From positions 5,220,071 to 5,284,070 of the forward strand of contig NZ_CP031704.1 in the NCBI RefSeq assembly GCF_003428335.1: a DNA stretch of 64,000 nucleotides, in the 5' to 3' direction. Of the stretch, positions 1-64,000 are shown in pieces. Each line of letters opens with the position of its first letter. Position 1 is the stretch's first letter. The notes under the pieces were generated by a model. That model did not search any database, had not been told where the DNA came from, and worked only from the letters and a program-made list of their open reading frames with translations. This DNA comes from Solimonas sp. K1W22B-7. Its GTDB lineage: Bacteria > Pseudomonadota > Gammaproteobacteria > Nevskiales > Nevskiaceae. The translations under genes were made by a program, and so were the position numbers.

Positions 1-562
1 GCTCGACGCTTTCGCCGTCCAGGCCGGCATCGGCCCAGGGCGACAGCAGCACGGCTGCGGCCGGCTGCGGCAAGCCGATCTCGCGCAAGGCCAGCAGCAG
101 CGATAGCGCCAGGTGACCGCCGGCGGAGTCGCCGGCCACGGCGATGCACTCTGCGGCCACGCCGTGATCCAGCAGGGCGCGATAGGCGGCCAGCGCGTCC
201 TGCAGCTGCGCCGGATAGGCATGCTCCGGCGCCAGGCGGTATTCCGGCACGTAGACCGTGGCCCCGGTGAGCCGCGCCAGGCGGCCGGTGATCGCCCGGT
301 GCGTGCGCGGCGAGCCCATGAAGTAGCCGCCGCCATGCAGGTAGAGGATGACGCTGCGGTTGAGCTGCGCATGGGCGCGTACGCGCTCGGCGGGACGGCC
401 GCCCAGGGTCGTCGCTTCGTAGCGGCAGTCGCGCGGCGCCAGCATCGCCCGTGAGGTCAGTTCCAGCCAGCGGCGGCGCAGCCCCAGGGGCAGGCGCGGG
501 TTGAACGCCGGCTTGATCGTGCCGCGCAGGACGGGCGGAATGAGTTTTTGCATCACCGGCAT
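1..562 (-). CDS. alpha/beta hydrolase, HSL-type esterase/lipase (partial, C-terminus outside window)
   Basis: My translation of the minus strand from the ATG at 562 reads into the window edge, giving about 187 residues of an alpha/beta hydrolase. The hormone-sensitive-lipase oxyanion motif HGGGY lies near residues 76-80 and the nucleophile elbow GDSAGG near 144-149, with Ser146 as expected nucleophile. The Asp and His of the triad would be in the missing C-terminal part. The start lies only 1 nt after the stop codon of the upstream SDR gene, so the two are almost certainly co-transcribed. The family hydrolyses carboxylic esters of short or medium chains; the natural substrate cannot be read from the sequence. 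An SDR-esterase pair beside rubredoxin genes suggests work on alcohols, ketones or esters. Confidence 0.85.
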   Translation of the reverse strand, partial: MPVMQKLIPPVLRGTIKPAFNPRLPLGLRRRWLELTSRAMLAPRDCRYEATTLGGRPAERVRAHAQLNRSVILYLHGGGYFMGSPRTHRAITGRLARLTGATVYVPEYRLAPEHAYPAQLQDALAAYRALLDHGVAAECIAVAGDSAGGHLALSLLLALREIGLPQPAAAVLLSPWADAGLDGESVE

Positions 563-563
563 A

Positions 564-1394
564 TCAGTTGGCCTTGTCCTTGATCTTGTCCTTCATGAAG
601 CGCGCGATCAGCGGCTGGTAGCCGATGCCGAGCAGGCGCGCCAGCCATTCGATGACCACGGCGTCGCCGCCGACCAGGATGCGCGGGCGGTTGGCGCGGA
701 TGCCGCGCACGATGATCGCGGCGGCCTGCTCCGGCGTGGTGCGCGCCAGCTTCTCGAACTCGCTGCCGAGATCGCGATCCTTGACCGACTCGCCCTTGCG
801 CGCGGTGCGCGCGATGTTGGTGCGGATGCCGCCGGGGTGCACGCAGCTGACCTGCACCGGGTGGCCCTCCATCGTCATCTCCAGGCGCAGTGCCTCGGTG
901 TAGCCGCGCACGCCGAACTTGGCGGCGTTGTAGGCAGCGTTGCCGGGGGCGCCGATCAGGCCGAAGACGCTGGAGACGTTGACGACGTGGCCGTCGCCGG
1001 AGGCGATCAGCTGGGGCAGGAAGGCCTGGGTGCCGTAGGTGACGCCCCAGAAGTTGATGCCCATGAGCCATTCGAAGTCGGCCCAGGAGGTCTCGTCGGC
1101 CCGCGCCGCCACCGACACGCCGGCGTTGTTGAGCACCAGGTTGGCGTTGCCGAAGTCGCGCTTGACGTCCTCGGCATGGGCGTAGACCGCCTCGCGCTTC
1201 GAGACGTCCAGGGCGTAGCCGCGGGCCTCGATCCCCAGGGCCTCGCAGGCGGCGACCGTGCCGGCGAGACCGGCCTGGCTGACGTCGGACAGGGCCAGGC
1301 GACAGCCGGCGCGGCCCAGTTCCAGCGCGCAGGCCCGGCCGATACCGCTGCCGGCACCGGTGATGACGGCCACTTTTCCCATCAATTGCTTCAT
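564..1394 (-). CDS. SDR family NAD(P)-dependent oxidoreductase
   Basis: A 276-residue classical short-chain dehydrogenase/reductase. The cofactor motif TGAGSGIG is at about residues 12-19, NNAG at 89-92, the catalytic Ser at 141-142 and YNAAK at 155-159, so the Ser-Tyr-Lys machinery is complete. An Asp at the end of the second strand (LALSD, about residue 37) would favour NAD(H) over NADP(H), but that is a weak rule. The tail after residue 200 resembles SDRs that act on hydrophobic alcohols or ketones. It is followed by the esterase gene with 1 nt between stop and start. The pair is transcribed away from the rubredoxin operon, with a shared intergenic region of about 164 bp. Confidence 0.9.
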   Translation of the reverse strand: MKQLMGKVAVITGAGSGIGRACALELGRAGCRLALSDVSQAGLAGTVAACEALGIEARGYALDVSKREAVYAHAEDVKRDFGNANLVLNNAGVSVAARADETSWADFEWLMGINFWGVTYGTQAFLPQLIASGDGHVVNVSSVFGLIGAPGNAAYNAAKFGVRGYTEALRLEMTMEGHPVQVSCVHPGGIRTNIARTARKGESVKDRDLGSEFEKLARTTPEQAAAIIVRGIRANRPRILVGGDAVVIEWLARLLGIGYQPLIARFMKDKIKDKAN

Positions 1395-1558
1395 TTTCCG
1401 GCTTCTCCCCCGATTTTTGCGGGCGATCTTGGCATGGAATGAGCTTCTGGGGCTGACCCGGCCAACGTCGCCCGGCGGCCCCAGGGCGAACGTGGACTCG
1501 GCGGCGGGTCTGCTAACATTCGCCGCCCTTTTTACCCCTGACGACGGTTGGAACCAGC
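1395..1558. promoter_or_regulatory. divergent intergenic region between SDR/esterase and rubredoxin operons
   Basis: This 164-bp gap separates two divergent operons and must hold both promoters. I see no convincing palindromic operator and cannot assign -35/-10 boxes with confidence. Confidence 0.4.
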
Positions 1559-1723
1559 ATGCGCAAGTGGCGCTGTCTCATCTGTGATTTCGAATACGAC
1601 GAGGCCAAGGGCCTTCCCGACGAGGGCATTGCCCCCGGCACGCGCTGGGAGGACATCCCGGACAGCTGGACCTGCCCGGACTGCGGCGCCTCCAAGGCCG
1701 ACTTCGACATGGTCCCGGCGTGA
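1559..1723 (+). CDS. rubredoxin
   Basis: A 54-residue protein. Two metal-binding pairs, CLIC (Cys6, Cys9) and CPDC (Cys39, Cys42), with the conserved aromatic and DxP context ([12 protein letters not shown]), define a one-iron rubredoxin. Its length is normal for the family. Rubredoxins carry electrons from rubredoxin reductase to membrane alkane hydroxylases (AlkB) or to other oxidases. The stop codon overlaps the GTG start of the reductase gene (GTGA), so the two proteins are translationally coupled. No alkB lies in this window, so the electron acceptor is unknown here. Confidence 0.95.
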
Positions 1724-2871
1724 GCGCTCCGCTCACGATCCTCGGCAGCGGACACGCCGGCATCACGCTGGCCCGCGACCTGCGGAAACTGGCGCCTGAG
1801 CTGCCCCTGCGGCTGATCACGCGCGAGGATGGGCACTACTACTACAAGCCGGACCTGTCCAAGGCCTTCGCGGCCGGCAAGGACGCGGACGGCCTGATCA
1901 AGAATCCGCTGGAGCAGCTCGTGGAGCAGCTCAAGGCGGAGGTACTGGTGCGCAAGGACGTGACCGCGATCGACCCGGCGGCGCATGCCGTGCAGGTCGA
2001 CGGCGAGTGGCTGCCCTACTCGAAGCTGGTGCTGGCCACCGGCGCCGACGTGCTGCGGCTGCCGATCGCCGGCGATGCGGCCGCGGCGGTGCTGTCGGTC
2101 AACGACCGCGAGGACTATGCCCGCTTCCGCGCCGTGCTCAAGCCCGGCGCGCGGGTGCTGATCATCGGCGCCGGCCTGATCGGCTGCGAGTTCGCCAACG
2201 ACCTGGCGGCCCATGGCCATGCCGTGCGGGTGGTGGACATCGCCGCCTGGCCGCTCAACCGCCTGCTGCCCGAGGCCCAGGGCCGCGCGCTGCAGGAGGG
2301 CCTGTCGCGCCTCGGCGTGCAGTGGCAGCTCGGCAGCGGCGTGGCCAGCCTGGACCGGGCCGGCGATGCCGTCGAAGCGCGCTTCACCGACGGCGGTTCC
2401 GCCACGGTGGACGTGGTGCTGTCGGCGGTGGGCCTGCGCCCGCGCACCCAGCTGGCCGTGGCCTCGGGCCTGGCGGTGAAGGCCGGCATCGTGGTGGACG
2501 ACCACCTGCAGACCTCGGCGGCGGATGTCTACGCCATCGGCGACTGCATCGAGGTCAACGGCCGCCTGCTGCCCTATATCCTGCCGATCGCCAACGCTTC
2601 CCGCGCCCTGGCGGCGACGCTGACCGGCACGCCGACCAAGGCCCGGTTCCCGGCGATGCCGGTGATCGTCAAGACGCCAGCCTGCCCGACCCTGGTCAAC
2701 CCGCCGCCGCCGGTCGCGGGCGCCTGGGAGGTGACGGGCACGGCACCCGACCTGGAGGCGGTCTACAGGGACGCCGACGGCAAGCCGGTGGGTTTCGCCC
2801 TGACCGGGGCGGCCACCGCCAAGCGCGGGCAGTACGTACCCCTGATGCCGGCGGTTCACGAGCCGGCCTGA
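1720..2871 (+). CDS. rubredoxin-NAD(+) reductase (FAD-dependent)
   Basis: A 383-residue FAD/NAD(P)H-dependent pyridine nucleotide-disulphide-type oxidoreductase. The FAD dinucleotide fold is at the N-terminus (GSGHAG, residues 9-14), the NAD fold follows (GAGLIG, 150-155), and the second FAD motif is YAIGDC at about 271-276. The family passes electrons from NADH to rubredoxin. The GTG start at 1720 overlaps the rubredoxin stop, which fixes both the start and the assignment. The protein lacks the redox-active CxxxxC pair of disulphide reductases near the N-terminus, as expected for rubredoxin or ferredoxin reductases. It is followed by a cluster of palindromes. Confidence 0.93.
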
Positions 2872-2886
2872 CAAGAATCGCGGGCA

Positions 2887-2980
2887 GCCGTTGGCCCCGT
2901 CGAGGGATGACTTAATGTCATCCCGAGTTAAGCCAACGGCCGCTCCCACAACAGCTCCGTGGGAGCGGGCTTGCCCGCGA
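2887..2980. repeat. cluster of three palindromes (REP-like)
   Basis: Three hairpins stand side by side downstream of rubredoxin reductase. The first is nested: outer arms GCCGTTGGC (2887-2895) and GCCAACGGC (2932-2940), inner arms GGGATGAC (2904-2911) and GTCATCCC (2917-2924). The second pairs CCGCTCCCAC (2940-2949) with GTGGGAGCGG (2959-2968). The third is GCGGGCTTGCCCGCG (2966-2980). The GTGGGAGCGG core recurs near 63180. This is typical of REP/BIME-type extragenic palindromes. Confidence 0.8.
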
Positions 2981-3003
2981 AATACAACCCCAAGGAAAAC
3001 CCC

Positions 3004-3315
3004 ATGTCCCAGTTCGACCAGGTCAGCGTTCTCAAGAAGGCCAACGTCTATTTCGACGGCAAGTGCGTCAGCCACACGGTGCTGCTGGCCGACGGCACGC
3101 GCAAGTCGGTGGGCGTGATCCTGCCGGCGACGCTGTTCTTCGGCACCGCCGCCCCGGAAATCATGGAACTGGTCGAGGGCCGCTGCCGCGTGCGCCTGAA
3201 GGGCGAAACCGCCTGGACGGACTACGCCGGCGGCCAGTCCTTCTCGGTGCCGGGCGACAGCGGCTTCGACATCGAGGCGCTGGAGCCGGTGCATTATGTC
3301 TGTCACTTCGGGTGA
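3004..3315 (+). CDS. ppnP: pyrimidine/purine nucleoside phosphorylase
   Basis: A 103-residue single-domain cupin-like protein matching the PpnP (formerly YaiE/DUF1255) family in length and in motifs such as [10 protein letters not shown] near the N-terminus, GVILP in the middle and the closing YVCHFG-type end. The family splits nucleosides with phosphate to a base and ribose-1-phosphate. The ATG at 3004 follows AAGGAAAAC and gives the family's usual start (MSQFDQV). A longer upstream reading would run into the palindrome cluster and is rejected. It appears monocistronic. Confidence 0.9.
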
Positions 3316-3630
3316 TTCCTCGCGCTGAGGCAATGCCTGAATGGCATTGCCTGCGGCGGATCACGGGCGAGCAGGGGTCTCGCCATGGACGGCGCCACCG
3401 AGGCCGCAGAAGGCCCCTCACCCCAACCCTCTCCCCGCTAGCGGGGAGAGGGAGTGAGCCCGCCAGGAACGGCGTCCCGTGATACACAGGCGTCGGAATC
3501 TGCTTACAGGGCCAAAAACCCTAGGGCTGTAAACGGGTTGCGCATCCGCTAAACTCGTCCCCCTGTCGCCAGCGCCGGGGGGATTCGGCCTGCGCATCAA
3601 CAAGTTTTCAAGAACGTTCAGGGAGTGATC
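3316..3630. other. intergenic region upstream of pntAA with palindromic repeat
   Basis: The gap of about 315 bp between ppnP and the transhydrogenase operon holds a small hairpin just after ppnP (GGCAATGCC and its partner near 3330-3352) and a perfect 26-nt palindrome at 3427-3452 of the CCCTCTCCC family. The promoter of the pnt operon should lie in the last 100 bp, but I cannot assign its boxes. Confidence 0.5.
3427..3452. repeat. palindromic repeat, CCCTCTCCC family
   Basis: A perfect palindrome with arms CCCTCTCCCCGC and GCGGGGAGAGGG around a 2-nt centre, flanked by the family context CTCACCCCAA. Related copies occur near 13296, 53256, 53358, 56643, 60512 and 60650, mostly at convergent gene ends or between operons. 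Confidence 0.85.
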
Positions 3631-4755
3631 ATGCCGGTCAAAATTGCCGTGCTGAAAGAAACCGCCGCACGCGAAAAGCGCGTGGCGATGGTGCCCGCGG
3701 TCGCGGACAAGCTGGCCAAGCTCGGCTGCGAGATCAACATGCAGACCGGCGCAGGCCTGGCGAGCAAGATCCCGGACGCGGCGTTCAAGGGCGTCAATTT
3801 CGCCGCCAACCCGCAGGGTCTGGTGTCGGAGGCCGACATCGTCGTCTCCGTGCAGCCGCCGCCGGCCGACGTGGTCAACGCGATGAAGGACGGCAGCATC
3901 CTGCTGTCCTTCGTCTACGCGCACCGCGAGCCGGAAATCACCAAGCTGCTGCGCGACAAGAAGATCACCTGCTTCGCCATGGAGCTGGTGCCGCGCATCA
4001 CGCGCGCCCAGTCGATGGACGCGCTGTCCTCGCAGGCCGCGCTGGCCGGCTACTACGGCGCGCTGCTCGGCGCCACCAGCATCGCGCGCATGATGCCGAT
4101 GACCACGTTCGCGACCGGCTCGATCCGCCCCGGCACCATCCTGGTGATGGGCGTCGGCGTCGCCGGCCTGTCGGCGATCGCCACGGCGCGCCGTATCGGC
4201 GCCAAGGTGGAAGGCTACGACGTGCGTCCCGAGGTCAAGGAGCAGGTCGAGTCGCTGGGCGCGAAGTTCATCGACACCGGCGTGGATGCCCGCGGCACCG
4301 GCGGTTACGCCCGCGAGCTGACGCAGGAAGAGAAGGACAAGATCGCTTCGGTCGTCACCAAGCACATCCAGTCGGCCGACATCATCATCACCACCGCCGC
4401 CATCCCGGGCCGCCCCTCGCCGAAGCTGATCAGCAAGGCGCAGATCGACGGCATGAAGAACGGCTCGGTGATCATCGACCTCGCGGCGGAAGGCGGCGGC
4501 AACACCGAGTACACGCAGCCGGGCGAGACCATCCAGGTCGGCCAGGTCACGATCAACGCGCCGATCAACGTGCCGTCGCTGCTGGCCGAGCACGCCTCCG
4601 AGCTCTACGCCAAGAACCAGTACAACCTGATCGAGCTGTTCGTGAAGGACAAGGCGATCAACATCGACTGGGCCGACGAGGTGCTGGCCAAGTCCGCGTT
4701 GACGCATGCCGGCGAAATCAAGAACGAGGCCGCGAAGAAAGCGGTCGAAGGCTAA
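3631..4755 (+). CDS. pntAA: proton-translocating NAD(P)+ transhydrogenase, subunit alpha part 1
   Basis: A 374-residue NAD(H)-binding domain I of the Re/Si-specific transhydrogenase, which moves hydride between NADH and NADP+ coupled to proton flow. The N-terminus (VKIAVLKE and the following REKRVAMVP) is the alanine dehydrogenase/PNT fold, and the Rossmann motif VMGVGVAGL is near residue 172. It ends after domain I, so alpha is split and the membrane part is encoded by the next gene, as in Rhodospirillum-type systems. I chose the ATG at 3631 because AGGGAG sits 6 nt upstream; an in-frame GTG lies 6 nt earlier. It is the first gene of pntAA-pntAB-pntB. Confidence 0.95.
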   Translation: MPVKIAVLKETAAREKRVAMVPAVADKLAKLGCEINMQTGAGLASKIPDAAFKGVNFAANPQGLVSEADIVVSVQPPPADVVNAMKDGSILLSFVYAHREPEITKLLRDKKITCFAMELVPRITRAQSMDALSSQAALAGYYGALLGATSIARMMPMTTFATGSIRPGTILVMGVGVAGLSAIATARRIGAKVEGYDVRPEVKEQVESLGAKFIDTGVDARGTGGYARELTQEEKDKIASVVTKHIQSADIIITTAAIPGRPSPKLISKAQIDGMKNGSVIIDLAAEGGGNTEYTQPGETIQVGQVTINAPINVPSLLAEHASELYAKNQYNLIELFVKDKAINIDWADEVLAKSALTHAGEIKNEAAKKAVEG

Positions 4756-4766
4756 GGGGAAGAATC

Positions 4767-5084
4767 ATGGAACACACCGGAACCGTCCTGACGGGCTTCG
4801 TCGCCCTCTACATCTTCATGCTCGCCGCGTTCACCGGCTACGAGATCATCGGCCGCGTGCCGTCGATCCTGCACACGCCGCTGATGTCGGGCTCCAACTT
4901 CGTGCACGGCATCGTCGTCGTGGGCGCGATCTACGCCACGCTCAACGCCACCTCGCTGCTGGAGCAGGCCATCGGCTTCTTCGGCGTGCTGCTGGGCGCC
5001 GGCAATGCCGCCGGCGGCTACGTCGTGACCGAGCGCATGCTCGACATGTTCAAGTCCTCGGACAAGAAGCCGGCGAACAAGTAA
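4767..5084 (+). CDS. pntAB: NAD(P)+ transhydrogenase, subunit alpha part 2 (membrane part)
   Basis: A 105-residue protein with about three hydrophobic segments: residues 8-25, a central stretch starting near GSNFVHGIVVVGAIYA, and one over EQAIGFFGVLLGAGN. The conserved NFVHGIVVVGA and GFFGV.LGAGNAAGGY signatures mark the first part of the membrane domain II of the transhydrogenase. It starts 11 nt after pntAA and ends 10 nt before pntB, so the three subunits form one operon. The soluble tail is short and lysine-rich. Confidence 0.95.
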   Translation: MEHTGTVLTGFVALYIFMLAAFTGYEIIGRVPSILHTPLMSGSNFVHGIVVVGAIYATLNATSLLEQAIGFFGVLLGAGNAAGGYVVTERMLDMFKSSDKKPANK

Positions 5085-5094
5085 GGACCTGCCC

Positions 5095-6531
5095 ATGAAT
5101 GCCCAACTGCTTATCGAAGTCAGCGCACTCGCGGCTTCCTTCCTGTTCATCTACGGTCTCAAGCGCATGTCCTCGCCGGTCACGGCGCGCTCGGGCATCG
5201 TCGTTGCCGGCTACGGCATGCTGGTGGCGGTGCTGGCCAGCTTCCTCTACTACTTCGGCGTCAACGAGGCCGCCAAGCCGCATCTGATGACCAACGCCGC
5301 GGTGGCGTTCGTCGCGCTGGTGATCGGCGTGGGCTGGGCCTGGTGGAGCGGCAAGAAGGTCGAGATGACCGCCATGCCGCAGATGGTGGCGCTCTACAAC
5401 GGCATGGGCGGCGGCTCCGCCGCGGCGATCGCCGCGATGGTGCTGCTGGCCACGCCGGCCGAGGGCGCCAGCCACGGCTGGCTGCACTACCTGGTCACCG
5501 TGTTCGGCGGCCTGATCGGCTCGGTCTCGCTGTCCGGCTCGCTGATCGCCTGGGCCAAGCTCGACGGCCGCATCAACAAGACGCTGCGCATGACCGGCAT
5601 CCAGGCCATCAACGGCTCGATCATGCTGGCCACGCTGGGCATCGGCCTGTACATCGTCTTCGGCGCGCAGGGCCATGCATCGGCCGGCGTCACCGTGGCC
5701 TTCTTCGCCCTGGCCCTGATCTTCGGCGTGATGATGACCATGCCGATCGGCGGTGCCGACATGCCGGTGGTGATCTCGCTGTACAACGCTTTCACCGGCC
5801 TGGCCGTGGGCCTGGAAGGCTACGTGCTGAACAACCCGGCGCTGATGATCGCCGGCATGGTGGTGGGTTCCGCCGGTACGCTGCTGACGCTGCTGATGGC
5901 CAAGGCCATGAACCGCTCGGTGAGCAACGTGATCTTCTCCAACTTCGGCGCCACCGGCGACGAACAGCAGGGCGAGATCAAGGGCAGCATGAAGCCCACG
6001 GATGCCGGCGATGCCGGCATCCAGATGCGCTACGCCTCCAAGGTGATCATCGCCCCGGGCTACGGCCTGGCGGTGGCGCAGGCGCAGCACAAGCTCTTCG
6101 AGTTCGTGAAGCTGCTGCAGGCGGCCGGCGTGGAAGTGAAGTTCGCGATCCACCCGGTGGCGGGCCGCATGCCCGGCCACATGAACGTGCTGCTCGCCGA
6201 AGCCGGCGTGCCGTACGACATCATCTACGACATGGAAGACATCAACGGCGAGTTCAAGGAAGCCGATTTCGCCATCGTCATCGGCGCCAACGACACCGTG
6301 AACCCGGCCGCGCGCACCAACAAGTCCTCGCCGATCTACGGCATGCCGATCCTCAACGTCGACCAGGCCAAGCAGGTCTTCGTCGTGAAGCGCGGCCAGG
6401 GCAAGGGCTACTCGGGCGTGGAGAACGAGCTGTTCTTCGCCGACAACACCAACCTGGTGTACGGCGACGCGCAGAAGGTGATGGTCTCGATGATCCAGGC
6501 GATCAAGTCGCTGGATGGCGGCGGTCACTAG
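5095..6531 (+). CDS. pntB: NAD(P)+ transhydrogenase, subunit beta
   Basis: A 478-residue subunit carrying the rest of the proton channel (multiple helices over residues 1-270) and the NADP(H)-binding domain III at the C-terminus. Domain III motifs are visible: VIIAPGYGLAVAQAQ with the GYG nucleotide loop near residue 325, HPVAGRMPGHMNVLLAEA, and VIGANDTVNPAAR. The length matches the family. With pntAA and pntAB it makes NADPH at the expense of the proton gradient. It is followed by a dispersed repeat arm and a strong intrinsic terminator. Confidence 0.96.
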   Translation: MNAQLLIEVSALAASFLFIYGLKRMSSPVTARSGIVVAGYGMLVAVLASFLYYFGVNEAAKPHLMTNAAVAFVALVIGVGWAWWSGKKVEMTAMPQMVALYNGMGGGSAAAIAAMVLLATPAEGASHGWLHYLVTVFGGLIGSVSLSGSLIAWAKLDGRINKTLRMTGIQAINGSIMLATLGIGLYIVFGAQGHASAGVTVAFFALALIFGVMMTMPIGGADMPVVISLYNAFTGLAVGLEGYVLNNPALMIAGMVVGSAGTLLTLLMAKAMNRSVSNVIFSNFGATGDEQQGEIKGSMKPTDAGDAGIQMRYASKVIIAPGYGLAVAQAQHKLFEFVKLLQAAGVEVKFAIHPVAGRMPGHMNVLLAEAGVPYDIIYDMEDINGEFKEADFAIVIGANDTVNPAARTNKSSPIYGMPILNVDQAKQVFVVKRGQGKGYSGVENELFFADNTNLVYGDAQKVMVSMIQAIKSLDGGGH

Positions 6532-6547
6532 GTGCTACAGCAGGAAT

Positions 6548-6578
6548 GTTGGGCATCGCTGCGCTCAGCCCAACCTAC
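6548..6578. repeat. dispersed repeat arm (GTTGGGCATCGCT family)
   Basis: A 31-bp unit beginning GTTGGGCATCGCTGCGCTCA and ending CCCAACCTAC. It is identical to 10134-10164 and matches, with a few changes, the two inverted arms at 8301-8331 and 8348-8377. Its own ends (GTTGGG and CCCAAC) can pair. Confidence 0.8.
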
Positions 6579-6597
6579 ATTTCTGATTGCATGAAAG

Positions 6598-6621
6598 AAG
6601 CCGCCTCCGGGCGGCTTTTTT
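6598..6621 (+). terminator. intrinsic terminator of the pnt operon
   Basis: The stem GCCGCC (6600-6605), the loop TCCG and the stem GGCGGC (6610-6615) are followed at once by six T residues. This is a textbook rho-independent terminator 70 bp after the pntB stop. Confidence 0.85.
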
Positions 6622-6982
6622 CATGCTTGCGGGGCAAGCTCGGGCATGAATCTGCCGCGCCGGGCCATGGGGCCCGGCGGGCAGTGAAGCTATCTTGTGA
6701 AAGAACGACGGACGATTCCGCGACCTATTCGCGGATGCCGCAGCAGAGCCCTACTCGGTCAGCCCGGGGCGCCCGTGTCGGCGTCAAGCCTCTCGCCTGT
6801 AGCCCAGGTGCACCTGGGCTCATGGCCATATTTTAAATCCTGCGCAGGCGGAATCCCTAACGGAGTTCCGTATTTCTGCGGCCTGCGAAAGCGGCGTGGC
6901 TCGGAGGCGGGAATGCCTGCAGATCCAGGCGGATGGCGGCATCCGCTTGCAGCCACGGCCGGAGAGCGTCAGCATCCGCGCC

Positions 6983-7333
6983 ATGGAACAGACCCAAGCC
7001 CTAGAAATCATCCGTTCGCTCGCCAAGGGCGCCGATCCCGCCACCGGCGAAGCCTTGCCCGCCGAGCATGTCTGCCTGCAGGCGGACGTGCTCAGCGCCC
7101 TGAGCCTCGCCATGGAAGCCCTGCAGCGCGCTGCCAGCGCGCAGAAGAAGAACCAGGGCCTGCCGCCCAGCACTGGCAAGCCCTGGGCGCCGGACGAGGA
7201 CCAGGCGCTGGTCGCCGCCTTCGATGCCGGCAGCACGATCAAGCAGCTGGCCGCGGCGCACCTGCGCACCAACGGCGCGGTCCGCTCGCGGCTGATGAAG
7301 CTCGGCAAGATCGATCCGCACCAGAAGCCCTGA
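6983..7333 (+). CDS. hypothetical protein with C-terminal Myb/SANT-like HTH
   Basis: A 116-residue protein. Residues 1-50 are helical (MEQTQALEIIRSLAKGADP, then ALPAEHVCLQADVLSALS). Residues about 65-110 read PWAPDEDQALVAAFDAGSTI.QLA.AH.RTNGAVRSRLMKLG, which has the tryptophan, acidic cluster and closing 'R..GA..SRL.KLG' of small Myb-like helix-turn-helix domains seen in many proteobacterial proteins of unknown role. DNA binding is likely but no target is evident. The next gene starts 5 nt after the stop, so it is probably co-transcribed with the GNAT gene. Confidence 0.75.
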   Translation: MEQTQALEIIRSLAKGADPATGEALPAEHVCLQADVLSALSLAMEALQRAASAQKKNQGLPPSTGKPWAPDEDQALVAAFDAGSTIKQLAAAHLRTNGAVRSRLMKLGKIDPHQKP

Positions 7334-7338
7334 GCGCG

Positions 7339-7788
7339 ATGCCGGTCCGGCTGAGGCAGGCGCGGGCAGGCGACGTCGATACGCTGGCGCCGCTGTTCGA
7401 TGCCTATCGCCAGTTCTACGGGCAGGCCCCGGACCTGGCGCTGGCCCATCGCTTCCTGGCGGAGCGGCTCGGCCGGCTGGAGTCGGTGGTGTTCCTGGCA
7501 ACCGGCGAGGCGGACGAGGCCCTGGGATTCACGCAGCTGTTCCCGGTGTTCTCGTCGGTGCGGGCCCGCCGCACCTACACGCTCAACGATCTGTTCGTGG
7601 TGCCGGAGGCTCGCCGCCGGGGCGTGGCCCTGCGCCTGCTGGAAGCCGCGGCGGCGTTCGGCCGCGAGCAGGGCGCGGCGCGGCTGTCGCTGGCGACGGC
7701 GCTGGACAACATCCCGGCGCAGCGGCTCTACGAATCGCTGGGGTGGAAGCGCGACGAGGCGTTCTGTCACTACCACCTGGCACTCTAG
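7339..7788 (+). CDS. GNAT family N-acetyltransferase
   Basis: A 149-residue GNAT acetyltransferase. The acetyl-CoA pyrophosphate loop of motif A is visible as VPEARRRGVALRLLE (about residues 92-106, Arg-Arg-Arg-Gly-x-Ala form) after the beta strand TLNDLFV. The C-terminal motif NIPAQRLYESLGWKRDE is the typical motif B ending. The acceptor substrate cannot be told. The start at 7339 is 5 nt after the preceding gene's stop; the gene for a small secreted protein follows 4 nt after its own stop. Confidence 0.9.
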   Translation: MPVRLRQARAGDVDTLAPLFDAYRQFYGQAPDLALAHRFLAERLGRLESVVFLATGEADEALGFTQLFPVFSSVRARRTYTLNDLFVVPEARRRGVALRLLEAAAAFGREQGAARLSLATALDNIPAQRLYESLGWKRDEAFCHYHLAL

Positions 7789-7792
7789 CGGC

Positions 7793-8251
7793 ATGAAGAA
7801 AATCTTGATGGGCCTGCTGTTGCTGTTGGCCGCCGCTCCGGCACTGGCGGAGGATTTCAATGTCGAGGATGCCCTGGTCAAGCCGCCACCCGCAGTGCAG
7901 CGCGTGTTGCAAGGCCTGGACGTGACTAGGGAATTCCATTGTGCTTTCGAAGGCCGGGCCGTGGACCTGGACAGCGATGGCAGGGCTACGGACTTCATCG
8001 CGACCACGAGCCAGGGCTGCGCCTGGGGCGCGGCAGCCGGCCCGATAGAGGTGCTGCGCTGCGAAGCCGAGCGCTGCAAGCTGGTGCTGGACGGCACTGG
8101 CTACAGCCTGACGCTGGGCAGACCGCAGCCGGGCAGCCTGCGCAACGTGGCGATCTCCAGCGGCACGGCCAACCTCTACCAGGAAGAGCTCTGGAAATAT
8201 GATGGGCAGCAGTACAAGAAGGCGCGCAGCTACATGGGCGCGCGGCGCTGA
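7793..8251 (+). CDS. hypothetical secreted protein
   Basis: A 152-residue protein with a clear Sec signal peptide: MKKILMGLLLLLAAAPALA, predicted cleavage after ALA near residue 19. The mature part holds four cysteines (in FHCAF, QGCAW, LRCEA, ERCKL) that could form two disulphides, and a beta-rich pattern ending near LYQEELWKYDGQQYKKA. I do not recognise the family. It follows the GNAT gene by 4 nt and is probably the last gene of that small operon; a palindromic repeat pair follows. Confidence 0.75.
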   Translation: MKKILMGLLLLLAAAPALAEDFNVEDALVKPPPAVQRVLQGLDVTREFHCAFEGRAVDLDSDGRATDFIATTSQGCAWGAAAGPIEVLRCEAERCKLVLDGTGYSLTLGRPQPGSLRNVAISSGTANLYQEELWKYDGQQYKKARSYMGARR

Positions 8252-8300
8252 GCCCGAGCCTTCACCCTGAGCGCAACGACGATCCGGCTGAGGCAGCGAC

Positions 8301-8377
8301 GTAGGTTGGGCCGAGCGTAGCGATGCCCAACATGCAGGGTCCGAGTTGTTGGGCATCGCTATGCTCACCCCACCTAC
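8301..8377. repeat. inverted pair of the GTTGGGCATCGCT repeat
   Basis: Two arms of the dispersed repeat face each other: 8301-8331 begins GTAGGTTGGGC and ends GATGCCCAAC; 8348-8377 begins GTTGGGCATCGCT and ends CCACCTAC. Together they can form a long, imperfect stem between two convergent genes (secreted protein and the RDD fusion). Confidence 0.8.
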
Positions 8378-8417
8378 GGGGCTAGAGGCGCCTACGTCTG
8401 GCAGCCTAACCTACGGG

Positions 8418-9545
8418 CTACGGGCCCTGAGCCGCCGACTGCCGGCAGTCGGCCGGAAGGTATTTCTGCGGCATGTCGTCGCCCCCCCGGCAATGCCAGC
8501 CTTCGATGCCTCTATTGATCGGCGTCAGCACGACGGACTTGCCGGCGACCGGCGTCGGTGCATCGAAGCGGATGAGGATCGCGCCCTCGGGTTGCACCTC
8601 GATCGTGGCGCCGTACTGCGGCAGCGCCTTCGGCCCAGGCATCCCGAGTTCTTCGTAGCTGACGACGGCGTCCTCGCCGTTGAGCAGATGCTCGCCCACC
8701 ACAGCCTTGAGGACGCGGGTTTCGATGAGCGCCCCGGTAACCTTCGCCCGGATCGTGTAGTCCTGGTAGGCCGGGATGGCGATGGCCGCGAGGATGCCGA
8801 TGAAGAATATGAAGAAGAGGAACAGCGCGATCACGATCGCGGCGGCGCCGCCCTTGCCGTGCAGCTGCTCGAAGTCCCATAGCTCGGGTTCGTAAGTGTC
8901 CTTCTCGATGACCACGGTGCCGGCGAGCATGTCGTGCAGGCCGCGATGGCGGCGGTTGAACAGCACCATCATCATGGGCAGCCAGAAAAAGGCGCCCAGC
9001 AGCATGGCCAGATAGCGCAGCGCGCCGCGCACGAAGCCGATGCGCTGGCCGTGCTTGTCCACCACGATCAGCCCGGTGGCGCGCTTGCCGAACGAGGCCA
9101 TGGCCTCGCTGGAGTGGGTGAGGCCGAAGTACGCGGCGATGAAGACTATCGCCAACAGGTAGCCGTAGCCCAGCACCGCTCCAGGGTTGTCGCCACCCAG
9201 GGCGCCCCCGATGAAGAAGGCCACGAAGCTCAGCAGCGAACCCAGCAGGGTGTCCAGCAGGTTGGCGCCAATGCGCGCGCCGTGCCCCGCGGGCACATTG
9301 ACCTGGGCAGGGACCGTGCGCTGCCGCGCTGCCGCCGGCAGCGGCGGCGGGGCGGTGGCGGCCTGCGGCAGGGAAATTCCCAGCAACCCCAGGGCATCGT
9401 ATGCCGGCACCCAGGCCGGCTGTCCCGGCTGCCAGGCGAAGTCGCCCTGCTGCACCTCGCCTCGCGCGGCTCGCCCGGCGAGCTGGGTGCGCGTGTAAGG
9501 GCCGGTCTGCTGGCCGTCGCGTGCAAGATAGATCTGTTCGCTCAT
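8418..9545 (-). CDS. GYF_2 - RDD - pilin-like fusion membrane protein
   Basis: A 375-residue protein of three parts. Residues 1-55 form a GYF_2 (DUF4339) domain with DGQQTGPYT and FAWQPGQPAWVPA. A proline-rich linker follows. Residues about 90-230 form an RDD membrane domain (ARIGANLLDTLLG, FGKRATGLIVVD, LFNRRHRGLHDMLAGTVV). From about 245 a hydrophobic helix, FFIGILAAIAIPAYQDYT, copies the N-terminal helix of type IV pilins, and the end WHCRGG...KYLPADC matches a pilin C-terminal disulphide region. There is no prepilin signal cleavage site before the helix. I chose the ATG at 9545, which has GAGGGA just upstream, over a TTG 3 nt earlier. Function is unknown. Confidence 0.85.
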   Translation of the reverse strand: MSEQIYLARDGQQTGPYTRTQLAGRAARGEVQQGDFAWQPGQPAWVPAYDALGLLGISLPQAATAPPPLPAAARQRTVPAQVNVPAGHGARIGANLLDTLLGSLLSFVAFFIGGALGGDNPGAVLGYGYLLAIVFIAAYFGLTHSSEAMASFGKRATGLIVVDKHGQRIGFVRGALRYLAMLLGAFFWLPMMMVLFNRRHRGLHDMLAGTVVIEKDTYEPELWDFEQLHGKGGAAAIVIALFLFFIFFIGILAAIAIPAYQDYTIRAKVTGALIETRVLKAVVGEHLLNGEDAVVSYEELGMPGPKALPQYGATIEVQPEGAILIRFDAPTPVAGKSVVLTPINRGIEGWHCRGGDDMPQKYLPADCRQSAAQGP

Positions 9546-9688
9546 CAATCCCTCGGAGAATTCCCTGGACGCTGGCCATGCGGCAGCGCAAAGCGCGCTT
9601 ATCGCTTACCGGCATGTTGTTCGCAACCTGATTGTACTGTCAGGTCGCGGTGCCTCCCGCCCATTGGCCGCCCGCCGGGAGCCATGTC

Positions 9689-10036
9689 GTGCGGAAGGAC
9701 ACACAGGTGCTGCTGGGTCAGCCGAGCCGGCATCCGGACGCGCTGGCGGCGGCCCTGGAGCGTCTGTTCAAGACCCGCACGCAGGTGAAGCGAGCCTGGC
9801 TCGCTCATTTCCACAACCCGGAGACCGGCGATCCGCCGCATACGCTGATCGCGGTGGAAGCGACCGGCGACCGCGACGCGCTGATCGCCGAGGCCGGGAT
9901 GGTGGCGCAGAATGTGTCGATCCCCGATCCGCCGGTGGATTTCGTGGCGATCACCGGCCACGGAGGGGGCGTGGAGGACTACTTCCTCAAGAGCGCCAAG
10001 CCGTTCTATTCGCGCCGGTTCCTCGGCCTGTTCTGA
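9689..10036 (+). CDS. SseB-like C-terminal domain protein
   Basis: About 115 residues matching the C-terminal domain of the SseB (enhanced serine sensitivity) family: VLLGQPSRHPDAL at the start, a middle HTLIAVEATGD, and the closing PVDFVAITG..GGVEDYFLKSAKPFYSR. The stand-alone domain is common in proteobacteria and its role is not settled. I chose the GTG at 9689 because GGGAG lies about 8 nt upstream and it precedes the domain directly. An in-frame TTG at 9632 would add 19 residues of low quality. Its promoter region is shared with the divergent RDD fusion gene. Confidence 0.75.
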   Translation: MRKDTQVLLGQPSRHPDALAAALERLFKTRTQVKRAWLAHFHNPETGDPPHTLIAVEATGDRDALIAEAGMVAQNVSIPDPPVDFVAITGHGGGVEDYFLKSAKPFYSRRFLGLF

Positions 10037-10133
10037 TCCCCTGGCTAGAATCTGTCCGGTGATGCAGCTTGGGCTGCCGGAAGCAGGGGTCACCGGGCGA
10101 GCGTAGCAATGCCCGGAATGCGAGGCCAGGAAC

Positions 10134-10164
10134 GTTGGGCATCGCTGCGCTCAGCCCAACCTAC
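10134..10164. repeat. dispersed repeat arm (GTTGGGCATCGCT family)
   Basis: Identical over 31 bp to the copy at 6548-6578. A diverged opposite arm (GGGCGAGCGTAGCAATGCCC) lies at about 10096-10115, so the pair can fold as a hairpin. Confidence 0.8.
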
Positions 10165-10209
10165 GGGCTGTCGCGGCCTGCATGTCGGATGAGTTCAAGG
10201 AGCACCACA

Positions 10210-10605
10210 ATGTGGCAGATCGAATTTACCTCGGCGAAGTTCTGCCCCTATCTGCCGGAGGACAGCCAGGCCAATCCGGGCGTCTATGGATTCGAACTGG
10301 CGCACTGGCTGTCGCTGGAGCTGATGAAGCGCGGGGTCGTCACCGGCTATCCGCTGGGCGAGGACTGGGGCTGGTTCATCGAACGCATCGAGGGCGAGAC
10401 CGAGCTGATGATCTGCTGCTCCAGCCAGGCCGATGAAGGCGAGGGCTACAAGGGGCTGCCGATCCAGTGGAGCATCTTCATCCGGGCGCCCGGCGGGCTG
10501 TTCAGGAAACGCGCGGGCCCCGCGGCCGAACGTGCCACGGCCACCCTGTCGCAGCACATCCTTGCCGCCCTGCAGTCGGCGGGGATCGAAGTCCGGCCGG
10601 CTTGA
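10210..10605 (+). CDS. hypothetical protein
   Basis: A 131-residue soluble protein (MWQIEFTSAKFCPYLPEDSQ...) with no signal peptide or membrane segment. The ATG at 10210 has a strong AGGAG 7 nt upstream, and codon use matches the neighbours, so the gene is real. Residues 30-75 (FELAHWLSLELMKRGVVTGYPLGEDWGWFIE) show an amphipathic helix followed by aromatic-rich strands. I do not recognise a named domain. It precedes a NarL-type regulator by 69 bp in the same direction and could share its transcript. Confidence 0.75.
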   Translation: MWQIEFTSAKFCPYLPEDSQANPGVYGFELAHWLSLELMKRGVVTGYPLGEDWGWFIERIEGETELMICCSSQADEGEGYKGLPIQWSIFIRAPGGLFRKRAGPAAERATATLSQHILAALQSAGIEVRPA

Positions 10606-10674
10606 GATCGCCGTCGCCATCGGCAGGCCCCAAGCCCGGCTAGAATCTGTCCAGGGCGCAAGCAGGAGGCGGGC

Positions 10675-11352
10675 GTGACGGGGGTTCACCGGGTGGTGCT
10701 GGTGGAGGACGAGCCGCAGGTGCGCGAGCGGCTGGCGCGCGCCGTGGCGGCCGACGCCGGCCTGCAGCTGCTGGGCGCTGCCGGTAGCTGCGCCGAGGCG
10801 CGTGAACTGCTGCGCCTGTGCCCGCCCGAGGTGCTGCTGGTGGACCTGGGCCTGCCCGACGGACGCGGTTCCGAGCTGATCCGCGAGGCGCTGGCGCTGC
10901 GCGCCGATACCCTGGTGATGGTGATCTCGGTGTTCGGCGACGAGGCGCACGTGGTGGAGGCGATCGAGGCCGGCGCCTGCTCCTACCTGCTCAAGGACGC
11001 CAGCGCGCCGCAGGTGGGACGCGCGATCCGCGAGATGCTGGAGGGCGGCTCGCCGATGAGTGCGCGCGTGGCGCGCCACCTGTTGCAGCGCTTCCACAAG
11101 CCCGCGCCGGTGCCGGTCGTGCCGTCGTCGCGCTTCCTGTCCGACCGCGAGACCGACGTGCTCGACCTGGTCGCCAAGGGCTATGCCTATGCCGAGATCG
11201 GCGATGCGCTGGGCATTTCGATCAACACCGTGGGCACCTACGTGAAGCAGATCTACCGCAAGCTGGCGGTCAGCTCGCGCGGCGAGGCGGTGTTCGAGGC
11301 GACGCAGCAGGGGCTGATCGGTCCCGGCGCACCGCGCGGCCGGGCGCACTAG
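10675..11352 (+). CDS. NarL/LuxR-type response regulator
   Basis: A 225-residue response regulator. The receiver domain has the acidic pair (Glu11, Asp12), the phospho-acceptor Asp57 in LLVDLGLPD and Lys107 in YLLKDAS. The C-terminal LuxR-type HTH spans about residues 147-212, with LSDRETDVLDLVAKGYAYAEIGDALGIS as the recognition region start. The GTG start at 10675 has AGGAGG upstream. The following gene encodes a HisKA_3-type kinase, so the two form a cognate two-component pair with the regulator first. Targets are unknown. Confidence 0.93.
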   Translation: MTGVHRVVLVEDEPQVRERLARAVAADAGLQLLGAAGSCAEARELLRLCPPEVLLVDLGLPDGRGSELIREALALRADTLVMVISVFGDEAHVVEAIEAGACSYLLKDASAPQVGRAIREMLEGGSPMSARVARHLLQRFHKPAPVPVVPSSRFLSDRETDVLDLVAKGYAYAEIGDALGISINTVGTYVKQIYRKLAVSSRGEAVFEATQQGLIGPGAPRGRAH

Positions 11353-11361
11353 CTCCCTCCC

Positions 11362-11398
11362 CCCGTTCATGCTTCGACAGGCTCGGGACGAACAGGGG
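11362..11398. repeat. dispersed palindromic repeat (TTCGACAGGCTC type)
   Basis: The segment CCCCGTTCATGCTTCGACAG and the following GCTCGGGACGAACAGGGG have complementary ends, with a core resembling the extragenic repeat CTTCGACAGGCTC common in gammaproteobacteria. It lies between the response regulator and kinase genes. Confidence 0.65.
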
Positions 11399-11410
11399 GA
11401 GGCCGGCGGC

Positions 11411-13231
11411 GTGACCCGCATCGCCTTGCGCGCGCTGCTGCATGTCGCGGTCTGCGCGGCCTTCTATCTCGGCATCGTGGCGATGCATCGCATCGAGCCG
11501 CCGGGCCCGGTGGACCGGATCGCCTGGCAGTTCTCTTCCGAAAGCGACACCCCCGAGCCCGTGTCGCTGCCGCATGAGCGCAACCTGCTGCACTCCGCGC
11601 GCTACGAGGGACGCTTTGCGCTGGCGGCGATTCCCGCAGAGCCCTGGGCGCTTTACCTGCAGAGCTTCAGCCACCCGCCGTCGGTGAGCATCAACGGCGT
11701 GCCGTTGCGCAGCGGCGCCGAACGGCATCGCCAGCGTTTCCAGCCCCTGCTGCTGTCGATCCCGCCGCCGCTGCTGCGCAGCGGCGGGAACCTCGTCGTC
11801 ATCGATGTTCCGCGTGTGCCGCAGCAGCGCAGCTTCCTCGGCGAAGTGCAGCTGGGCCCGGAAACGGCGCTGGCGCCGCGCCATGCGCTGCGCGTGCTGC
11901 TGAAACGCGACGGCGTGATGGCCCTGGTGATTGCGTCCCTCGTGCTCGGCGGCGTCAGCCTGATGCTGTGGCTGGGCCGGCGCCAGCAACGCATCTATCT
12001 CTGGCATGCACTGACCTGCTTCGCCGGCGGGCTCTACTACCCTTGCTTCCTGTTCGCGCGCGCCCCTTTGCCGGAGCCCGCGTGGACGATGCTGCCCTAC
12101 CTGCTGTTCGCCTGGTTCGTGGTGGCCTCGGCGATGCTGGGCATGTACTACGTCGGCGAGCGCCGGCCGGGCCTGGCGCGCGGACTGCTGCGCGTCGCGG
12201 CGGCGGCGCCGCTGCTGTTGCTCGCGGCAGGTCTGCTGGTCGGCGATCAGGTTCTGTACGGGCGGATGCTGCCGGCGTTCCAGTTCGCGGTGCTGGGCCT
12301 GGGCAGCTGGACGATGTACCGGCTCTACATCCGCGAGCTGCTGCCGCGCAGCGACGCCACGGCTTTCTGGATGCTGCAGTCGGCGCTGCTGCTGGCGGTG
12401 ACGGCGCTGCACGACTCGCTGCTGCTGGCCGGCCTCATCGCGCCCTGGGACGGGCTGTTCTTCCCCTTTGCGGGGCCGCTGCCGCTGGCCACTTTCACCT
12501 GGGTGCTGCTGCAGCGCTTCCTGGCCGCACTGAACGAGGCGGAAACGCTGAACCGGGAGCTGGCCGACCGCGTGGCGCAGCGCGAGGCGCAGATCGCGGC
12601 GAGCTATCGCGAGCTGGAGCGCGCCGGGCAGGAGCGGGTGATCGCGGCGGAGCGCGAGCGCCTGTTCGCCGACATGCACGATGGCCTGGGCGGCACGCTG
12701 GTGGCGGCGCTGGCACGGCTGGACAACGAGGGGGCCGGCGACACGCCGGCGGCGCGCGCACTGCAAGGGGCGCTGGACGACCTGCGCCTGATCCTGTTCT
12801 CGCTGGATCCGGGCGAGCTGTCGCTGAAGGCGGCCCTGGCATTGCTGCGCGAGCGGCTGGACCCGGCGAGCCTCGATGCGGGGGTGACGCTGCAGTTCGA
12901 GCTGCGCGGATTGCCGGACGAGCTGCGCTGGCCGCCGGCGGCGCTGCTGCAGCTGCTGCGCGTGGTGCAGGAGGCTGCGCACAACGCGCTGCGCCATGCG
13001 CGGGCGACCCGGCTGCGGGTGGTGGCGGAGACGGTGGGCGAGCACTTGCTGCTGACGGTGGAGGACGATGGCGTGGGCTTCGACGCGACGCGGGAGCGGC
13101 CCGGGCACCACGGGCTGGCGAACCTGCGGCGGCGCGCGCTGCGGCTGGGCGGGGAGATCGAGTGGACGGGGCTGCAGCCAGGGACGCGGGTGAGGTTGCT
13201 TGTGCCGGTGATGCCGGTGGAGGGGAGGTAG
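11411..13231 (+). CDS. sensor histidine kinase, 7TM sensor with HisKA_3/HATPase_c
   Basis: About 606 residues. One N-terminal membrane helix, an extracellular beta-rich domain of about 150 residues (7TMR-DISM-like), seven transmembrane helices between about residues 165 and 375, a coiled linker, then the NarL-type dimerisation domain with phospho-acceptor His423 in DMHDGLGG. The HATPase domain shows VVQEAAHNALRHA (N box) and DDGVGFD (G1). I chose the GTG at 11411, which has GGGGGAGG 8 nt upstream. An ATG at 11369 in the same frame starts inside a dispersed repeat and is less likely. It partners the preceding regulator, 58 bp away. Confidence 0.9.
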   Translation: MTRIALRALLHVAVCAAFYLGIVAMHRIEPPGPVDRIAWQFSSESDTPEPVSLPHERNLLHSARYEGRFALAAIPAEPWALYLQSFSHPPSVSINGVPLRSGAERHRQRFQPLLLSIPPPLLRSGGNLVVIDVPRVPQQRSFLGEVQLGPETALAPRHALRVLLKRDGVMALVIASLVLGGVSLMLWLGRRQQRIYLWHALTCFAGGLYYPCFLFARAPLPEPAWTMLPYLLFAWFVVASAMLGMYYVGERRPGLARGLLRVAAAAPLLLLAAGLLVGDQVLYGRMLPAFQFAVLGLGSWTMYRLYIRELLPRSDATAFWMLQSALLLAVTALHDSLLLAGLIAPWDGLFFPFAGPLPLATFTWVLLQRFLAALNEAETLNRELADRVAQREAQIAASYRELERAGQERVIAAERERLFADMHDGLGGTLVAALARLDNEGAGDTPAARALQGALDDLRLILFSLDPGELSLKAALALLRERLDPASLDAGVTLQFELRGLPDELRWPPAALLQLLRVVQEAAHNALRHARATRLRVVAETVGEHLLLTVEDDGVGFDATRERPGHHGLANLRRRALRLGGEIEWTGLQPGTRVRLLVPVMPVEGR

Positions 13232-13295
13232 GGCGGGGCCGAGCCCTTCTGGCGGCAGGTCCGTGCGTACCGCCGACGCACCACCCTCACCCTAA

Positions 13296-13319
13296 CCCTC
13301 TCCCGCCAGCGGGAGAGGG
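13296..13319. repeat. palindromic repeat, CCCTCTCCC family
   Basis: Arms CCCTCTCCCGC and GCGGGAGAGGG, preceded by CCCTCACCCTAA. Same family as 3427-3452. It sits in the 221-bp gap between the kinase and the secreted-protein gene; nothing else was recognised in that gap. Confidence 0.8.
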
Positions 13320-13452
13320 GATAAGTTATGGATTCCGCGAACTGCGTCACGCGCCGGCGCTGCGGGCCCTCACCAATTCCTGTGATACCGGTGGCCACGC
13401 CGCCGGACCTACGCTGGCCCTGCCATCCGGATGATGGTCAGGAGACAGAGTC

Positions 13453-14847
13453 ATGAGGAACGACACCCCCCGCTTCAAACCCCTGGCGCTCGCGCTGGCG
13501 GCCTCGCTGTTCGCGCTGTCGGCCCAGGCCGAGACCGTGCCCGAAAGGAAAATCGAGCCCAAGCTGCAGGCCGGCACCGTCGCGTCGACCAGCAGCAAGG
13601 CGGCGGCTGCGGAAGCGGCCAAGGCGGCGGCGAAGGACAACGCCACCAAGGTGCCGGGCAATGCCTCGCCGGCGGTGCCGGGCGTGGACACCGGCCGCAA
13701 GGACGTGGTCAGCGGCCAGCCCGGCGGCAGCAAGGCGGACGCGACGACCCGCCTGTCCTCCCCGGCGACGGAAGCGCGCGCGAACCTGGCGGGCCAACTC
13801 AACGACAGCGCCACGAACAACCCGGGCTTCAACCAGGGCTTCGGCCAGCGGCAGGTCAATACCGATGCACTGAACGCGGCGGGTGCGGGTATTGGCGGCA
13901 ACCCGGTCACCAGCCTCACCGGGCCCGCGGACGGCGGCACGGGGCCCACGGGCATCGGCGCGCAGGGCAAGGGCGCGATCAGCGACGGCGGCTTCTTCAG
14001 CTCGGACCAGGGCACCATCGTGCTGCCCAACGGCGAGGTGAGGGCCCCCGGCCGCTCCGCGGAAGCCGCCAGGGACGCCGCCGCCAGGATCGGCGCGACG
14101 CCGGACGGCGTGATGAAGGGAGTTGCCCCCGGCGCCACCGACCCGCAGATGCGCTGCGCGCTCAATGAGAACGACTGCGCCGACGCCAACGCAAGCGCGA
14201 AGGAATCGACCAAACCCGACAAGGTGGAAAGCACCAAGATCGATGGCGGCGGTGAAATCATCACCCATACGCGCAGCGACGGCTCCACCACCACGATCAA
14301 TCGCAAGAAGGACGGCTCGGCCACGATCATCACCACCGACGCCACGGGCAAGGTCACCAAGACCGAAAAGATCGACGCGAACCAGAAGGAGGTCGACACG
14401 CCCTCCGAGGAGGCGCGCTTCCAGCCGGGCAAGCAGGAGTTCCTGGACAACAAGCTCAACGACCGCAACTTCCAGATCAAGGCGGCCGCCAAGCGGGATG
14501 GCGCGGTGAATCCCGACCGTGGCGACGGCAGCGCGGGCGCGGCGGTTTCCGGCGCGGTGGTGCCCTCGCAGAGCGCGATCGGCCAGAACCTGTTCGGCAA
14601 TCCCGGCCAGTCCGGTGGCTTGCGCGAGGGCGGCGCCCCGCAGGGCGGCCTGGACTTCAACGACAAGAAATTCGGCGCGATCGACCTGGGGCCGGACGCC
14701 ACCAACACCGCCGGCAACCGCCAGCAGGACGCGGGCGACTTCTTCGGCGGCAGCCAGCCGAGCCAGGGCCTGCCACCGCGCAGCACGCAGGACTGCGATC
14801 GCGATCATCGCACCGCCGACACCGCCGACGACTGCCCGGCGCCGTGA
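13453..14847 (+). CDS. low-complexity secreted protein coupled to a secretin-like lipoprotein
   Basis: A 464-residue protein with a clean signal peptide (LALALAASLFALSAQA, cleavage near residue 26). The rest is low-complexity and rich in Gly, Ala, Asn, Asp and Lys, with Thr-rich stretches such as the one around THTRSDGSTTTINRKKDGS (about residues 275-295). Only two clusters hold cysteine: CALNENDC near 237-244, and residues in the last 20 positions. No known domain is evident. The stop codon overlaps the GTG start of the next gene (GTGA), so it is translated with a secretin-domain lipoprotein and may be its substrate or a periplasmic partner. That link is an inference from coupling only. Confidence 0.8.
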   Translation: MRNDTPRFKPLALALAASLFALSAQAETVPERKIEPKLQAGTVASTSSKAAAAEAAKAAAKDNATKVPGNASPAVPGVDTGRKDVVSGQPGGSKADATTRLSSPATEARANLAGQLNDSATNNPGFNQGFGQRQVNTDALNAAGAGIGGNPVTSLTGPADGGTGPTGIGAQGKGAISDGGFFSSDQGTIVLPNGEVRAPGRSAEAARDAAARIGATPDGVMKGVAPGATDPQMRCALNENDCADANASAKESTKPDKVESTKIDGGGEIITHTRSDGSTTTINRKKDGSATIITTDATGKVTKTEKIDANQKEVDTPSEEARFQPGKQEFLDNKLNDRNFQIKAAAKRDGAVNPDRGDGSAGAAVSGAVVPSQSAIGQNLFGNPGQSGGLREGGAPQGGLDFNDKKFGAIDLGPDATNTAGNRQQDAGDFFGGSQPSQGLPPRSTQDCDRDHRTADTADDCPAP

Positions 14848-16523
14848 AGCCCCTGCCCGCCCTGCGCCGCGGCACTCTTGCCGCGGCGATGCTGGCCCTC
14901 TGCGCCTGCGCCAGCACGCCGCCGCAGGCCCAGGCGCCCGCGACCGCGGACGGCGGCTGGGAGCCGCTGCGCGCGGCACTGCTGCGGCAGGACTGGGCCG
15001 GCGCGCAGCCGGGCCTTGCTGCGGCGCTGCGCAACGACCTGCGCAACGGCTACCTGCAGTTCCTCTACGCGCTGACCTACGACGGCATGGCGCGCGAAGG
15101 CAACCGCGCGCAGCTGGACATGGCCGAGGTGGGCTACGACAACGCGCTGCAGTTCACGCCGATGAATTTCTGGGCGCAGATGATGACCGGCTTCCTGGAG
15201 CTGGAACGCGGCCGCTACGACGAGGCGCAGGACCGCTTCGCCGCCGCGGCGCTGGACCAGCCGGCACGCTGGGAGGCGTTCTACGGCCTGGGCGTAGCGT
15301 CCTACTACCGCGGCGACTGGGCGATGCTGCGGCTGGCATCGCAGCGTGCGCGCCAGCTGGCCCCGGAGCAGGGCGATGCGCTGCGGCTGGCGGCCTATGC
15401 CGGGGCGGTGGAAGGCGATGCCGGGGCGCGCGGGCTGATGCAGGCGGCGCTGCGCGAGGACGGCGGTGAGCAGGCGGGGCTGGGCCAGCGCCGCATCGAG
15501 CAGCTGCTGGCGCAGAACACGGTGGGCGAGACCCAGATGGATGCACCGGCCGCGGCCGCGCCGGCCACACCGCCAGCGGATCCGCGCCAGATGCTGGTGG
15601 ACGTGACGATCATCCTCAGCTCGGTGGTGGATGGCCGCAACCGCGGCGTGAACCTGTTCGACGGCCTGCGCCTGCAGTACGGCTACAACAACCAGTACAG
15701 CCGTGCCAACAGCAGCAGCGAGATCAACGGCGTGGTCGGCACGGCGCGCGAAAGCGCGCGCGCCATCACCTCGCAGATCAGCATCCCGCAACTCAACTAC
15801 AACCTCAACCTGTTCAACGACTCGCGACAGTACTACGGTGTGATCGCGCGGCCCTCGCTGACCGCCTTCCTGGGCCGCGAGTCGGACTTCTTTGCCGGGC
15901 GCACCGTCAACGTCGCGGTCAGCGGCATCAACCTCGGCGAACTCAGGCCCATCGACGTCGGCGTGCGCCTGCGCCTGGCGCCGGAGGCGATCAGCCGCAG
16001 CGAGGTGCGCTTCCGCGTGGAGGCGGCGCGCTCCTTCCTGTCGCGCGAGAACGTCGGCAACTTCAACCAGTCGCTGACCATGTTCCGCCAGTCGGTGCAG
16101 GCCACCTCGGAGCTGGCCTTCGGGCAGACCCTGATCCTGTCGGCGCTGTCGGAATCGGTCAACGACAACACGTCCTCGCAGGTACCGCTGGCGGGCGACA
16201 TCCCCGGCCTGGACCTGCTGCTGAAGAACAGCAGCGCGATCCGGCGCGAGGAGTCGCTGCTGATCCTGGTCACGCCCTCGCTGCCGGCGACGCTGCAGCT
16301 GCCGGGCGACCCGCTGCGGCGGCAACGCAACGTCGAGGAGCTGATGCGCCTGTGGTCGCGCATGGTCGATCCGGGCAGCGACGTGGGCGCGATCGTGCGG
16401 CGGCTGGAACGGCTGCGTGTGTTCGGCAAGCCCAAGCGCGGCGACCTGCCGTACCGTCCCGGCGGCAGCCAGGCGCTGCTGCGCGAGGCGATCGAGGAGA
16501 ACCTGGCGCTGGCGCGGCAGTGA
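14844..16523 (+). CDS. lipoprotein with TPR-like N-terminal half and C-terminal secretin domain
   Basis: A 559-residue protein. The N-terminus looks like a lipoprotein signal (MLALCAC; Cys22 with LCA before it). Residues about 35-215 are helical repeats of TPR type (AQMMTGFLELERGRYDEAQDRFAAAALDQP). From about 238 a secretin domain follows: MLVDVTIILSS near the start, then FGQTLILSAL, VPLAGDIPGLDLLLK and EESLLILVTP. The last 70 residues hold an extra tail (RRLERLRVFGKPKRGDLPYRP). No ATPase, inner-membrane or pilin genes are nearby. It may form an outer-membrane pore alone or with the secreted protein encoded just upstream. Its role is unassigned. Confidence 0.85.
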   Translation: MKPLPALRRGTLAAAMLALCACASTPPQAQAPATADGGWEPLRAALLRQDWAGAQPGLAAALRNDLRNGYLQFLYALTYDGMAREGNRAQLDMAEVGYDNALQFTPMNFWAQMMTGFLELERGRYDEAQDRFAAAALDQPARWEAFYGLGVASYYRGDWAMLRLASQRARQLAPEQGDALRLAAYAGAVEGDAGARGLMQAALREDGGEQAGLGQRRIEQLLAQNTVGETQMDAPAAAAPATPPADPRQMLVDVTIILSSVVDGRNRGVNLFDGLRLQYGYNNQYSRANSSSEINGVVGTARESARAITSQISIPQLNYNLNLFNDSRQYYGVIARPSLTAFLGRESDFFAGRTVNVAVSGINLGELRPIDVGVRLRLAPEAISRSEVRFRVEAARSFLSRENVGNFNQSLTMFRQSVQATSELAFGQTLILSALSESVNDNTSSQVPLAGDIPGLDLLLKNSSAIRREESLLILVTPSLPATLQLPGDPLRRQRNVEELMRLWSRMVDPGSDVGAIVRRLERLRVFGKPKRGDLPYRPGGSQALLREAIEENLALARQ

Positions 16524-16533
16524 GTACGGCGCG

Positions 16534-17574
16534 CTACTTCACGCGGAAGCGCATCTCGCCGATCAGCTGGCCGCCGTCGGTGATGACCTGCACCTTCCAC
16601 TCGCCCTCGCAGTCCGCCGGGAAGCCGGTCTTGCGCGTCCAGGCACGGTAGCCTTCTTCGCGGCCGCCCTCGATGTGCAGCGGGATGCGGTCCACTTCCC
16701 TGCCCTCGTGCACCCAGCGGTGGAAGACCTCCTCGCGCAGGCCGCCCGGGGCGCGGATCGCGCTGAAGGCGTAGAGCCCGTTGGCGTTGAGCTCGGCAAT
16801 GCCGATCTCGCGCAGCTGGGCCCCGGGGGCGCGGGCTTCGACATCCACGGTCTGGCTGATCGTGCCCTGGCTGATCCACAGCGTGACCGGCGGCACCCAG
16901 GGGCCGTAGAGCCAGGCCAATGCGCCCAGCACCGCGGCGCCGGCGAAGGAGGCGAACCAGTGGCGCAGGCGACGCTGCTCGGGGAGCTGCGCCAGGCTCG
17001 GCACGGCCAGCACCGCCACCGCCAGCGCCGACCAGGCCAGGGTCTCGGTGGTGGTGATGTGCAGGAAGGTCGGCAGCAGGATCAGCGTGGCGACGTAGAT
17101 CGACAGCGCGTGGTAGGCCAGGAACATCGCCGGCCGGCCGGTCATCTGGCGGTGATAGGCCGGGTCCCAGGTGGAGGCCAGCGCCGCCAGTGCCACGACC
17201 ACGGTGAACACGGCCTGCATCGAGGTCCAGGTGGTGGTGTGCAGCAGGAAGGGCAGCGCGAAGAAGAAGGTTTCCTGGTGGACGCCCTGGGTGACGAAGC
17301 GCAGCAGCCAGGGCGAGGCATGCGCCCATTGCGGGCGCCAGCGGCCGATCCAGCGGCCCAGCAGGCCCTCGGCGAGGATCGCGATCCAGGCCAGCAGCAG
17401 GAAGCCGGCGAGCCACAGCCCCATCGCCTCTTGCCGGTTGATCAGGAAGAAGCTGCCGACACCGGCGGCAAAGTTGGTCGGGGCCCACCAGTGACGGCCA
17501 CGCCACAGCCAGCGCTCGAGCCAGGGAGCGTCGGGGCCGGGGGCGGCAGGAGCGGGGGCGGGCGTGTCGGTCAT
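16534..17574 (-). CDS. multi-pass membrane protein, DUF5924/DUF2914-type
   Basis: A 346-residue protein. After a proline/alanine-rich N-terminus there are about seven hydrophobic helices between residues 30 and 225. The C-terminal third (about 230-346) is a soluble beta-rich domain with FSAIRAP...EVFHRWVHEGREVDRIPL and GEWKVQVITDGG, the pattern of DUF2914 domains appended to such membrane proteins. The family has no defined function. The ATG at 17574 gives MTDTPAP. It is convergent with the secretin-domain gene, with 10 bp between stops, and divergent from yhhQ. Confidence 0.8.
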   Translation of the reverse strand: MTDTPAPAPAAPGPDAPWLERWLWRGRHWWAPTNFAAGVGSFFLINRQEAMGLWLAGFLLLAWIAILAEGLLGRWIGRWRPQWAHASPWLLRFVTQGVHQETFFFALPFLLHTTTWTSMQAVFTVVVALAALASTWDPAYHRQMTGRPAMFLAYHALSIYVATLILLPTFLHITTTETLAWSALAVAVLAVPSLAQLPEQRRLRHWFASFAGAAVLGALAWLYGPWVPPVTLWISQGTISQTVDVEARAPGAQLREIGIAELNANGLYAFSAIRAPGGLREEVFHRWVHEGREVDRIPLHIEGGREEGYRAWTRKTGFPADCEGEWKVQVITDGGQLIGEMRFRVK

Positions 17575-17667
17575 CGGTCCAGTGTAGCGGGGCAGCGTCG
17601 CCGCGCCGGGGTGAGGGATCGGCCAGCATCCCGGTGTAAGCTGAATGCAGACTGACTTCCCGGGACA

Positions 17668-18411
17668 ATGATGAACACGCAGGCTGGATCGGCGCAGGGT
17701 TTCCGTTACTACGATTTCCTGCTGGGCGGCATGGTCGCGGTGCTGCTGTGCTCCAACCTGATCGGGCCTGGCAAGGTCTGCACGGTCACCCTGCCCTGGC
17801 TCGGCAGCTTCAACTTCGGCGCCGGCAACCTGTTCTTTCCCATCGGCTACATCTTCGGCGACGTGCTCACCGAGGTCTACGGCTATGCCCGCGCGCGCCG
17901 CGCGATCTGGGCCGGCTTCGGCGCGATGCTGTTCGCCACGCTGATGTCGGCGGTGGTGGTGGGCATGACGCCCAGCCCCGACGAGCCCTGGAACGCCACG
18001 CTGCAGCCGGCGCTGGAGGTGGTGTTCGGCAACACCTGGCGCATCGTCGCCGCCAGCATGCTGGCCTACTGGGCCGGCGACTTCGTCAACTCCTTCGTCA
18101 TGGCCAAGATGAAGGTCCACTTCGGCGGACGTCACCTGTGGATGCGCACCATCGGCAGCACGATCTGCGGCCAGGGCGTGGACTCGCTGATCTTCTACCC
18201 GCTGGCGTTCTACGGCACCTGGACCAATGACGCGCTGATCGCGGTGATCGGCTTCAACTTCGTCTTCAAGCTCGGCGTGGAGGTGGCCATGACGCCGCTG
18301 ACCTACTTCGTGGTCGGGCGGCTGAAGAAGGCGGAGGGCGTGGACACCTTCGATACGGATACGAACTTCACGCCGTTCTCGCTGCGGGATGAGGGCGTGA
18401 ATCGGCGCTAG
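17668..18411 (+). CDS. yhhQ: queuosine precursor transporter (VUT family)
   Basis: A 247-residue membrane protein with about six hydrophobic helices and the family signatures FPIGYIFGDVLTEVYGY (residues about 58-75), IGSTICGQGVDSLIFYPLAF (about 168-187) and the closing FKLGVEVAMTPLTY. The YhhQ/QueT-like family takes up preQ0/preQ1 for tRNA queuosine. No preQ1 riboswitch-like leader is visible upstream. Two ATGs in tandem start it (17668 and 17671). Its 3' end borders the accessory block. Confidence 0.92.
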   Translation: MMNTQAGSAQGFRYYDFLLGGMVAVLLCSNLIGPGKVCTVTLPWLGSFNFGAGNLFFPIGYIFGDVLTEVYGYARARRAIWAGFGAMLFATLMSAVVVGMTPSPDEPWNATLQPALEVVFGNTWRIVAASMLAYWAGDFVNSFVMAKMKVHFGGRHLWMRTIGSTICGQGVDSLIFYPLAFYGTWTNDALIAVIGFNFVFKLGVEVAMTPLTYFVVGRLKKAEGVDTFDTDTNFTPFSLRDEGVNRR

Positions 18412-18886
18412 GCTGACCTCGTGGACTAAACTCGGTATTGCCGAAACAAACTCTGTACGAGATCGAGTCAGGCGGACTTAGAAGTAAACTCGGTCCGGAC
18501 TGTTGCAGCGCATAGTGAAGTCGAATGGAGAGGCTACCCAAAGGCCGAATTTGTTCGGAAGTCTCGGCGAAGGGGGCTACAAAAACCGCGAATATGGCGC
18601 CGGAATGTCCGGCATGGCCGGGGCGCTGCCTGGCGTAGTCAGGCCGACGATGGCGGGTACCGCCGAATCTGCGGCGATCCCATTGCCGGGGGTGCCATTG
18701 GGGCCGGGTTGAATATTTTTCACGGCGCCAGTTCTCCTATCAAAAAATAATTCAGCCTGGCCCCTTTTGGCCTCATTGCTCGCCACGGGCAGTTAAACCG
18801 GACGCGCCGGCCGGAACAGGCCAATAGCTTTCATGAACCACAGGTTCAGCAATGGCACCTTCTGGAACAACTCCAGGCGGGGCCGC
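18412..18886. other. non-coding start of the accessory block
   Basis: These 475 bp between yhhQ and the beta-helix gene contain two copies of TAAACTCGGT (18426 and 18486) and the first copy of a 119-bp direct repeat (18574-18692). A minus-strand frame 18577-18786 is open with a possible internal GTG start after GGAG, but it has no family features and overlaps the repeat, so no gene is called. Confidence 0.5.
18574..18692. repeat. 119-bp direct repeat, copy 1
   Basis: It begins GGGCTACAAAAACCGCGAAT and ends CCCATTGCCGGGGG. Copy 2 lies exactly 1920 bp downstream in the same orientation with one mismatch (18620 G versus 20540 A). The two copies bracket the beta-helix lipoprotein gene. Confidence 0.95.
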
Positions 18887-20479
18887 TTATGGGGTCGGCC
18901 GTGGTGGTTCATAAAACCCGATCGTCGGCGCCGTATCCGCTGGAACGGGGTTGCCGAAGTAATCACGATCCGGATGACCGGCTATCGTCCTGCCGGTGCC
19001 GACGGCGGGCGAGCCGGCGCGCAAGGCAAAGCCGCCGGCGATTTCGCGGCCGACTCCGCGACGGGCGGCATCCTGGAACAACGGGTCTGCGAAGATGAAG
19101 GGCGGCAGCGCAACCGGCAGCATGTTGAAGAACAGGTTGTTGGCGCAATGCAGCGGGCAGACGAAGCCGAGGTAGGGAATCTCTGTGGTTGAGTAAACGA
19201 TGTTATTGAAGAATTCGTAGCTCGTCGGGTCCTGGATGTGGTTGGATGCACCGATGATCGAGGTGCTGCCGTTGATCGGCTCTTTGCCGACAAAGGTGTT
19301 GTTGTAGACCTTGACCTGAAACAGTCCGCCGGTTCCTATCGGCGGCAGTTGGCAGAGCCCGTCGCGGACCAGGCCGTAATCGTCGATGCTGAGGTTGTAG
19401 CGGACCACCGCGGATCGCTGCTGGATCAAGCTGTCGCACACCAGGATGAAGCCACCCGCATTGTCGTGGCTGTAGTTGTACTGGACGATCGTTCCATCCT
19501 GGTTGAAATCGATATCGAAGCCGGTACCGTCGGCTTCCGGGCCCAGCATGCCGTAGACCTCGTTGCGCTGGATCACGGTGTCGTTCGACGCGAAGGCCCA
19601 CATGCCGGCGCTGTACAACCAGTTGGGGTCGGTTATCGGCTTGTGCAGCAGGTTGCCGCCACCGAGCACGTTGTCCTCGATATGCGCGCCGAACGCGCCG
19701 GTGACCACGATGCCATCGCCGCCAATCCGGTATAGCCGGTTGCCGCGCGCGACCACACGGGTGGCCGCTTCCGGCCATGCGCCGGATGGCGAACGCACGC
19801 CACGCGCGCCCTCCGCCACGTTGAGCCAGATGCCCATGCGGTAGACGTCTTCAAGCAGGTTGTCGGAGACCAGCACACCATCGAAGCGCGTCTTGAAGCT
19901 GCCGCTCGCCTGCGCATCGAACAGGATGCCGTCGCCGCCGGTTTCCTTCGGCGAGCTCGCGCCGTCGACGTTATGGATGTGGAGCCGTTGCACGGTCACG
20001 TTGCTGACCACAGCCTCGGCTTTCGCCACCACGTGCACGCCCCGGCAGATTTTTGTGCGGTCACCGCGGTTGGTCAGTTCCAAGTCTTCGAGGATCACGT
20101 GTGAAACATCTTCCAGCAGCACGGCGTCCGGGAAAGCGGGATCGCTGCTGCAGACGCCGTCGATGCGCGGCAAGGAACCTTCACCGTAGGCGCCGACCCG
20201 CGCCGGCCGATCCGCTGCGCCGGCGCCGCGGAGTTCGAGCGCACCGGTGCATACCGTACCGCGCTTGAACAGGATGTTGGTGCCTGGCGTAAGCGTCAGC
20301 GCGCTTGCCTGGTCGAGGCTGTTCCAGGGATGCGCCACGCTGCCGTCACCGGCCTCGCGCTGCGTGCAATCCACGTGATAGGCGCCTGAGATCCCGGGAT
20401 CGGTGGCGTCGCTGTGGTGACACGCAGTGAGCGCCAGGCTCAGTGCAGCAACAATTAGAGATGGTGTGAGACCGTGCAT
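18887..20479 (-). CDS. right-handed parallel beta-helix lipoprotein
   Basis: A 530-residue protein. A lipoprotein signal is clear (LALTAC, Cys20). The body repeatedly shows strands of the type 'VILEDLELTN', 'VTVQRLHIHNVDG' and 'TIVQYNYSHDNAGGF', the pattern of right-handed beta-helix proteins that bind or cleave polysaccharides. Residues around 75-95 (WNSLDQASALTLTPGTNILF) match the N-terminal cap common in such secreted beta-helix proteins. I chose the ATG at 20479, since it begins the signal peptide; upstream in-frame codons run through the 119-bp repeat. It is next to a GH3 glycosidase in the same direction, so a role in glycan breakdown is inferred. Confidence 0.85.
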   Translation of the reverse strand: MHGLTPSLIVAALSLALTACHHSDATDPGISGAYHVDCTQREAGDGSVAHPWNSLDQASALTLTPGTNILFKRGTVCTGALELRGAGAADRPARVGAYGEGSLPRIDGVCSSDPAFPDAVLLEDVSHVILEDLELTNRGDRTKICRGVHVVAKAEAVVSNVTVQRLHIHNVDGASSPKETGGDGILFDAQASGSFKTRFDGVLVSDNLLEDVYRMGIWLNVAEGARGVRSPSGAWPEAATRVVARGNRLYRIGGDGIVVTGAFGAHIEDNVLGGGNLLHKPITDPNWLYSAGMWAFASNDTVIQRNEVYGMLGPEADGTGFDIDFNQDGTIVQYNYSHDNAGGFILVCDSLIQQRSAVVRYNLSIDDYGLVRDGLCQLPPIGTGGLFQVKVYNNTFVGKEPINGSTSIIGASNHIQDPTSYEFFNNIVYSTTEIPYLGFVCPLHCANNLFFNMLPVALPPFIFADPLFQDAARRGVGREIAGGFALRAGSPAVGTGRTIAGHPDRDYFGNPVPADTAPTIGFYEPPRPTP

Positions 20480-20493
20480 GGCTTTTTTCTGTT

Positions 20494-20612
20494 GGGCTAC
20501 AAAAACCGCGAATATGGCGCCGGAATGTCCGGCATGGCCAGGGCGCTGCCTGGCGTAGTCAGGCCGACGATGGCGGGTACCGCCGAATCTGCGGCGATCC
20601 CATTGCCGGGGG
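20494..20612. repeat. 119-bp direct repeat, copy 2
   Basis: Same orientation as 18574-18692, 118 of 119 positions identical. It ends 14 bp before the start codon of the beta-helix gene (which reads on the minus strand), so on that strand it forms the immediate upstream region of the gene. Confidence 0.95.
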
Positions 20613-20673
20613 CAGACAAGCCCCCGCGAACTGCTGGTGTGGACCTCCAAGTCCGGTCGCGGCTGCCGTAGCC

Positions 20674-22971
20674 TCATGGGCAGTTTCCTCCCGCCTGAGC
20701 GATAACCCCTTGCAGCGGCAGTGCGCGCGACGACGATCCCACCGCCACGCCGTAGCAGCCGGGCGCCACGCTCCAGCGCGCGCCGGCCTCGTCCCAGTAC
20801 GCGAACGAGCGCGCGTCGAGCGCGAAGTGCACGCGCGCCGACTCGCCCGGGGCAAGCTGCACTTTCTGAAAGCCCTTGAGCTGATGCGGCGGCTGCACGA
20901 TGCCCGGCGCCGGCTGCGGCAGGCCGAGGTAGAGCTGCGCGACTTCGGCGCCCTCCCGGGTACCGATGTTGGCCACCGTGGCACTGATCTCACGGTCGTT
21001 CACCTGCAGGTCGGAATAGCGGAAACGCGTGTACGACAGGCCGTGGCCGAACGGGAACGCGGGTTCGAGGCCTTGCGCGTCGTACCAGCGGTAGCCCATC
21101 AACACGTCCTCGGTGTAGAACACCTGCACGCCGTTGCCGGGGTAGCGCAGCAGATCGCCGCCGACCGGCGTGTCGGCGGTATGCCGAGGGAAAGTGATGG
21201 GCAGTTTGCCGGACGGATTCACGTCGCCGAACAGCACGCGCGCCATGGCGGTGCCGCCATCCGCGCCCGGATACCAGGCTTCGAGAATCGCCGGCACCTG
21301 GTCCCGCCATGGCGTGAGCACCTGGCCGCCGGTCTGCATCACCACCATGGTCTTGGGATTGGCTGCCGCCACCGCTGCGATCAGCGCATCCTGATTGCCG
21401 GCGCAGTCGCTCAGCAGGCATTCGGGCGTAAAGCTCAATGCTTCGCCGAGCGGCCCCAGCAGTCCACCGCAGTCCAGCGACAGGCAGGGCTGGTCGTGAC
21501 CTTCGGTCATGTGATTGCTGACCGCGACGATAACCACGTCCGCCTCTCGCGCCAGCGCGGCGGCGGTGCTCGTGCTGGTGCCCGGGTCGTAACGCAGCTC
21601 GACGCCAGCCGCCGCGGCGCGCGCCTCCAGGCCCTGACGCAGGGTGGTCGTCTTCAGCGGGATGACGAAGGACGAACCTCTACCGGCGTTGTAGCGATCA
21701 GCGGCCGCGCCGATCAGCGCGAGCTTCAGGCCCGCGCGCGCCGGCAGCGGCAGCAATTCGCCGTCGTTCTTCATCAGCACCATGCCCTGCTCGGCGATGC
21801 TGCGCGACGCGGCAAAATGCCCTTCGGTGTCGATCCTCGAGATGTCGTCCGGGTAAGCCGCCCGGTCGAAGACGCCGAAGGCGAAATGCGTCCGCAGGAT
21901 GTTGCGCACGCGCTTATTGATGGTTTCGTCGCTCACCAGGGCGACCGCGCGCACGGCCTGGACCACCAGCGGGCTGTATACCAGCGCCGGCCAGGGTTCG
22001 AAGTCCAGGCCAGCGTTGAGCCCCGCCTGCGGGATGTGCACGGCGTTGTAGTCGGCCAGCACATAGCCCTTGAAGCCCCATTCCTCGCGCAAGACCTGGG
22101 TCAGCGTGAAGGGATTCTCGCAGGCCCAGGGCCCGTTCAGGCGGTTGTAGGAACACATGACGGTGCCTACGCCGCCTTCCTTGACCGCCGCCTCGTAGGA
22201 CTGGAGATAGATTTCGCGCAGGGCGCGCTCGCTGACCACGACATCGGTCGTGAAACGCCCACCCACGGCTCCAGTCAGCGGCGGCAGCGGGAAGCCTTCG
22301 GGCGGCACCGACAGCGCGCCATCCTGGTGGTTGCCGACGAAATGCTTGGCGTTGGCGATCACGCCCTGATCCTGGATGCCGTGCACCAGGGGCGGAGCAA
22401 AGGTGCGCGCGAGGAAGGGATCCTCGCCCATGGTCTCCATGTTGCGGCCCCAGAACGGATTGCGCACGAGATCAAGATTGGGCGCGAAGACCACGTCGTT
22501 GCCGCGACCGCGCGCCTGCTCGCCGATGACGCTGCCGTAGCGATAGGCCAGGCGTGGATCCCAGCTCGCCGCCAGCGCGATGCCCGCCGGCATCGGAGTG
22601 CCACCGGTCGCCTGCGCCACGCCATGCGGGCCATCGGCGTAATAGATCGTCGGAATCCCGAGCCGCTCGATGCCGAAGCTGGTGCCGGTGTGCCGGGTCT
22701 GCGACGGCAGCGGCGTGGTGGCGAACACATCGTCGCCGCCGAGCAGGGAAATCTTCTCCTCCAGCGTCATTTCCGCCAGCAGCCGATCGGCGCGCGCATC
22801 CGCCGACAGCCGGGTATCGCACCAGGGATGCTCGCCGCAGCGCGCCGGGCCGGCCGCGGCGACCGGCGACGTACCGGCTGCGGCCTGCGGCTGGCTTCTG
22901 CCACAGGCCGACAACCCGAGGCCAAGCAGGGCGAGCAGCAGGCCCGCACACAGCTTTGACGGGACGTTCAT
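20674..22971 (-). CDS. GH3 family beta-glucosidase-like lipoprotein
   Basis: A 765-residue glycoside hydrolase family 3 enzyme. Lipoprotein signal with lipobox LSAC (Cys23). The GH3 barrel covers about residues 60-380: KH at 209-210 and the nucleophile region LADYNAVH with Asp307. The C-terminal sandwich carries GEALSFTPE and the FnIII-like domain at the end (YLGLPQPAPGIVQPPHQLKGFQKV). The family removes terminal beta-linked sugars from glycans or glycosides. It lies 194 bp upstream of the beta-helix gene on the same strand, and copy 2 of the 119-bp repeat separates them. Its ATG overlaps the stop of a small upstream ORF, so translation is probably coupled. Confidence 0.92.
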   Translation of the reverse strand: MNVPSKLCAGLLLALLGLGLSACGRSQPQAAAGTSPVAAAGPARCGEHPWCDTRLSADARADRLLAEMTLEEKISLLGGDDVFATTPLPSQTRHTGTSFGIERLGIPTIYYADGPHGVAQATGGTPMPAGIALAASWDPRLAYRYGSVIGEQARGRGNDVVFAPNLDLVRNPFWGRNMETMGEDPFLARTFAPPLVHGIQDQGVIANAKHFVGNHQDGALSVPPEGFPLPPLTGAVGGRFTTDVVVSERALREIYLQSYEAAVKEGGVGTVMCSYNRLNGPWACENPFTLTQVLREEWGFKGYVLADYNAVHIPQAGLNAGLDFEPWPALVYSPLVVQAVRAVALVSDETINKRVRNILRTHFAFGVFDRAAYPDDISRIDTEGHFAASRSIAEQGMVLMKNDGELLPLPARAGLKLALIGAAADRYNAGRGSSFVIPLKTTTLRQGLEARAAAAGVELRYDPGTSTSTAAALAREADVVIVAVSNHMTEGHDQPCLSLDCGGLLGPLGEALSFTPECLLSDCAGNQDALIAAVAAANPKTMVVMQTGGQVLTPWRDQVPAILEAWYPGADGGTAMARVLFGDVNPSGKLPITFPRHTADTPVGGDLLRYPGNGVQVFYTEDVLMGYRWYDAQGLEPAFPFGHGLSYTRFRYSDLQVNDREISATVANIGTREGAEVAQLYLGLPQPAPGIVQPPHQLKGFQKVQLAPGESARVHFALDARSFAYWDEAGARWSVAPGCYGVAVGSSSRALPLQGVIAQAGGNCP

Positions 22972-23066
22972 AGGCGCGCCGCCCTGCAGCAACAACGTGC
23001 GCCGCAGAGCAGAGCAGCCGTTTCCATGGCGACGATCGACCCGTAGCGCAGCAATTTCGACATCAT
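22968..23066 (-). CDS. 32-residue upstream ORF coupled to the GH3 gene
   Basis: My minus-strand reading from ATG-ATG at 23066 gives MMSKLLRYGSIVAMETAALL followed by 12 residues rich in Cys and Arg, ending with TGA at 22968-22970. A strong GAGGAG lies about 5 nt upstream of the first ATG, while the GH3 start itself has no good Shine-Dalgarno. The stop overlaps the GH3 ATG (ATGA). It could be a leader peptide that couples translation, or the remnant of an older gene. Too short for family assignment. Confidence 0.4.
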   Translation of the reverse strand: MMSKLLRYGSIVAMETAALLCGARCCCRAARL

Positions 23067-23242
23067 CGATTCTCCTCGAATCATGGTGCTCCGCCCAATG
23101 GGTGGCACACTTTTTTGCCGACAGCGCAGCCTACGGCTTCGGATTTTTATTCAGCCTTCGAGTACTCATAAGGACTGTAGCCGTCCCGTCGCACAGAAGC
23201 AGGGTCAGCAAAGGCCAGTAAAGGGCCTTTGTCGGCCAATCT

Positions 23243-23799
23243 GTGAGGCCGCGTCTCCGCAATCGCAGAGGCTGGTATGCGCCTATCTTTCTACAGGCCG
23301 CGATTTCAGCGACCGGCGAGCCCGAACTGGCGCTGAAAGTCGGCAGCAGTATCCAGCCGCGCCATATCGGCTGCTCAGCTACGTGGCGATGAGTTGCGCC
23401 ACGTTCGGCGACGCCATCGAGCAGATGCAGCGCTATTTGCGCCTCGCCGGTGACATCAGTTCGACCCGCCTCGTGACGCGCGGCCGCAGTGTCGATGTTA
23501 TCTGGCAGTGGTCGCACGGCAGCCCGGTGCCCGACTCGATGCCCAAGCTGCAGCAGGCATCGCGGATCACGTTGGCGCGCTGGATCACCGACCGGCGCGG
23601 CGCCGGCGTGACCGCGTACGTCCAGTTCCCGCGCCCGCGCGACGACGAGGTCTATGACCGCTTCTTTGGCGGCCGCACCCGCTTCGGCCAGCGCGACACC
23701 AAGCTGGAGTTTCCTGCCGACTTCCTGCGGATGCCGGTCGCCACCGCGAATCCGTGCCCAATAGGCCGACTTTCCTTGTGCATGCAGACTCACGGATGA
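23243..23799 (+). pseudogene. broken AraC-family regulator (sensor domain remnant)
   Basis: Two adjoining frames together rebuild the N-terminal ligand domain of an AraC-type regulator. Frame one (from about 23243) ends APIFLQAAISATGEPELALK followed by VGSSIQPRHIG. Frame two resumes at 23371 with LLSYVAMSCATFGDAIEQMQ and continues to FGQRDTKLEF.ADFLRMPVATANP. One base is missing at about 23371. After about 23760 the match stops, and no AraC-type HTH follows, so the DNA-binding half is lost. The gene was divergent from the GH3 gene and may once have controlled it. Confidence 0.75.
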
Positions 23800-24138
23800 T
23801 CCGGGTCTTGGCTACCGTCCAGTCTCGACAAGGGCACTAAGGGGACGAGGCGGGTCTGATCTACGGAGCAGACTCAAGGTCTCAGGGCGGGATCAGCTTC
23901 CCCGCCTCATCCTGCACCCGTCGCGTTTCGGGTGCGCAGATAAGATACAAGGGCGGGTCTTGACCCGCCTGTCGCGGAAGGCGGGTCAAGACCCGCCCTT
24001 AGTATTGTAGCTATGCCTGCCGAAGTCGCTCTTTGGCCGAGGCTGCCGATCGTAACCATCAACTCTGGATTGGCTGGCCGACAAGCTCGGTTACACTTTG
24101 CCCTGCGGCGTCACACGCAGAAGTCACACAGGGAAGCC
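23800..24138. other. intergenic region after the AraC remnant
   Basis: No gene seen. It holds a very strong palindrome at 23949-24000 and unpaired, mixed-composition sequence on both sides. Confidence 0.5.
23949..24000. repeat. 22-bp perfect inverted repeat (GGGCGGGTC family)
   Basis: Arms 23949-23970 (AAGGGCGGGTCTTGACCCGC plus CT) and 23979-24000 are perfect complements around the 8-nt loop GTCGCGGA. Each arm is itself nearly palindromic (GGCGGGTC TT GACCCGCC). It has the look of a paired REP element. Confidence 0.9.
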
Positions 24139-24855
24139 ATGAGCACTGCCGGTTCAGACAGGCCATACAAGGGAACATTCGTCGAAGCTGACCGGAATGG
24201 CGAGTACGTCAATCTGGGGCGTAACTACAAGGTCAAAATCGAGGGCAGTCTCCTCGTGCTCTCCGAACTGCGTATCCCCCTGGTCAAAGTGAAGAGCGCC
24301 GAGCGCGTCGGGCCTGGGGCGGCTCTGGTCTTCCTGGATGGCCGCAACGTTGCCAAGCTGTTGATGCTTACAACGAACAATTTGTTTGGCCTGTCGATTG
24401 GCAGGAACAAGCACCTCAACGAATTCGTGGACTGCGTGAACCTTGCGACCGAGCGCGCGAAGGCTGCAGTTTCAGGCAATGAGCTTGCGGCCGCGCAGGC
24501 GGCGGCGCCGGCCGACACCTGCCACGACTGTGGCGTGCGCGGAGGAGAGCCGTTGGCGTTCGGTCGTGTGTACGGCTTCGTCAGTATCACACGATGGACA
24601 ACGAGCCCCGGCGTGTATTGCAAGGCGCATGCGACGAAGCGCGGCGTCCGTTCCTTGTTGCTCACCGGTCTGCTCGGCTGGTGGAGTCTGGTCGGCTTCT
24701 TGCGCACGTCTTCTTTCATCCGGCTGAATGCGCGGTCGCTGCACCAGCATTCGACATTGCCTGCGCCCCTGATTAAAGCGATGACGCTCGCGGCCTATCT
24801 GCCTGCGGCGCTGGTCGTGCTGCTGATCTATGAAGTAGTGGCTGGTTCGAGCTAG
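24139..24855 (+). CDS. hypothetical membrane protein with CxxC motif
   Basis: A 238-residue protein. Residues 1-130 are soluble and beta-rich (YKGTFVEADRNGEYVNLGRN near the start). A CHDCG zinc-ribbon-like pair is at about residue 130, then YCKAHATKRGVRSLLLTGLL with GWWSLVGF and a second hydrophobic stretch over the last 30 residues. The 'YC..HA...' plus 'GWW' arrangement is seen in several uncharacterised bacterial proteins. I chose the ATG at 24139, preceded by GGGAAG, over an ATG at 24013 whose extra 42 residues look non-coding. Function is unknown. Confidence 0.7.
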   Translation: MSTAGSDRPYKGTFVEADRNGEYVNLGRNYKVKIEGSLLVLSELRIPLVKVKSAERVGPGAALVFLDGRNVAKLLMLTTNNLFGLSIGRNKHLNEFVDCVNLATERAKAAVSGNELAAAQAAAPADTCHDCGVRGGEPLAFGRVYGFVSITRWTTSPGVYCKAHATKRGVRSLLLTGLLGWWSLVGFLRTSSFIRLNARSLHQHSTLPAPLIKAMTLAAYLPAALVVLLIYEVVAGSS

Positions 24856-24888
24856 AGCCTGCCGCGAAAGGCGGATCAGTGATCCGCT

Positions 24889-25941
24889 CTACATGAACTG
24901 CCGCTCGATGACCTTGGGCTGAGCGGCCCGGCCCTTGATGCGTGCCGCACGCGCGCGCAACTGGCCGCAGCCGCCCTCGACGTCCTGGCCGGCCGACTGG
25001 CGCAGCTTCGTCAGGATGCCGCGCCGATGCAGGTCGCGTGCGATCGCGCGTGCGCGCTCCCAGGTCGGGCGCTTGAAGGGCAGATCGTCGACGGCGTTGT
25101 AGGGAATCAGGTTGAGCACGGCGTACCGGCCCTTGAGCATGCGGACGATGCCGTCGAGTTCAGCCGGGCTGTCATTGATCCCGTCGAGCAAGGTCCATTG
25201 ATACTGGATCGGATAGCCGGTGCGGCGCGCGTAGTCTTCGCCCAGCGCCACCAGGTCCTCCGGCGCAATGCGTGGCGCACGCGGCAGCAGCTGTGCGCGC
25301 AGGGCGGCGTCTGTGGTGTGCAGCGACAGCGCCAGTGCCGGTTTCACCTGCCCCTGCGGCAGGCGCTCGAACACGCGCAGGTCGCCCACTGTGGAGAACA
25401 CCAGGTTCTTGTGGCCGATCGCGCCGCCGGTGCCGAGCAGCTCGATGGCCTCCAGCACCGCGTCGAGGTTGTGCGCCGGCTCGCCCATGCCCATGAACAC
25501 CACCTTCCTGACCGGCCGGCGCTGGCGCGCGAGCACCACCTGGGCAACGATCTCGGCGCTGCCGATCTGGCGGATCAGACCCGTGCGACCGGTCATGCAA
25601 AAGACGCAACCCACCGCGCAGCCGACCTGGGTGGACACACACAGGCCCTCGCGGGGGAGCAGCACGCTCTCGATGGTTTGGCCGTCACGCAGCCCGAGCA
25701 GCAGGCGTTCCGAGCCGTCCTCGCTGGGGTGGACCGAGCGCAGCGCCACCAGGGCCGCCAGGTCGGCCTCCAGTTCCGGCAGGGCCTCGCGGAGGCGCTT
25801 CGGCAGGAAGTCCTCGAGATTGCGCTTGCTGGTCTGCGCGGCTCCCTGTGCCCACAGGCGCAGCACATGCCGCTCGTGGATCGGCGCGGCGCCTGTTTGC
25901 CGCAGCCGCTCGCGAATCTCTGCGATATGCATTGCTGCCAT
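24889..25941 (-). CDS. RlmN/Cfr-family radical SAM rRNA methyltransferase
   Basis: About 350 residues. The radical SAM cluster motif CxxxCxxC is present as CAVGCVFC (about residues 108-115), with the conserved upstream LCVSTQVG, the GMGEP motif near 150 and the second catalytic cysteine in VEGGCGQL near 328. The family methylates A2503 of 23S rRNA at C2 (RlmN) or C8 (Cfr). It is somewhat shorter than E. coli RlmN, and it lies between unrelated genes rather than next to pilF or ispG. It may therefore be a second, divergent paralogue; I cannot tell C2 from C8 specificity by eye. ATGs at 25941 and 25932 are both possible starts. Confidence 0.85.
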   Translation of the reverse strand: MAAMHIAEIRERLRQTGAAPIHERHVLRLWAQGAAQTSKRNLEDFLPKRLREALPELEADLAALVALRSVHPSEDGSERLLLGLRDGQTIESVLLPREGLCVSTQVGCAVGCVFCMTGRTGLIRQIGSAEIVAQVVLARQRRPVRKVVFMGMGEPAHNLDAVLEAIELLGTGGAIGHKNLVFSTVGDLRVFERLPQGQVKPALALSLHTTDAALRAQLLPRAPRIAPEDLVALGEDYARRTGYPIQYQWTLLDGINDSPAELDGIVRMLKGRYAVLNLIPYNAVDDLPFKRPTWERARAIARDLHRRGILTKLRQSAGQDVEGGCGQLRARAARIKGRAAQPKVIERQFM

Positions 25942-26121
25942 TCTCAATCCGCCCGCTCGTCAAAGGCGGCCTTCGCAGCAGCTGGGAGATATCGCGTCAG
26001 CATGGTGGGTGAGTATATGTCCCCCTGCGGCTGCTCGCGGGTGGCTGAAGTCGCCCGCCTGCCTCGTCATGTTCAGCCCGGAGCATGCCGGGTGCCCGGA
26101 AGCGGCCGACCCACAACGGAT

Positions 26122-26159
26122 CGCGCGCGGTACCGGCCGGGTGGCCGGTACCGCGCGCG
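26122..26159 (-). terminator. perfect 17-bp hairpin after doxX
   Basis: CGCGCGCGGTACCGGCC (26122-26138) and its exact complement at 26143-26159 surround the loop GGGT. It lies 13 bp past the doxX-like stop on the minus strand. There is no T run, so it may be an RNA-stabilising hairpin or a non-canonical terminator. Confidence 0.6.
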
Positions 26160-26171
26160 TCGCCTGCGCGC

Positions 26172-26633
26172 CTACTTCGAGTAGCGACGATCCACACTCA
26201 GGGGACCGGCGCCGCTGGCAACCAGCAGCAGGAAGCCGCCGGCAATCGCGACGTTCTTGAGGAACATGATCGACTGCATCGGGTCGGCGAAGTGGCTGTG
26301 GAACACCAGGCCCGTGAGCAGCGTGAAGCCTGCCAGCAGGAAGGCGGTGACGCGCGTCTGCCAGCCGACGATGATCGCGACGGCACCGAGGACCTCGGTC
26401 GCGACGACGGCCGGGAGCAAGGCGGCGGGCACGCCGAGCGAGGACATGTAGGCCGCGGTCCCGGCATAGGCGCCGATCTTGCCCAGGCCGGAGATCAGGA
26501 AGATGGCCGACAGCAGGATGCGGCCGGCGAGTTCGGAAACGGACTTCAGGGTATTCACGGACGACTCCTGGATGCGGTTGCGGGAAGAGGGGGCAACGAG
26601 GTTGCGGGTGGAGGTGGATGCGTGGGTGCTCAT
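26172..26633 (-). CDS. DoxX family membrane protein
   Basis: A 153-residue protein with four hydrophobic helices from about residue 35 and the DoxX signature AGRILLSAIFLISGLGKI, followed by LGVPAALLPAVVA and FLLAGFTLLTG. DoxX-like proteins are linked to redox stress and quinone or thiol metabolism; the exact role varies. Two starts each have AGGAG about 7 nt upstream: ATG at 26633, and GTG at 26558, which would begin just before the first helix. The region between is Ser/Thr-rich. It follows the pirin gene on the same strand, about 60 bp away. Confidence 0.88.
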   Translation of the reverse strand: MSTHASTSTRNLVAPSSRNRIQESSVNTLKSVSELAGRILLSAIFLISGLGKIGAYAGTAAYMSSLGVPAALLPAVVATEVLGAVAIIVGWQTRVTAFLLAGFTLLTGLVFHSHFADPMQSIMFLKNVAIAGGFLLLVASGAGPLSVDRRYSK

Positions 26634-26693
26634 GGGGTGCTCCTGTGCTGTGGGTGGGACGGTCGAAGAGGTGTGGGGAGGGATGCTGCGGGC

Positions 26694-27566
26694 TTATCGC
26701 CGCCCTTCCGGGCGAAGCAGGCGGCCGATGCGACGGATTTCCGCCTGGCCACGGGCAAGGGCATCGGCATTCGTATGGATCGAGTACTCGCCGAGCACCA
26801 GCGGATGCGGATGCCGGATCGCGGAGCCGAAGACGAAGGAGGTGTTGCCCTCGGCCTGGACTTCGATGGCGTCGCCTTGCGACTCCTCGAACACCGCGAT
26901 GACGCCGTCGGCAACGGTCTTGCCGCCCACTTTCAGGCGGCCGCGGTCCACCGCCAGCCACGCGACGTCGTGACCCGCCGACGGTGTGTGCTGCCAGTGC
27001 GCTCCGTCTTCGAGTTGCACGTGGAAGTAGTCGATGCCCGCCGGTGCGCCGGCGATGGCGCTCCTGGCCTGCCCCAGCTGGCCGAGCACGACGCGCGCCG
27101 GACCTGCCTGCGGCACTGCCGAAGGCGGCACGTACTGGCTTTCCGGCGGCGAGTTCTCCAGCGACGGCGGCAGCGCGATCCAGAGCTGGAAGAAGCGCAT
27201 GGGGTCGCCCTTCGGCACCCAGCCGTCGTGCCATACCCCATTGCCGGCTTTCATCCATTCCAGGCCGCCGGCGACGATTTCGCCCTGCTTCCCGGTCGTG
27301 TCCGCGTAGGCCAGCGCGCCGCTGAGGACGACGGTCAGCGTCGCGATACCGGAATGCGGATGGATGCCGAAGAAGCTATGCCCAGTGGGCTCCAGCTCGC
27401 CGTGATCGAGGAAGACGAAGGGCTTGATCCGCTCGCCGACATTCGAGGGGCTCACCAGGCGGACGATGGGGCCGTGCTGCCTGCCGCGGTGCAAGGTCAC
27501 CCCGCGAGGGCCGGCCGTCTCCGGCGCGGGTGTGATCTGCGTGTCCAGTGTCGCCTGCGGGTTCAT
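26694..27566 (-). CDS. pirin family protein
   Basis: About 290 residues of a bicupin pirin. The N-terminal cupin has the metal-site region FLDHGE...FGIHPHSGIATLTVVLSG with the conserved histidines at about residues 60-80, and GNGVWHDGWVP follows. The C-terminal cupin ends with FVFGSAIRHPHPLVLGEYS and the conserved 'SIHTN' tail. Pirins act as redox-sensing cofactors or quercetin dioxygenases. An ATG at 27584 is in frame, but the ATG at 27566 has GGAG 7 nt upstream and is preferred. Divergent from a LysR gene with a palindrome between them, and followed by the DoxX gene. Confidence 0.9.
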   Translation of the reverse strand: MNPQATLDTQITPAPETAGPRGVTLHRGRQHGPIVRLVSPSNVGERIKPFVFLDHGELEPTGHSFFGIHPHSGIATLTVVLSGALAYADTTGKQGEIVAGGLEWMKAGNGVWHDGWVPKGDPMRFFQLWIALPPSLENSPPESQYVPPSAVPQAGPARVVLGQLGQARSAIAGAPAGIDYFHVQLEDGAHWQHTPSAGHDVAWLAVDRGRLKVGGKTVADGVIAVFEESQGDAIEVQAEGNTSFVFGSAIRHPHPLVLGEYSIHTNADALARGQAEIRRIGRLLRPEGRR

Positions 27567-27632
27567 GGCTGTCTCCGTGTTCATGCGGCACAGGTTATGG
27601 ACTCGCGATACATCCTAGAAGCCTATATATTT

Positions 27633-27647
27633 CGATGGAATCCATCG
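27633..27647. promoter_or_regulatory. probable LysR operator between pirin and lysR genes
   Basis: A perfect palindrome CGATGGAATCCATCG lies 16 bp before the LysR gene start. A related site, CGATGGATTGAATCG, lies at 28589-28603 upstream of the quinone oxidoreductase gene. Two similar sites flanking one LysR gene suggest its binding sites. Confidence 0.6.
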
Positions 27648-27662
27648 TTAAGGACGATAGAC

Positions 27663-28550
27663 ATGCTCGATGGCGTAACGCTGGACCAGCTCAGGACCTT
27701 CCTCGCCGCGGTCGACCAGGGCAGCTTCTCCGCAGCGGGGCGGAAACTGCGGCGCGCGCAATCGGTGGTGAGCCAGACCCTGGCGAATCTGGAAGCGCAG
27801 CTGGGCGTGAAGCTGTTCGATCGCTCGAGCCGCTATCCGCAGCTGACGGACGCGGGCCGCAGCCTGCTGCCGGAAGCGCGCGCGGTGGCCGACAACATGG
27901 ATGCCTTCAAGGCCCGGGCGCGGGCGATGCGCGAAGGCCTGGAGCCGGAAGTTTCGGTGGCCATGGATGTGATGTATCCCATGGAGGCGGTGACGCGCGC
28001 GGCCATGAACTGCCGCAAGAAGTACCCGCACACGGCGCTGCGGCTTTACGTCGAAGCCCTGGGCGGGGTCATTCGCCCGGTCCTCGACGGCAGTTGCGGG
28101 ATCGGCGTCATCGGTTCGCTCCCCAGCGTCCCCGAGGAATTGCAGGCCGAGCCCCTGATCGACATTCCCTTTGCCACGGTCGTCAGCCCCGCGCACCCCC
28201 TGGCCCGCGCTCGCGGCGTGATCTCTTCGTCGGCGATTGCCAGGCAGGTCCAGTTGATCCTCACGGACCGGACGGCGCTGTCCGAAGGCCGGAATTTCGG
28301 CGTGCTGTCGCCGTTGACCTGGCGGCTGGCGGATCTGGGCGCCAAGCACGCCTTCCTCAAGGCGGGCCTGGGCTGGGGGCACATGCCCCTGCACATGGTG
28401 CAGGACGACCTGGAGAACGGCGCCCTGGTGAAGATACGCATCGAGGGCGTCACCGCGCGCGACCTGTCGCTGCCGATGAAGGTGGTCTACCGCAAGGACT
28501 CGCCGCCGGGTCCGGCGAGCCTCGCGTTCATTTCGCAGCTCAGGCAATAG
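27663..28550 (+). CDS. LysR-type transcriptional regulator
   Basis: A 295-residue LysR protein. The winged HTH covers residues 5-63 (TLDQLRTFLAAVDQGSFSAA and LGVKLFDRSSR). The co-inducer domain follows from about 92. The open frame extends far upstream, but the ATG at 27663 gives the standard N-terminus directly before the HTH. It is divergent from pirin-doxX and precedes the quinone oxidoreductase operon. Palindromes on both sides suggest it controls both. The ligand is unknown; the targets suggest an electrophile or quinone signal. Confidence 0.92.
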   Translation: MLDGVTLDQLRTFLAAVDQGSFSAAGRKLRRAQSVVSQTLANLEAQLGVKLFDRSSRYPQLTDAGRSLLPEARAVADNMDAFKARARAMREGLEPEVSVAMDVMYPMEAVTRAAMNCRKKYPHTALRLYVEALGGVIRPVLDGSCGIGVIGSLPSVPEELQAEPLIDIPFATVVSPAHPLARARGVISSSAIARQVQLILTDRTALSEGRNFGVLSPLTWRLADLGAKHAFLKAGLGWGHMPLHMVQDDLENGALVKIRIEGVTARDLSLPMKVVYRKDSPPGPASLAFISQLRQ

Positions 28551-28588
28551 GCAGCGCGACCGCGTTCTTTACCTATCGTTGAACACGA

Positions 28589-28603
28589 TGGATTGAATCG
28601 AAT
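28589..28603 (+). promoter_or_regulatory. possible second LysR site upstream of quinone oxidoreductase
   Basis: CGATGGATTGAATCG shares the left half CGATGG and the right ATCG with the perfect palindrome at 27633-27647. It lies about 70 bp before the oxidoreductase start. Confidence 0.45.
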
Positions 28604-28673
28604 AAAACAGGCTACCGCTATGGATGGGAGGCGCCTAGATTGACCCTGCCACTTCAATCGCAGGAGACATCAC

Positions 28674-29627
28674 ATGAGCAAGACCATTCGCTTCCACAAG
28701 ACCGGCGCGCCGGAAGTTCTCCAACTGGAGGACGAACAGGTACCGTCCCCCGGCCCCGGGCAGGTGCGCCTGCGTCAGGAAGCCATCGGGGTGAACTTCA
28801 TCGACACCGCCTTCCGTGAAGGCCTCTTTCCCATGCCGCTGCCGGGAGTCACCGGAGTGGAGGCTGCGGGCGTGGTGGAAGCCGTCGGCCCCGGGGTCAC
28901 CGGGGTGGCGGCCGGAGATCGGGTGGCCTACTTCCTGGCCCCGGGCAGTTATGCGGAAGTACGCCTGGTCAACGCGGCGGACCTGATTCCGACGCCCGCG
29001 GACCTTTCGTCGGAGCAGGTCGCGACGATCCTGACCAAGGGCCTCACCGCCTGGGCCGGATTGAACGGCTTCCATCAGCTCAAGGCCGGCGAAACGGTGC
29101 TGGTGCAGGGCGCTTCGAGCAACGTCGGCCAGCTGATCTCCCGCTGGGCCAGGGCTCGCGGCGCCATCGTCATCGGCACCGCCGGATCGGAAGCCAAGCG
29201 TGGCGCGATCGCCGGCGCGGTCGATCATGCCCTGCTGTCGACGGATGGCAGGCTCCTCGATCAGGTTCTCCAGATTGCGCCCGGCGGTGTGGATGTCGTC
29301 TACGAGTTCGTCGGCAAGGCAACGTTCGGCGTGTCCGCGGCCGCGGTCCGCCAGGGCGGAAGGATCGTGACGATCGGTGCGGCCTCCGGTGCGCCGGCGA
29401 TCGACCAGGCGGAGCTGGCCTCGCGCAATGTCCGTGTGGTCGGCGGTCCGATGGCCCAGCACCTGCAGGGCCGCATTCCGCAGGCGGTGGACGCCGTGTT
29501 CCAGGCCTATCGCGATGGCGTGTTCGGTGAATTCAAGGCGGTACGCTACCCGCTGGCGCAGGCCGCCGAGGCGCACGCGGACATCGCCGCGCGACGCAAG
29601 ACCGGGCCGATGGTACTGGTGCCATGA
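28674..29627 (+). CDS. NAD(P)H:quinone oxidoreductase (zinc-independent MDR)
   Basis: A 317-residue medium-chain dehydrogenase of the quinone oxidoreductase type. GVNFIDTAFREGLFPMPLPG at about residues 39-58 is the family core, and the nucleotide fold has LVQGASSNVGQLISRWARA near 145. The zinc-binding cysteines are absent, as in QOR/CryZ. The family reduces quinones or activated double bonds with NADPH. It shares a 4-nt ATGA overlap with the next gene. It is probably controlled by the upstream LysR. Confidence 0.93.
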   Translation: MSKTIRFHKTGAPEVLQLEDEQVPSPGPGQVRLRQEAIGVNFIDTAFREGLFPMPLPGVTGVEAAGVVEAVGPGVTGVAAGDRVAYFLAPGSYAEVRLVNAADLIPTPADLSSEQVATILTKGLTAWAGLNGFHQLKAGETVLVQGASSNVGQLISRWARARGAIVIGTAGSEAKRGAIAGAVDHALLSTDGRLLDQVLQIAPGGVDVVYEFVGKATFGVSAAAVRQGGRIVTIGAASGAPAIDQAELASRNVRVVGGPMAQHLQGRIPQAVDAVFQAYRDGVFGEFKAVRYPLAQAAEAHADIAARRKTGPMVLVP

Positions 29628-30103
29628 ACTCCCCGAAGATTCGCAGATTCCCGATCCTGGCGGCCGCGGCGTTGCTGGTCGCGGGCCTGTGCGATGTTGC
29701 CCATGCCCGCGACAACCGGAAGGAGGCGGCCCTCTGGTACGAGGCCTTCAGCAAGCATGACGCGGAGTTGCTGGGCAGCGTGCTCAGCGAGGACTGGCAT
29801 GAGACCCCCTCCGAGGAGCCTGTCGGAAGAGCGGCCGGGATGAAGCTGCTGCGATGGCTCACGACGGTGTTTCCGGACTTCCACATCGAGATCCGCGATG
29901 TGATCCAGGAGGGCAACAAGGTGGTCGTGCGCTCGCAGATCACGGGCACGCAAGCCCAGACGTTTGCGGGCATCCCCAGCAAGAACCGCCGGATTTCCAT
30001 CCAGGCCATCGACATCCACGAGTTCAAGGACGGCAAGATCGTTCACACCTGGCACTCGGAGGACTGGATGACGGGACTCCGCCAGCTCGGTGCTTTCGAC
30101 TGA
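29624..30103 (+). CDS. SnoaL-like (NTF2 fold) protein with signal peptide
   Basis: A 159-residue protein. Residues 1-30 form a Sec signal (ILAAAALLVAGLCDVAHA). The rest is a SnoaL/ester-cyclase-like cone fold: ALWYEAFSKHDAELLGSVLS, then GRAAGMKLLRWLTTVFPDFH, and ending IVHTWHSEDWMTGLRQLG. The His/Asp residues in the pocket (HxE, DIH) suggest a small-molecule-binding or isomerase function. It overlaps the quinone oxidoreductase stop (ATGA) and would act in the periplasm, unlike its cytosolic partner. Confidence 0.85.
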   Translation: MNSPKIRRFPILAAAALLVAGLCDVAHARDNRKEAALWYEAFSKHDAELLGSVLSEDWHETPSEEPVGRAAGMKLLRWLTTVFPDFHIEIRDVIQEGNKVVVRSQITGTQAQTFAGIPSKNRRISIQAIDIHEFKDGKIVHTWHSEDWMTGLRQLGAFD

Positions 30104-30152
30104 CCCGGCTCCGATATCGGAGCCGGGCGCAGGCCCGCCTGAACCGGCGGGT

Positions 30153-31820
30153 TCAGCCGACGCGATCGAAGCGCAGGTTGCGAACGCGATCCATGCCGAT
30201 CCAGAGCCCGGTGACCTTGCCGTCCTTGCGCTCGATCGAGAGCGAAGCGAAGGTCGGCAGCGACGGTGCCGGGATGCTGTGGAACGTGCCGCAACCGAGC
30301 ACGTCGGCGGACAGCGGCTCCAGCTCCCAGCGCGCCATGCCGACCTCCGGCAGGAAGTCGATGAACAGCTTGCCCTCCCTGAGCACGATCTCCAGCTCTG
30401 CCCCGAACCCGGCATAGCGGTAGCGCCCGGCCAGTGCGGGCGCGAGTTCCTCCGCCGTCGGCGGTGTGTCCGGCAGGCGTTCGAAGCGCTCCAGTTCGCC
30501 GGTGATGTGCACGTCCAGAAGGGCGGGCGGCGTGCTGCCTTCGGGCAGTGTGCGGATCTCGATCATGCTCATCGGACCGTCCGGCATGGCGAGGCCGTCA
30601 CCCGCTTTCTGCAGGATGGCCGTCGGCGCGTGGTACATCGACAGCAGCAGTACTTCCGGGGCTTCGGGCTGGACCTGCCGGGGCGCGATCGACAGCAGCG
30701 TGCGTGACTGCCGGCTGTACCAGCGGCCCCGTACCGAAGGAAACTCCGCGGCCGGGGCCGGCATCACCGGCGGCGCCAGGCCCTGGTCTTCCAGCACCGT
30801 GTCGACCACCTTCAGGGCCAGCGCCGGTGCCGACGCGTCCATGCGGTTGGCCATGATCACGATGTCCAGTTCATGCTGCGGCACCGTCAGCATCTGGCAC
30901 TGCGAGCCGAACGTGGCGCCGGCATGGTGAATCGTCTCGATGCCGCGATGGCTGTCGCGCGCGATGCCGAGGCCATAGCCGGCCTGCATGCCGCTGCGAT
31001 AGGTCTGGCGCTCGAGCATCCGCGCCCAGGTCGCTTCGCTGCCCACTTTCTTCCGCGAACCGCGCAGGTGCGCGACCCAGGCCAGCATGTCGTCGATCGT
31101 GGAGATCATGCCGCCGGAGCCCAGCACTTCGTCGGTCGGATAGATGCCGCGGCGCCAGCGGCCGTCGGGCAGCGGCATGTGCAGCGTCGCCATGTTCGGC
31201 ACGATGTCCATGTCGCTGCGCAGCAGCGCGGTCTCGTTCATGCCCATGGGCGCGAAAACGCGCCGGGTCATGAACTCCTCCCAGGTCAGGCCGCTGACGC
31301 GCTCGGTGACGAAGGTGAGCAGCAGATAGCCTGCGTTGCTGTAGGCCATGCGCTCGCCCGGCGCGAAGTTGAGATCGGTGAAGCGTGCCAGGAGCTGCAG
31401 GCCACCCCCGGCCGGCATGTGGCCATAGTTGCCGCGGTTCAGCAGGAAGGCCGCGAACATGGGATCGCGCAGGCCGCCGGTGTGATGCATCAGCTGCAGC
31501 AGGGTGGGCTCGCCGGAAACATTGGCCAGTTCCGGCAGGTAGGTTCGTACCGGCTGGTGGATGTCGAGCTTGCCCTCTTCGGCCAGCAGCATGATGCCGA
31601 AGCTGCAGAAGTGCTTGGTGGTGGATCCGATGCGCATGCGGGTGGCCGGCGTATTGGCCCTGGCGTGCTCGATGCTCGCCAGGCCGAAGCCGCGGCGATA
31701 GATCGCCTGGCCCCGATGCGACACGCCCACGACCAGGCCCGGCGCGTCACTGCGGCTCCAGGGCTTGAACAGCTCGTCGAGCTTCTGGATCGTGGAGAGT
31801 ACAACGGCGGGGCTGGTCAT
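30153..31820 (-). CDS. S12 family serine hydrolase (beta-lactamase/D-aminopeptidase-like)
   Basis: A 555-residue protein. The penicillin-recognising core covers about residues 20-360: the SxxK motif is STTK at about 67-70 and the YxN motif is YSNAG near 163. The last 180 residues are two beta-barrel-like domains, as in the D-aminopeptidase DAP or other S12 enzymes. No signal peptide is visible, so it is probably cytoplasmic. The ATG at 31820 is preferred to an upstream in-frame ATG that adds an unrelated N-terminus. Its divergent neighbours dgcN and dgcA act on D-amino acids, which supports a D-peptidase or D-esterase role by inference. Confidence 0.85.
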   Translation of the reverse strand: MTSPAVVLSTIQKLDELFKPWSRSDAPGLVVGVSHRGQAIYRRGFGLASIEHARANTPATRMRIGSTTKHFCSFGIMLLAEEGKLDIHQPVRTYLPELANVSGEPTLLQLMHHTGGLRDPMFAAFLLNRGNYGHMPAGGGLQLLARFTDLNFAPGERMAYSNAGYLLLTFVTERVSGLTWEEFMTRRVFAPMGMNETALLRSDMDIVPNMATLHMPLPDGRWRRGIYPTDEVLGSGGMISTIDDMLAWVAHLRGSRKKVGSEATWARMLERQTYRSGMQAGYGLGIARDSHRGIETIHHAGATFGSQCQMLTVPQHELDIVIMANRMDASAPALALKVVDTVLEDQGLAPPVMPAPAAEFPSVRGRWYSRQSRTLLSIAPRQVQPEAPEVLLLSMYHAPTAILQKAGDGLAMPDGPMSMIEIRTLPEGSTPPALLDVHITGELERFERLPDTPPTAEELAPALAGRYRYAGFGAELEIVLREGKLFIDFLPEVGMARWELEPLSADVLGCGTFHSIPAPSLPTFASLSIERKDGKVTGLWIGMDRVRNLRFDRVG

Positions 31821-32041
31821 CGACGAACGATCCTGTTGGCAAGGCGTACGGGTTTCTCGCGGCCCAGTGTGCGCCGGCGCAGGGTTCCCGGGCATCCATG
31901 AAAATACCGAATCCATGCGGGGGCCGCCCGGCCGATCCATGCTTTCGGCATCCGGCGTCGCGGCAAAACCCGGTGGTTTTGCGGATGGGCGGTACGGGAG
32001 CCGGTTGGTCTACTACGCTGACGATCCCTGGGGCCGTTTTC

Positions 32042-33088
32042 ATGAACCTTTCCTCCATCACCCATTCCTGCAACACCACCGTGGTGACGCTGCGCAGCCC
32101 TTACCTGCTGTTCCTCGGCGAGGCCGACATCGACTCGCGCGCCAAGACCGCCTTCGGCCTGCGCGACTGGGCGCCCGAGCGCTGCCTCGGCCAGCTGCGC
32201 TTGCCGGCCTGCAAGGTCACGCTCGGCCTGCCCGACATGACGCCGGCGGAAGCCGCCGCAAGGGGCGGCGGCTCGCTGGTGGTCGGCGTCGCGCCCAAGG
32301 GCGGCCGCATCGCCGAGAACTGGATTCCCGTGCTGCGCGCCGCGGTCGATGCCGGGCTCGACATCGTCAGCGGCATGCACGACTCGCTGTCGGACGTTCC
32401 CGGCCTCGCCGCACTCGCGCAGGCCCGCGGCGTGCACCTGGTCGACGTGCGCAACCCGCCCACGGGCCTGCCCACCGGCACCGGCCGCAAGCGCAGCGGC
32501 AAGCGCCTGCTCACCGTCGGCACCGACTGCGCGCTGGGCAAGAAGTACACGGCGCTGGTGATCGCAAACGCGCTGCGCGAGCGCGGCATCCGCGTGGATT
32601 TCCGTGCCACCGGCCAGACCGGCATCATGATCGTCGGCTCCGGCCTGCCGATGGATGCGGTGGTGGCCGACTTCAGCGCGGGCGCCGCCGAGGTGCTCTC
32701 GCCGGACGCCGATGCCGACCATTGGGACATCGTCGAAGGCCAGGGCTCGCTGTTCCATCCGGCCTACGCCGGCGTCACGCTCGGCCTGCTGCACGGCTCG
32801 CAGCCGGATGCCATCGTGCTCTGCCACGACCCCGCGATCACGCGCATCAAGTCCTTGCCGGACTTCCCGACGCCGAGCCTCGAGGTCGCGGCGCAGGCTT
32901 ACCTGCAGGCCGGCGCGCTGACCAATCCCGACATCCGCCTGGTCGGCGTGAGCCTGATCACCGAAAAAATGGACGAGGCCACCCGCCGGCGCACACTCGC
33001 CGATGCCGAGCAGCGCCTCGGCGTGCCGGCCTTCGATCCGCTCAAGACGCCGCTGCAGCCGCTGATCGATCGCATGCTCGCGGCATGA
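32042..33088 (+). CDS. dgcN: DUF1611 family protein, DgcN-type N-acyltransferase
   Basis: A 348-residue DUF1611 protein. An N-terminal subdomain (LLFLGEADIDSRAKTA) is followed by a P-loop NTPase-like fold with GTDCALGKKYTAL at about residues 160-172 and FRATGQTG...GSGLPMDAV beyond. DgcN from D-glutamate catabolic clusters acetylates D-Glu, and DgcA then epimerises the N-acyl product. The symbol rests on the family plus the adjacent epimerase. The ATG at 32042 fits the family start. The gene overlaps dgcA by 4 nt and is divergent from the S12 hydrolase. Confidence 0.8.
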   Translation: MNLSSITHSCNTTVVTLRSPYLLFLGEADIDSRAKTAFGLRDWAPERCLGQLRLPACKVTLGLPDMTPAEAAARGGGSLVVGVAPKGGRIAENWIPVLRAAVDAGLDIVSGMHDSLSDVPGLAALAQARGVHLVDVRNPPTGLPTGTGRKRSGKRLLTVGTDCALGKKYTALVIANALRERGIRVDFRATGQTGIMIVGSGLPMDAVVADFSAGAAEVLSPDADADHWDIVEGQGSLFHPAYAGVTLGLLHGSQPDAIVLCHDPAITRIKSLPDFPTPSLEVAAQAYLQAGALTNPDIRLVGVSLITEKMDEATRRRTLADAEQRLGVPAFDPLKTPLQPLIDRMLAA

Positions 33089-34068
33089 AGCAGCAGCTCA
33101 CGGTACGGCCGTGCAGCTGGCGGCTGAAGGAGCCCTTCGTCATCGCGCGCGGCACGCGCACGGTGGCCAGCAGCATCGTCGTGGAGCTGCAGGCCGGCGG
33201 CCATGTGGGGCGCGGCGAGGGCGCGGGTGTTGCCTATCGGGGCGAGACGCCGGAATCGATGACCGTGCAGATCGAACGGGTTCGCCAGGCGGTCGAGTCC
33301 GGGGCCACGCGCCGCGAGCTACTGGAATTGCTGCCCCCCGGCGGTGCGCGCAATGCGGTGGATGCCGCGCTCTGGGACCTGCAGGCGAAGCAGACCGGCG
33401 TGCGCGCCTGGACGCGCGCGGGCGTGCCGGGCGGTGGCCCGGTGCAGAGCGTGGTCACCCTCGGTATCCGCATGCCGGAGGCGTTCGAGGCGGCGGCGCG
33501 CCGCCTGGCCGATCATCCCTGGCTCAAGGTCAAGGTCGACCGCAGGGATCCGGTCGCCGCCGTCGCCGCCGTGCGGCGTGGGGCGCCGCGGGCGCGCCTG
33601 ATCGTTGACGCCAACCAGTCCTGGGATGCCGAGGATCTTGCGAGATTCGCGCCGGCCTTGCTGGAGTACGGCGTGGCCCTGCTGGAACAGCCGCTCGCGG
33701 CCGGCCACGATGAGGGCCTGTCGAAGGACCGGCGCCCGATTCCGCTCTGCGCCGACGAGTCGGTCAACACCATCGAAGACCTGCCGCGTCTCGCCGGGCG
33801 CTACGATTTCATCAACATCAAGCTCGACAAGGCTGGCGGCCTTACCGCCGCGCTGGAACTCGCGGCGGCCGCGCAGCGCTCGGGCTTGCGCCTGATGAGC
33901 GGCTGCATGGTCGGGGCCTCGCTGGCGATGGCGCCGGCGATGGTCCTCGGACAGCTCTGCGAGATCAACGATCTCGATGGCGCCTTCCTGCTGGCCGAGG
34001 ACTGGCCGGACGGCATCGTCTACGAGCGCGGCAGCATGCGGCCACCCTGGCCGGCGTTCTGGGGCTGA
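33085..34068 (+). CDS. dgcA: dipeptide/N-acyl amino acid epimerase, enolase superfamily
   Basis: A 327-residue member of the muconate-lactonising/dipeptide epimerase subgroup. The catalytic Lys pair is LKVKVD at about 150-155, with metal ligands Asp in DANQ (about 174), Glu in LEQP and Asp in CADES, and the second base is Lys in INIKLDK near 250. The family catalyses 1,1-proton transfer at the alpha carbon, for example L-Ala-D/L-Glu epimerase or N-acetyl-D-Glu racemase. It overlaps dgcN by 4 nt (ATGA), so the two act together in turning D-amino acids to the L form. Confidence 0.88.
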   Translation: MKQQLTVRPCSWRLKEPFVIARGTRTVASSIVVELQAGGHVGRGEGAGVAYRGETPESMTVQIERVRQAVESGATRRELLELLPPGGARNAVDAALWDLQAKQTGVRAWTRAGVPGGGPVQSVVTLGIRMPEAFEAAARRLADHPWLKVKVDRRDPVAAVAAVRRGAPRARLIVDANQSWDAEDLARFAPALLEYGVALLEQPLAAGHDEGLSKDRRPIPLCADESVNTIEDLPRLAGRYDFINIKLDKAGGLTAALELAAAAQRSGLRLMSGCMVGASLAMAPAMVLGQLCEINDLDGAFLLAEDWPDGIVYERGSMRPPWPAFWG

Positions 34069-34095
34069 TCCGGATCTTCGTCACCGGCGTCGGGG

Positions 34096-34465
34096 CTAGG
34101 GCCTGTCATCCCTTCCCTGGTCGCTGCGACGGAGGCCGCCTGGGTGCAGGGCTATGCCCCGAGGCGCGCCGATGGCTGACTGCGAAGCGACATTGAGTCG
34201 CTTCGCAGCTAGGGCCATCGGCTGTACTAGACGTACATAAGCGACTCGGGACGCCGCCCTGCGCCCAGGCGGCCCCGCCCTTCGGGTGCCCCCGTCTTTG
34301 CCGCCATGCTGGCCATTGGCTTACTTCGGAGCGACATCGAGTCGCTCCTCAACAGGGCCAATGGCCTCGTCAGTCTCTTATTCCCGATAAGCCACCTCCT
34401 CGCGCCTTGCCTGGCGGCAAATACGGGGGCATCGCAGCGATCAGGGAAGGGATGACAGGCCCTAG
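34096..34465. mobile_element. MITE-like 370-bp element with 34-bp terminal inverted repeats
   Basis: The ends 34096-34129 and 34432-34465 are inverted repeats over 34 bp with one mismatch (outer sequence CTAGGGCCTGTCATCCCTTC). Inside are three further stem structures: TGCGAAGCGAC/GTCGCTTCGCA near 34180-34206, GGAGCGAC/GTCGCTCC near 34327-34347, and GGCCATTGGC/GCCAATGGCC enclosing the latter. No reading frame of note is present. The structure suggests a non-autonomous transposable element or a structured RNA gene. Confidence 0.7.
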
Positions 34466-34500
34466 AGCAGTTTCGATTCAATCAAGAAGACATCGAGCCC

Positions 34501-34530
34501 CGTCATGCCGGCGGAAGCCGGCATCCAGTC
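34501..34530. repeat. dispersed repeat unit, CGTCATGCCGG family
   Basis: The unit begins CGTCATGCCGGCGGAAGCCG and ends GCATCCAGTC. An inverted partner begins GACTGGATGCCG at 34554, is split by IS30, and continues as CCGGCTTTCGCCGGCATGAC at 35597-35616. Confidence 0.75.
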
Positions 34531-34569
34531 CCGGACAGGAGTCGCCACCGTACGACTGGATGCCGTGAG

Positions 34570-35588
34570 TTCACAAACCAAATGCAACACCCTATTACGA
34601 GGGTGCTGCAATGGGACGCAAGAGCTTTGAGCAATTTGGAATCGAGGAACGGTGTGAGATTTCCCGTCGGCGCCAAGCCGGGGAGTCGATCCGGCAAATT
34701 GCGGCAGCTCTGGATCGCGCGCCATCGAGCATTTCTCGGGAACTGAAGCGCAACACTGGCGCGACGGGCTACCAGAGCGTCTATGCCGGCGAGCAAGCTC
34801 GGGCGCGCCGCTGGCAAGGTAGCCGGCTTCTGCGTGATGCCGAGCTGCAAGCCAGGGTTCTGGAGGGATTGCGCCGAGGCTGGTCTCCCGAGCAGGTATC
34901 GCGGCGGCTGGCTCAGCAGGATCTGCAGATCAGCTACGAGAGCATCTATCGCTTCATTGCCGCCCAGATCGCCCGGACCAACGACTTTTCCTGGCGTCTC
35001 TATCTGCCCCGTGCCAAGAGCAAGCGCGGCTTCCGTGGCCGCAAGGGCGGCAGCCCGGCAGAGCACATCCAGCAGCGGGTTTCGATCGAAAAGCGCCCCA
35101 AGGCTGCGGCTGACCGGCGCCAGGCGGGACACTGGGAAGCCGACCTGATGCTCTTTGCGCGCTATGGCCAAGCCATCCTGACCCTGCATGAGCGAACGTC
35201 CCGGCTGACCGCCATCGTCCGCCAGCCCAGCAAGGCCGCTGCGCCGGTGGCGCAAACCCTCCAGGCCTTGCTGGCCCCACTGCCCCCAGCCCTGCGCCGC
35301 AGCATCACCTTCGACAACGGCACCGAATTCGCCTTGCACTACACCCTGCATCAGCCCCTGGGCTTGCAGACCTATTTCTGCGATCCGCATTCCCCCTGGC
35401 AGAAGGGTGGCGTCGAGAATGCCAACGGGCGTTTGCGCCGCTGGCTACCCCGGGGAACCAACGTCGAAGACCTCTCACCAGACCAACTCTTGCAGATCGC
35501 TCAGATCTACAATCACACGCCACGCAAGTGCCTCGGCTTCAAAACCCCTGCCGAGGTCTTCGCCAAAGTGTTGCATTTCAAATGTGAA
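34570..35588 (+). mobile_element. IS30 family insertion sequence
   Basis: Ends are 21-bp imperfect inverted repeats: left 34570-34590 begins TTCACAAACC and ends AAATGCAACAC; right 35568-35588 is its complement with four mismatches. The element holds one transposase gene. It sits inside the second arm of a dispersed CCGGCGAAAGCCGG-type palindrome, separating GACTGGATGCCG from CCGGCTTTCGCC. I could not identify a clear target-site duplication by eye. Confidence 0.85.
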
Positions 35589-35615
35589 TCCACCTACCGG
35601 CTTTCGCCGGCATGA
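34611..35615 (+). CDS. IS30 family transposase
   Basis: A 334-residue transposase. The N-terminal HTH is IRQIAAALDRAPSSISRELK (about residues 24-43). The DDE catalytic core shows HWEADLM (Asp near 178), TFDNGTEF (Asp near 234) and WQKGGVENANGRLRR (Glu near 270). The frame is intact, so it may be active. The frame does not end inside the element: its last nine codons and TGA at 35613-35615 lie beyond the right inverted repeat, in the flanking repeat DNA. The start at 34611 is 20 bp after the left repeat. Confidence 0.95.
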   Translation: MGRKSFEQFGIEERCEISRRRQAGESIRQIAAALDRAPSSISRELKRNTGATGYQSVYAGEQARARRWQGSRLLRDAELQARVLEGLRRGWSPEQVSRRLAQQDLQISYESIYRFIAAQIARTNDFSWRLYLPRAKSKRGFRGRKGGSPAEHIQQRVSIEKRPKAAADRRQAGHWEADLMLFARYGQAILTLHERTSRLTAIVRQPSKAAAPVAQTLQALLAPLPPALRRSITFDNGTEFALHYTLHQPLGLQTYFCDPHSPWQKGGVENANGRLRRWLPRGTNVEDLSPDQLLQIAQIYNHTPRKCLGFKTPAEVFAKVLHFKCESTYRLSPA

Positions 35616-35753
35616 CGCTGATGATGAAACGACAGCGATGCAAGCATTGAGACCAGAAGTGCTCCAGGCAGCTCCGGCAGCAACCGCACGCCTGAAGCGT
35701 GCTGACGGCAGGGGTCGGTTCCCGGGGCGGCGGATTGGGGCCCGCAGCGGTGA

Positions 35754-36866
35754 TCAGCTCAGCGCCCGGACCAGTTCGGTTCGGGAGCGGATGTCGAGCT
35801 TGCGGTAGATCGAGTTCAGCTGGAACTCGACGGTGCGGCGCGAGCGCGACAGGTGCTCGGCGATCTTGTGGTTGCGCAATCCCCGGGCCACCAGCTGTGC
35901 CACGCGCCGCTCGGTCGGCGTCAGCCGCTGGAGTACGAGCAGGGCGGCCTGCGAGGACTCCTGCGGCGCCTCTCCGGCCACCGGCTCGTCGAGGAAAGTC
36001 ACCACATAGCTCGGACTCATCTGCAGCCCCGAGAACTGCCAGTTGCGGTCGATCTTCACCGACAGCCCGGTGAGCGCAGGATGCGGTCGCCGCACCGAAC
36101 CGGGCTGACCGTCATTGGCGCCCGGCTTGCCGGCCTCGAACATGGCACCCACCGCCTCCGGCAGGCGGAAGCAGGCATCCGAATCGACCGAGCCGCGCAG
36201 GCCGCGATTCCATCGTCCGCACTGCTTCTCCGCTTCATTGTTCGCAAACAGCGATTCGCCGGCGGCATTGACGAACATCACGGTCAACGGCACCTGCCGC
36301 AGGAAGTGCTCGTAGCTGGAACGCCGGCTGCGCTCGCCTTCCACCGCACGCAGGCGGCGCAGCGCGGCCTCGATCATCGGATGCAACTGCTCCAGGAACG
36401 CATGCTCCTCGGCGGTGACCTGCGACTGATCCGGTGGCCGGCGAATGCTGAGGACCGCCTCGGGGCGCGAATCGTGCCAGAACGCCAGGTGGATGAACTC
36501 GTTCCATTCCGGATCGGGTTCCTGGTCGAGACGCCGGCGGTGCGCATCCGGATCTTCGGACACGATCTGGGAATAGGTGTACAGCTTGATCTGCGGATGG
36601 CGCGCCAGGTACGGGCCTGAAATGGTCAGGCTGGTGGCCGGTACGTAGTCGGGATTGCGCGGCAGCACCACATGGTGGCGGGCATCCGTCGGTTCATAGT
36701 TGACGATGTTGAACATCAGGCTGCATGAGCGGTGCGGCAGCTTGCTTGCGATCAGCTTCAGGCAAGCCTTCCAGGTGCTCTCGAGATCGAGCGAACTCTG
36801 CAAGTCGACCACCAGGGCCCGATAGGGGTCGGCGGAGGCTCCGCGCTGGGGAATCAAGGCGCTCAT
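35754..36866 (-). CDS. LuxR-family regulator with long N-terminal sensor region
   Basis: A 370-residue protein. The C-terminal LuxR-type HTH is at about residues 305-368 (LTPTERRVAQLVARGLRNHK and FQLNSIYRKLDIRSRTEL). The first 290 residues have no receiver domain and are longer than in LuxI-partner regulators. Residues about 190-280 look PAS-like (VPLTVMFVNAAGESLFANNE), and residues 15-170 may be GAF-like. It is divergent from an acyltransferase-cNMP fusion gene across 300 bp and may control it. The signal is unknown. Confidence 0.88.
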   Translation of the reverse strand: MSALIPQRGASADPYRALVVDLQSSLDLESTWKACLKLIASKLPHRSCSLMFNIVNYEPTDARHHVVLPRNPDYVPATSLTISGPYLARHPQIKLYTYSQIVSEDPDAHRRRLDQEPDPEWNEFIHLAFWHDSRPEAVLSIRRPPDQSQVTAEEHAFLEQLHPMIEAALRRLRAVEGERSRRSSYEHFLRQVPLTVMFVNAAGESLFANNEAEKQCGRWNRGLRGSVDSDACFRLPEAVGAMFEAGKPGANDGQPGSVRRPHPALTGLSVKIDRNWQFSGLQMSPSYVVTFLDEPVAGEAPQESSQAALLVLQRLTPTERRVAQLVARGLRNHKIAEHLSRSRRTVEFQLNSIYRKLDIRSRTELVRALS

Positions 36867-37166
36867 TCTGCGCAGAATAGCAATCCCCGGAGCCTCCGGC
36901 CATCAGGTGAAAACACCGGTTTTTCCCTTGCCCGAGTTCTCTTTTTCCCGCAGCAGCAGCGGCAGGGTCGAATCCACAGGTTCAGGCGGGCGGAGGCAAA
37001 GCGGGCGATTTGCATTCCCTCATGCCCGAATCGGGAATCACCACGGATTGACGCAGGCTTCCTGTGCCGCCGCGCACGTTGCGGCCGTTCAGGACCGGCT
37101 ACGCTAAAGCCCGGGCCGCGACTGCGGCACCTGAACAAGAAGAACAAACGCAGGAGCGGAACCCGC
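36867..37166. promoter_or_regulatory. divergent intergenic region, LuxR regulator and GNAT-cNMP gene
   Basis: A 300-bp region with both promoters. Near its middle lies CCCGAATCGGG inside a wider ATTCCC...GGGAAT arrangement at about 37014-37038, a candidate operator. No other gene is seen. Confidence 0.4.
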
Positions 37167-38279
37167 ATGAAAGTCGACATCAAACAGGCGCAGACGCCTG
37201 AGGAATTCGCCGCGTGCGCGCGCCAGCGCTACCGCGTCTACACCGAGGAAATGAACCTCTACCACGACGCCGCGGACCAGCAGGGCCAGCAGCTCAGCGA
37301 TCCGGACGATGCCTGGTCGCGCTTCTACTACGCGGCCGTAGATGGCGAGGTGGTGGCGAGCCTGCGCTTCCACTGGGGCAGCGATGGGCAATTTTCCGAG
37401 GAATGGAACGCGGTCTATCGTTTCGACAGCTTCGCGCCGGATGTGCTGCCGGAGCAGATGGCCGTGGGCTCGCGGCTGACGGTGGACAAGGCTTACCGCG
37501 GCTCGGCGCTGCCGGGCCAACTGGTGGCGCACGGGTTGACCGAGTGCCTGCGCGACGGCAAGCAGCTGGTGTTCCTGGACTGCGTGCCGCACCTGATCAA
37601 CTACTACACCCGCCTGGGCTGGCGCCAGTACACGGACAACGTCGAGGACACCAACGTCGGTATCCTGGTGCCGATGTGCCTGGTGTTCGATGACCGCGAT
37701 CACCTGGCGCGCGTCGGCAGCAACCTGCTGGCGCTGGTGGACGCGGTGCGCCCCGGGGTGACGGCCGGCCCCTGGGTGCATCGCCTGTTCCCGCATTCCA
37801 GCTATGCCGAGGCGGCGCTACGCCACGGCAGCCAGTCGGCGGTGTTCCAGCTGCTCAGCGAGGGCCTGCTGCCGATCTTCCAGGGCTTCACCACGGCGCA
37901 GGTGCAGCTGCTCACGGACCAGAGCAACATCCTGGACTGCGAGGCGGGCGCGCTGTTCATCCGGCGGCGCACGGTCTACCGCAGCGTGTTCGTGGTGCTG
38001 TCGGGGCAGATGGAAGTGCTGGGCGACAAGGACGTGGTCGCCACCATCGGCAAAGGCGAGCTGGTCGGCGAGATGTCGTTCGTGCTCGGCGGCATGCGCA
38101 GCGCCGACGTGCGCGCCGGGCCCGAGGGCGCACAGGTGCTGTCGCTGCAGGAGAACATCCTGCGCAAGATGCTGGACGCCGACACGGCGCTGGCCTCGCG
38201 CTTTTATCACAACCTGTCGCGCATCCTGGCACTGCGCCTGGCCGGCGTCGGCGCGCGCGGTACGGAGGCCGACGCATGA
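37167..38279 (+). CDS. GNAT/FeeM-like acyltransferase fused to a cyclic-nucleotide-binding domain
   Basis: A 370-residue protein. Residues 1-190 have a GNAT-type or autoinducer-synthase-like fold: ARQRYRVYTEEMNLY at about 16-32 (as in LuxI/FeeM-type N-acyl synthases), VASLRFH for the central strand, and VGSRLTVDKAYRGSALPGQL in place of the acyl-CoA loop. Residues about 230-350 form a cNMP/CRP-like beta-roll (FVVLSGQMEVLGDKD, then IGKGELVGEMSFVLGGMRSA), without an HTH. So acyl transfer may be gated by a cyclic nucleotide. The ATG at 37167 has AGGAG upstream. It overlaps the next gene by 4 nt (ATGA). Substrate and product are unknown. Confidence 0.8.
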   Translation: MKVDIKQAQTPEEFAACARQRYRVYTEEMNLYHDAADQQGQQLSDPDDAWSRFYYAAVDGEVVASLRFHWGSDGQFSEEWNAVYRFDSFAPDVLPEQMAVGSRLTVDKAYRGSALPGQLVAHGLTECLRDGKQLVFLDCVPHLINYYTRLGWRQYTDNVEDTNVGILVPMCLVFDDRDHLARVGSNLLALVDAVRPGVTAGPWVHRLFPHSSYAEAALRHGSQSAVFQLLSEGLLPIFQGFTTAQVQLLTDQSNILDCEAGALFIRRRTVYRSVFVVLSGQMEVLGDKDVVATIGKGELVGEMSFVLGGMRSADVRAGPEGAQVLSLQENILRKMLDADTALASRFYHNLSRILALRLAGVGARGTEADA

Positions 38280-39187
38280 GCACGCCCCAACTCTCCGCCG
38301 GCGACCTGCTGTCGTACTCCGCCGGCTCCACCCAGACCGGGCCGGACGGCTTTCGCAAGGTCACCCGCGGCGGCCTGTCGCTGACCGCGGTGGTCAGGGC
38401 GCACTGGCCTCAGCTGCTGGCGCCGTTCCGCGGGCGCACGCCGGTGGTGGTCAACGCCTACCCGGCAACGATCGGCTTTCCCACCGACGGCGTGCTGGTG
38501 GACTGCTACCTGAGCACGCGCACCGCCAGCCGCGCGCTGCAGCTGGCCGCGCGCGAGGACATGCCGGCGATGCTGATGTGCCAGTCGCTGTTCCTGGCGG
38601 AGCTGCTGTTCCGCCATGCCGCGAACGGCCTGCGTTTTCCCGACGCGGTGATCGCGATCGCCGGCGGCTACTGCACGCCGCGCTCGCTGCTGCAGGCGCT
38701 GACCGCGCTGCTGGCGGAGAAGGGCGTGCCGTTCACGCTGCTGCAGGGCTACGGCGTGGCCGAGGTGGAAGCGGGCATGCTCTGGGGCGTGGACTACGAC
38801 GCGCAGGGCCGCGTGATCTACCGCCGCCGCGGCCCCGACATCCATGCCGGTCTCATCGACGGACGCCTGCACCTGGCCCTGCTGAACGCACAGGGCGAGT
38901 TGCTGAACGCACCCTTCGACACCGGCGACAGCGCGGTGCTGGACGGCGACGACGTTCTCATCAGCAATGCCCGCAGCCGCCTGTCGCCCGAGGTCATGGC
39001 GGAACTGGAAGGCTGGGACATGGACGCGTGGCGCCGCCGCACGGGCTACGTCGGACGTGCCGATGGCCGGCTGGTGTTCCAGCTGCGCGAGGGCGTGCCG
39101 GCCGCGGGCGACAATGAGCTAGGCTATTACCTGTTCGGCGACCGCTTCGGCTTTTCCTGGCTGAGCAAGCCGCAGTGGGGCCTCTGA
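38276..39187 (+). CDS. truncated adenylate-forming (ANL)-like protein
   Basis: A 303-residue protein with pieces of an ANL ligase arranged in order: LLSYSAGSTQTGPDGFRKV near residues 11-29 (A3-like 'YSSGTTG...K'), VIAIAGGYCTP and LLQGYGVAEVEAG near 155-167 (A5 'YG.TE'), and FDTGDSAVLDGD near 215-226 (A7 'TGD'). It lacks the usual N-terminal half and the C-terminal lid, so it is about half a normal ligase. It is translationally coupled to the acyltransferase-cNMP gene. A role in activating or holding an acyl or amino-acyl group for that enzyme is an inference. Confidence 0.6.
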   Translation: MSTPQLSAGDLLSYSAGSTQTGPDGFRKVTRGGLSLTAVVRAHWPQLLAPFRGRTPVVVNAYPATIGFPTDGVLVDCYLSTRTASRALQLAAREDMPAMLMCQSLFLAELLFRHAANGLRFPDAVIAIAGGYCTPRSLLQALTALLAEKGVPFTLLQGYGVAEVEAGMLWGVDYDAQGRVIYRRRGPDIHAGLIDGRLHLALLNAQGELLNAPFDTGDSAVLDGDDVLISNARSRLSPEVMAELEGWDMDAWRRRTGYVGRADGRLVFQLREGVPAAGDNELGYYLFGDRFGFSWLSKPQWGL

Positions 39188-39212
39188 GTACCCGGCGTTA
39201 ACCGGAGCTTGC

Positions 39213-39665
39213 ATGACCGACCTGGAGCGACTGCTCGCCATCGAGGACATCAAGGCGCTCAAGGCGCAGTACTTCCGCGGCGTGGACACGAAGGACGCGG
39301 TGGCCCTGCGCGCGGTCTTCGCCGATGGCGCGGAAACCGACTTCCGCTCGGAGTCGCCGACCGGCGATCCGGCCTTCCACCAGCACGACCCCGACGCCTT
39401 CGTCCGCAACACCCTGTACATGCTGGAAGGCACGGCCACGGTGCATGCCGGCTTCATGCCCGAGATCGAGTTCCTGTCGGATACCGAGGCCCTCGCGCGC
39501 TGGCCGATGAACGACCGCATCTGGGTGGAAGACACCAGCCTCGGTCGCCTGCCGTTCATCACATTGACCGGCTGGGGCTGCTACCACGACCGCTACGTGC
39601 GCGGCCCCGCGGGCTGGCGCATCGTGTCGACGCGGCTGCAGCGGACCAGGCTCATCGTCGGCTAG
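39213..39665 (+). CDS. SnoaL-like domain protein
   Basis: A 150-residue protein of the SnoaL_4 type (NTF2 fold): ERLLAIEDIKALKAQYFRGV at the start with the family's Tyr and Arg, then HAGFMPEIEFLSDTEALARW and GCYHDRYVRGPAGWRI. Members include dehydratases and isomerases of aromatic or steroid substrates. A GGAG 6 nt before the ATG is clear. It starts 25 bp after the ANL-like gene, so it probably belongs to that operon. Its end overlaps the rhomboid gene on the other strand by 14 bp. Confidence 0.88.
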   Translation: MTDLERLLAIEDIKALKAQYFRGVDTKDAVALRAVFADGAETDFRSESPTGDPAFHQHDPDAFVRNTLYMLEGTATVHAGFMPEIEFLSDTEALARWPMNDRIWVEDTSLGRLPFITLTGWGCYHDRYVRGPAGWRIVSTRLQRTRLIVG

Positions 39666-40227
39666 CGCGCCCGCGCCGCTTGCCCAGCACCAGCAGGCCA
39701 CCGGCCAGGCCGCCCAGATGCGCGAAGTGCGCCACGCCTGACAGCGTGCCGGTCACACCGGCATACAGCTCGAACGCGGCATACAACACCACGAACAGCG
39801 GTGCCGGCAGCGGGATCGGCGGAAACAGCAGCAGCAGCTTGCGATCGGGAAACAGGATGGCGTAGGCCGCCAGCAGGCCGAACAGGCCGCCTGAGGCGCC
39901 GACGGTGGGCACCGGCTTGCCGAAATGCACGGCGACCAGTTGCGTCGCCGCCGCGGCCAGCACGCTGACCGCATAGAGACGCAGGAAGCGCAACGGACCC
40001 AGGGCCTGCTCCAGCTCGCGGCCAAAGGTCCACACGCCGAACATGTTCACCGCCAGGTGCAGCATTCCGCCATGCAGGAAGGCGCTGGTCACCAGCTGCC
40101 AGGGCTGGAAGCCCTCTCCCAGCGGCCACAGGGCATAGCGTGGGATCAGGCCATCCGACGCCTGAAGCTGGAGCAGGAAGATCGCGATGTTGGCGATCAG
40201 CAGGAACAGCGTGACAGGCGTTCTCAT
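39652..40227 (-). CDS. rhomboid family intramembrane serine protease
   Basis: A 191-residue protein with six hydrophobic helices. The catalytic serine is in GASGGLFG (Ser112) and the partner histidine in AHFAHLGG (His170). LHGGMLHLAVNMFGVWTFG (about 51-69) is the conserved loop-1/TM2 region. It cleaves membrane-spanning proteins; the substrate is not known. It is convergent with the SnoaL-like gene, and their 3' ends overlap by 14 bp. Confidence 0.93.
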   Translation of the reverse strand: MRTPVTLFLLIANIAIFLLQLQASDGLIPRYALWPLGEGFQPWQLVTSAFLHGGMLHLAVNMFGVWTFGRELEQALGPLRFLRLYAVSVLAAAATQLVAVHFGKPVPTVGASGGLFGLLAAYAILFPDRKLLLLFPPIPLPAPLFVVLYAAFELYAGVTGTLSGVAHFAHLGGLAGGLLVLGKRRGRASRR

Positions 40228-40321
40228 GCGTATCCGCGTGGTGATGAACTGGCTCTACCCTACGTGATTCGCCCCTGTACAGGCCAGTTCGCGGGGCCGC
40301 ACACGACCCGCGAACGCTAGC

Positions 40322-40717
40322 CTAGGCGAAGATCAGCGCCGCGATGCCAATGCCAATGCCGAAGATCACGACGAACCACTCCGGCTCCTGCTTCTCGAAC
40401 ACGAACTCGCTGGGGTTCGTGGGGTTGTAGAACACCTTGACCGGTGTGCCCGCCTCGAAGTCCGCGATCAGCTCCTTCGGGAAGGAGGTCTTCTTGGTGA
40501 TGGTGGTGCCGTCCTCGGTCTCGAAGACGAACTCTGCGGTATAGGTATGGTTACCCCTGCTCGAGCTGTCGGTGTACTCGCTGATCGGCTCCACGATCGC
40601 CACGGTGCCGATCTTCTTCAGCTGCTCGATCCTGGAACGCTCCGAGCAGCCTGCGACCGCAACCCCCACGCCGATGACCACACCCAGGATCTTGAACACC
40701 AGGCTCTTTGTATTCAC
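40322..40717 (-). CDS. DUF3592 domain protein
   Basis: A 131-residue protein. A membrane helix or lipoprotein-like signal is at the start (ILGVVIGVGVAVAGC, Cys at about 24), a beta-rich DUF3592 domain follows (HTYTAEFVFETEDG, then VKVFYNPTNPSEFV), and a C-terminal helix ends the protein (WFVVIFGIGIGIAALIFA). I chose the GTG at 40717, preceded by GGAAG, over a start at 40795 inside the upstream gene's end. Function is unknown. Confidence 0.75.
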   Translation of the reverse strand: MNTKSLVFKILGVVIGVGVAVAGCSERSRIEQLKKIGTVAIVEPISEYTDSSSRGNHTYTAEFVFETEDGTTITKKTSFPKELIADFEAGTPVKVFYNPTNPSEFVFEKQEPEWFVVIFGIGIGIAALIFA

Positions 40718-40794
40718 GACTTCCCATCCCTGTTTTTGAGTTGTCCCGGAATGGTAGCGAGCGCCGCGACCGGCTGACAGTCCGGTCGTGACCA

Positions 40795-41286
40795 TCAGCC
40801 CAGGGAAAACAGGTCGTAGCGCACAAAACCCTCCGGCCCGCCCTTCAGCCCGGTGACCTTTCCCACTGCCTGCAGATGGTTGAGCCAGGCGTACCTCGGA
40901 TGCCCGGTCTGGAAGCAGGGCGTGATGATGAAGTACATGTCCGCTGCCGTGAGCGTTTCTCCGGCGCTCATGCGCGCGAAATTCTCCGGCTTCACGCTGA
41001 TGACGCCGCCGTAGCTGACGTGGATCAGCGCGCCGTCACCGGTCTGCAGGCTCATGCGCGCATCCACGCGCAGGCTGCCGCCCGGCATGGCACGCAGCCA
41101 GTCGCCGGTGGGCGTGAGCATCTGCGCGTCCAGGCGCGGACCGCGAGCCCAGCCGCCGGGACCGGACTGGTAGATCGTCAGCGCCGGGTCGATCTGCTGC
41201 GGCGCGCCGACGGTGGGGCTGTGCAGCGTGCACAGGAATTCGGTGGCGATCTGCGTGGTGGGCTGCATCGTGGTCTTCGTGTCCAT
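40795..41286 (-). CDS. DUF3237 domain protein
   Basis: A 163-residue protein matching DUF3237: an opening strand region TEFLCTLHSPTVGAPQQI, then GPRLDAQMLTPTGDWLRAMP near the middle, and a 'HVSYGGVISV' strand. The family folds as a beta barrel and is often found near VOC or flavin enzymes in small-molecule metabolism; no reaction has been fixed. It starts 3 nt after the stop of the VOC gene, so they are co-transcribed. Confidence 0.88.
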   Translation of the reverse strand: MDTKTTMQPTTQIATEFLCTLHSPTVGAPQQIDPALTIYQSGPGGWARGPRLDAQMLTPTGDWLRAMPGGSLRVDARMSLQTGDGALIHVSYGGVISVKPENFARMSAGETLTAADMYFIITPCFQTGHPRYAWLNHLQAVGKVTGLKGGPEGFVRYDLFSLG

Positions 41287-41289
41287 GGC

Positions 41290-41661
41290 TCAGCGCTCCG
41301 GCTGCAGACAGACGGCCTCGACGTTGTTGCCGTCGGGGTCCAGCAGGAAGGCGGCGTAGTAGTGCGGGCCGTAGTCCACGCGCAGCCCCGGCGCGCCATG
41401 ATCGCGGCCACCGGCCTTGAGTCCGGCGCGATGGAAATGATCGACCGCCTTGCGGTCCGGCGCGCGGAAGGCGACATGGATGCCGTGGCCGGCAGGCTGG
41501 GTGTTGCCGTGCAGCCACAGCCCGGCTTCGCCCTTGGGGCCGATGCCGGCACCGTGCTCGTCCTGCGAGCAGATGCCATGGCCCAGCGGCGCCAAGGCCG
41601 CCTCGTAGAAGCGCAGGCTGGCAGCGAGATTCTTTACCTTCAAACCGAGATGGTCGTACAT
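41290..41661 (-). CDS. VOC family (glyoxalase/bleomycin resistance-like) protein
   Basis: A 123-residue vicinal-oxygen-chelate fold protein: MYDHLGLKVKNLAASLRFYE at the start, GLWLHGNTQPAGHGIHVAF in the middle and YYAAFLLDPDGNNVEAVC at the end, with the metal-ligand positions His4, His near 67 and Glu near 117. Substrate is unknown. I chose the ATG at 41661, which gives the canonical N-terminus. Downstream are DUF3237 and upstream an AraC regulator on the same strand. Confidence 0.9.
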   Translation of the reverse strand: MYDHLGLKVKNLAASLRFYEAALAPLGHGICSQDEHGAGIGPKGEAGLWLHGNTQPAGHGIHVAFRAPDRKAVDHFHRAGLKAGGRDHGAPGLRVDYGPHYYAAFLLDPDGNNVEAVCLQPER

Positions 41662-41689
41662 GAGCAGTCTCCTGTGTGTGGAAACCACT

Positions 41690-42535
41690 CTAGGGACGCG
41701 CGGCGATCTTCTCTTGGAGAATCTTGCGGTCGCCCTTCGCCGCACGGCGGAAGCCGCCGGGCGAGACGCCGGCGGCGCGGTGGAAGCTGCGCACGAAGTT
41801 GGAGAGGTCGGCGAAGCCGACGTCCAGCGCTACGTCGGTGATGGCGCGGTCCTCGTCCGCCAGCAGGCGCGCGGCATGGCGCAGGCGCGAGCGCAACAGG
41901 TATTGGTGCGGAGTCACCCCCACGACCTTGGCGAACAGACGCAGGAAGTGGAAGGGGCTCAGGCCAGCCTCGCGCGCGGCGCGTTCCAGGTCCACTTCAC
42001 TGGGAGAATTCGCGTCCAGCCATAGTGCCGCCTCGACCGCACGGCGGCGGTCGCGCGGCGGCGCGGCGGGCGGAGTCCGGCGGTGGCCGGAAACCAGCTC
42101 GACGAAGCGCGCGGCGAACAGCAGGCCCGCCTCGTCCATGCCGATGTCGCTGCCACCGTCGGCCACGGCCTGCGCCAGCTCGCCCAGCACCACCAGTTGC
42201 GGCAGCGGCGGCAGGCTGAGGCTGCGCCAGGGTTTCTGTCCGCCGCCCAGGGCCTCCACCCATTCGGCGGAGAGCTGAAAGGACAGGCACTCGTCGCCGC
42301 AGACGTGGTGATCGTGGGTGCAGAGGTATTCGTCGCCGGGGCAACCCACCATCAGCGAACCGGCCACCAGCTCGAAGCTGGCACCGCGACTGCGCAGGCC
42401 GAAGCTGCCCTTGCGCACATAGGACACGGAATAGCCGCCATGCACCTCGGGGTAGGGCGCATCCTGCGGGCCGGCATCGCAGCGGTAGTCCATCACCGTC
42501 AGCGAGCCGCCCTTGTAGATCGTCGTGGCCGTCAT
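41690..42535 (-). CDS. AraC family transcriptional regulator
   Basis: A 281-residue regulator. The N-terminal cupin-like sensing domain (about 1-150) has [16 protein letters not shown], and a cysteine-rich stretch ([19 protein letters not shown]) at about 67-85 that may bind metal or sense redox. The C-terminal AraC HTH pair covers about 180-270 ([20 protein letters not shown], then [20 protein letters not shown]). A GCGAGGG upstream supports the ATG at 42535. It probably controls the VOC-DUF3237 genes that follow it. It is divergent from the ArsR gene. Confidence 0.9.
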
Positions 42536-42598
42536 GTCTGAAACCCTCGCCGGCCAGTACACGCCTTCCGGGCTGGCCGGTCAAGCCGGGATTTACAT

Positions 42599-42614
42599 TC
42601 AACCATATGGTTGA
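42599..42614. promoter_or_regulatory. ArsR-type operator, distal copy
   Basis: A perfect 16-bp palindrome TCAACCATATGGTTGA in the gap between the AraC and ArsR genes. It is the stronger of two related sites spaced 40 bp apart. Confidence 0.8.
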
Positions 42615-42638
42615 CTATTGATCGGGCCCTGCGTATAT

Positions 42639-42654
42639 TCAACCTTATGGTTAA
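42639..42654 (+). promoter_or_regulatory. ArsR-type operator, start-codon copy
   Basis: TCAACCTTATGGTTAA, a diverged copy of the site at 42599-42614, overlaps the ATG of the ArsR gene at 42647. Binding there would block both transcription and translation initiation, which fits tight autorepression. Confidence 0.75.
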
Positions 42655-42982
42655 TCAATCATCATCCCGCCTGGATCTCGTGTTCCAGGCCCTGGCGGAC
42701 CCCACCCGGCGGCAGATGCTGCGCAGCCTCGCGGGGCGCGAGCGCACGGTCGGCGAACTGGCGGAGCCCTTCCGCATTTCGCTGGCCGCCGCCTCCAAGC
42801 ACGTCAAGACCCTGGAGCGCGCCGGCCTGGTGCGCCGCACCGTGCAGGGACGCAGTCATTTCTGCCGGCTCGATCCCAAGCCCATGGCCGGCGCACACGA
42901 GTGGCTGGGCTTCTACGAACGTTTCTGGGGTGAGCGTCTCGATGCCCTCGAGGCGCTGCTGCGACATCCCGGGAAGGAGTGA
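42647..42982 (+). CDS. ArsR family repressor
   Basis: A 111-residue winged-helix regulator of the ArsR type without metal-binding cysteines: LDLVFQALADPTRRQMLRSL at the start and VGELAEPFRISLAAASKHVK as recognition helix region. This subgroup commonly pairs with SRPBCC proteins and regulates them. I chose the ATG at 42647 because the upstream GTG/TTG options lie in the operator region. The AHSA1-like gene begins 3 nt after its stop. Confidence 0.92.
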   Translation: MVNQSSSRLDLVFQALADPTRRQMLRSLAGRERTVGELAEPFRISLAAASKHVKTLERAGLVRRTVQGRSHFCRLDPKPMAGAHEWLGFYERFWGERLDALEALLRHPGKE

Positions 42983-42985
42983 ATC

Positions 42986-43510
42986 ATGGATGACTTTGGT
43001 GTGGTGACCGAACCCGGCACCTTGCGCATGGACCGCCTGCTGCCCGGGCCCATCGAGCGGGTCTGGAGCTATCTCACGGACTCGGACAAGCGCGCACGCT
43101 GGCTCGCCGCCGGGCCGATGGACCTGCAGATCGGCGGGCGCGTGGACCTGGCGTTCCACAACAGCCTGCTGTCGTCGAAGGTCGAGGAGCCGCCCGAGCA
43201 CTACCGCAACGCGGACTGCTCGAAGCTGCAGGGCCGCGTCACCCGCTGCGAGCCGCCTTACCGGCTGAGCTTCACCTGGGGCACGGGTGCCGATGCCTCG
43301 GAAGTGAGCTTCGACCTGAGCGAACAGGGCAGCGACGTGCGCCTGGTGCTGACGCACCGCCGCATCGGCGAGCGCCGCATGCTGCTGAGCGTGGCCGGCG
43401 GCTGGCACACGCATGTCGGCATCCTGGTGGACCGCCTCAACGGCCGCGAACCGCCCGGCTTCTGGTCGACGCATACGGCGCTGGAGGCGGAGTACGGACG
43501 CAGGCTCTAG
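42986..43510 (+). CDS. SRPBCC family protein (AHSA1-like)
   Basis: A 174-residue START/AHSA1-type protein: LRMDRLLPGPIERVWSYLTD at the start, then WLAAGPMDLQIGGRVDLAFH, and ending SVAGGWHTHVGILVDRLNG. The fold holds a hydrophobic cavity for ligands; such proteins follow an ArsR regulator very often. A clear AAGGAG precedes the ATG. Convergent with ogt; their stops overlap by 4 nt. Confidence 0.92.
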   Translation: MDDFGVVTEPGTLRMDRLLPGPIERVWSYLTDSDKRARWLAAGPMDLQIGGRVDLAFHNSLLSSKVEEPPEHYRNADCSKLQGRVTRCEPPYRLSFTWGTGADASEVSFDLSEQGSDVRLVLTHRRIGERRMLLSVAGGWHTHVGILVDRLNGREPPGFWSTHTALEAEYGRRL

Positions 43511-44055
43511 AACAACTCCTGCTGCCCCCTGCCGCCCGACTCGATGAACAGCAGCTTCTTCTTGGTCTCCACGCCGCCGTGCGCGGAGAAGCCGCCGCTC
43601 CAGTCGCCCGCGCCGAGGATGCGATGACAGGGCACGACGATAGGGAAGGGATTGGCGCCCAGCGCCCGCCCCACCGCGCGTGCCGCGCCGGGATCGCCCA
43701 GGGCGGTTGCCAGCTCACCGTAGGTGCGCGTCTGGCCCGGAGGAATCGCACGCGCCAGTTCGTAGACGCCGAGCGCGAAGGCCTGCAGGCCGGCAGTATC
43801 GAGCACGATCTCGCGCAGGTCGCGCGGCTCGCCGCGCAGCAGCGCCAGGATGGAGTCGATGGCGGCGCTCACCGGCTCCGGCGGCAGCGCTTCCTGCAAC
43901 TCCGGGTAGCGCCGCCGCAAGCGCGCAAGCGTGCGCCGCTCGTCTACTTCAGGCAGCTGCGTGCCGACCAGGCCGCGTTCACCCCAGGCGATGCCGCAGC
44001 GGCCCAGCGGCGTGTCGAACAGGCAGAGTCCTTGTTTCATGGCTGCAGTCTGCAT
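43507..44055 (-). CDS. ogt: O6-methylguanine-DNA methyltransferase
   Basis: A 182-residue suicide alkyltransferase. The acceptor motif is VPCHRILG with Cys143, the DNA-binding helix has ARAVGRALG before it, and the Asn/Pro hinge NPFPIVVPCHR is complete. It repairs O6-alkylguanine by taking the alkyl group on Cys143. Two ATGs (44055 and 44040) are possible; neither has an ideal Shine-Dalgarno. An alkyltransferase-like homologue without the cysteine is encoded at 62329-62667. Confidence 0.93.
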   Translation of the reverse strand: MQTAAMKQGLCLFDTPLGRCGIAWGERGLVGTQLPEVDERRTLARLRRRYPELQEALPPEPVSAAIDSILALLRGEPRDLREIVLDTAGLQAFALGVYELARAIPPGQTRTYGELATALGDPGAARAVGRALGANPFPIVVPCHRILGAGDWSGGFSAHGGVETKKKLLFIESGGRGQQELF

Positions 44056-44087
44056 CAGGGTCGGCGCGGATACTTGCCGGATCTTGC

Positions 44088-44537
44088 TCAGGTCTTCTTC
44101 ATCAGGTGCCGCGGGCCGCTACCCTCCACGGCGAGCTTGTCGCCGGGATTGCGCAGGCGGCAGCGCTCGATCGACAGGCAGCCGCAGCCGATGCAGTCCG
44201 TGAGCTGGTCGCGCAGCTGCGTCAGCTGCTCGATGCGCGCGTCCAGTTCCTCGCGCCAGGTCCGCGACATGCGCGTCCAGTCGGCCAGCGTCGGGATGCG
44301 GCCCTCGGGCAGTTGCGCCAGCGCCTCGCCGATGGTCTCCAGCGGAATGCCGACGCGCTGGGCGACGCGGATGATGGCGATATGGCGCAGCGTGTCGCGG
44401 GTGTAGCGGCGCTGGTTGCCGGCACTGCGGCGGCTGTGGATCAGGCCGCGGCTTTCATAGAAGTGCAGCGTCGACACCGCCACGCCACTGCGCTGGGCTA
44501 CCTGCCCCACGCTGAGTTCGTCATGCGGCGATACCAT
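44088..44537 (-). CDS. soxR: redox-sensitive transcriptional activator SoxR
   Basis: A 149-residue MerR-family protein. The HTH is [20 protein letters not shown] (about 9-28). The [2Fe-2S] motif [12 protein letters not shown] is complete (Cys115, 118, 120, 126). SoxR senses redox-cycling compounds by oxidation of its cluster. No soxS is nearby; as in non-enteric bacteria, SoxR here faces a divergent oxidoreductase-exporter operon. The SoxR box lies in the 49-61 bp between them. Confidence 0.95.
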
Positions 44538-44541
44538 GGAC

Positions 44542-44572
44542 TTGACCTCAACTTAACTTGAGGTTCTATGCT
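44542..44572 (+). promoter_or_regulatory. SoxR-controlled promoter with SoxR box
   Basis: TTGACC (44542-44547) and TATGCT (44567-44572) are spaced by 19 bp, the long spacer typical of MerR-family promoters. Within it lies CCTCAACTTAACTTGAGG (44546-44563), close to the known SoxR box CCTCAAGTTAACTTGAGG with one changed base. It faces the quinone reductase-MFS operon. Confidence 0.85.
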
Positions 44573-44598
44573 GGCGCCAACATCCGATGAGGTCAAGC

Positions 44599-45588
44599 AT
44601 GAACAGCATTGTCCGCCTGCTGCAGCAGGCTACCCCGCGCCCCGCCAGCCCCGGCACCATGCGCGCGCTGCTGCTGGCCGAGTACGGCGGGCCGGAGCTG
44701 CTGCAGGTCCGGCAGTTGCCGCTGCCCGAACCGCGGGAAGGGGAGCTGCGCGTGCGCGTGATCGCGGCCGGCCTGCAGCCGGTGGACGCGGCGGTGCGCC
44801 GCGGCGCCTTCGCACGCGGGGGCGCTTTTGCCTCGGCGCTGCCGCTGACGCCGGGCAACGAGTTCGCCGGCGTGGTCGACAAGGTCGGCGCGGACATCGG
44901 CCATTTCCGGCGCGGCGAATCGGTACTGGGCTGGACCCTGCTCAAGGCCTGCGCCGAGTACCTGGTGGTGCCGGCGGCGCAGGTGCTGCACAAGCCCTCG
45001 ATCCTGCCCTGGGACGAGGCCGGCGCCCTGTCGGCCTCGGGCCAGACGGCGCATACCGCGCTCGAAGCACTGCAGCTGCGCGCCGGCGAAACCCTGCTGG
45101 TGCACGGCGCGGCCGGCGGCGTCGGCACGATGGCGGTGCAGCTGGCGCGGGCATACGGCCTGCGCGTGATCGGCAGCGCCAGCCCGCGCAACCACGACTA
45201 TCTGCGCGTCCTCGGTGCCGAGCCGGTGGCCTACGGCGAGGGCATGGAGGAACGCCTGCGCGCGATGGCGCCGGGCGGTATCGACGCCGCGCTGGATGCG
45301 GCTGGCGGAGATGCCCTGTACGTGTCCCTGAACCTGGTGCGCGAGCGCCGCCGCATCGTCACCCTGGTGGAATTCACCAAGGCGGAGCTGTTCGGGGTGC
45401 AGGCGGTCCGCAGCCAGCGCTCCACTGCGCGCCTGGGCGAGCTGCTGCAGCTGCACGCGCAGGGGCAGCTGCGCGTACACGTCTCCGGTCGCTACGCGCT
45501 GGAAGACGCGGCGGCGGCGCATCGCGAGATCGAAGCCGGGCATGTGCGCGGCAAGCTGGTGCTGCGCATCGGGGCCGCGCATGAATGA
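44599..45588 (+). CDS. NADPH:quinone reductase-like MDR protein (SoxR target)
   Basis: About 329 residues of a zinc-independent medium-chain dehydrogenase: TPGNEFAGVVDKVGADIGHF near residue 90, LLVHGAAGGVGTMAVQLARA at about 170, no zinc cysteines. The family reduces quinones or alpha,beta-unsaturated carbonyls. I prefer the ATG at 44599, which has GAGG before it, over 44587. It is the first gene behind the SoxR promoter, so induction by redox-cycling drugs is expected. It overlaps the MFS gene by 8 nt. Confidence 0.9.
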   Translation: MNSIVRLLQQATPRPASPGTMRALLLAEYGGPELLQVRQLPLPEPREGELRVRVIAAGLQPVDAAVRRGAFARGGAFASALPLTPGNEFAGVVDKVGADIGHFRRGESVLGWTLLKACAEYLVVPAAQVLHKPSILPWDEAGALSASGQTAHTALEALQLRAGETLLVHGAAGGVGTMAVQLARAYGLRVIGSASPRNHDYLRVLGAEPVAYGEGMEERLRAMAPGGIDAALDAAGGDALYVSLNLVRERRRIVTLVEFTKAELFGVQAVRSQRSTARLGELLQLHAQGQLRVHVSGRYALEDAAAAHREIEAGHVRGKLVLRIGAAHE

Positions 45589-46942
45589 GGGCCTGATGTC
45601 GCGGCCCTACCGCGCGCTCACCAGCGGCATCGTCGCGCTGATCTCGCTGATCGGCTTCGAGTACCTGGCGATCGCCACGGCGATGCCGGCGGTGGCGCGC
45701 GCGCTCGATGGCCTGTCGCTGTACACGCTGGCCTTCGGCGGCCCGATGGCCACCAGCGTGATCGGCATGGTGCTGTCGGGCGGCTGGTGCGACCGCGGCG
45801 GACCACGCGCGCCGCTGTGGACCGGCGTGGCGGCCTTCGTCACCGGCTTGCTGCTGGCGGGCATGGCCCCTTCGATGGCGCTGCTGGTGACGGGCCGCCT
45901 GGTGCAGGGCCTCGGTGGCGGCCTGCTGTCGGTGGCGCTGTATGTGATCGTGGCCCGCGCCTATCCCGCGGCGCTGCACCCGCGCATCTTCGCCGCCTTC
46001 GCCGCGGCCTGGGTGGTGCCGGTGATCGTAGGTCCGGCGCTGGCGGGCTGGATCGTGGAAACGCTGGGCTGGCGCTGGGTGTTCTTCAGCGCCGTCATCG
46101 TGGCCCTGCCGGCGGCGCTGGCGGTGCAGGCCGCGCTGCGCGGACGTGCATTGCCCAACCCCGCGCCGACCGCGCCGCAGCACGCAAGGCTGTGGTGGGC
46201 GCTGGCGGCGGCGGGCAGTGCCGGGCTGATGTACTGGGCCGGGCAGCAGGGCGAACACGCCGGCTGGCTGCTGCCGCTGACGGTGATCGCGCTGGCACTG
46301 TCGGCACGACAGCTGTTGCCGGCAGGCACGCTGCTCGCAGGACGCGGCCTGCCCGCCGTCGTCGCGCTGCGCGGACTGGCGGCGGCAGCCTTCTTCGGCT
46401 GCGAGGTGTTCATCCCGCTGCTGCTCTCCGGCGAGCGCGGCCTGTCGCTGACCCAGGCCGGCCTGGTGCTGACCGTCGGCGCGCTGGGCTGGTCGGCCGG
46501 GTCCTGGTGGCAGGCACGGCCGGGGCGCGCGCCGCGGGTCCTGCTGCTGCGCAACGGCATGGCGGCGATCGCCCTGGGCATCCTCGCGATGCTGGCACTG
46601 CTGTGGCCGGCGGTGCCGCTGGCCCTCGGCGTCGCCGGCTGGATCGCCGCGGGCCTCGGCATGGGGGTGGTCTACCCGACGCTGTCGGTGCTGACGCTGG
46701 AGCTGTCGGAGCCGTCGCAGCAGGGAACCAACAGTTCAGCGCTGCAACTCAGCGATTCGCTGTTCTCCGCCACCGCGCTGGCCTTGTCAGGCGCGCTGTT
46801 CGCGGCGCTGCTGCCGCAGTCTGCGATGGCGGGATATGTGGCGGGGCTGCTGCTGGCGGCAGGGTTTGCTGTGGCCGGCGTGGTGGTCGCGGGGAGGACG
46901 GAGGCAGGAATTCCTGTGAGAGGGACACTGGCTGCCGCATGA
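45581..46942 (+). CDS. MFS transporter, drug exporter type (SoxR-linked)
   Basis: A 453-residue major facilitator with 12-14 hydrophobic helices. The motif-A region is LSGGWCDRGGPRAPLW between helices 2 and 3, and motif C-like GRLVQGLGGGLLSVALYV follows in helix 4-5, as in DHA-type exporters. It likely expels toxic or redox-active compounds. The ATG at 45581 overlaps the reductase stop by 8 nt, so both are made together under SoxR. A long palindrome follows. Confidence 0.9.
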   Translation: MNEGLMSRPYRALTSGIVALISLIGFEYLAIATAMPAVARALDGLSLYTLAFGGPMATSVIGMVLSGGWCDRGGPRAPLWTGVAAFVTGLLLAGMAPSMALLVTGRLVQGLGGGLLSVALYVIVARAYPAALHPRIFAAFAAAWVVPVIVGPALAGWIVETLGWRWVFFSAVIVALPAALAVQAALRGRALPNPAPTAPQHARLWWALAAAGSAGLMYWAGQQGEHAGWLLPLTVIALALSARQLLPAGTLLAGRGLPAVVALRGLAAAAFFGCEVFIPLLLSGERGLSLTQAGLVLTVGALGWSAGSWWQARPGRAPRVLLLRNGMAAIALGILAMLALLWPAVPLALGVAGWIAAGLGMGVVYPTLSVLTLELSEPSQQGTNSSALQLSDSLFSATALALSGALFAALLPQSAMAGYVAGLLLAAGFAVAGVVVAGRTEAGIPVRGTLAAA

Positions 46943-46951
46943 GGCCCCTTT

Positions 46952-47029
46952 CTCGTAGGAGCGGCTGTTAGCCGCGAGGGATGGTCGCCATGGTGGCCGC
47001 CGATCGCGGCTGACAGCCGCTCCTACGAG
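46952..47029. repeat. long inverted repeat, GTAGGAGCGGCTG family
   Basis: Arms 46952-46976 (begins CTCGTAGGAGCGGCTG) and 47005-47029 are complementary over 25 bp with one mismatch, 28-nt loop. It lies between the convergent MFS and EamA genes. The same family forms a perfect 28-bp hairpin at 63271-63330. Confidence 0.9.
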
Positions 47030-47910
47030 CCGGCACTTTTATCCTCGGCCTTCATCGACTGCCGGCACCACAAAATCCCCCCCAGCACGATCGCCCCACC
47101 CAGCGCCTGTTGCGCACCGAAGCGCTCCTGCAGCAGCAGCCAGGCAAAGGCCGCCGCCGCCAGCGGTTGCAGCAGCAGGCTGACCGAGGAGAACGAGGCC
47201 GGCAGGTGCGCAAAGCCGTAGGCGATCAGGCCCTGGCCCAGCACGTGCGACAGCATTGCCAGCCCCAGCAGCACCCACCAGCCCTGCGCGGATTGCGGCC
47301 ATAGCACCTCGCCCTGCAGCAGCGTCATCGGCAGCAGCACGATGGCGGCGGTGGCGCTGGTCCAGAACATCACCGCGAGCGTGGAGTGGTAACGCCGCTG
47401 GTGGCTCAGCACCAGCAGGTAGCCGGCATAGAACAGCGAGGTGACGACGGACAGCAGGTCGCCGATCAGCGTCCTGCGCGAGACTTCCATGCTGTCGGCC
47501 ATCAGCAGCAGCGCACCACCGAAGGCCAGCCCCAGTCCGGCGATGAAGGCAGGTCGCACGCGCTCTCCCCATAGCCACCAGGCGACCAGCGTGACCCAGA
47601 CCGGCGCGAGGTTGGTGAGCAGCGTGGAGTTGGCCACCGAGGTCCACAGGATCGACTGGTGCCAGACGGCGAGGTCGCCGACGAAGAACAGGCCGGCCAG
47701 CGCCAGCCAGCCCAGTGACCGTGACGATGTTCCACGGAAGCTTTCGCCGCGCAGCAGCATCAGCAGGCCGAACACCGGCGCCGCCAGCGCCAGTCGCCAG
47801 AACGCGGTGGCGGTGGGACCTACATCGGCGAGGCGCACGAAGATCGGCGCAAGGCCGATCAGGGTTGCGCCGATCAGCAGCGCAGAAAGAGGCGACAGGC
47901 GCAGACTCAA
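47023..47910 (-). CDS. DMT superfamily transporter (EamA domains)
   Basis: A 295-residue exporter with ten hydrophobic helices in two EamA repeats: LIGLAPIFVRLADVGPTATA at the start and STLLTNLAPVWVTLVAWWLW in repeat one; GLAMLSHVLGQGLIAYGFAH and LLLQPLAAAAFAW in repeat two. The only sensible start is the TTG at 47910, which overlaps the stop of the sterol-desaturase-like gene (TTGA), since the next in-frame ATG falls inside helix 2. Substrate is unknown. The overlap implies translational coupling. Confidence 0.88.
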   Translation of the reverse strand: MSLRLSPLSALLIGATLIGLAPIFVRLADVGPTATAFWRLALAAPVFGLLMLLRGESFRGTSSRSLGWLALAGLFFVGDLAVWHQSILWTSVANSTLLTNLAPVWVTLVAWWLWGERVRPAFIAGLGLAFGGALLLMADSMEVSRRTLIGDLLSVVTSLFYAGYLLVLSHQRRYHSTLAVMFWTSATAAIVLLPMTLLQGEVLWPQSAQGWWVLLGLAMLSHVLGQGLIAYGFAHLPASFSSVSLLLQPLAAAAFAWLLLQERFGAQQALGGAIVLGGILWCRQSMKAEDKSAGS

Positions 47911-48728
47911 CGTGCTTTCCAGTCCTGCAGCATCTTGTCGTAGTCGCGCACCGTGGTGCCGAAGCGGCGATCCCACAGCGGCAGGAAGCCGGCGTAGTTG
48001 CCGCGCACACGCGCATGGTGCGCGTCGTGGTGCAGGGCGCCATGGGAGAACGGCAGCCAGTGCGTCGGCGACCCGGGGAAGGCGTAGCCGCAATGGCCCT
48101 CCGCTGCCTCCCATTGCCGGAACAGGATCCAGATCCACAGCAGCGCCACATGCGCGCCGAGCAGCGAGGGCCCGACGAAGGCCAGCGAGCCGGTGAGCAC
48201 GTACTCCACCGGGTGCATGTAGTGTCCGGTGATGGCCCAGGGCGCCAGCACGCGGTGATGGCGGCCGTGGACGTTCGCCAGCAGCCAGCGCGAATGCATG
48301 GCGCGATGCATCCAGTAGTAGAGGAAGTCGTCTAGATAGATGCAGAACAGCAGTTGCAGCGGGAACAACCACCACCAGCTTTCCGGCAGCGGTCCGAGGG
48401 TCACGCCGGACAGGCTCATCAGCGGCCAGGCCGCGGCCGTGACGGCGAGCATGCAGAGATTGTTGCGCGCCCAGCTCCACAGCGATTCGCGCAGCATCCG
48501 CGGCCCCTGCACCAGAATGCCGCGGCGCTCGGCTTCCTCCTGCGACAGGGCGCCGGCACCGCGCGGGTTCTGGATTTTCCAGCGCCGCGCCCAGGCCGGG
48601 TCGCGCGCCGCCAGCCCGGTCAGCGGCAGCGCGAAGGCTAAAAAGGACCCGGCGCTGAGCAGGACCGTGGCAATACCCACCCAGACGAAGCGCGGGTCGG
48701 CGTAGGCGGCGGTGACGAATTCGAACAT
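47907..48728 (-). CDS. sterol desaturase/fatty acid hydroxylase family protein
   Basis: A 273-residue integral membrane di-iron protein. The histidine boxes are HRAMH (about 141-145), HGRHH (about 154-158) and HHDAHH (about 236-241). Several hydrophobic helices flank them. The superfamily hydroxylates or desaturates sterols, carotenoids or fatty acids using O2; the substrate here is unknown. It is first of a two-gene unit with the EamA exporter, which may move a product or precursor. Confidence 0.92.
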   Translation of the reverse strand: MFEFVTAAYADPRFVWVGIATVLLSAGSFLAFALPLTGLAARDPAWARRWKIQNPRGAGALSQEEAERRGILVQGPRMLRESLWSWARNNLCMLAVTAAAWPLMSLSGVTLGPLPESWWWLFPLQLLFCIYLDDFLYYWMHRAMHSRWLLANVHGRHHRVLAPWAITGHYMHPVEYVLTGSLAFVGPSLLGAHVALLWIWILFRQWEAAEGHCGYAFPGSPTHWLPFSHGALHHDAHHARVRGNYAGFLPLWDRRFGTTVRDYDKMLQDWKAR

Positions 48729-48773
48729 GGGCGGCAGCTTACGCCGCCGCCCGGCGCCTGCAAGAAGCGCGCT

Positions 48774-49304
48774 TCAGCGCGGCTCCCGGTGCTCCTTCGG
48801 CGGCTTGGGCGGCTTGCAGGGCTCGTCCGGTTCGCAGCCCAGCAGCTTGCGCTCCTCGTCGGTCGGAGGGCGCTTCTGCTCACGCAATTCGCGGAAGCGC
48901 TGGCGGATGCGCTCCTGCTCCTCGGGCGGCAGCTTGCGGAACTGCTCGGCGCGTTCGCGCAGGCGCTCGCGCTGCTCCGGCGTCATGCGGCGGAAGTGCT
49001 CGCGCCTGTCGCGCATGCGGTGCCGCTCTTCCGGCGACATGCGCTGCCAGCGGTCCAGGCGCTGGCGCGCATGCTCGCGCTGCTGCGGGTCCAGCTGCGA
49101 CCAGCGCTCGGCGCCGCGGGCCAGGCGGTCCTGCTTGTCGCCGGGCAGCGTCGCCCACTGCTGGCGCATCGGCTCCAGCACTTCGCGCTGGCCGTCGCTG
49201 AGCTGCTCCCAGCCGGTGGCGGCCTGGGCCGGCGCCAGCAGCAGCAGGCCCAGCACCGCGGCGAGCCTAGCGAGCCTTCGCATCGCGCTTGTCCATTTTC
49301 TCAT
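48774..49304 (-). CDS. DUF3106 domain secreted protein
   Basis: A 176-residue protein with a signal peptide (LARLAAVLGLLLLAPAQA, cleavage near 29). The mature part is helical and very rich in Arg, Glu and Gln: WEQLSDGQREVLEPMRQQW, then the repeating RMSPEERHRMRDRREHFRRM. This is DUF3106, usually found next to an ECF sigma and anti-sigma pair. The ATG at 49304 is used, with AAGGA upstream; it overlaps the preceding small gene by 38 bp. An ATG at 49283 is possible. Confidence 0.85.
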   Translation of the reverse strand: MRKWTSAMRRLARLAAVLGLLLLAPAQAATGWEQLSDGQREVLEPMRQQWATLPGDKQDRLARGAERWSQLDPQQREHARQRLDRWQRMSPEERHRMRDRREHFRRMTPEQRERLRERAEQFRKLPPEEQERIRQRFRELREQKRPPTDEERKLLGCEPDEPCKPPKPPKEHREPR

Positions 49305-49467
49305 CTCGGTCCTTTTTGTCCCCGGCCTCGGCCTGTGGCTCGTCGAGCAGGCGCTGCACGCCCTCGTCGGGCCACTCGGCCAGGAACTCCAGCAACTCGG
49401 CGCTGGGCGCGGCGGGCTTGCCCGGGGGCAGCGCGGCGGCGGCCAGCAGCAACAGGCCCTCAAGCAC
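49267..49467 (-). CDS. small hypothetical protein in the sigma operon
   Basis: A 66-residue protein from a GTG at 49467 with GGGAGG 6 nt upstream. A hydrophobic N-terminal helix (MLEGLLLLAAAALPPG) is followed by LLEFLAEWPDEGVQRLLDEP and a charged Lys/Asp/Glu-rich tail. The helix may be a signal peptide or membrane anchor. It overlaps the anti-sigma-like gene by 8 nt and the DUF3106 gene by 38 nt, so it is embedded in the operon. Function is unknown. Confidence 0.7.
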   Translation of the reverse strand: MLEGLLLLAAAALPPGKPAAPSAELLEFLAEWPDEGVQRLLDEPQAEAGDKKDRDEKMDKRDAKAR

Positions 49468-49813
49468 TTCCGGCCTCCCGGTCCATCCACTCGTACATCT
49501 CCAGGTCCTGGTAGAACTCCGGCGACTGCTCGTCGGTGAGCACGTCCAGGGCCTCGGAGGCGACGGTGTTGCCGACAGCGACCGGCGTCGCGGGCAGGCT
49601 GACGGGCGCGGTGGGCATCCACAGCGCGGCGACCAGCACGGCCGTGGCGGCTGCCGGCACCGCCCACAGCCAGGGCCTGGCCGGCGAGCGCGCGGCGTCC
49701 AGGGCGCGCGCGCGCGCGGCGCTGAGCCGGGCGGACGTCACCATGTCGAGCTTCTCGCTGTCGCGCAGCAGGCGCTGCAGCTGCAGCAGTTCTTGGTCGT
49801 GTTCGGTTTTCAT
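49460..49813 (-). CDS. anti-sigma-factor-like single-pass membrane protein
   Basis: A 117-residue protein. The N-terminal 40 residues are helical (EHDQELLQLQRLLRDSEKLD), followed by a single transmembrane helix (ARPWLWAVPAAATAVLVAAL, about 44-66) and a periplasmic segment of about 50 residues with ALDVLTDEQSPEFYQDLEMY. Position directly after the sigma gene (4-nt ATGA overlap), size and topology all fit an anti-sigma factor, but no ZAS zinc motif is present. Confidence 0.75.
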   Translation of the reverse strand: MKTEHDQELLQLQRLLRDSEKLDMVTSARLSAARARALDAARSPARPWLWAVPAAATAVLVAALWMPTAPVSLPATPVAVGNTVASEALDVLTDEQSPEFYQDLEMYEWMDREAGSA

Positions 49814-50355
49814 GGCCAGACCCCCTCCAGATCCTGGCGCAGCGCGGCAAGCGCGCGGTGCAGATGGGTTTTGACGCTGCCGTCGCTGCAGCCCATGGCG
49901 CGCGCGGTGTCCTCGACGCTGAGCCCTTCCCAGAGCCGCAGTTCGAAAGCCTCGCGCTGGCGTGTCGGCAGATCCCGCAGCGCCTGCTCCAGGCGCCGCA
50001 TCTGCTCGACCCGCTGCAGCGTTTCCTGCGGGCCGGGGCCCGGCTCGGCAACCTGCTCCACCGGGTCCTCGTCCTGCTCCTCGTCCTGGACCGACGGACG
50101 CCAGAAGAACAGGCGGTTCTTCACCGTCTGCCGGCGCTGCCAGTCGCGGATGCGGTTTTCAAGAATTCGGTAGAACAACGCCGGCCACTCCTCGGGGGGG
50201 CGGCCGGCGTATTTGCGCGACAGCTGCAGCATGGCGTCCTGTACCAGGTCCAGGGCCTCGTCGCGGTCCCGCGTGGCGATCTGGGCCATGCGGAAGGCAC
50301 GGCGTTCGACCGACGCGAGGAAAGCGTCGAGTTGCTGGACGTTGGCGGTACTCAC
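49810..50355 (-). CDS. ECF-type RNA polymerase sigma factor
   Basis: A 181-residue sigma-70 family protein. Region 2 is DEALDLVQDAMLQLSRKYA, then WPALFYRILENRIRDWQRR at about 50-68. Region 4 is LRDLPTRQREAFELRLWEGL with the HTH SVEDTARAMGCSDGSVKTHL near 145-165. The linker between regions is longer than usual and acidic (VQDEEQDEDPVEQ). The GTG at 50355 gives MSTANVQQ, the natural N-terminus, but GGAGG lies only 1 nt before it, so translation may be unusual. First gene of the operon with the anti-sigma-like, small and DUF3106 genes. Confidence 0.85.
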   Translation of the reverse strand: MSTANVQQLDAFLASVERRAFRMAQIATRDRDEALDLVQDAMLQLSRKYAGRPPEEWPALFYRILENRIRDWQRRQTVKNRLFFWRPSVQDEEQDEDPVEQVAEPGPGPQETLQRVEQMRRLEQALRDLPTRQREAFELRLWEGLSVEDTARAMGCSDGSVKTHLHRALAALRQDLEGVWP

Positions 50356-50365
50356 GCCTCCGAGT

Positions 50366-50773
50366 TTATGGCTTGTCGTCGTCGCGACGTTCACGGCGGC
50401 GTTCAATGCGGTCACCCTTCTCGTCCAGACGCTTCTCGACGCGATCACCCTTCTTGTCCAGGCGCTTGTCCACCCGGTCGCCGCGCTTGTCGAGGCGCTC
50501 CTCGATCCGGTCACCCTTCTTTTCCAGGCGGTCGGCGCGGGCTTCGTTGCCAGCAGCCTCGGCGCGGTCGGCGCGACGTTCCAGGCGGTCGTTGATGCGA
50601 TCGCCCTTGGCGTCCAGGCGGGCATCGACGCGGTCACCGCGCTTGTCCAGGCGCTCCTCGATGCGCTCGCCCTTGGCGTCCAGGCGCTTGTTGGCCGGGT
50701 CGTCGGCCATCGCCGGGAGGGAGGTGAAGGCCACCGCGAACAGGCCGAAAACCGCGGATACTGGGATTCTCAT
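50366..50773 (-). CDS. secreted protein with 11-residue charged repeats
   Basis: A 135-residue protein with a signal peptide (VFGLFAVAFTSLPAMA, cleavage near 23). The mature part is made of repeats of 11 residues with the consensus RLDxKGDRVxx, from about residue 30 to 128, interrupted once by an Ala-rich stretch (ADRAEAAGNEARADRLEKK). The 11-residue period suggests a hendecad coiled coil. Strong AGGAGA 8 nt before the ATG. It lies 10 bp upstream of the sigma gene, same strand, so may be part of its regulon. Confidence 0.85.
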   Translation of the reverse strand: MRIPVSAVFGLFAVAFTSLPAMADDPANKRLDAKGERIEERLDKRGDRVDARLDAKGDRINDRLERRADRAEAAGNEARADRLEKKGDRIEERLDKRGDRVDKRLDKKGDRVEKRLDEKGDRIERRRERRDDDKP

Positions 50774-51059
50774 GGGACAATCTCCTGTGTAGGGACGTAC
50801 ACCATAGAACGTGCAAGCTGTACCGCGGTTGACCGGCCGGTTTTCGGTGCAGTGCAACATGCTTATGCACAACGGCAGGGCGCGGCTTCGAAAACGAAGG
50901 TCAAGCCTTGACAGCGTCACAATGCAGCAATGTCGGTGGAACTGCCTGAATTGAATAAGCTTATTTTTTGGTTTGCAAAGCCGGAAAGTTGGCGCTCCCA
51001 AACGACGGCATAGGTCAAATTTACTACTCGGAACTATCCCCAAACTTATCCACAGCCTC
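50774..51059. promoter_or_regulatory. divergent intergenic region between repeat protein and priA
   Basis: A relatively AT-rich 286-bp region with AATTGAATAAGCTTATTTTT near 50949 and a DnaA box at 51046-51054 just before priA. It holds the promoters of both directions. Confidence 0.5.
51046..51054 (+). promoter_or_regulatory. DnaA box upstream of priA
   Basis: TTATCCACA, a perfect match to the strongest DnaA box, ends 5 bp before the priA GTG start. A single copy in this position suggests regulation rather than an origin. Confidence 0.6.
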
Positions 51060-53249
51060 GTGAGCCTCGAATTGGTGGCGGTTGCCGTTCCGGTACCGCT
51101 CTACAAAACCTTCGACTATCTGGTGCCCGCGCGCATGCGCGGGCGGCTGCAGCCGGGCATGCGCCTGAAGGTCCCTTTCGGGCGCCGCCAGCTGGTCGGC
51201 GTGGCCCTGGAGGCCCCGCGCGAGGCCGGGGCCGACACGGAGGGTTACCGCCACGTCGAGGAGTTGCTGGACGAAGAGGCCCTGTTGTCGCGCGAAGTGC
51301 TGGGTTTGGCGCGCTGGGCGGCGGACTACTACCGCCACCCGCCCGGCGAGGTGATGTCGGCCCTGCTGCCCGGCCCGCTGCGGCGCGGCCAGCCGGCGCA
51401 GTTGCCGGAAGACCCGGGCCTGCGCCTGACCCGTTCCGGTGCGGCCGCTTTGGGTGAACTGCCCAGCCGCAAGAAGAACCTGCGCAAGCTCTTGCAGACC
51501 CTCGGCCCCGGCCCGCTGCCGCGCTCGGCCCTGCCGCGCGGCCCGGCGCTGGCCCTGGCGCTGGAGTCCGGCTGGATCGAAACGGTGCCGGCCACCGCCC
51601 TGCCGTTCGCCCTGGCCGAGACCCCGCCGGAGCTGACCCCGGAGCAGGCCGCCGCCCTGGCCGGACTGCAGGCGGCCCGCGGTTTCGACGTGGCCCTGCT
51701 GCAGGGCGTCACCGGCAGCGGCAAGACCGAGCTGTACCTGCGCCGGGTCGCCGAGGTGCTGGAGCGCGGCGGCCAGGCCCTGGTGCTGGCCCCCGAGATC
51801 GGCCTGACCCCGCAGCTGGTGGAACGTCTGGTGCAGCGCTTCGGCGAAGGCGTGGCCGCCTTCCATTCCGGCATGAGCGAGGCCGAGCGCGGCAAGAGCT
51901 GGCTGCGCGCCCGCAGCGGCGCGGCACGGGTGGTGGTGGGCACCCGCTCGGCCGTGTTCCTGCCCTTCATCCGGCTGGAACTGATCGTGATCGACGAGGA
52001 GCACGACCCCTCCTACAAGCAGCAGGAAGGCTTCCGCTACTCGGCCCGCGACGTCGCCGTGCTGCGCGCGCAGCGCCTCGGCATCCCGCTGATCCTGGGC
52101 AGCGCCACCCCGGCGCTGGAAAGCCTGCACAACGCCGGCGCCGGCCGCTACCGGCGTATCGAACTGTCGGCCCGCGTTGGCCGCGGCGCCCCGCCGCAGG
52201 TGCAGGCCCTGGACCTGCGCGGGCAATTGCTGCAGCACGGACTGTCGGAGCCGCTGCTGGGCAAGGTGCAGCAACACCTCGATGCCGGCGGCCAGGCCCT
52301 GCTGTTCATCAACCGCCGCGGCTACGCGCCGATGCTGGTCTGCCACGACTGCGGCTGGATGGCGGCCTGCCAGCACTGCGACGCCCGCATGACCCTGCAC
52401 CGCGGCCGGCGCCGGCTGGTCTGCCATCACTGCGGCGCCCAGCAGCCCACTCCCAGCCGCTGCGGCGGCTGCGGCGGCAGCAAGCTGCTGCCGGTGGGCG
52501 AGGGCACGGAGCGCATCGAGGACGCGCTGCGCAACCGCTTCCCGATGGTGCGCACCGAGCGCTTCGACTCCGACCGCCTGGCCAGGAAGGGTGAGCTGGA
52601 GAAGCTGCTGGCCGACATCCGCAGCGGCGACATCCGCATCCTGGTCGGCACCCAGATCCTGGCCAAGGGCCACGACTTCCCCGGCCTGTCGCTGGTGGGC
52701 ATCGTCTCCGCCGACCAGGCCCTGTACGGCGCCGACTTCCGCGCCGTCGAGCGCATGGGCCAGCTGGTCACCCAGGTGGCCGGCCGAGCCGGCCGCAGCG
52801 CCGGTATCGAGGGCGACAGCGCCCCCACCGCCGAGGTACTGCTGCAGACCCATGAGCCGCAGCATCCCGCCCTGCTGCGCCTGATCACCGGCGGCTACCC
52901 GGCCCTGGCCGAGCTGCTGCTGGCCGAACGCGAAGCCGCCGGCCTGCCGCCGTACTCGCACCTGGCGCTGCTGCGCGCCGAGTCGATGGACGCGGAATTG
53001 CCGCTGCGCTTCCTCGCCGCCGCCCGCGAACTGCTGGCACCGCACGCCGCCGACGTGATGCTGTCCGACCCGGTGCCGGCGCTGATGGAACGGCGCGGCG
53101 GCTACGTGCGGGCGCAGCTGCTGCTGCAGTCCACCAGCCGCGCGGCGCTGCAGAAGGTGCTGGCGGCGGGGGTCACGCGGCTGGATGGGCTGCCGGATGC
53201 GCGGAAGGTCCGCTGGTCGGTGGACGTGGATCCGGCGGATTTGTTTTAG
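51060..53249 (+). CDS. priA: primosomal protein N' (replication restart helicase)
   Basis: A 729-residue SF2 helicase. The N-terminal DNA-binding domain (VAVPVPLYKTFDYLVP) is followed by the Walker A LQGVTGSGKTELYLRR at about 215-230, the DEEH box near 311, GSATPALES, and eight cysteines of the zinc-binding insertion (CHDCGWMAACQHCDARMTLH and HHCGAQQPTPSRCGGCGG). The helicase motif QVAGRAGR is complete. PriA restarts replication forks. The GTG at 51060 fits the family start. A perfect DnaA box precedes it. Confidence 0.97.
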   Translation: MSLELVAVAVPVPLYKTFDYLVPARMRGRLQPGMRLKVPFGRRQLVGVALEAPREAGADTEGYRHVEELLDEEALLSREVLGLARWAADYYRHPPGEVMSALLPGPLRRGQPAQLPEDPGLRLTRSGAAALGELPSRKKNLRKLLQTLGPGPLPRSALPRGPALALALESGWIETVPATALPFALAETPPELTPEQAAALAGLQAARGFDVALLQGVTGSGKTELYLRRVAEVLERGGQALVLAPEIGLTPQLVERLVQRFGEGVAAFHSGMSEAERGKSWLRARSGAARVVVGTRSAVFLPFIRLELIVIDEEHDPSYKQQEGFRYSARDVAVLRAQRLGIPLILGSATPALESLHNAGAGRYRRIELSARVGRGAPPQVQALDLRGQLLQHGLSEPLLGKVQQHLDAGGQALLFINRRGYAPMLVCHDCGWMAACQHCDARMTLHRGRRRLVCHHCGAQQPTPSRCGGCGGSKLLPVGEGTERIEDALRNRFPMVRTERFDSDRLARKGELEKLLADIRSGDIRILVGTQILAKGHDFPGLSLVGIVSADQALYGADFRAVERMGQLVTQVAGRAGRSAGIEGDSAPTAEVLLQTHEPQHPALLRLITGGYPALAELLLAEREAAGLPPYSHLALLRAESMDAELPLRFLAAARELLAPHAADVMLSDPVPALMERRGGYVRAQLLLQSTSRAALQKVLAAGVTRLDGLPDARKVRWSVDVDPADLF

Positions 53250-53255
53250 CTGTTC

Positions 53256-53395
53256 CTCCCCTCGCCCGTTTACGGGAGAGGGGCTGGGGGAGAGGGTTTC
53301 TGTAAATGGCGAATTCGCACGCCAAGCAAGAGTTACAGAAACCCTCTCCCGGCCTCCGGCCACCCTCTCCCGCAAGCGGGAGAGGGGACAGAGTC
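53256..53395. repeat. composite palindromic repeat region after priA
   Basis: Contains a CCCTCTCCC family arm, an 18-bp perfect inverted repeat (53288-53305 and 53333-53350; right arm TTACAGAAACCCTCTCCC) around a loop with CGAATTCG, and a second CCCTCTCCCGC palindrome (53368-53391). It lies between the convergent priA and TMEM165-type genes. Confidence 0.8.
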
Positions 53396-53971
53396 TTAGC
53401 CGCTCGCCAACCCTCGGCCAAAAACCAGCGTCAGCACGCCCAGCAGCACAAACAACCCCGCCGCCGCAAACCGGATCGGCTTCAGCGGCAGCCGGCTCGC
53501 CAGCGCCGCCCCCAGGAACACCACCGGCACGTCGGCCAGCAGCATGCCGGTGGTGGTGCCGGCCACCACCGCGACCAGGGATTCGTACTTCAGCGCCAGC
53601 AGGGTGGTGGCGATCTGGGTCTTGTCGCCGATTTCGGCCAGGAAGAAGCAGACCGTGGTGATCCAGAACACGCTGCCGCCGCTGCGCTCGGCCTCCCCCT
53701 GCTCCACGGTATCGGGCTTGAGTGCCCACAGGCCGACGCCGATGAAGGAGATGCCGACGATCCAGGGCAGCCAGGCCGGATCCAGCAGGCCGCGCAGCCA
53801 TTGGCCGGCGATACCGGCCAGGGCATGGTTGAACAGGGTGGCAACGAGGATGCCGGCGATCACCGGCCAGGGCCGCTTGAAACGGCTGGCGAGCAGCAGG
53901 GCGAGAAGCTGGGTTTTGTCGCCGATTTCGCCGAGGAACACGGCGCCGGTCGAGACGAGGAAGGATTCCAC
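53396..53971 (-). CDS. TMEM165/GDT1 (UPF0016) family cation transporter
   Basis: A 191-residue protein with two homologous halves, each with the family ExGDKT motif: GEIGDKTQ (about 14-21) and AEIGDKTQ (about 113-120), in six to seven hydrophobic helices. Bacterial members export Mn2+ or exchange cations for protons. The GTG at 53971 starts VESFLVSTG with GGAG about 9 nt upstream. An upstream ATG at 54040 in frame lies inside the riboswitch expression platform. A yybP-ykoY element controls it, so high Mn2+ should induce it. Confidence 0.9.
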   Translation of the reverse strand: MESFLVSTGAVFLGEIGDKTQLLALLLASRFKRPWPVIAGILVATLFNHALAGIAGQWLRGLLDPAWLPWIVGISFIGVGLWALKPDTVEQGEAERSGGSVFWITTVCFFLAEIGDKTQIATTLLALKYESLVAVVAGTTTGMLLADVPVVFLGAALASRLPLKPIRFAAAGLFVLLGVLTLVFGRGLASG

Positions 53972-54049
53972 TTTCAGGTACTCCAGGCCGGGCGCGAAAA
54001 GGACGCAAGACATCCATGCAGGCGCCCGGCGGCGCGGCATGTCTGTCTT
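53972..54049 (-). promoter_or_regulatory. expression platform of the Mn riboswitch
   Basis: On the RNA, CCGGGCGC and GCGCCCGG can pair just upstream of the GGAG of the transporter gene, which could open or hide the ribosome site according to aptamer state. Pairing is read by eye only. Confidence 0.5.
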
Positions 54050-54145
54050 GGTCTCGCATGCCGGAACCGGCTGGATGCACCATGGCCATGCGGGCCAAGT
54101 ATGTTGACGCATCCCCCTGCTTGCGCAGGGCGCTACTCCCCAAAA
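54050..54145 (-). ncRNA. yybP-ykoY manganese riboswitch
   Basis: The minus-strand RNA carries the two conserved loops of this class: GGGGAGTAGC (54132-54141 read in reverse) and GCGTCAACATACTTGG, closed by GCGAGACC at the 3' side. These are the Mn2+-sensing signatures of yybP-ykoY. The stem between (CCCTGCG...GCAGGG) is also present. It lies directly upstream of the TMEM165/GDT1 gene, a classic partner. Confidence 0.9.
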
Positions 54146-54226
54146 ACGGCCGCGAATATAGCCCAAAGCGACCCGAAAGCCCATGGCCGGCTACAATTCA
54201 CGCCTTAAGAACCTGATTCAACGCTG

Positions 54227-56029
54227 ATGAAAGCCCATTTGCACGATTTGTTGCGCGCCGCCCTCGACGCGCTGCAGGCCGAGGCCGGCACCGACGCCGC
54301 CCCCGCCATCCAGCTGGACGCCACCAAGGACGCCAAGTTCGGCGACTTCCAGACCAACCTCGCCCTGCAGCTGGCCAAGCCGCTGGGGCTGCCGCCGCGC
54401 GCGGTCGCCGAGAAGCTGCTGCAGAAGCTGCCGGCCTCGGCCCAGGTCGCCAAGGTGGAGATCGCCGGGCCGGGCTTCATCAACTTCTTCCTCAACAAGT
54501 CCGCCTTCCAGGCGGTGGTCGCCGAAGTGCTGAAGCAAGGTGCGGACTACGGCGTGGACCGCAGCGGCAAGGCCGGCAGGATCATGGTGGAGTTCGTCTC
54601 CGCCAACCCCACCGGCCCGATGCACGTCGGCCACGGCCGCGGCGCCGCCTACGGCGACAGCATCTGCAACCTGCTGTCCGCCACCGGCTGGACGGTCTGG
54701 CGCGAGTACTACATCAATGACGCCGGCCGCCAGGTGGATGTATTGACCGTGTCGGTACTGCTTCGCTATCTGGAACTCTTTGGCAAAACTCTGGCGATGC
54801 CGAAGCGGTGCTATCCCGCAGACTACATCAAGGTGACGGCCAAGAAGCTGCAGGATAGCCATGGCGACGGCCTCAAGCCGGTCAACGATCCTCTCGATTG
54901 GCATGAGATTGAAACTGAACCTGTTGCGGGCGAAAACGCTACGGATCGCGAGAAGGAAACTGCCAAGCTCGGGCAGGAAGCCTATTTGGATCGTGTCATT
55001 AGCCTAGCTAAGGTGAACCTGGGCGAGTCTCGGTGGGAACAGATTCGCCAAGCCGCACTGGACGACCAGCTGGGTGCGATCCGCAAGACGCTGTCGGACT
55101 TCAACGTGGGCTTCGACCAGTGGTCCTCCGAGGCCGAGCTGGTGAAGAGTGGCTTCGTCGAGAAGGCCATCGCGCGTCTGCGCGAGCAGGGCCTGGTCTA
55201 CGACAAGGACGGCGCGGTCTGGATGAAGACCGAGGCCTACGGCGACGAGAAGGACCGCGTGCTGGTGAAGGCCGACGGCGCCGCCACCTATTTCTGCAAC
55301 GACCTGGCCTACCACGTCGACAAGCTCGACCGCGGCTGGAACCTGCTGATGGACGTCTGGGGTGCGGATCACCACGGCTACATCGCCCGCGTGCGCGCCG
55401 CCATCGAGGCCCTCACCGGCCGCAAGGACGCGCTCAACGTGCAGCTGATCCAGTTCGTGACGCTGTCGTCCGGGCGCATGGGCAAGCGCAGCGGCAACTT
55501 CGTGACCCTGCAGGACCTGATCGACGAGGCCGGCACCGACGCCACGCGCTTCTTCTACCTGATGCGCGGCCACGAGCAGCACCTGGAGTTCGACATCGAC
55601 CTGGCGCGTTCGCAGACCACCGACAATCCGGTCTACTACGTGCAGTACGCGCATGCGCGCATCTGCCGCGTGTTCGACCAGTTGGCGGAGAAGGGCGGCA
55701 AGTTCGACCCGGCGGCCGGCATCGCCGCACTGCAGCGTCTCGACAACGAGCATGAGAAGGCGCTGCTGACCCTGCTCAACCGCTACCCGGAAACACTGCG
55801 CAAGGCGGCGGCGGAATTCACGCCGCACACCCTGGTGTTCTTCCTCAAGGACCTCGCCGAGGGCCTGCACAGCTACTACAACATCCATCGCTTCCTGGTG
55901 GATGACGATGCCGAGCTGCAGAACGCGCGCCTGGCGCTGATCAGCGCCGTGGGGCAGGTGCTGCGCAATGCGCTGGGACTCCTCGGCGTCAGCGCGCCGG
56001 AAAAAATGTACCGGGAAGAAACGACCTGA
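54227..56029 (+). CDS. argS: arginyl-tRNA synthetase
   Basis: A 600-residue class I synthetase. The HIGH-like motif is HVGHGRG (about 133-139), and the KMSKS-like region is MGKRSGNFV near 421, as normal in ArgRS. The Add1 N-terminal domain and the C-terminal anticodon-binding domain (EKALLTLLNRYPETLRKAA onward) are complete. Residues about 170-270 come from a stretch (54735-55035) with visibly more A/T-ending codons than the rest, a possible recombination segment. ATG at 54227. It overlaps the SPOR gene start by 1 nt. Confidence 0.97.
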   Translation: MKAHLHDLLRAALDALQAEAGTDAAPAIQLDATKDAKFGDFQTNLALQLAKPLGLPPRAVAEKLLQKLPASAQVAKVEIAGPGFINFFLNKSAFQAVVAEVLKQGADYGVDRSGKAGRIMVEFVSANPTGPMHVGHGRGAAYGDSICNLLSATGWTVWREYYINDAGRQVDVLTVSVLLRYLELFGKTLAMPKRCYPADYIKVTAKKLQDSHGDGLKPVNDPLDWHEIETEPVAGENATDREKETAKLGQEAYLDRVISLAKVNLGESRWEQIRQAALDDQLGAIRKTLSDFNVGFDQWSSEAELVKSGFVEKAIARLREQGLVYDKDGAVWMKTEAYGDEKDRVLVKADGAATYFCNDLAYHVDKLDRGWNLLMDVWGADHHGYIARVRAAIEALTGRKDALNVQLIQFVTLSSGRMGKRSGNFVTLQDLIDEAGTDATRFFYLMRGHEQHLEFDIDLARSQTTDNPVYYVQYAHARICRVFDQLAEKGGKFDPAAGIAALQRLDNEHEKALLTLLNRYPETLRKAAAEFTPHTLVFFLKDLAEGLHSYYNIHRFLVDDDAELQNARLALISAVGQVLRNALGLLGVSAPEKMYREETT

Positions 56030-56628
56030 TGGCACGCGATTACGCACAGAATTCGCGCGGCGGTGGCCGCAAGCAGACGCGCGGCCGTTCCGGCGGCGGC
56101 GGCAGCGGCATGCCGGGCTGGGTCTGGCTGGTGTTCGGCCTGGCCATCGGCCTGGCGGTGGCGGCCTTCGTCTACATCAAGCGCCCGTCCTCCACGATGA
56201 TGAGCGCGGAGCAAGCGTCGCAAGCGCCTGCGGAACCGGAAGAAGCCACCAAGCCGAAGAAGCCCTCAAAGGAAGCCCTGAAGCTGCCGCCGAAGGAAAA
56301 AGCGCGCTTCACCTTCTATGAACTGCTGCCGAGCGAGGAAGTGGTGGTTCCGCGGGGCGACAAGGATGCCGCCAAGACCGCCAGCGGCGACGGCTCCAGC
56401 TACGTCATCCAGGCCGGCTCCTACCGTGATCGGGAGGAGGCCGACAAGCAGAAGGCCACGCTGGCCCTGCTGGGCGCCGAGTCGCGCATCGAGACCGTGA
56501 CCATCGACGGCTCCGACACCTTCTACCGCGTGCGCATCGGCCCGCTGAAAGACTTCGGCAAGGTGCAGATCCTCAGCAGCCGGCTCGAGGACAACGGGAT
56601 TCAGGCGATGGTGGTGAAGGTTAAGTAA
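56029..56628 (+). CDS. SPOR domain protein (FtsN-like)
   Basis: A 199-residue single-pass membrane protein. A basic, Gly-rich cytoplasmic tail (MARDYAQNSRGGGRKQTRGR) precedes one helix (WVWLVFGLAIGLAVAAFVYI, about 31-50), a Pro/Lys-rich periplasmic linker, and the SPOR domain at 125-199 (SYVIQAGSYRDREEADKQKA; FYRVRIGPLKDFGKVQILSS). SPOR domains bind denuded septal peptidoglycan. The location directly after argS, sharing the base of TGATG, is a common gammaproteobacterial arrangement for an FtsN-type division protein. Confidence 0.92.
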   Translation: MARDYAQNSRGGGRKQTRGRSGGGGSGMPGWVWLVFGLAIGLAVAAFVYIKRPSSTMMSAEQASQAPAEPEEATKPKKPSKEALKLPPKEKARFTFYELLPSEEVVVPRGDKDAAKTASGDGSSYVIQAGSYRDREEADKQKATLALLGAESRIETVTIDGSDTFYRVRIGPLKDFGKVQILSSRLEDNGIQAMVVKVK

Positions 56629-56642
56629 GCAATCGCCTCATT

Positions 56643-56666
56643 CCCTCTCCCGCCGGCGGGAGAGGG
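56643..56666. repeat. palindromic repeat, CCCTCTCCC family
   Basis: CCCTCTCCCGCC and GGCGGGAGAGGG, perfect palindrome between the convergent SPOR and L7/L12-like genes. Confidence 0.8.
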
Positions 56667-56674
56667 GACAAAAA

Positions 56675-57106
56675 CTACGGCCGGATTCCCACCGCATAAA
56701 GCGCCGCACATACCGCCAGCGCCAGCACCGCCGCCACGATCCACTTCACCGGCAGCCCATCCCCCGGCGGAGTGACCGCCGGCGCCGGCTTCATCGCATC
56801 GACCAGGTCCTTGGCCTGCTTCAGGCCCAGGCCGGTCTCCTCGCGCAGCAGCTTGATCGCCTCGATCATCTGGCCCTCGGCCACCAGCCGCCGCACCTCG
56901 GCCGAACCGATTCCCGCACCGGGCGCTGCGGCGCTCGCGGGCAGGCGGCGCACGACGCGCTCCAGCGCGGCAGGCGAGGGATCGTTCTCGATCAGGTCGT
57001 GTGCTTCCTTGAGACCCAGGCCGCTGACCTGGCGCAGGCGCTTGATCGCTTCCAGCTTGTTGCCCTGGCGCACCAGGGCGGCGATTTCTTCCACGGCTGG
57101 ATTCAT
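56675..57106 (-). CDS. membrane-anchored protein with two L7/L12 C-terminal-like repeats
   Basis: A 143-residue protein. Two helical repeats of about 45 residues match the ribosomal L7/L12 C-terminal motif: GNKLEAIKRLRQVSGLGLKE...HDLIE (about 15-40) and GQMIEAIKLLREETGLGLKQ...KDLVD (about 77-103). The linker is Ala/Pro-rich. A hydrophobic C-terminal helix (WIVAAVLALAVCAALYAVGI) would anchor it with repeats in the cytoplasm. In ribosomes this region binds translation factors; a role here is not known. It overlaps mtfA by 4 nt (ATGA), last of the uvrD operon. Confidence 0.8.
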   Translation of the reverse strand: MNPAVEEIAALVRQGNKLEAIKRLRQVSGLGLKEAHDLIENDPSPAALERVVRRLPASAAAPGAGIGSAEVRRLVAEGQMIEAIKLLREETGLGLKQAKDLVDAMKPAPAVTPPGDGLPVKWIVAAVLALAVCAALYAVGIRP

Positions 57107-57939
57107 GGCGTTTCTCCCACAGACTTCAATCCTGACACAGGATCGAGCCGATAGTAGTCCGCCAGCAGGGCATACAACTCGGCATGGTGGCGCTGCAACT
57201 CCACCGGCCGCTGGAAGAAGGACTCGGTGACCACGCCGAAGAACTCGCCGGGGCTTTCGGCTCCGTAGGGGTCCAGCACCGGCGGACGGCGGTGGCGCTG
57301 CAGGCGCTCGTATTCCTTCTGCATCACCACGGACCAGCGACTGTAGTCACGCAGCGCCGGCGCTCCCTCGGTCAATGGGTTCTCGTCATCGAGCTGGTGC
57401 GCGAATTCGTGAACCACCACATTCATGCTGTCGCCATGTCGCGCAAGCTCGACATCGGCCCAGGACAGGACCACGTGCTCGCCCTCCCAGGATTCGCCAA
57501 AGGTTTCCTGCGGCTCGTCCGGAACCGGCAGCAACGCGTCCAGCGCGTCCAGTTGGCCCTCCGACCCGACCTGCGGGATCAGAAAAGCCTCTGGATAGAG
57601 CAGCACACTGTGCATCCCGGGGAACACCGGCGCATCCGGCCGTAGCAGCAGCAGGGCGGCATAACCTGCGATGACCAGACATTGATCTTCCATGACCTGC
57701 TGCAGCCCGCCGCAGGGCACGAAGCGCTTGGTTTTCAGGAATTCCTCGACGCGGGACTCGTAGAGCGCGCGTTGCGCTTCCGGCACCCAGGCGGACTGCG
57801 GCACCAGCGCGGCAAGACGCGTCTGCCATTGCGGCGGCAGCGGCTCGACCGCCAGCGGCGTCGGCCGGAACAGCCGCCATAGTGCCAGCGCGAGGCCCGC
57901 GACGACCAGAAGACCGATCAGGCCCTGCGCGTCGCTCAC
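57103..57939 (-). CDS. mtfA: MtfA-type zinc peptidase (M90)
   Basis: A 278-residue protein. An N-terminal membrane helix (LIGLLVVAGLALALWRLF) precedes the peptidase domain with HEFAH at 177-181 and a downstream Glu in GEFFGVVTESFFQ, the M90 zinc site. It also has the conserved FVPCGGLQ and VLLYPEAF. E. coli MtfA is a peptidase that binds the Mlc repressor; it lacks the N-terminal helix seen here. It overlaps the small membrane gene and the L7/L12-like gene, each by 4 nt. Confidence 0.9.
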   Translation of the reverse strand: MSDAQGLIGLLVVAGLALALWRLFRPTPLAVEPLPPQWQTRLAALVPQSAWVPEAQRALYESRVEEFLKTKRFVPCGGLQQVMEDQCLVIAGYAALLLLRPDAPVFPGMHSVLLYPEAFLIPQVGSEGQLDALDALLPVPDEPQETFGESWEGEHVVLSWADVELARHGDSMNVVVHEFAHQLDDENPLTEGAPALRDYSRWSVVMQKEYERLQRHRRPPVLDPYGAESPGEFFGVVTESFFQRPVELQRHHAELYALLADYYRLDPVSGLKSVGETP

Positions 57940-58124
57940 CAGAATCCGCGCGGCTTGTCGGGGCTGCTTTCCTCGGCCTTTTCCTGGGCCTCCATCTGCT
58001 TCTGGCGCTTCTTCACCGACTCGCTCACACGCAGGCGGTAAGCCGAGACGGCACGCAGCGTCGCGAAGGGGCCGGCCAGCAGGATCACCACCAGCACCGC
58101 GACCCAGAAGAATTCAGTGCTCAT
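57936..58124 (-). CDS. small single-pass membrane protein
   Basis: A 62-residue protein. One hydrophobic helix (FFWVAVLVVILLAGPFATL) at about 5-23 is followed by a helical, Lys/Glu/Gln-rich tail (VSESVKKRQKQMEAQEKAEE) in the cytoplasm. The ATG at 58124 is 14 bp after the uvrD stop. It overlaps mtfA by 4 nt. Unknown role; conserved position in an operon argues it is real. Confidence 0.75.
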   Translation of the reverse strand: MSTEFFWVAVLVVILLAGPFATLRAVSAYRLRVSESVKKRQKQMEAQEKAEESSPDKPRGFW

Positions 58125-58138
58125 GACCGTCTCCGGCG

Positions 58139-60454
58139 TTACAGGCCTTGCAGGTTTGCGACCGACAAAAGCAGCCACTTGTTCCCGGCGGTCTTGAACT
58201 TCACCTCCGCCCGGGCACGTTCACCGTCGCCGTCGAAGCTCAGGATGGTGCCCTCGCCGAACTTGGCATGTTTCACCCGCTGGCCCAGCGAAAAGCCGCC
58301 GGGGCCGAAGTTGCTTTCCTTCAGCACCGGGCGCGCCGCGCTGCGGTCGTAGCCGGCATAGCCGCCGCGCTCGTAGGCATTGCTGTTGCCCGAACCGCCG
58401 CCGTAGCCACTGCCACCGCCGCGCGAGTAACCGCCGCCAAAGTTCGACTCGCGTGCGACAAAAGCCGGGCGCAGCACCTGGGCGCGTGGCCGCGTCTCCT
58501 GCAGGGTCTCGGCGGGGATTTCCTTGATGAACTGCGAGGGGCTGCCGATCTGCTCCACGCCATGCACGCGCCGCACCTCGGCGTAGGAGACGTAGAGGTT
58601 TTCGCGGGCACGGGTGATGCCGACGTAGCAGAGGCGCCGCTCTTCCTCGATGTTGCCTTCCTCGATGGAGCGCATGTTGGGGAACAGGCCGTTCTCCACA
58701 CCCACCAGGAACACCGCCGGAAATTCCAGGCCCTTGGCGGCATGCAGCGTCATCAGCTGCACGCTCTCCTCGCCCGGCCCGGCCTGCTGCTCGCCCGCTT
58801 CCAGCGCGGCGTGGCCGAGGAAGTTCGACAGCGGATCCATCTCCGGCATGTCCTCGTCGGCCATCGGCGAGGGCAGCAACTCAAAGCCGCGCGCGGCGCT
58901 GACCAGTTCGTCGAGGTTCTCCAGGCGGCCTTCCGCTTGTTCGCCCTTTTCCTTCTTGTAGTGATCGCGCAGGCCGGTGCGCGCGATCACCAGCTCGGTG
59001 AGCTGCGACAGCGGGAAGTCCTTGCCCTCGGCAGCGATCGCCTCGATCAGCGCCATGAACTGGTTGACCGCGTTGGCGGAGCGGCCCAGGTGCTGCTGGC
59101 CGAGCTTGGCCGCCGCCCACAGCGAGATGTCCTGCTCGCGCGCCCACAGGCGCAGCTTCTCGACCGTGGTGGCGCCGATGCCGCGCGGCGGCGTGCCGAC
59201 GGCGCGCTCGAAGCTGGTGTCGTCGTCACGGTTGTGCAGCAGTCGCAGGAAGGCCAGCGCGTCCTTGATTTCCTGCCGCTCGAAGAAGCGCAGGCCGCCG
59301 GTGATGCGGTAGGGCATGCGGTTGCGGATCAGGATTTCTTCGATCACGCGCGACTGCGCGCTGGTGCGGTAGAGGATCGCGTGGTCGCTGTAGCGGCGGC
59401 GCCCCTCCACTCCGTCGCGGATGCGGTTGATGACGAACTCCGCCTCGTCGTACTCGTTGAAGGCGGCGTAGAGCTGGATCTGCTCGCCGTCGCCGCCATC
59501 GGTCCACAGGTTCTTGCCGAGGCGGCCGTTGTTCTTGGCAATCAGGCCGTTGGCCGCGCGCAGGATGGTGCCGGTGGAGCGGTAGTTCTGCTCCAGGCGC
59601 ACCACCTCGGTGCCGAGGAAATCGCGCTGCAGGTGCAGCATGTTCTCCACACGCGCGCCGCGCCAGGAGTACACCGACTGGTCGTCGTCGCCCACCGCGA
59701 ACAGCACGCCGCGGTCGCCGGCCAGCGTGCGCAGCCAGTCGTACTGCAGCTTGTTGGTGTCCTGGAACTCGTCGACCAGGATGTGGCGGAAGCGCGTGCG
59801 GTAGTGGCGCTGGATGCCGAGGTCGTCGCGGCACAGCTCGTAGGCGCGCAGCAGCAGCTCGGCGAAGTCCACCAGGCCGCTGCGGCGGCACTGTTCCTCG
59901 TAGGCGGTGTAGACGCGCACGTACTGGCGCATCGCGAAGTCGCCGGTGTCCTGGATGTGGTGCGCGCGCAGCGCCTCTTCCTTGCGCGCGTTGATCCAGC
60001 CGGTCAGTGCCTTGGGCGGATACTTGTCTTCCGGCAGGTCCAGGGCCTTGCATACGCGCTTGACCAGGCGCTGCTGGTCGTCGGCGTCGAGGATCTGGAA
60101 GTTCTGCGGCAGCTTTGCTTCCTTCCAGTGCAGCCGCAGCATGCGGTGCGCGATGCCGTGGAAGGTGCCGACCCACATCGAGCGCACCGGCACCTTGATC
60201 AGCTGCTCGATGCGGCCGCGCATTTCGTTGGCGGCCTTGTTGGTGAAGGTCACCGCCAGCACCGACTGCGGCGAAACGCCTTCCACCGCGATCACCCAGG
60301 CCACGCGATGCGTCAGCACCCGCGTCTTTCCCGAGCCCGCACCGGCCAGCACCAGCCGGTGCTCCGGCGGTGCCGTCACCGCCTCGCGCTGCGCCGGATT
60401 GAGGTCGCGGGTCAGCTGGGCGACGGTGGGGTCATGAGGGGGGAGGAAATCCAT
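58139..60454 (-). CDS. uvrD: DNA helicase II
   Basis: A 771-residue SF1A helicase. Walker A is AGAGSGKT at 37-44, motif II is VDEFQDTN, motif III GDDDQSVYSWRGA, and motif VI VGITRARE. The C-terminal 100 residues have a Gly/Tyr-rich linker (YGGGSGNSN) then a Tudor-like domain starting FSLGQRVKHAKFGEGTIL, which in UvrD binds RNA polymerase. So it is UvrD/PcrA rather than Rep. It acts in mismatch and excision repair. First gene of a four-gene operon. Confidence 0.96.
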   Translation of the reverse strand: MDFLPPHDPTVAQLTRDLNPAQREAVTAPPEHRLVLAGAGSGKTRVLTHRVAWVIAVEGVSPQSVLAVTFTNKAANEMRGRIEQLIKVPVRSMWVGTFHGIAHRMLRLHWKEAKLPQNFQILDADDQQRLVKRVCKALDLPEDKYPPKALTGWINARKEEALRAHHIQDTGDFAMRQYVRVYTAYEEQCRRSGLVDFAELLLRAYELCRDDLGIQRHYRTRFRHILVDEFQDTNKLQYDWLRTLAGDRGVLFAVGDDDQSVYSWRGARVENMLHLQRDFLGTEVVRLEQNYRSTGTILRAANGLIAKNNGRLGKNLWTDGGDGEQIQLYAAFNEYDEAEFVINRIRDGVEGRRRYSDHAILYRTSAQSRVIEEILIRNRMPYRITGGLRFFERQEIKDALAFLRLLHNRDDDTSFERAVGTPPRGIGATTVEKLRLWAREQDISLWAAAKLGQQHLGRSANAVNQFMALIEAIAAEGKDFPLSQLTELVIARTGLRDHYKKEKGEQAEGRLENLDELVSAARGFELLPSPMADEDMPEMDPLSNFLGHAALEAGEQQAGPGEESVQLMTLHAAKGLEFPAVFLVGVENGLFPNMRSIEEGNIEEERRLCYVGITRARENLYVSYAEVRRVHGVEQIGSPSQFIKEIPAETLQETRPRAQVLRPAFVARESNFGGGYSRGGGSGYGGGSGNSNAYERGGYAGYDRSAARPVLKESNFGPGGFSLGQRVKHAKFGEGTILSFDGDGERARAEVKFKTAGNKWLLLSVANLQGL

Positions 60455-60476
60455 GGGGTATTTTACCCCGGATAGC

Positions 60477-60683
60477 ACTCCCTCTCCCGCGCGATAGGCC
60501 TCCGTTTTGAGCCCCTCTCCCCTTGCGGGAGAGGGGTTGGCGAGGGGATGGATCCCCGAGGTAGGGCAACGCATGGAGCAGTTGCCGAGGAGAGGGGGAG
60601 CGTTCAACCGGCCGCGCAGTGCGTACCCGCCACCGAGCCCCCTCTCCCTCAGTCCCTCTCCCACGAGGGGAGAGGGAAGAACA
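60477..60683. repeat. palindromic repeat cluster between uvrD and alcohol dehydrogenase
   Basis: Two CCCTCTCCC family palindromes (60512-60536 around a TTGC loop, and about 60650-60683) and partial units in between. The 232-bp gap between the uvrD start and the dehydrogenase stop holds only these and, presumably, the uvrD promoter. Confidence 0.75.
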
Positions 60684-60686
60684 ACA

Positions 60687-61814
60687 CTAGAACATCACCA
60701 CCTGCCGCACCGCCGCCCCCGTCGCCAGGCGATCGAAGGCCTCGTTGATGTCCTCCAGCCTGATCTCATGCGTCAGCAGCCGGTCCACCGGCAGGCGCGC
60801 GGCGCGGTACATGCCGATGAAGCGCGGGATGTCGCGCGAGGGCACGCAGGAGCCCATGTAGGAGCCTTTCACGGTACGTTCCTCGGCTACCAGGCTCACA
60901 GCGGAAATCGAGAACTGCTTGGACGGGTGCGGCAGGCCGGCGGTGACGGTGGTGCCGCCACGGCGGGTGGCACCGTAGGCCTGCACCAGCACCTGCTCGT
61001 GGCCGACGGTCTCGATGGCGAACTGCACGCCGCCATCGGTGAGGTCGCGGACCGCGGCGACCACGTCGGCACCGGGCGCGGCCAGCACGCAGTGCGTGGC
61101 GCCCAGTTCGGCGGCCAGCTTGAGCTTCTGCGGCAGCACGTCGATGGCCACCAGCGGGTAGGCGCCGGCGGCCTTGGCACCGACCAGCGCGGCCAGGCCC
61201 ACGCCACCCAGGCCAAACACGGCGACGCTCTCGCCAGGGGCCACGCGGGCGGTGTTCACCACCGCGCCCATGCCGGTCATCACCGCGCAGCCGAACAGCG
61301 CGGCGATCTGCGGCGGCAGGTCGGGGTCGATCTTGACCGCCGAGCGCGCCGACACCACGGTGTACTCGGCAAAGGCCGACACGCCGAGGTGATGGTTCAG
61401 TGAATCGTTGTGCTCATGCCAGCGGCGCGCCCCCGACAGCAGCGTGCCGGCGACATTGGCCTTGGCACCGGGCTCGCACAGCGCCGGGCGGCCGCTGGCG
61501 CAGGGCAGGCAGTGGCCACAGACCGGCACGAAGGAGAACACCACGCGGTCGCCGATCCGCAGGTCCTGCACGCCGGCGCCGACCTCGACGATCTCGCCGG
61601 CGGCCTCGTGGCCCATCACCATCGGCATCACGCGCGGGCGCGAGCCGTCGATCACCGACAGGTCGGAATGGCAGAGGCCGGCGGCCAGCACCTTGACCAG
61701 GATTTCGCCAGGGCCCGGCGGGTCCAGGTCCACGGTCTCGATCACCAGCGGCTTGGACTGGGCATAGGGGGCGGGCAGGCCCATCTGGCGCAGCACGGCG
61801 GCACGGACTTTCAT
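60687..61814 (-). CDS. zinc-dependent alcohol dehydrogenase (MDR)
   Basis: A 375-residue enzyme. The catalytic zinc site is GLCHSD (Cys47) with GHE near 70; the structural zinc has CGHCLPCASGRPALC (four cysteines) near 98-112; the nucleotide site is VFGLGGVGLAALVGAKAAG near 197. Complete metal sites suggest an active class III-like or aryl/NDMA-type alcohol dehydrogenase. The substrate is unknown. It overlaps the thioesterase gene by 4 nt. Confidence 0.93.
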   Translation of the reverse strand: MKVRAAVLRQMGLPAPYAQSKPLVIETVDLDPPGPGEILVKVLAAGLCHSDLSVIDGSRPRVMPMVMGHEAAGEIVEVGAGVQDLRIGDRVVFSFVPVCGHCLPCASGRPALCEPGAKANVAGTLLSGARRWHEHNDSLNHHLGVSAFAEYTVVSARSAVKIDPDLPPQIAALFGCAVMTGMGAVVNTARVAPGESVAVFGLGGVGLAALVGAKAAGAYPLVAIDVLPQKLKLAAELGATHCVLAAPGADVVAAVRDLTDGGVQFAIETVGHEQVLVQAYGATRRGGTTVTAGLPHPSKQFSISAVSLVAEERTVKGSYMGSCVPSRDIPRFIGMYRAARLPVDRLLTHEIRLEDINEAFDRLATGAAVRQVVMF

Positions 61815-62239
61815 GCGGTCTCCTTCAAGAGCTTCTGCAGCGCGGCGCGCAGCGTGTCGGGCAGCGCCGCCGGGCGGCGCGTTTGGCGATCAACGAAGAC
61901 ATGGACGAACCAGCCTTCGGCCGCCGGCTGGTCCTGCCCCTCGCGGAACAGGCCGATCTCGTAGCGCACGCTGGAGTTGCCCAGCTTGACCACGCGCAGG
62001 CCGGCATCGACCGCGTCGGGGAATTCCAGCGGCGCGTCGAAGCGGCAGTGCGATTCGACGCAGAGGCCGATGTTGGCGCCCTTGTGGATGTCCAGCCCGC
62101 CCTGGCGGATCAGGTAGCTGTTGATGACGGTGTCGAAGTAGCTGTAGTACTCGACGTTGTTGACGTGGCCGTAGACGTCGTTGTCCTTCCAGCGGGTGGT
62201 GATGGCCTGGAAGTGCGGATAGCCGGCACGGACGCTCAT
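61811..62239 (-). CDS. acyl-CoA thioesterase (4HBT family)
   Basis: A 142-residue hot-dog-fold thioesterase. The active-site region is [20 protein letters not shown] with the catalytic Asp near 19-21, as in 4-hydroxybenzoyl-CoA-type enzymes. Start ATG at 62239. It overlaps the dehydrogenase start (ATGA), so the pair may act on related acyl/alcohol substrates. Confidence 0.92.
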
Positions 62240-62328
62240 GTTCTCTCCTCGTTCTTTCCGGCATTGGACACGGGGGAGAGGTCGCGGGGCAAGGGCGCAG
62301 GCGCCAGGAATGCCGTCGCAGGCGCCAA

Positions 62329-62667
62329 TCAGTCCAGCAGCGGCGCCAGCGAGCGCGGCCGCCAGCGGTAGACCTCGAGATCGATCTTGCCCTTCACGAT
62401 CTTGACGCCCTCGTTTTTCAGGCGCTTCAGCTGCTCGCGGTTGCCGCGGCTGCCCTCGGGCAAGGAACTCTTGCCCTGGGCGTTGATGATGCGGTGCCAG
62501 GGAATCTCCATGCCCGGCGGCACGTGGGCCAGGGCCTGCGCGGTGAGGCGCGGGCGCTTCACGAAGCCGGATTCGGCGGCGATCTGGCCGTAGGTGGCGA
62601 CACGGCCCAGCGGCACGCGGCGGATCGTGGCCCAGATCTTCTCGAAGTCTTCCTGCAGCTTGCCCAT
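62329..62667 (-). CDS. alkyltransferase-like protein (ATL)
   Basis: A 112-residue protein of the methyltransferase-1 fold. The position of the active cysteine holds Trp: IPWHRI at 55-60, against PCHR in Ogt. RVATYGQIA and the Arg finger-like segment [14 protein letters not shown] are present. ATL proteins bind O6-alkylguanine without repairing it and hand it to nucleotide excision repair. An active Ogt is encoded at 43507-44055. Confidence 0.92.
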
Positions 62668-62670
62668 GGC

Positions 62671-63117
62671 TCAGATTCCCTCCGCATCGACCACGGCGAG
62701 CGTCACCGTGGCCTTGGATTGCAGCTCGCGGCGGCCGTCCTCGTATACACCCCAGACCGAGGACTCCACCACGCTGATGCGGCGGCCGGGCTTGAGCACC
62801 TCGGACTCGCAGCGGTAGCGCGGCGCGCGGCCGGGCCGCAGGATGTTGATCTTGAACTCCACCGTCAGCACGGCCTGCCCGGCTTGCAGCAAGGTGGTGG
62901 CGGCCGCGCCTGCGGTGTGGTCGGCCAGGGTCGCGGCGGCGCCGGCATGCAGCAGGCCGTGATGCTGGGTCAGATGCGGCGCCAGCGCGAACTCGGCGAC
63001 GATGCGGCCGGGCCCTGCTTCCACTACTTGGGCACCGAGGTTCTGGATGTACGGCGCCTGCTCATAGATGCGGCGCGCCTCGTCGATGGCGGAGGACTGC
63101 GCGGGATCGGCGGACAT
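62671..63117 (-). CDS. PaaI-type thioesterase
   Basis: A 148-residue hot-dog-fold protein: HLTQHHGLLHAGAAATLADH near residues 50-70 with the PaaI-type HGG-like loop (H-x-G-LLHAGA), then LTVEFKINILRPGRA. It hydrolyses short or aromatic acyl-CoAs. The ATG at 63117 starts MSADPAQSS; an upstream ORF extension lies in a palindromic repeat and is rejected. It ends 3 nt before the ATL gene start. Confidence 0.9.
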   Translation of the reverse strand: MSADPAQSSAIDEARRIYEQAPYIQNLGAQVVEAGPGRIVAEFALAPHLTQHHGLLHAGAAATLADHTAGAAATTLLQAGQAVLTVEFKINILRPGRAPRYRCESEVLKPGRRISVVESSVWGVYEDGRRELQSKATVTLAVVDAEGI

Positions 63118-63178
63118 GGCGGCATCCGGGGCGCGGCGGGATGCCGCGTGGGGGATGATAGCGCCTGGGCTTTCCCAC

Positions 63179-63240
63179 GTGGGAGCGACGCAAGTCGCGA
63201 TCTTTAAAGCCTGGAAGATCGCGACTTGCGTCGCTCCCAC
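63179..63240. repeat. 26-bp perfect inverted repeat (GTGGGAGCGACGC family)
   Basis: Arms 63179-63204 (begins GTGGGAGCGACGCAAGTCGC) and 63215-63240 pair perfectly, 10-nt loop. Between the hisC end and the PaaI-type start. Confidence 0.92.
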
Positions 63241-63270
63241 AAAGACGGTGTGAATTCAGCCGATGTCCTC

Positions 63271-63330
63271 TTTTGTAGGAGCGGCTGTTAGCCGCGAGCG
63301 CCCTCGCGGCTAACAGCCGCTCCTACAAAA
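63271..63330. repeat. 28-bp perfect hairpin (GTAGGAGCGGCTG family), terminator-like
   Basis: Arms 63271-63298 (TTTTGTAGGAGCGGCTGTTA plus GCCGCGAG) and 63303-63330 pair perfectly, 4-nt loop CGCC. The A/T tracts at the outside would give a U-run after the stem on the minus strand, so it may terminate hisC. Same family as 46952-47029. Confidence 0.88.
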
Positions 63331-63339
63331 GAAACGACG

Positions 63340-64000
63340 TCAGCCTGCCAGGATTTCCCTCAACGCCGTCACCAGCGCCGCGCACTGCTCGTCGGTGCCG
63401 ATGGTGATGCGCAGGAACTGCTCGATGCGCGCGGCCTTGAAGTGGCGCACGATGATCTTGCGTTCGCGCAGCGCGGCCGCGAGCTGTGCGGCGTCACGCC
63501 CCGGATGGCGCGCGAACACGAAGTTCGCCGCCGAGGGCAGCACCTCGAAGCCCAGCGCGGCCAGCTCGCCGGCCAGGCGCTCGCGCGTGGCGATCACGGC
63601 GCGGCAGGTCTGCTCGAAATACGCCCGGTCTTCCATCGCCGCGGTGGCGCCGGCCTGGGCCAGGCGGTCCAGCGGGTAGGAGTTGAAACTGTTCTTGATG
63701 CGCTCCAGCGCGTCGATCAGCCCCGGGTGGCCCAGGGCGAAACCGACGCGCATGCCGGCCAGCGAGCGCGACTTGGAGAAGGTCTGCACCACCAGCAGGT
63801 TGGGGTGACGGTCCACCAGGGCCGCGGCGGACTCGCCGCCGAAGTCGATGTAGGCCTCGTCGATCACCACTACCGACTCCGTATTCGCCGCCAGCAGCGC
63901 GTCGATCTCGACCAGCGACAGCAGGCAGCCGGTGGGCGCGTTCGGGTTGGGCAGGATCACGCCGCCGTTGGGCCGGGCGTAGTCGGCCACGCGAATGCGG
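63340..64000 (-). CDS. hisC: histidinol-phosphate aminotransferase (partial, N-terminus outside window)
   Basis: The last about 220 residues of a class I/II PLP aminotransferase of the HisC type: [11 protein letters not shown] at the start, [12 protein letters not shown], and the PLP lysine in [13 protein letters not shown]. The end, [19 protein letters not shown], is typical. It reads in from the window's right edge. The reaction converts imidazole acetol phosphate to histidinol phosphate, although close paralogues act on other amino acids. A strong hairpin follows its stop. Confidence 0.88.

Follow-up and report, generated by a model that had tools for sequence, protein, structure and literature searches.

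The locus lies in a 64,000-nucleotide window of the Solimonas sp. K1W22B-7 genome (NZ_CP031704.1), in which two plus-strand genes form a unit at positions 37167-39187. The first (37167-38279, +) encodes a fusion of a FeeM/LuxI-type GNAT domain (residues ~1-205) with a cyclic-nucleotide-binding (cNMP) domain at the C terminus (~235-340), an assignment drawn from Pfam, a structure model compared by Foldseek, profile searches, and dN/dS. The second (38276-39187, +) encodes a 303-residue reduced protein of the ANL superfamily (mini-ANL), recognized through Foldseek, hhalign, and dN/dS. A gene for a LuxR-family regulator (35754-36866, -) lies on one side of the pair and a SnoaL_4 gene (39213-39665, +), codirectional with it, on the other. 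An earlier, sequence-only reading of this DNA had placed all four open reading frames where we find them and had pointed out the stop/start overlap of the paired genes, ATGA at 38276-38279 (+).

The two genes adjoin in all three genomes in which the 303-residue protein was found (the window genome, G002, and G034), which make up the whole close family of the pair, and the ATGA overlap is identical at the three orthologous loci. Between the window and G002, dN/dS is 0.32 for the GNAT-cNMP gene and 0.27 for the mini-ANL gene, and both genes are under purifying selection; toward G034 the value is about 0.6 for both. Together the genes probably constitute a functional, translationally coupled unit, and the conserved pairing on which the sequence-only reading had staked its proposal is borne out by these genomes and by an analogous pair in a distant gammaproteobacterium, G112. 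A FeeM-cNMP enzyme with a decaying ANL fragment as a chance neighbor would suit a close family of three genomes and the higher dN/dS toward G034, but the shared overlap, the intact reading frames of the pair, the value of 0.27 toward G002, and the similar pair in G112 make such an accident very improbable. Neither 72,556 plasmid records nor 56 pattern-matched viral stretches yielded a match to the 303-residue gene, and weak, short matches in G062 and G320 (E 0.006-0.008) were dropped as chance before counting.

The LuxR protein has a GerE domain (E=1.9e-13, residues 314-367), and its sensor region, described earlier as nonstandard, gave no Pfam match above cut-off. It had been proposed to sense the product of the neighboring enzymes. 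In the window the regulator gene and the pair are divergent and 300 bp apart, and an orthologue (79-100% identity) occurs in exactly the three pair-bearing genomes of the nine searched, a co-occurrence that favors a link within this set. However, the LuxR gene and the pair are on different contigs in G002 (at least 55 kb apart) and in G034 (at least 23 kb apart), and in both genomes the 17-21 kb surrounding the pair contain no LuxR match; that the protein's sensor region has no known domain above cut-off also speaks against such sensing. The conserved company of the LuxR gene is instead a D-amino-acid cluster (30153-34068, with genes on both strands), delineated by domain matches and synteny: the surroundings of the regulator gene in each of the three genomes include a D-aminopeptidase-like gene (30153-31940, -; match below cut-off) and a DgcN-like gene (31898-33088, +; 449 of 480 bits), the latter followed in the window by DgcA (33085-34068, +; above cut-off). 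On this synteny the LuxR gene is probably a bystander, and we consider sensing of the product by its protein a faint prospect. The SnoaL-like gene is likewise real (Pfam SnoaL_4, E=2.1e-20) and likewise probably a bystander. It had been assigned to the operon, but in G002 it adjoins a rhomboid gene, with two antisense genes between it and the pair, and no SnoaL match was found in the fetched G034 loci. With the LuxR sensor and the SnoaL operon membership set aside, what stands of the earlier interpretation is the pairing and, as set out below, the acyltransferase fold and the ANL ancestry.

The cNMP domain (37869-38186, +; Pfam and alignment) matches Pfam cNMP_binding at residues 259-338 (E=4.7e-10), and Pfam gave no HTH match in the fusion product, in agreement with the earlier description of a cNMP domain joined to an acyltransferase without HTH. 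Its phosphate-binding cassette, GE(x8)RSA, reads GE...RSA or GE...RNA across the window, G002, and G034, and E302 and R311, the ligand Glu and Arg of the cassette, are retained in all three orthologues. These residues suggest that the domain may be competent to bind a ligand. The window genome also has 11 matches to class III cyclases, of which two seem to share an ORF.

The N-terminal half of the fusion scores above the Pfam cut-off for Acetyltransf_5 (25.8 bits against 22.4) and below that for FeeM (21.2 against 27); the orthologues in G002 (31.4 bits) and G034 (28.3 bits) and the fusions of G052 and G176 all exceed the FeeM cut-off. The predicted structure is confident (pLDDT 92), and Foldseek searches of the PDB with the acyltransferase recovered FeeM (2g0b, E=6.7e-8) and BjaI (E=4.3e-9), with AHL synthases and FeeM within the top 50 matches; the highest query TM-scores belong to LuxI/FeeM-type enzymes, and ordinary GNATs are numerous among the 657 matches at E<=1e-3. 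In a profile search of PDB sequences BjaI ranked first (E=5.4e-9). The model thus upholds the LuxI/FeeM-like N terminus that had been read from the letters. While the LuxI-type AHL synthases (BjaI, RpaI, and LasI) are among the top fold matches, the window enzyme differs from them in carrying a cNMP domain, in having by its side a LuxR protein with GerE as its only domain above the Pfam cut-off and no recognizable LuxR of the AHL-binding type, and in its active-site signature: where BjaI has the Glu of E-x-x-R, the alignment places Val100, and the window protein reads V-G-S-R. Val occupies this position in all three window-group sequences and Glu in one of the 21 rows compared. We infer that the position is equivalent to the catalytic Glu of FeeM (Glu95) and Nas354 (Glu103), which in Nas354 is described as proven necessary (PMC4897644). 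The substitution, as read from the alignment, would caution against assuming textbook catalysis.

Mycobacterial Pat, a cAMP-gated lysine acetyltransferase in which an N-terminal cNMP domain precedes a Pat-type GNAT, acylates acyl-CoA ligases. Since the window fusion also unites GNAT and cNMP domains in one protein and its gene adjoins that of an ANL relative, it could be a Pat-like, cAMP-gated protein acyltransferase with the partner ANL protein as its target, and the NCBIfam model of mycobacterial Pat (NF058543) does match it (E=2.2e-5). That match, however, covers residues 235-317 only, within the cNMP part (23.5 of 460 bits); the domain order is the opposite of that in Pat; the GNAT is of another subfamily, best matched by LuxI/FeeM-type enzymes in profile and query TM-score, even if many ordinary GNATs match too; and related fusions keep company with haem-oxygenase-like or XrtA/PEP-CTERM genes without an ANL gene. 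We therefore regard protein acylation of the partner as improbable.

The mini-ANL gave no match in Pfam (E<=1), NCBIfam (E<=1), or PHROGs (E<=0.01), and its profile found nothing among PDB sequences at E<=10; an LL-diaminopimelate aminotransferase considered as a relative (E=0.96) was rejected as chance. The ANL ancestry suggested by the sequence-only reading is supported by fold and by profile alignment. All 13 Foldseek matches in the PDB at E<=1e-3 are ANL enzymes, with ClxA at the top, at low query-normalized TM-scores (0.36-0.44) and rmsd of 5.0-9.3. The underlying model, built on three sequences, has a pLDDT of 66.8 and a pTM of 0.70, and residues 1-34, 161-166, and 258-303, among them those of the A3 loop and some of A5, fall below pLDDT 50. 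Alignment by hhalign to 14 ANL ORFs of the same genome (motif-selected; 14 of 30 loci used) gave E=1.3e-5 with a probability of 81, against E=0.52 for the reversed control. The A3-like glycine-rich loop at residues 14-28 (YSAGSTQTGPDGFRK; 38315-38359, +), with SAGST at residue 15, is invariant in all three sequences, and motif reading places an A5-like YGVAE at residues 159-163 (38750-38764, +) and an A7-like FDTGD at residues 214-218 (38915-38929, +). The ordered, spaced triple arose once in 200,000 shuffles, a figure that is a rough guide because the motifs had already been seen when the pattern was drawn up. Persistence of the motif residues in sequences as low as 59% in overall identity suggests that a nucleotide site has been retained. 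Fold and motifs together place the protein in the ANL superfamily, with the A3 and A5 loops modeled at low confidence and the TM-scores low.

What is missing is substantial, and the earlier remark that half the ligase is absent was a fair one. The A3-like match, at residue 15 in the mini-ANL, begins at residues 148-213 in 11 of the 14 ANL ORFs of the same genome and at 299, 369, and 619 in the three that remain, which are long ORFs. The A7 pattern matched in 4 of these 14 ORFs, with 128-158 residues after its start, compared with 89 in the mini-ANL. The mini-ANL has thus lost some 150 residues at its N terminus and the greater part of the lid. In ANL enzymes the A10 lysine is located in the lid; by eye, no A10 lysine motif is recognizable in the mini-ANL, which also lacks the N-terminal subdomain of a full adenylate-forming ligase. 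These losses, together with the tight, conserved coupling to one enzyme, would fit a noncatalytic accessory subunit that binds AMP/ATP or acyl groups and regulates or feeds the cNMP-gated acyltransferase. The conservation of A3, A5, and A7 argues against this, and the tail, in which Lys298 is invariant, may substitute for the lid; on balance we hold the accessory role to be rather unlikely. Short ANL proteins are found among the fold matches listed, namely ClxA (400 residues), 4gs5 (350), and 3hgv (346), which we take to be EhpF; the mini-ANL shares their ANL core and departs from them in its 303 residues, its A3 motif at residue 15, and its lack of a recognizable A10. ClxA is described as an adenylating amide ligase and not a full-size CoA ligase (PMC12519233).

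In G112 a GNAT-cNMP fusion overlaps a short ANL-like gene by 41 nt, so that a similar pairing recurs. Its GNAT, FeeM, cNMP, and AMP-binding matches all lie under the Pfam cut-offs, the cNMP Arg is lost, and its ANL protein does not resemble the window mini-ANL significantly (E=0.17). A spike-protein construct, the sole phmmer match of the G112 ANL protein in the PDB (E=0.01, no individual stretch of it passing), was set aside as chance. FeeM-cNMP fusions form a wider family, with at least 16 intact loci across 369 gammaproteobacterial genomes, some beside a haem-oxygenase-like gene or within XrtA/PEP-CTERM loci, and the fetched flanks of 12 further fusions held no ANL match, which indicates that the ANL partner is not the rule. 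A search of 398 genomes across the phylum gave no full-length fusion match beyond the source genome; four GNAT-only matches were fetched, including G597 and G615, the latter a reverse-order fusion.

Two described systems resemble the pair. Nas343 and Nas354 are FeeM-PilZ fusions described as N-acyl amino acid synthases, and they share with the window protein the GNAT fold, the Pfam family, and an N-terminal synthase followed by a C-terminal second-messenger domain (PMC4897644); the window protein differs in having cNMP in place of their PilZ, Val at the position aligned with the E-x-x-R Glu, and a mini-ANL gene as partner. The Tyz/Oxz acyl-oxazolone pathways likewise pair a FeeM-like N-acyltransferase with an ATP-dependent type of partner, FeeM-like TyzA being followed in the tyrazolone pathway by ATP-dependent TyzB acting on its product (PMC10404671). 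TyzB is ThiF-like whereas the window partner is ANL-like, Tyz has an oxidase, TyzC, whereas a nitroreductase-type oxidase was not identified beside the window pair, and the term "cyclic nucleotide" is absent from the main text of that paper.

Our results lead us to propose, tentatively, that cAMP or cGMP gates the acyltransferase and that the mini-ANL adenylates the carboxylate of its substrate or product. The FeeM/LuxI-type domain would transfer an acyl group from a CoA or ACP carrier to an amine, yielding an N-acylated small molecule, and cAMP or cGMP at the C-terminal domain would turn this transfer on or off. In the least certain step, the mini-ANL would adenylate a carboxylate of this pathway. 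The likeliest candidate is the one on the N-acyl product, which could then cyclize or pass to another nucleophile, an ANL remnant thus taking the role that TyzB has after TyzA. The fuller reading, in which a second-messenger-gated N-acyltransferase is joined to perhaps the smallest catalytic ANL protein, its core from A3 onward adenylating without an N-terminal subdomain or normal lid, and in which two distant lineages of gammaproteobacteria have each evolved or kept the unit, seems to us unlikely as a whole.

If the proposal is true, the output of an N-acyl metabolite would be tied to cAMP or cGMP at the level of the enzyme and not of the promoter, and the pair would test the minimal size of an adenylate-forming enzyme. 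To judge from the wider FeeM-cNMP family, including its XrtA/PEP-CTERM members, N-acyl amino acid synthases may generally be under the control of cyclic nucleotides.

All four genes that the sequence-only reading had joined into one system were found in the genome (G000; one contig, 5.37 Mb): a LuxR-family regulator (35754-36866, minus strand), a FeeM/LuxI-type GNAT acyltransferase fused to a C-terminal cyclic-nucleotide-binding domain (FeeM-cNMP; 37167-38279, plus strand), a reduced ANL-superfamily protein of 303 residues (mini-ANL; 38276-39187, plus strand), and a SnoaL_4 gene (39213-39665, plus strand). The middle two form a genuine pair, conserved within its small group and without a name in the libraries covered. 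The mini-ANL occurs in 3 of the 100 relatives searched, own genome counted, the other two being G002, from the same genus, and G034. Among 369 genomes of the class, a draw in which G002 and G034 are absent from the matches, it was found in no genome but the own once two short, weak matches had been set aside, and a collection of 84,980 species (53 pattern-matched stretches) yielded two loci, probably the same genomes as G002 and G034. The conserved pairing expected of the two genes was seen in all three carriers, where FeeM-cNMP lies directly upstream with an ATGA overlap. Their dN/dS values (NG86) are 0.27 for the mini-ANL and 0.32 for FeeM-cNMP between the window and G002, and about 0.6 for both between the window and G034. 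Matches over the full fusion occur in 5 of 58 family genomes. Three of these carry the mini-ANL; in the others, G052 and G045, an overlapping haem-oxygenase-like gene stands where it would be (PF14518 tested in G052 only).

The window FeeM-cNMP protein scores above the Pfam cut-off for Acetyltransf_5 and reaches 21.2 bits against FeeM, below the cut-off of 27 that its G002 and G034 orthologues pass. The model of residues 1-212, for which 16 sequences were the input, has a pLDDT of 92 and a pTM of 0.87. At E<=1e-3, Foldseek yielded 657 matches in the PDB, a number to be expected of a GNAT domain. Among the 50 matches listed, small GNATs lead by E-value, and AHL synthases and FeeM have the highest query TM-scores (0.60-0.66 for BjaI, MesI, TofI, RpaI, LasI, and FeeM; apo TofI 0.55), with two small GNATs also at 0.60. 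The profile's top match among PDB sequences is BjaI (E=5.4e-9), and fold and profile therefore bear out a GNAT/LuxI-like N-terminus. One reservation is that Val100 aligns with the Glu of the BjaI E-x-x-R motif; Val fills this column in the window, G002, G034, G052, G045, and the broken G395 piece, and of the 21 rows compared G146 alone has Glu. The G395 relative (L104, contig 51, about 7150-8076) has in-frame stops within the match and is apparently a broken copy. Excerpts of PMC4897644 state that the catalytic Glu of Nas354 is required, and we infer that it occupies the Val100 column.

The mini-ANL has no match in Pfam, NCBIfam, or PHROGs. Its model, built from three sequences, reaches a pLDDT of 66.8 and a pTM of 0.70, with residues 1-34, 161-166, and 258-303 poorly modelled, a set that takes in the A3 loop and some of A5. 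Every one of the 13 PDB matches that reach E<=1e-3 is an ANL enzyme, judged by its title in all cases but tt0168; they superpose only loosely (query TM 0.36-0.44), and ClxA is the top match (E=6.9e-6). Profile-profile comparison with 14 ANL ORFs of the own genome aligned A3 to A5 (probability 81, E=1.3e-5; reversed control, E=0.52). Motifs A3, A5, and A7 stand in order, with 144 residues from A3 to A5, and a pattern written post hoc from the motifs seen matches 1 in 200,000 shuffles. Lys298 in the tail is invariant in the three sequences. From sequence and model, we read the protein as a putative ANL core starting at A3 with a short tail; catalysis, and Lys298 as a stand-in for the A10 lysine, may be candidate roles.

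In the sequence-only reading, the LuxR protein sensed the product of the pair, and the distribution of its orthologue speaks for a link: in nine genomes searched at E<=1e-12, it co-occurs exactly with the pair (G000; G034, 86%; G002, 79%), with paralogues (45-49%) in G000, G002, and G003, weaker partial matches also in G002 and G003, and no match in G001, G011, G022, G030, or G037. Against this, gene and pair lie on separate contigs, at least 23 kb apart in G034 and at least 55 kb in G002 by contig ends, and the LuxR gene there has a DgcN-like gene within some 3-8 kb (453 and 452 bits; cut-off 480), with D-aminopeptidase-like genes (below cut-off) near it in G034, G002, and the window. This company and the distance from the pair suggest that the regulator more likely serves D-amino-acid use, and a link to the pair is not supported. 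To the left of the four genes, the window holds a DgcN-like gene (449 bits against 480) and a D-aminopeptidase-like gene, both short of their cut-offs, and DgcA, which passes its own. Conservation of the LuxR gene near such genes in three genomes (window 30153-36866, L167, and L168) marks it as a candidate regulator of D-amino-acid catabolism; in the window, an IS30-family transposase gene (34611-35615) separates it from that cluster. The SnoaL gene likewise drops out of the proposed operon: in G002, it adjoins a rhomboid gene and is parted from the pair by two antisense genes, and the fetched G034 loci hold no match. A rhomboid gene (39652-40227) converges on it in the window.

The fusion itself is more widespread, with at least 16 intact loci in 15 genomes of the 369-genome class sample (G000, G112, G176 with two, and 12 more), a lower bound from 18 fetched regions picked on their score or the length of their frame. 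The flanks fetched for the 12 further loci hold no ANL match at E<=1e-3. Because the short ANL of G112 itself reaches only E=0.0014 with that profile, the search was repeated at E<=10 over 34 loci, and it returned G112, the known mini-ANLs, and no others. Excerpts of PMC4897644, citing Craig et al. 2011, connect PEP-CTERM with certain N-acyl amino acid synthases and describe a FeeM-PilZ fusion, the nearest published likeness; our literature search, in part by title, found no publication on such synthases with cNMP domains. XrtA/PEP-CTERM marker genes score above cut-off at six of eight fusion loci with one or two neighbours tested, a glycosyltransferase being the only neighbour tested at the other two. 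The fusions of L201, L203, L206, L209, L210, and L212 (~400 aa) adjoin such marker genes, retain the cNMP Glu and Arg, and have Met at the column of window Arg103. In G176, a haem-oxygenase-like gene overlaps one of the two copies; the fusions recorded with an overlapping gene for a haem-oxygenase-like iron enzyme are L038:6417-8203, L039:7031-8829, and L106:5458-7322 (PF14518 tested in L038 and L106). FeeM-only relatives adjoin genes of this kind at L040 and L110, by Pfam, and at L200, by the own profile alone. The domain order is inverted in G615, cNMP-FeeM, with an overlapping fatty-acid-hydroxylase gene, an arrangement recorded at L111:6405-8146.

Glu302 and Arg311 of the window protein, residues of the phosphate-binding cassette, are present in all three proteins of its group, and both are kept in 17 of 20 fusions with a complete cNMP domain; Arg is replaced by Cys in G052 and G045 and by Ser in G112, and Glu by Asp in G052. 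Eleven class III cyclase matches in the genome, two apparently within one ORF, suggest that a ligand is likely available.

A second such arrangement occurs in G112, which belongs to the same class and has a low GC content. Its 411-aa fusion, which stays under every cut-off (cNMP 24.8, Acetyltransf_5 17.0, FeeM 14.5 bits), is encoded by a gene overlapping that of a 336-aa protein by 41 nt. This protein carries A5 (FGSTE) and an A7-like FDLGD, scores weakly against AMP-binding (E=7.8e-5, short of the cut-off), and has an hhalign match to ANLs (E=8.2e-5). Both it and the window mini-ANL have about 90 residues beyond A7, their direct comparison is not significant (E=0.17), and 143 relatives of G112, itself included, gave no match beyond G112 (E<=1e-5). 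In the tree of the acyltransferases, G112 sits on a very long branch and does not join the window group, so the two pairs may share an origin or have arisen separately.

A signalling circuit around the pair is not supported; its chemistry is proposed. In the tyz pathway, per excerpts of PMC10404671, the N-acyl-tyrosine formed by a FeeM-like enzyme is desaturated by an oxidase and cyclised by a ThiF-like enzyme with ATP; ClxA, per excerpts of PMC12519233, is a short adenylating ligase that forms amides alone, its Lys supplied by the partner monomer's cap. By analogy with this ATP-dependent step and with ClxA, we propose the mini-ANL as a carboxylate activator for the FeeM-cNMP acyltransferase, one that would act on the carboxylate of its substrate or product.
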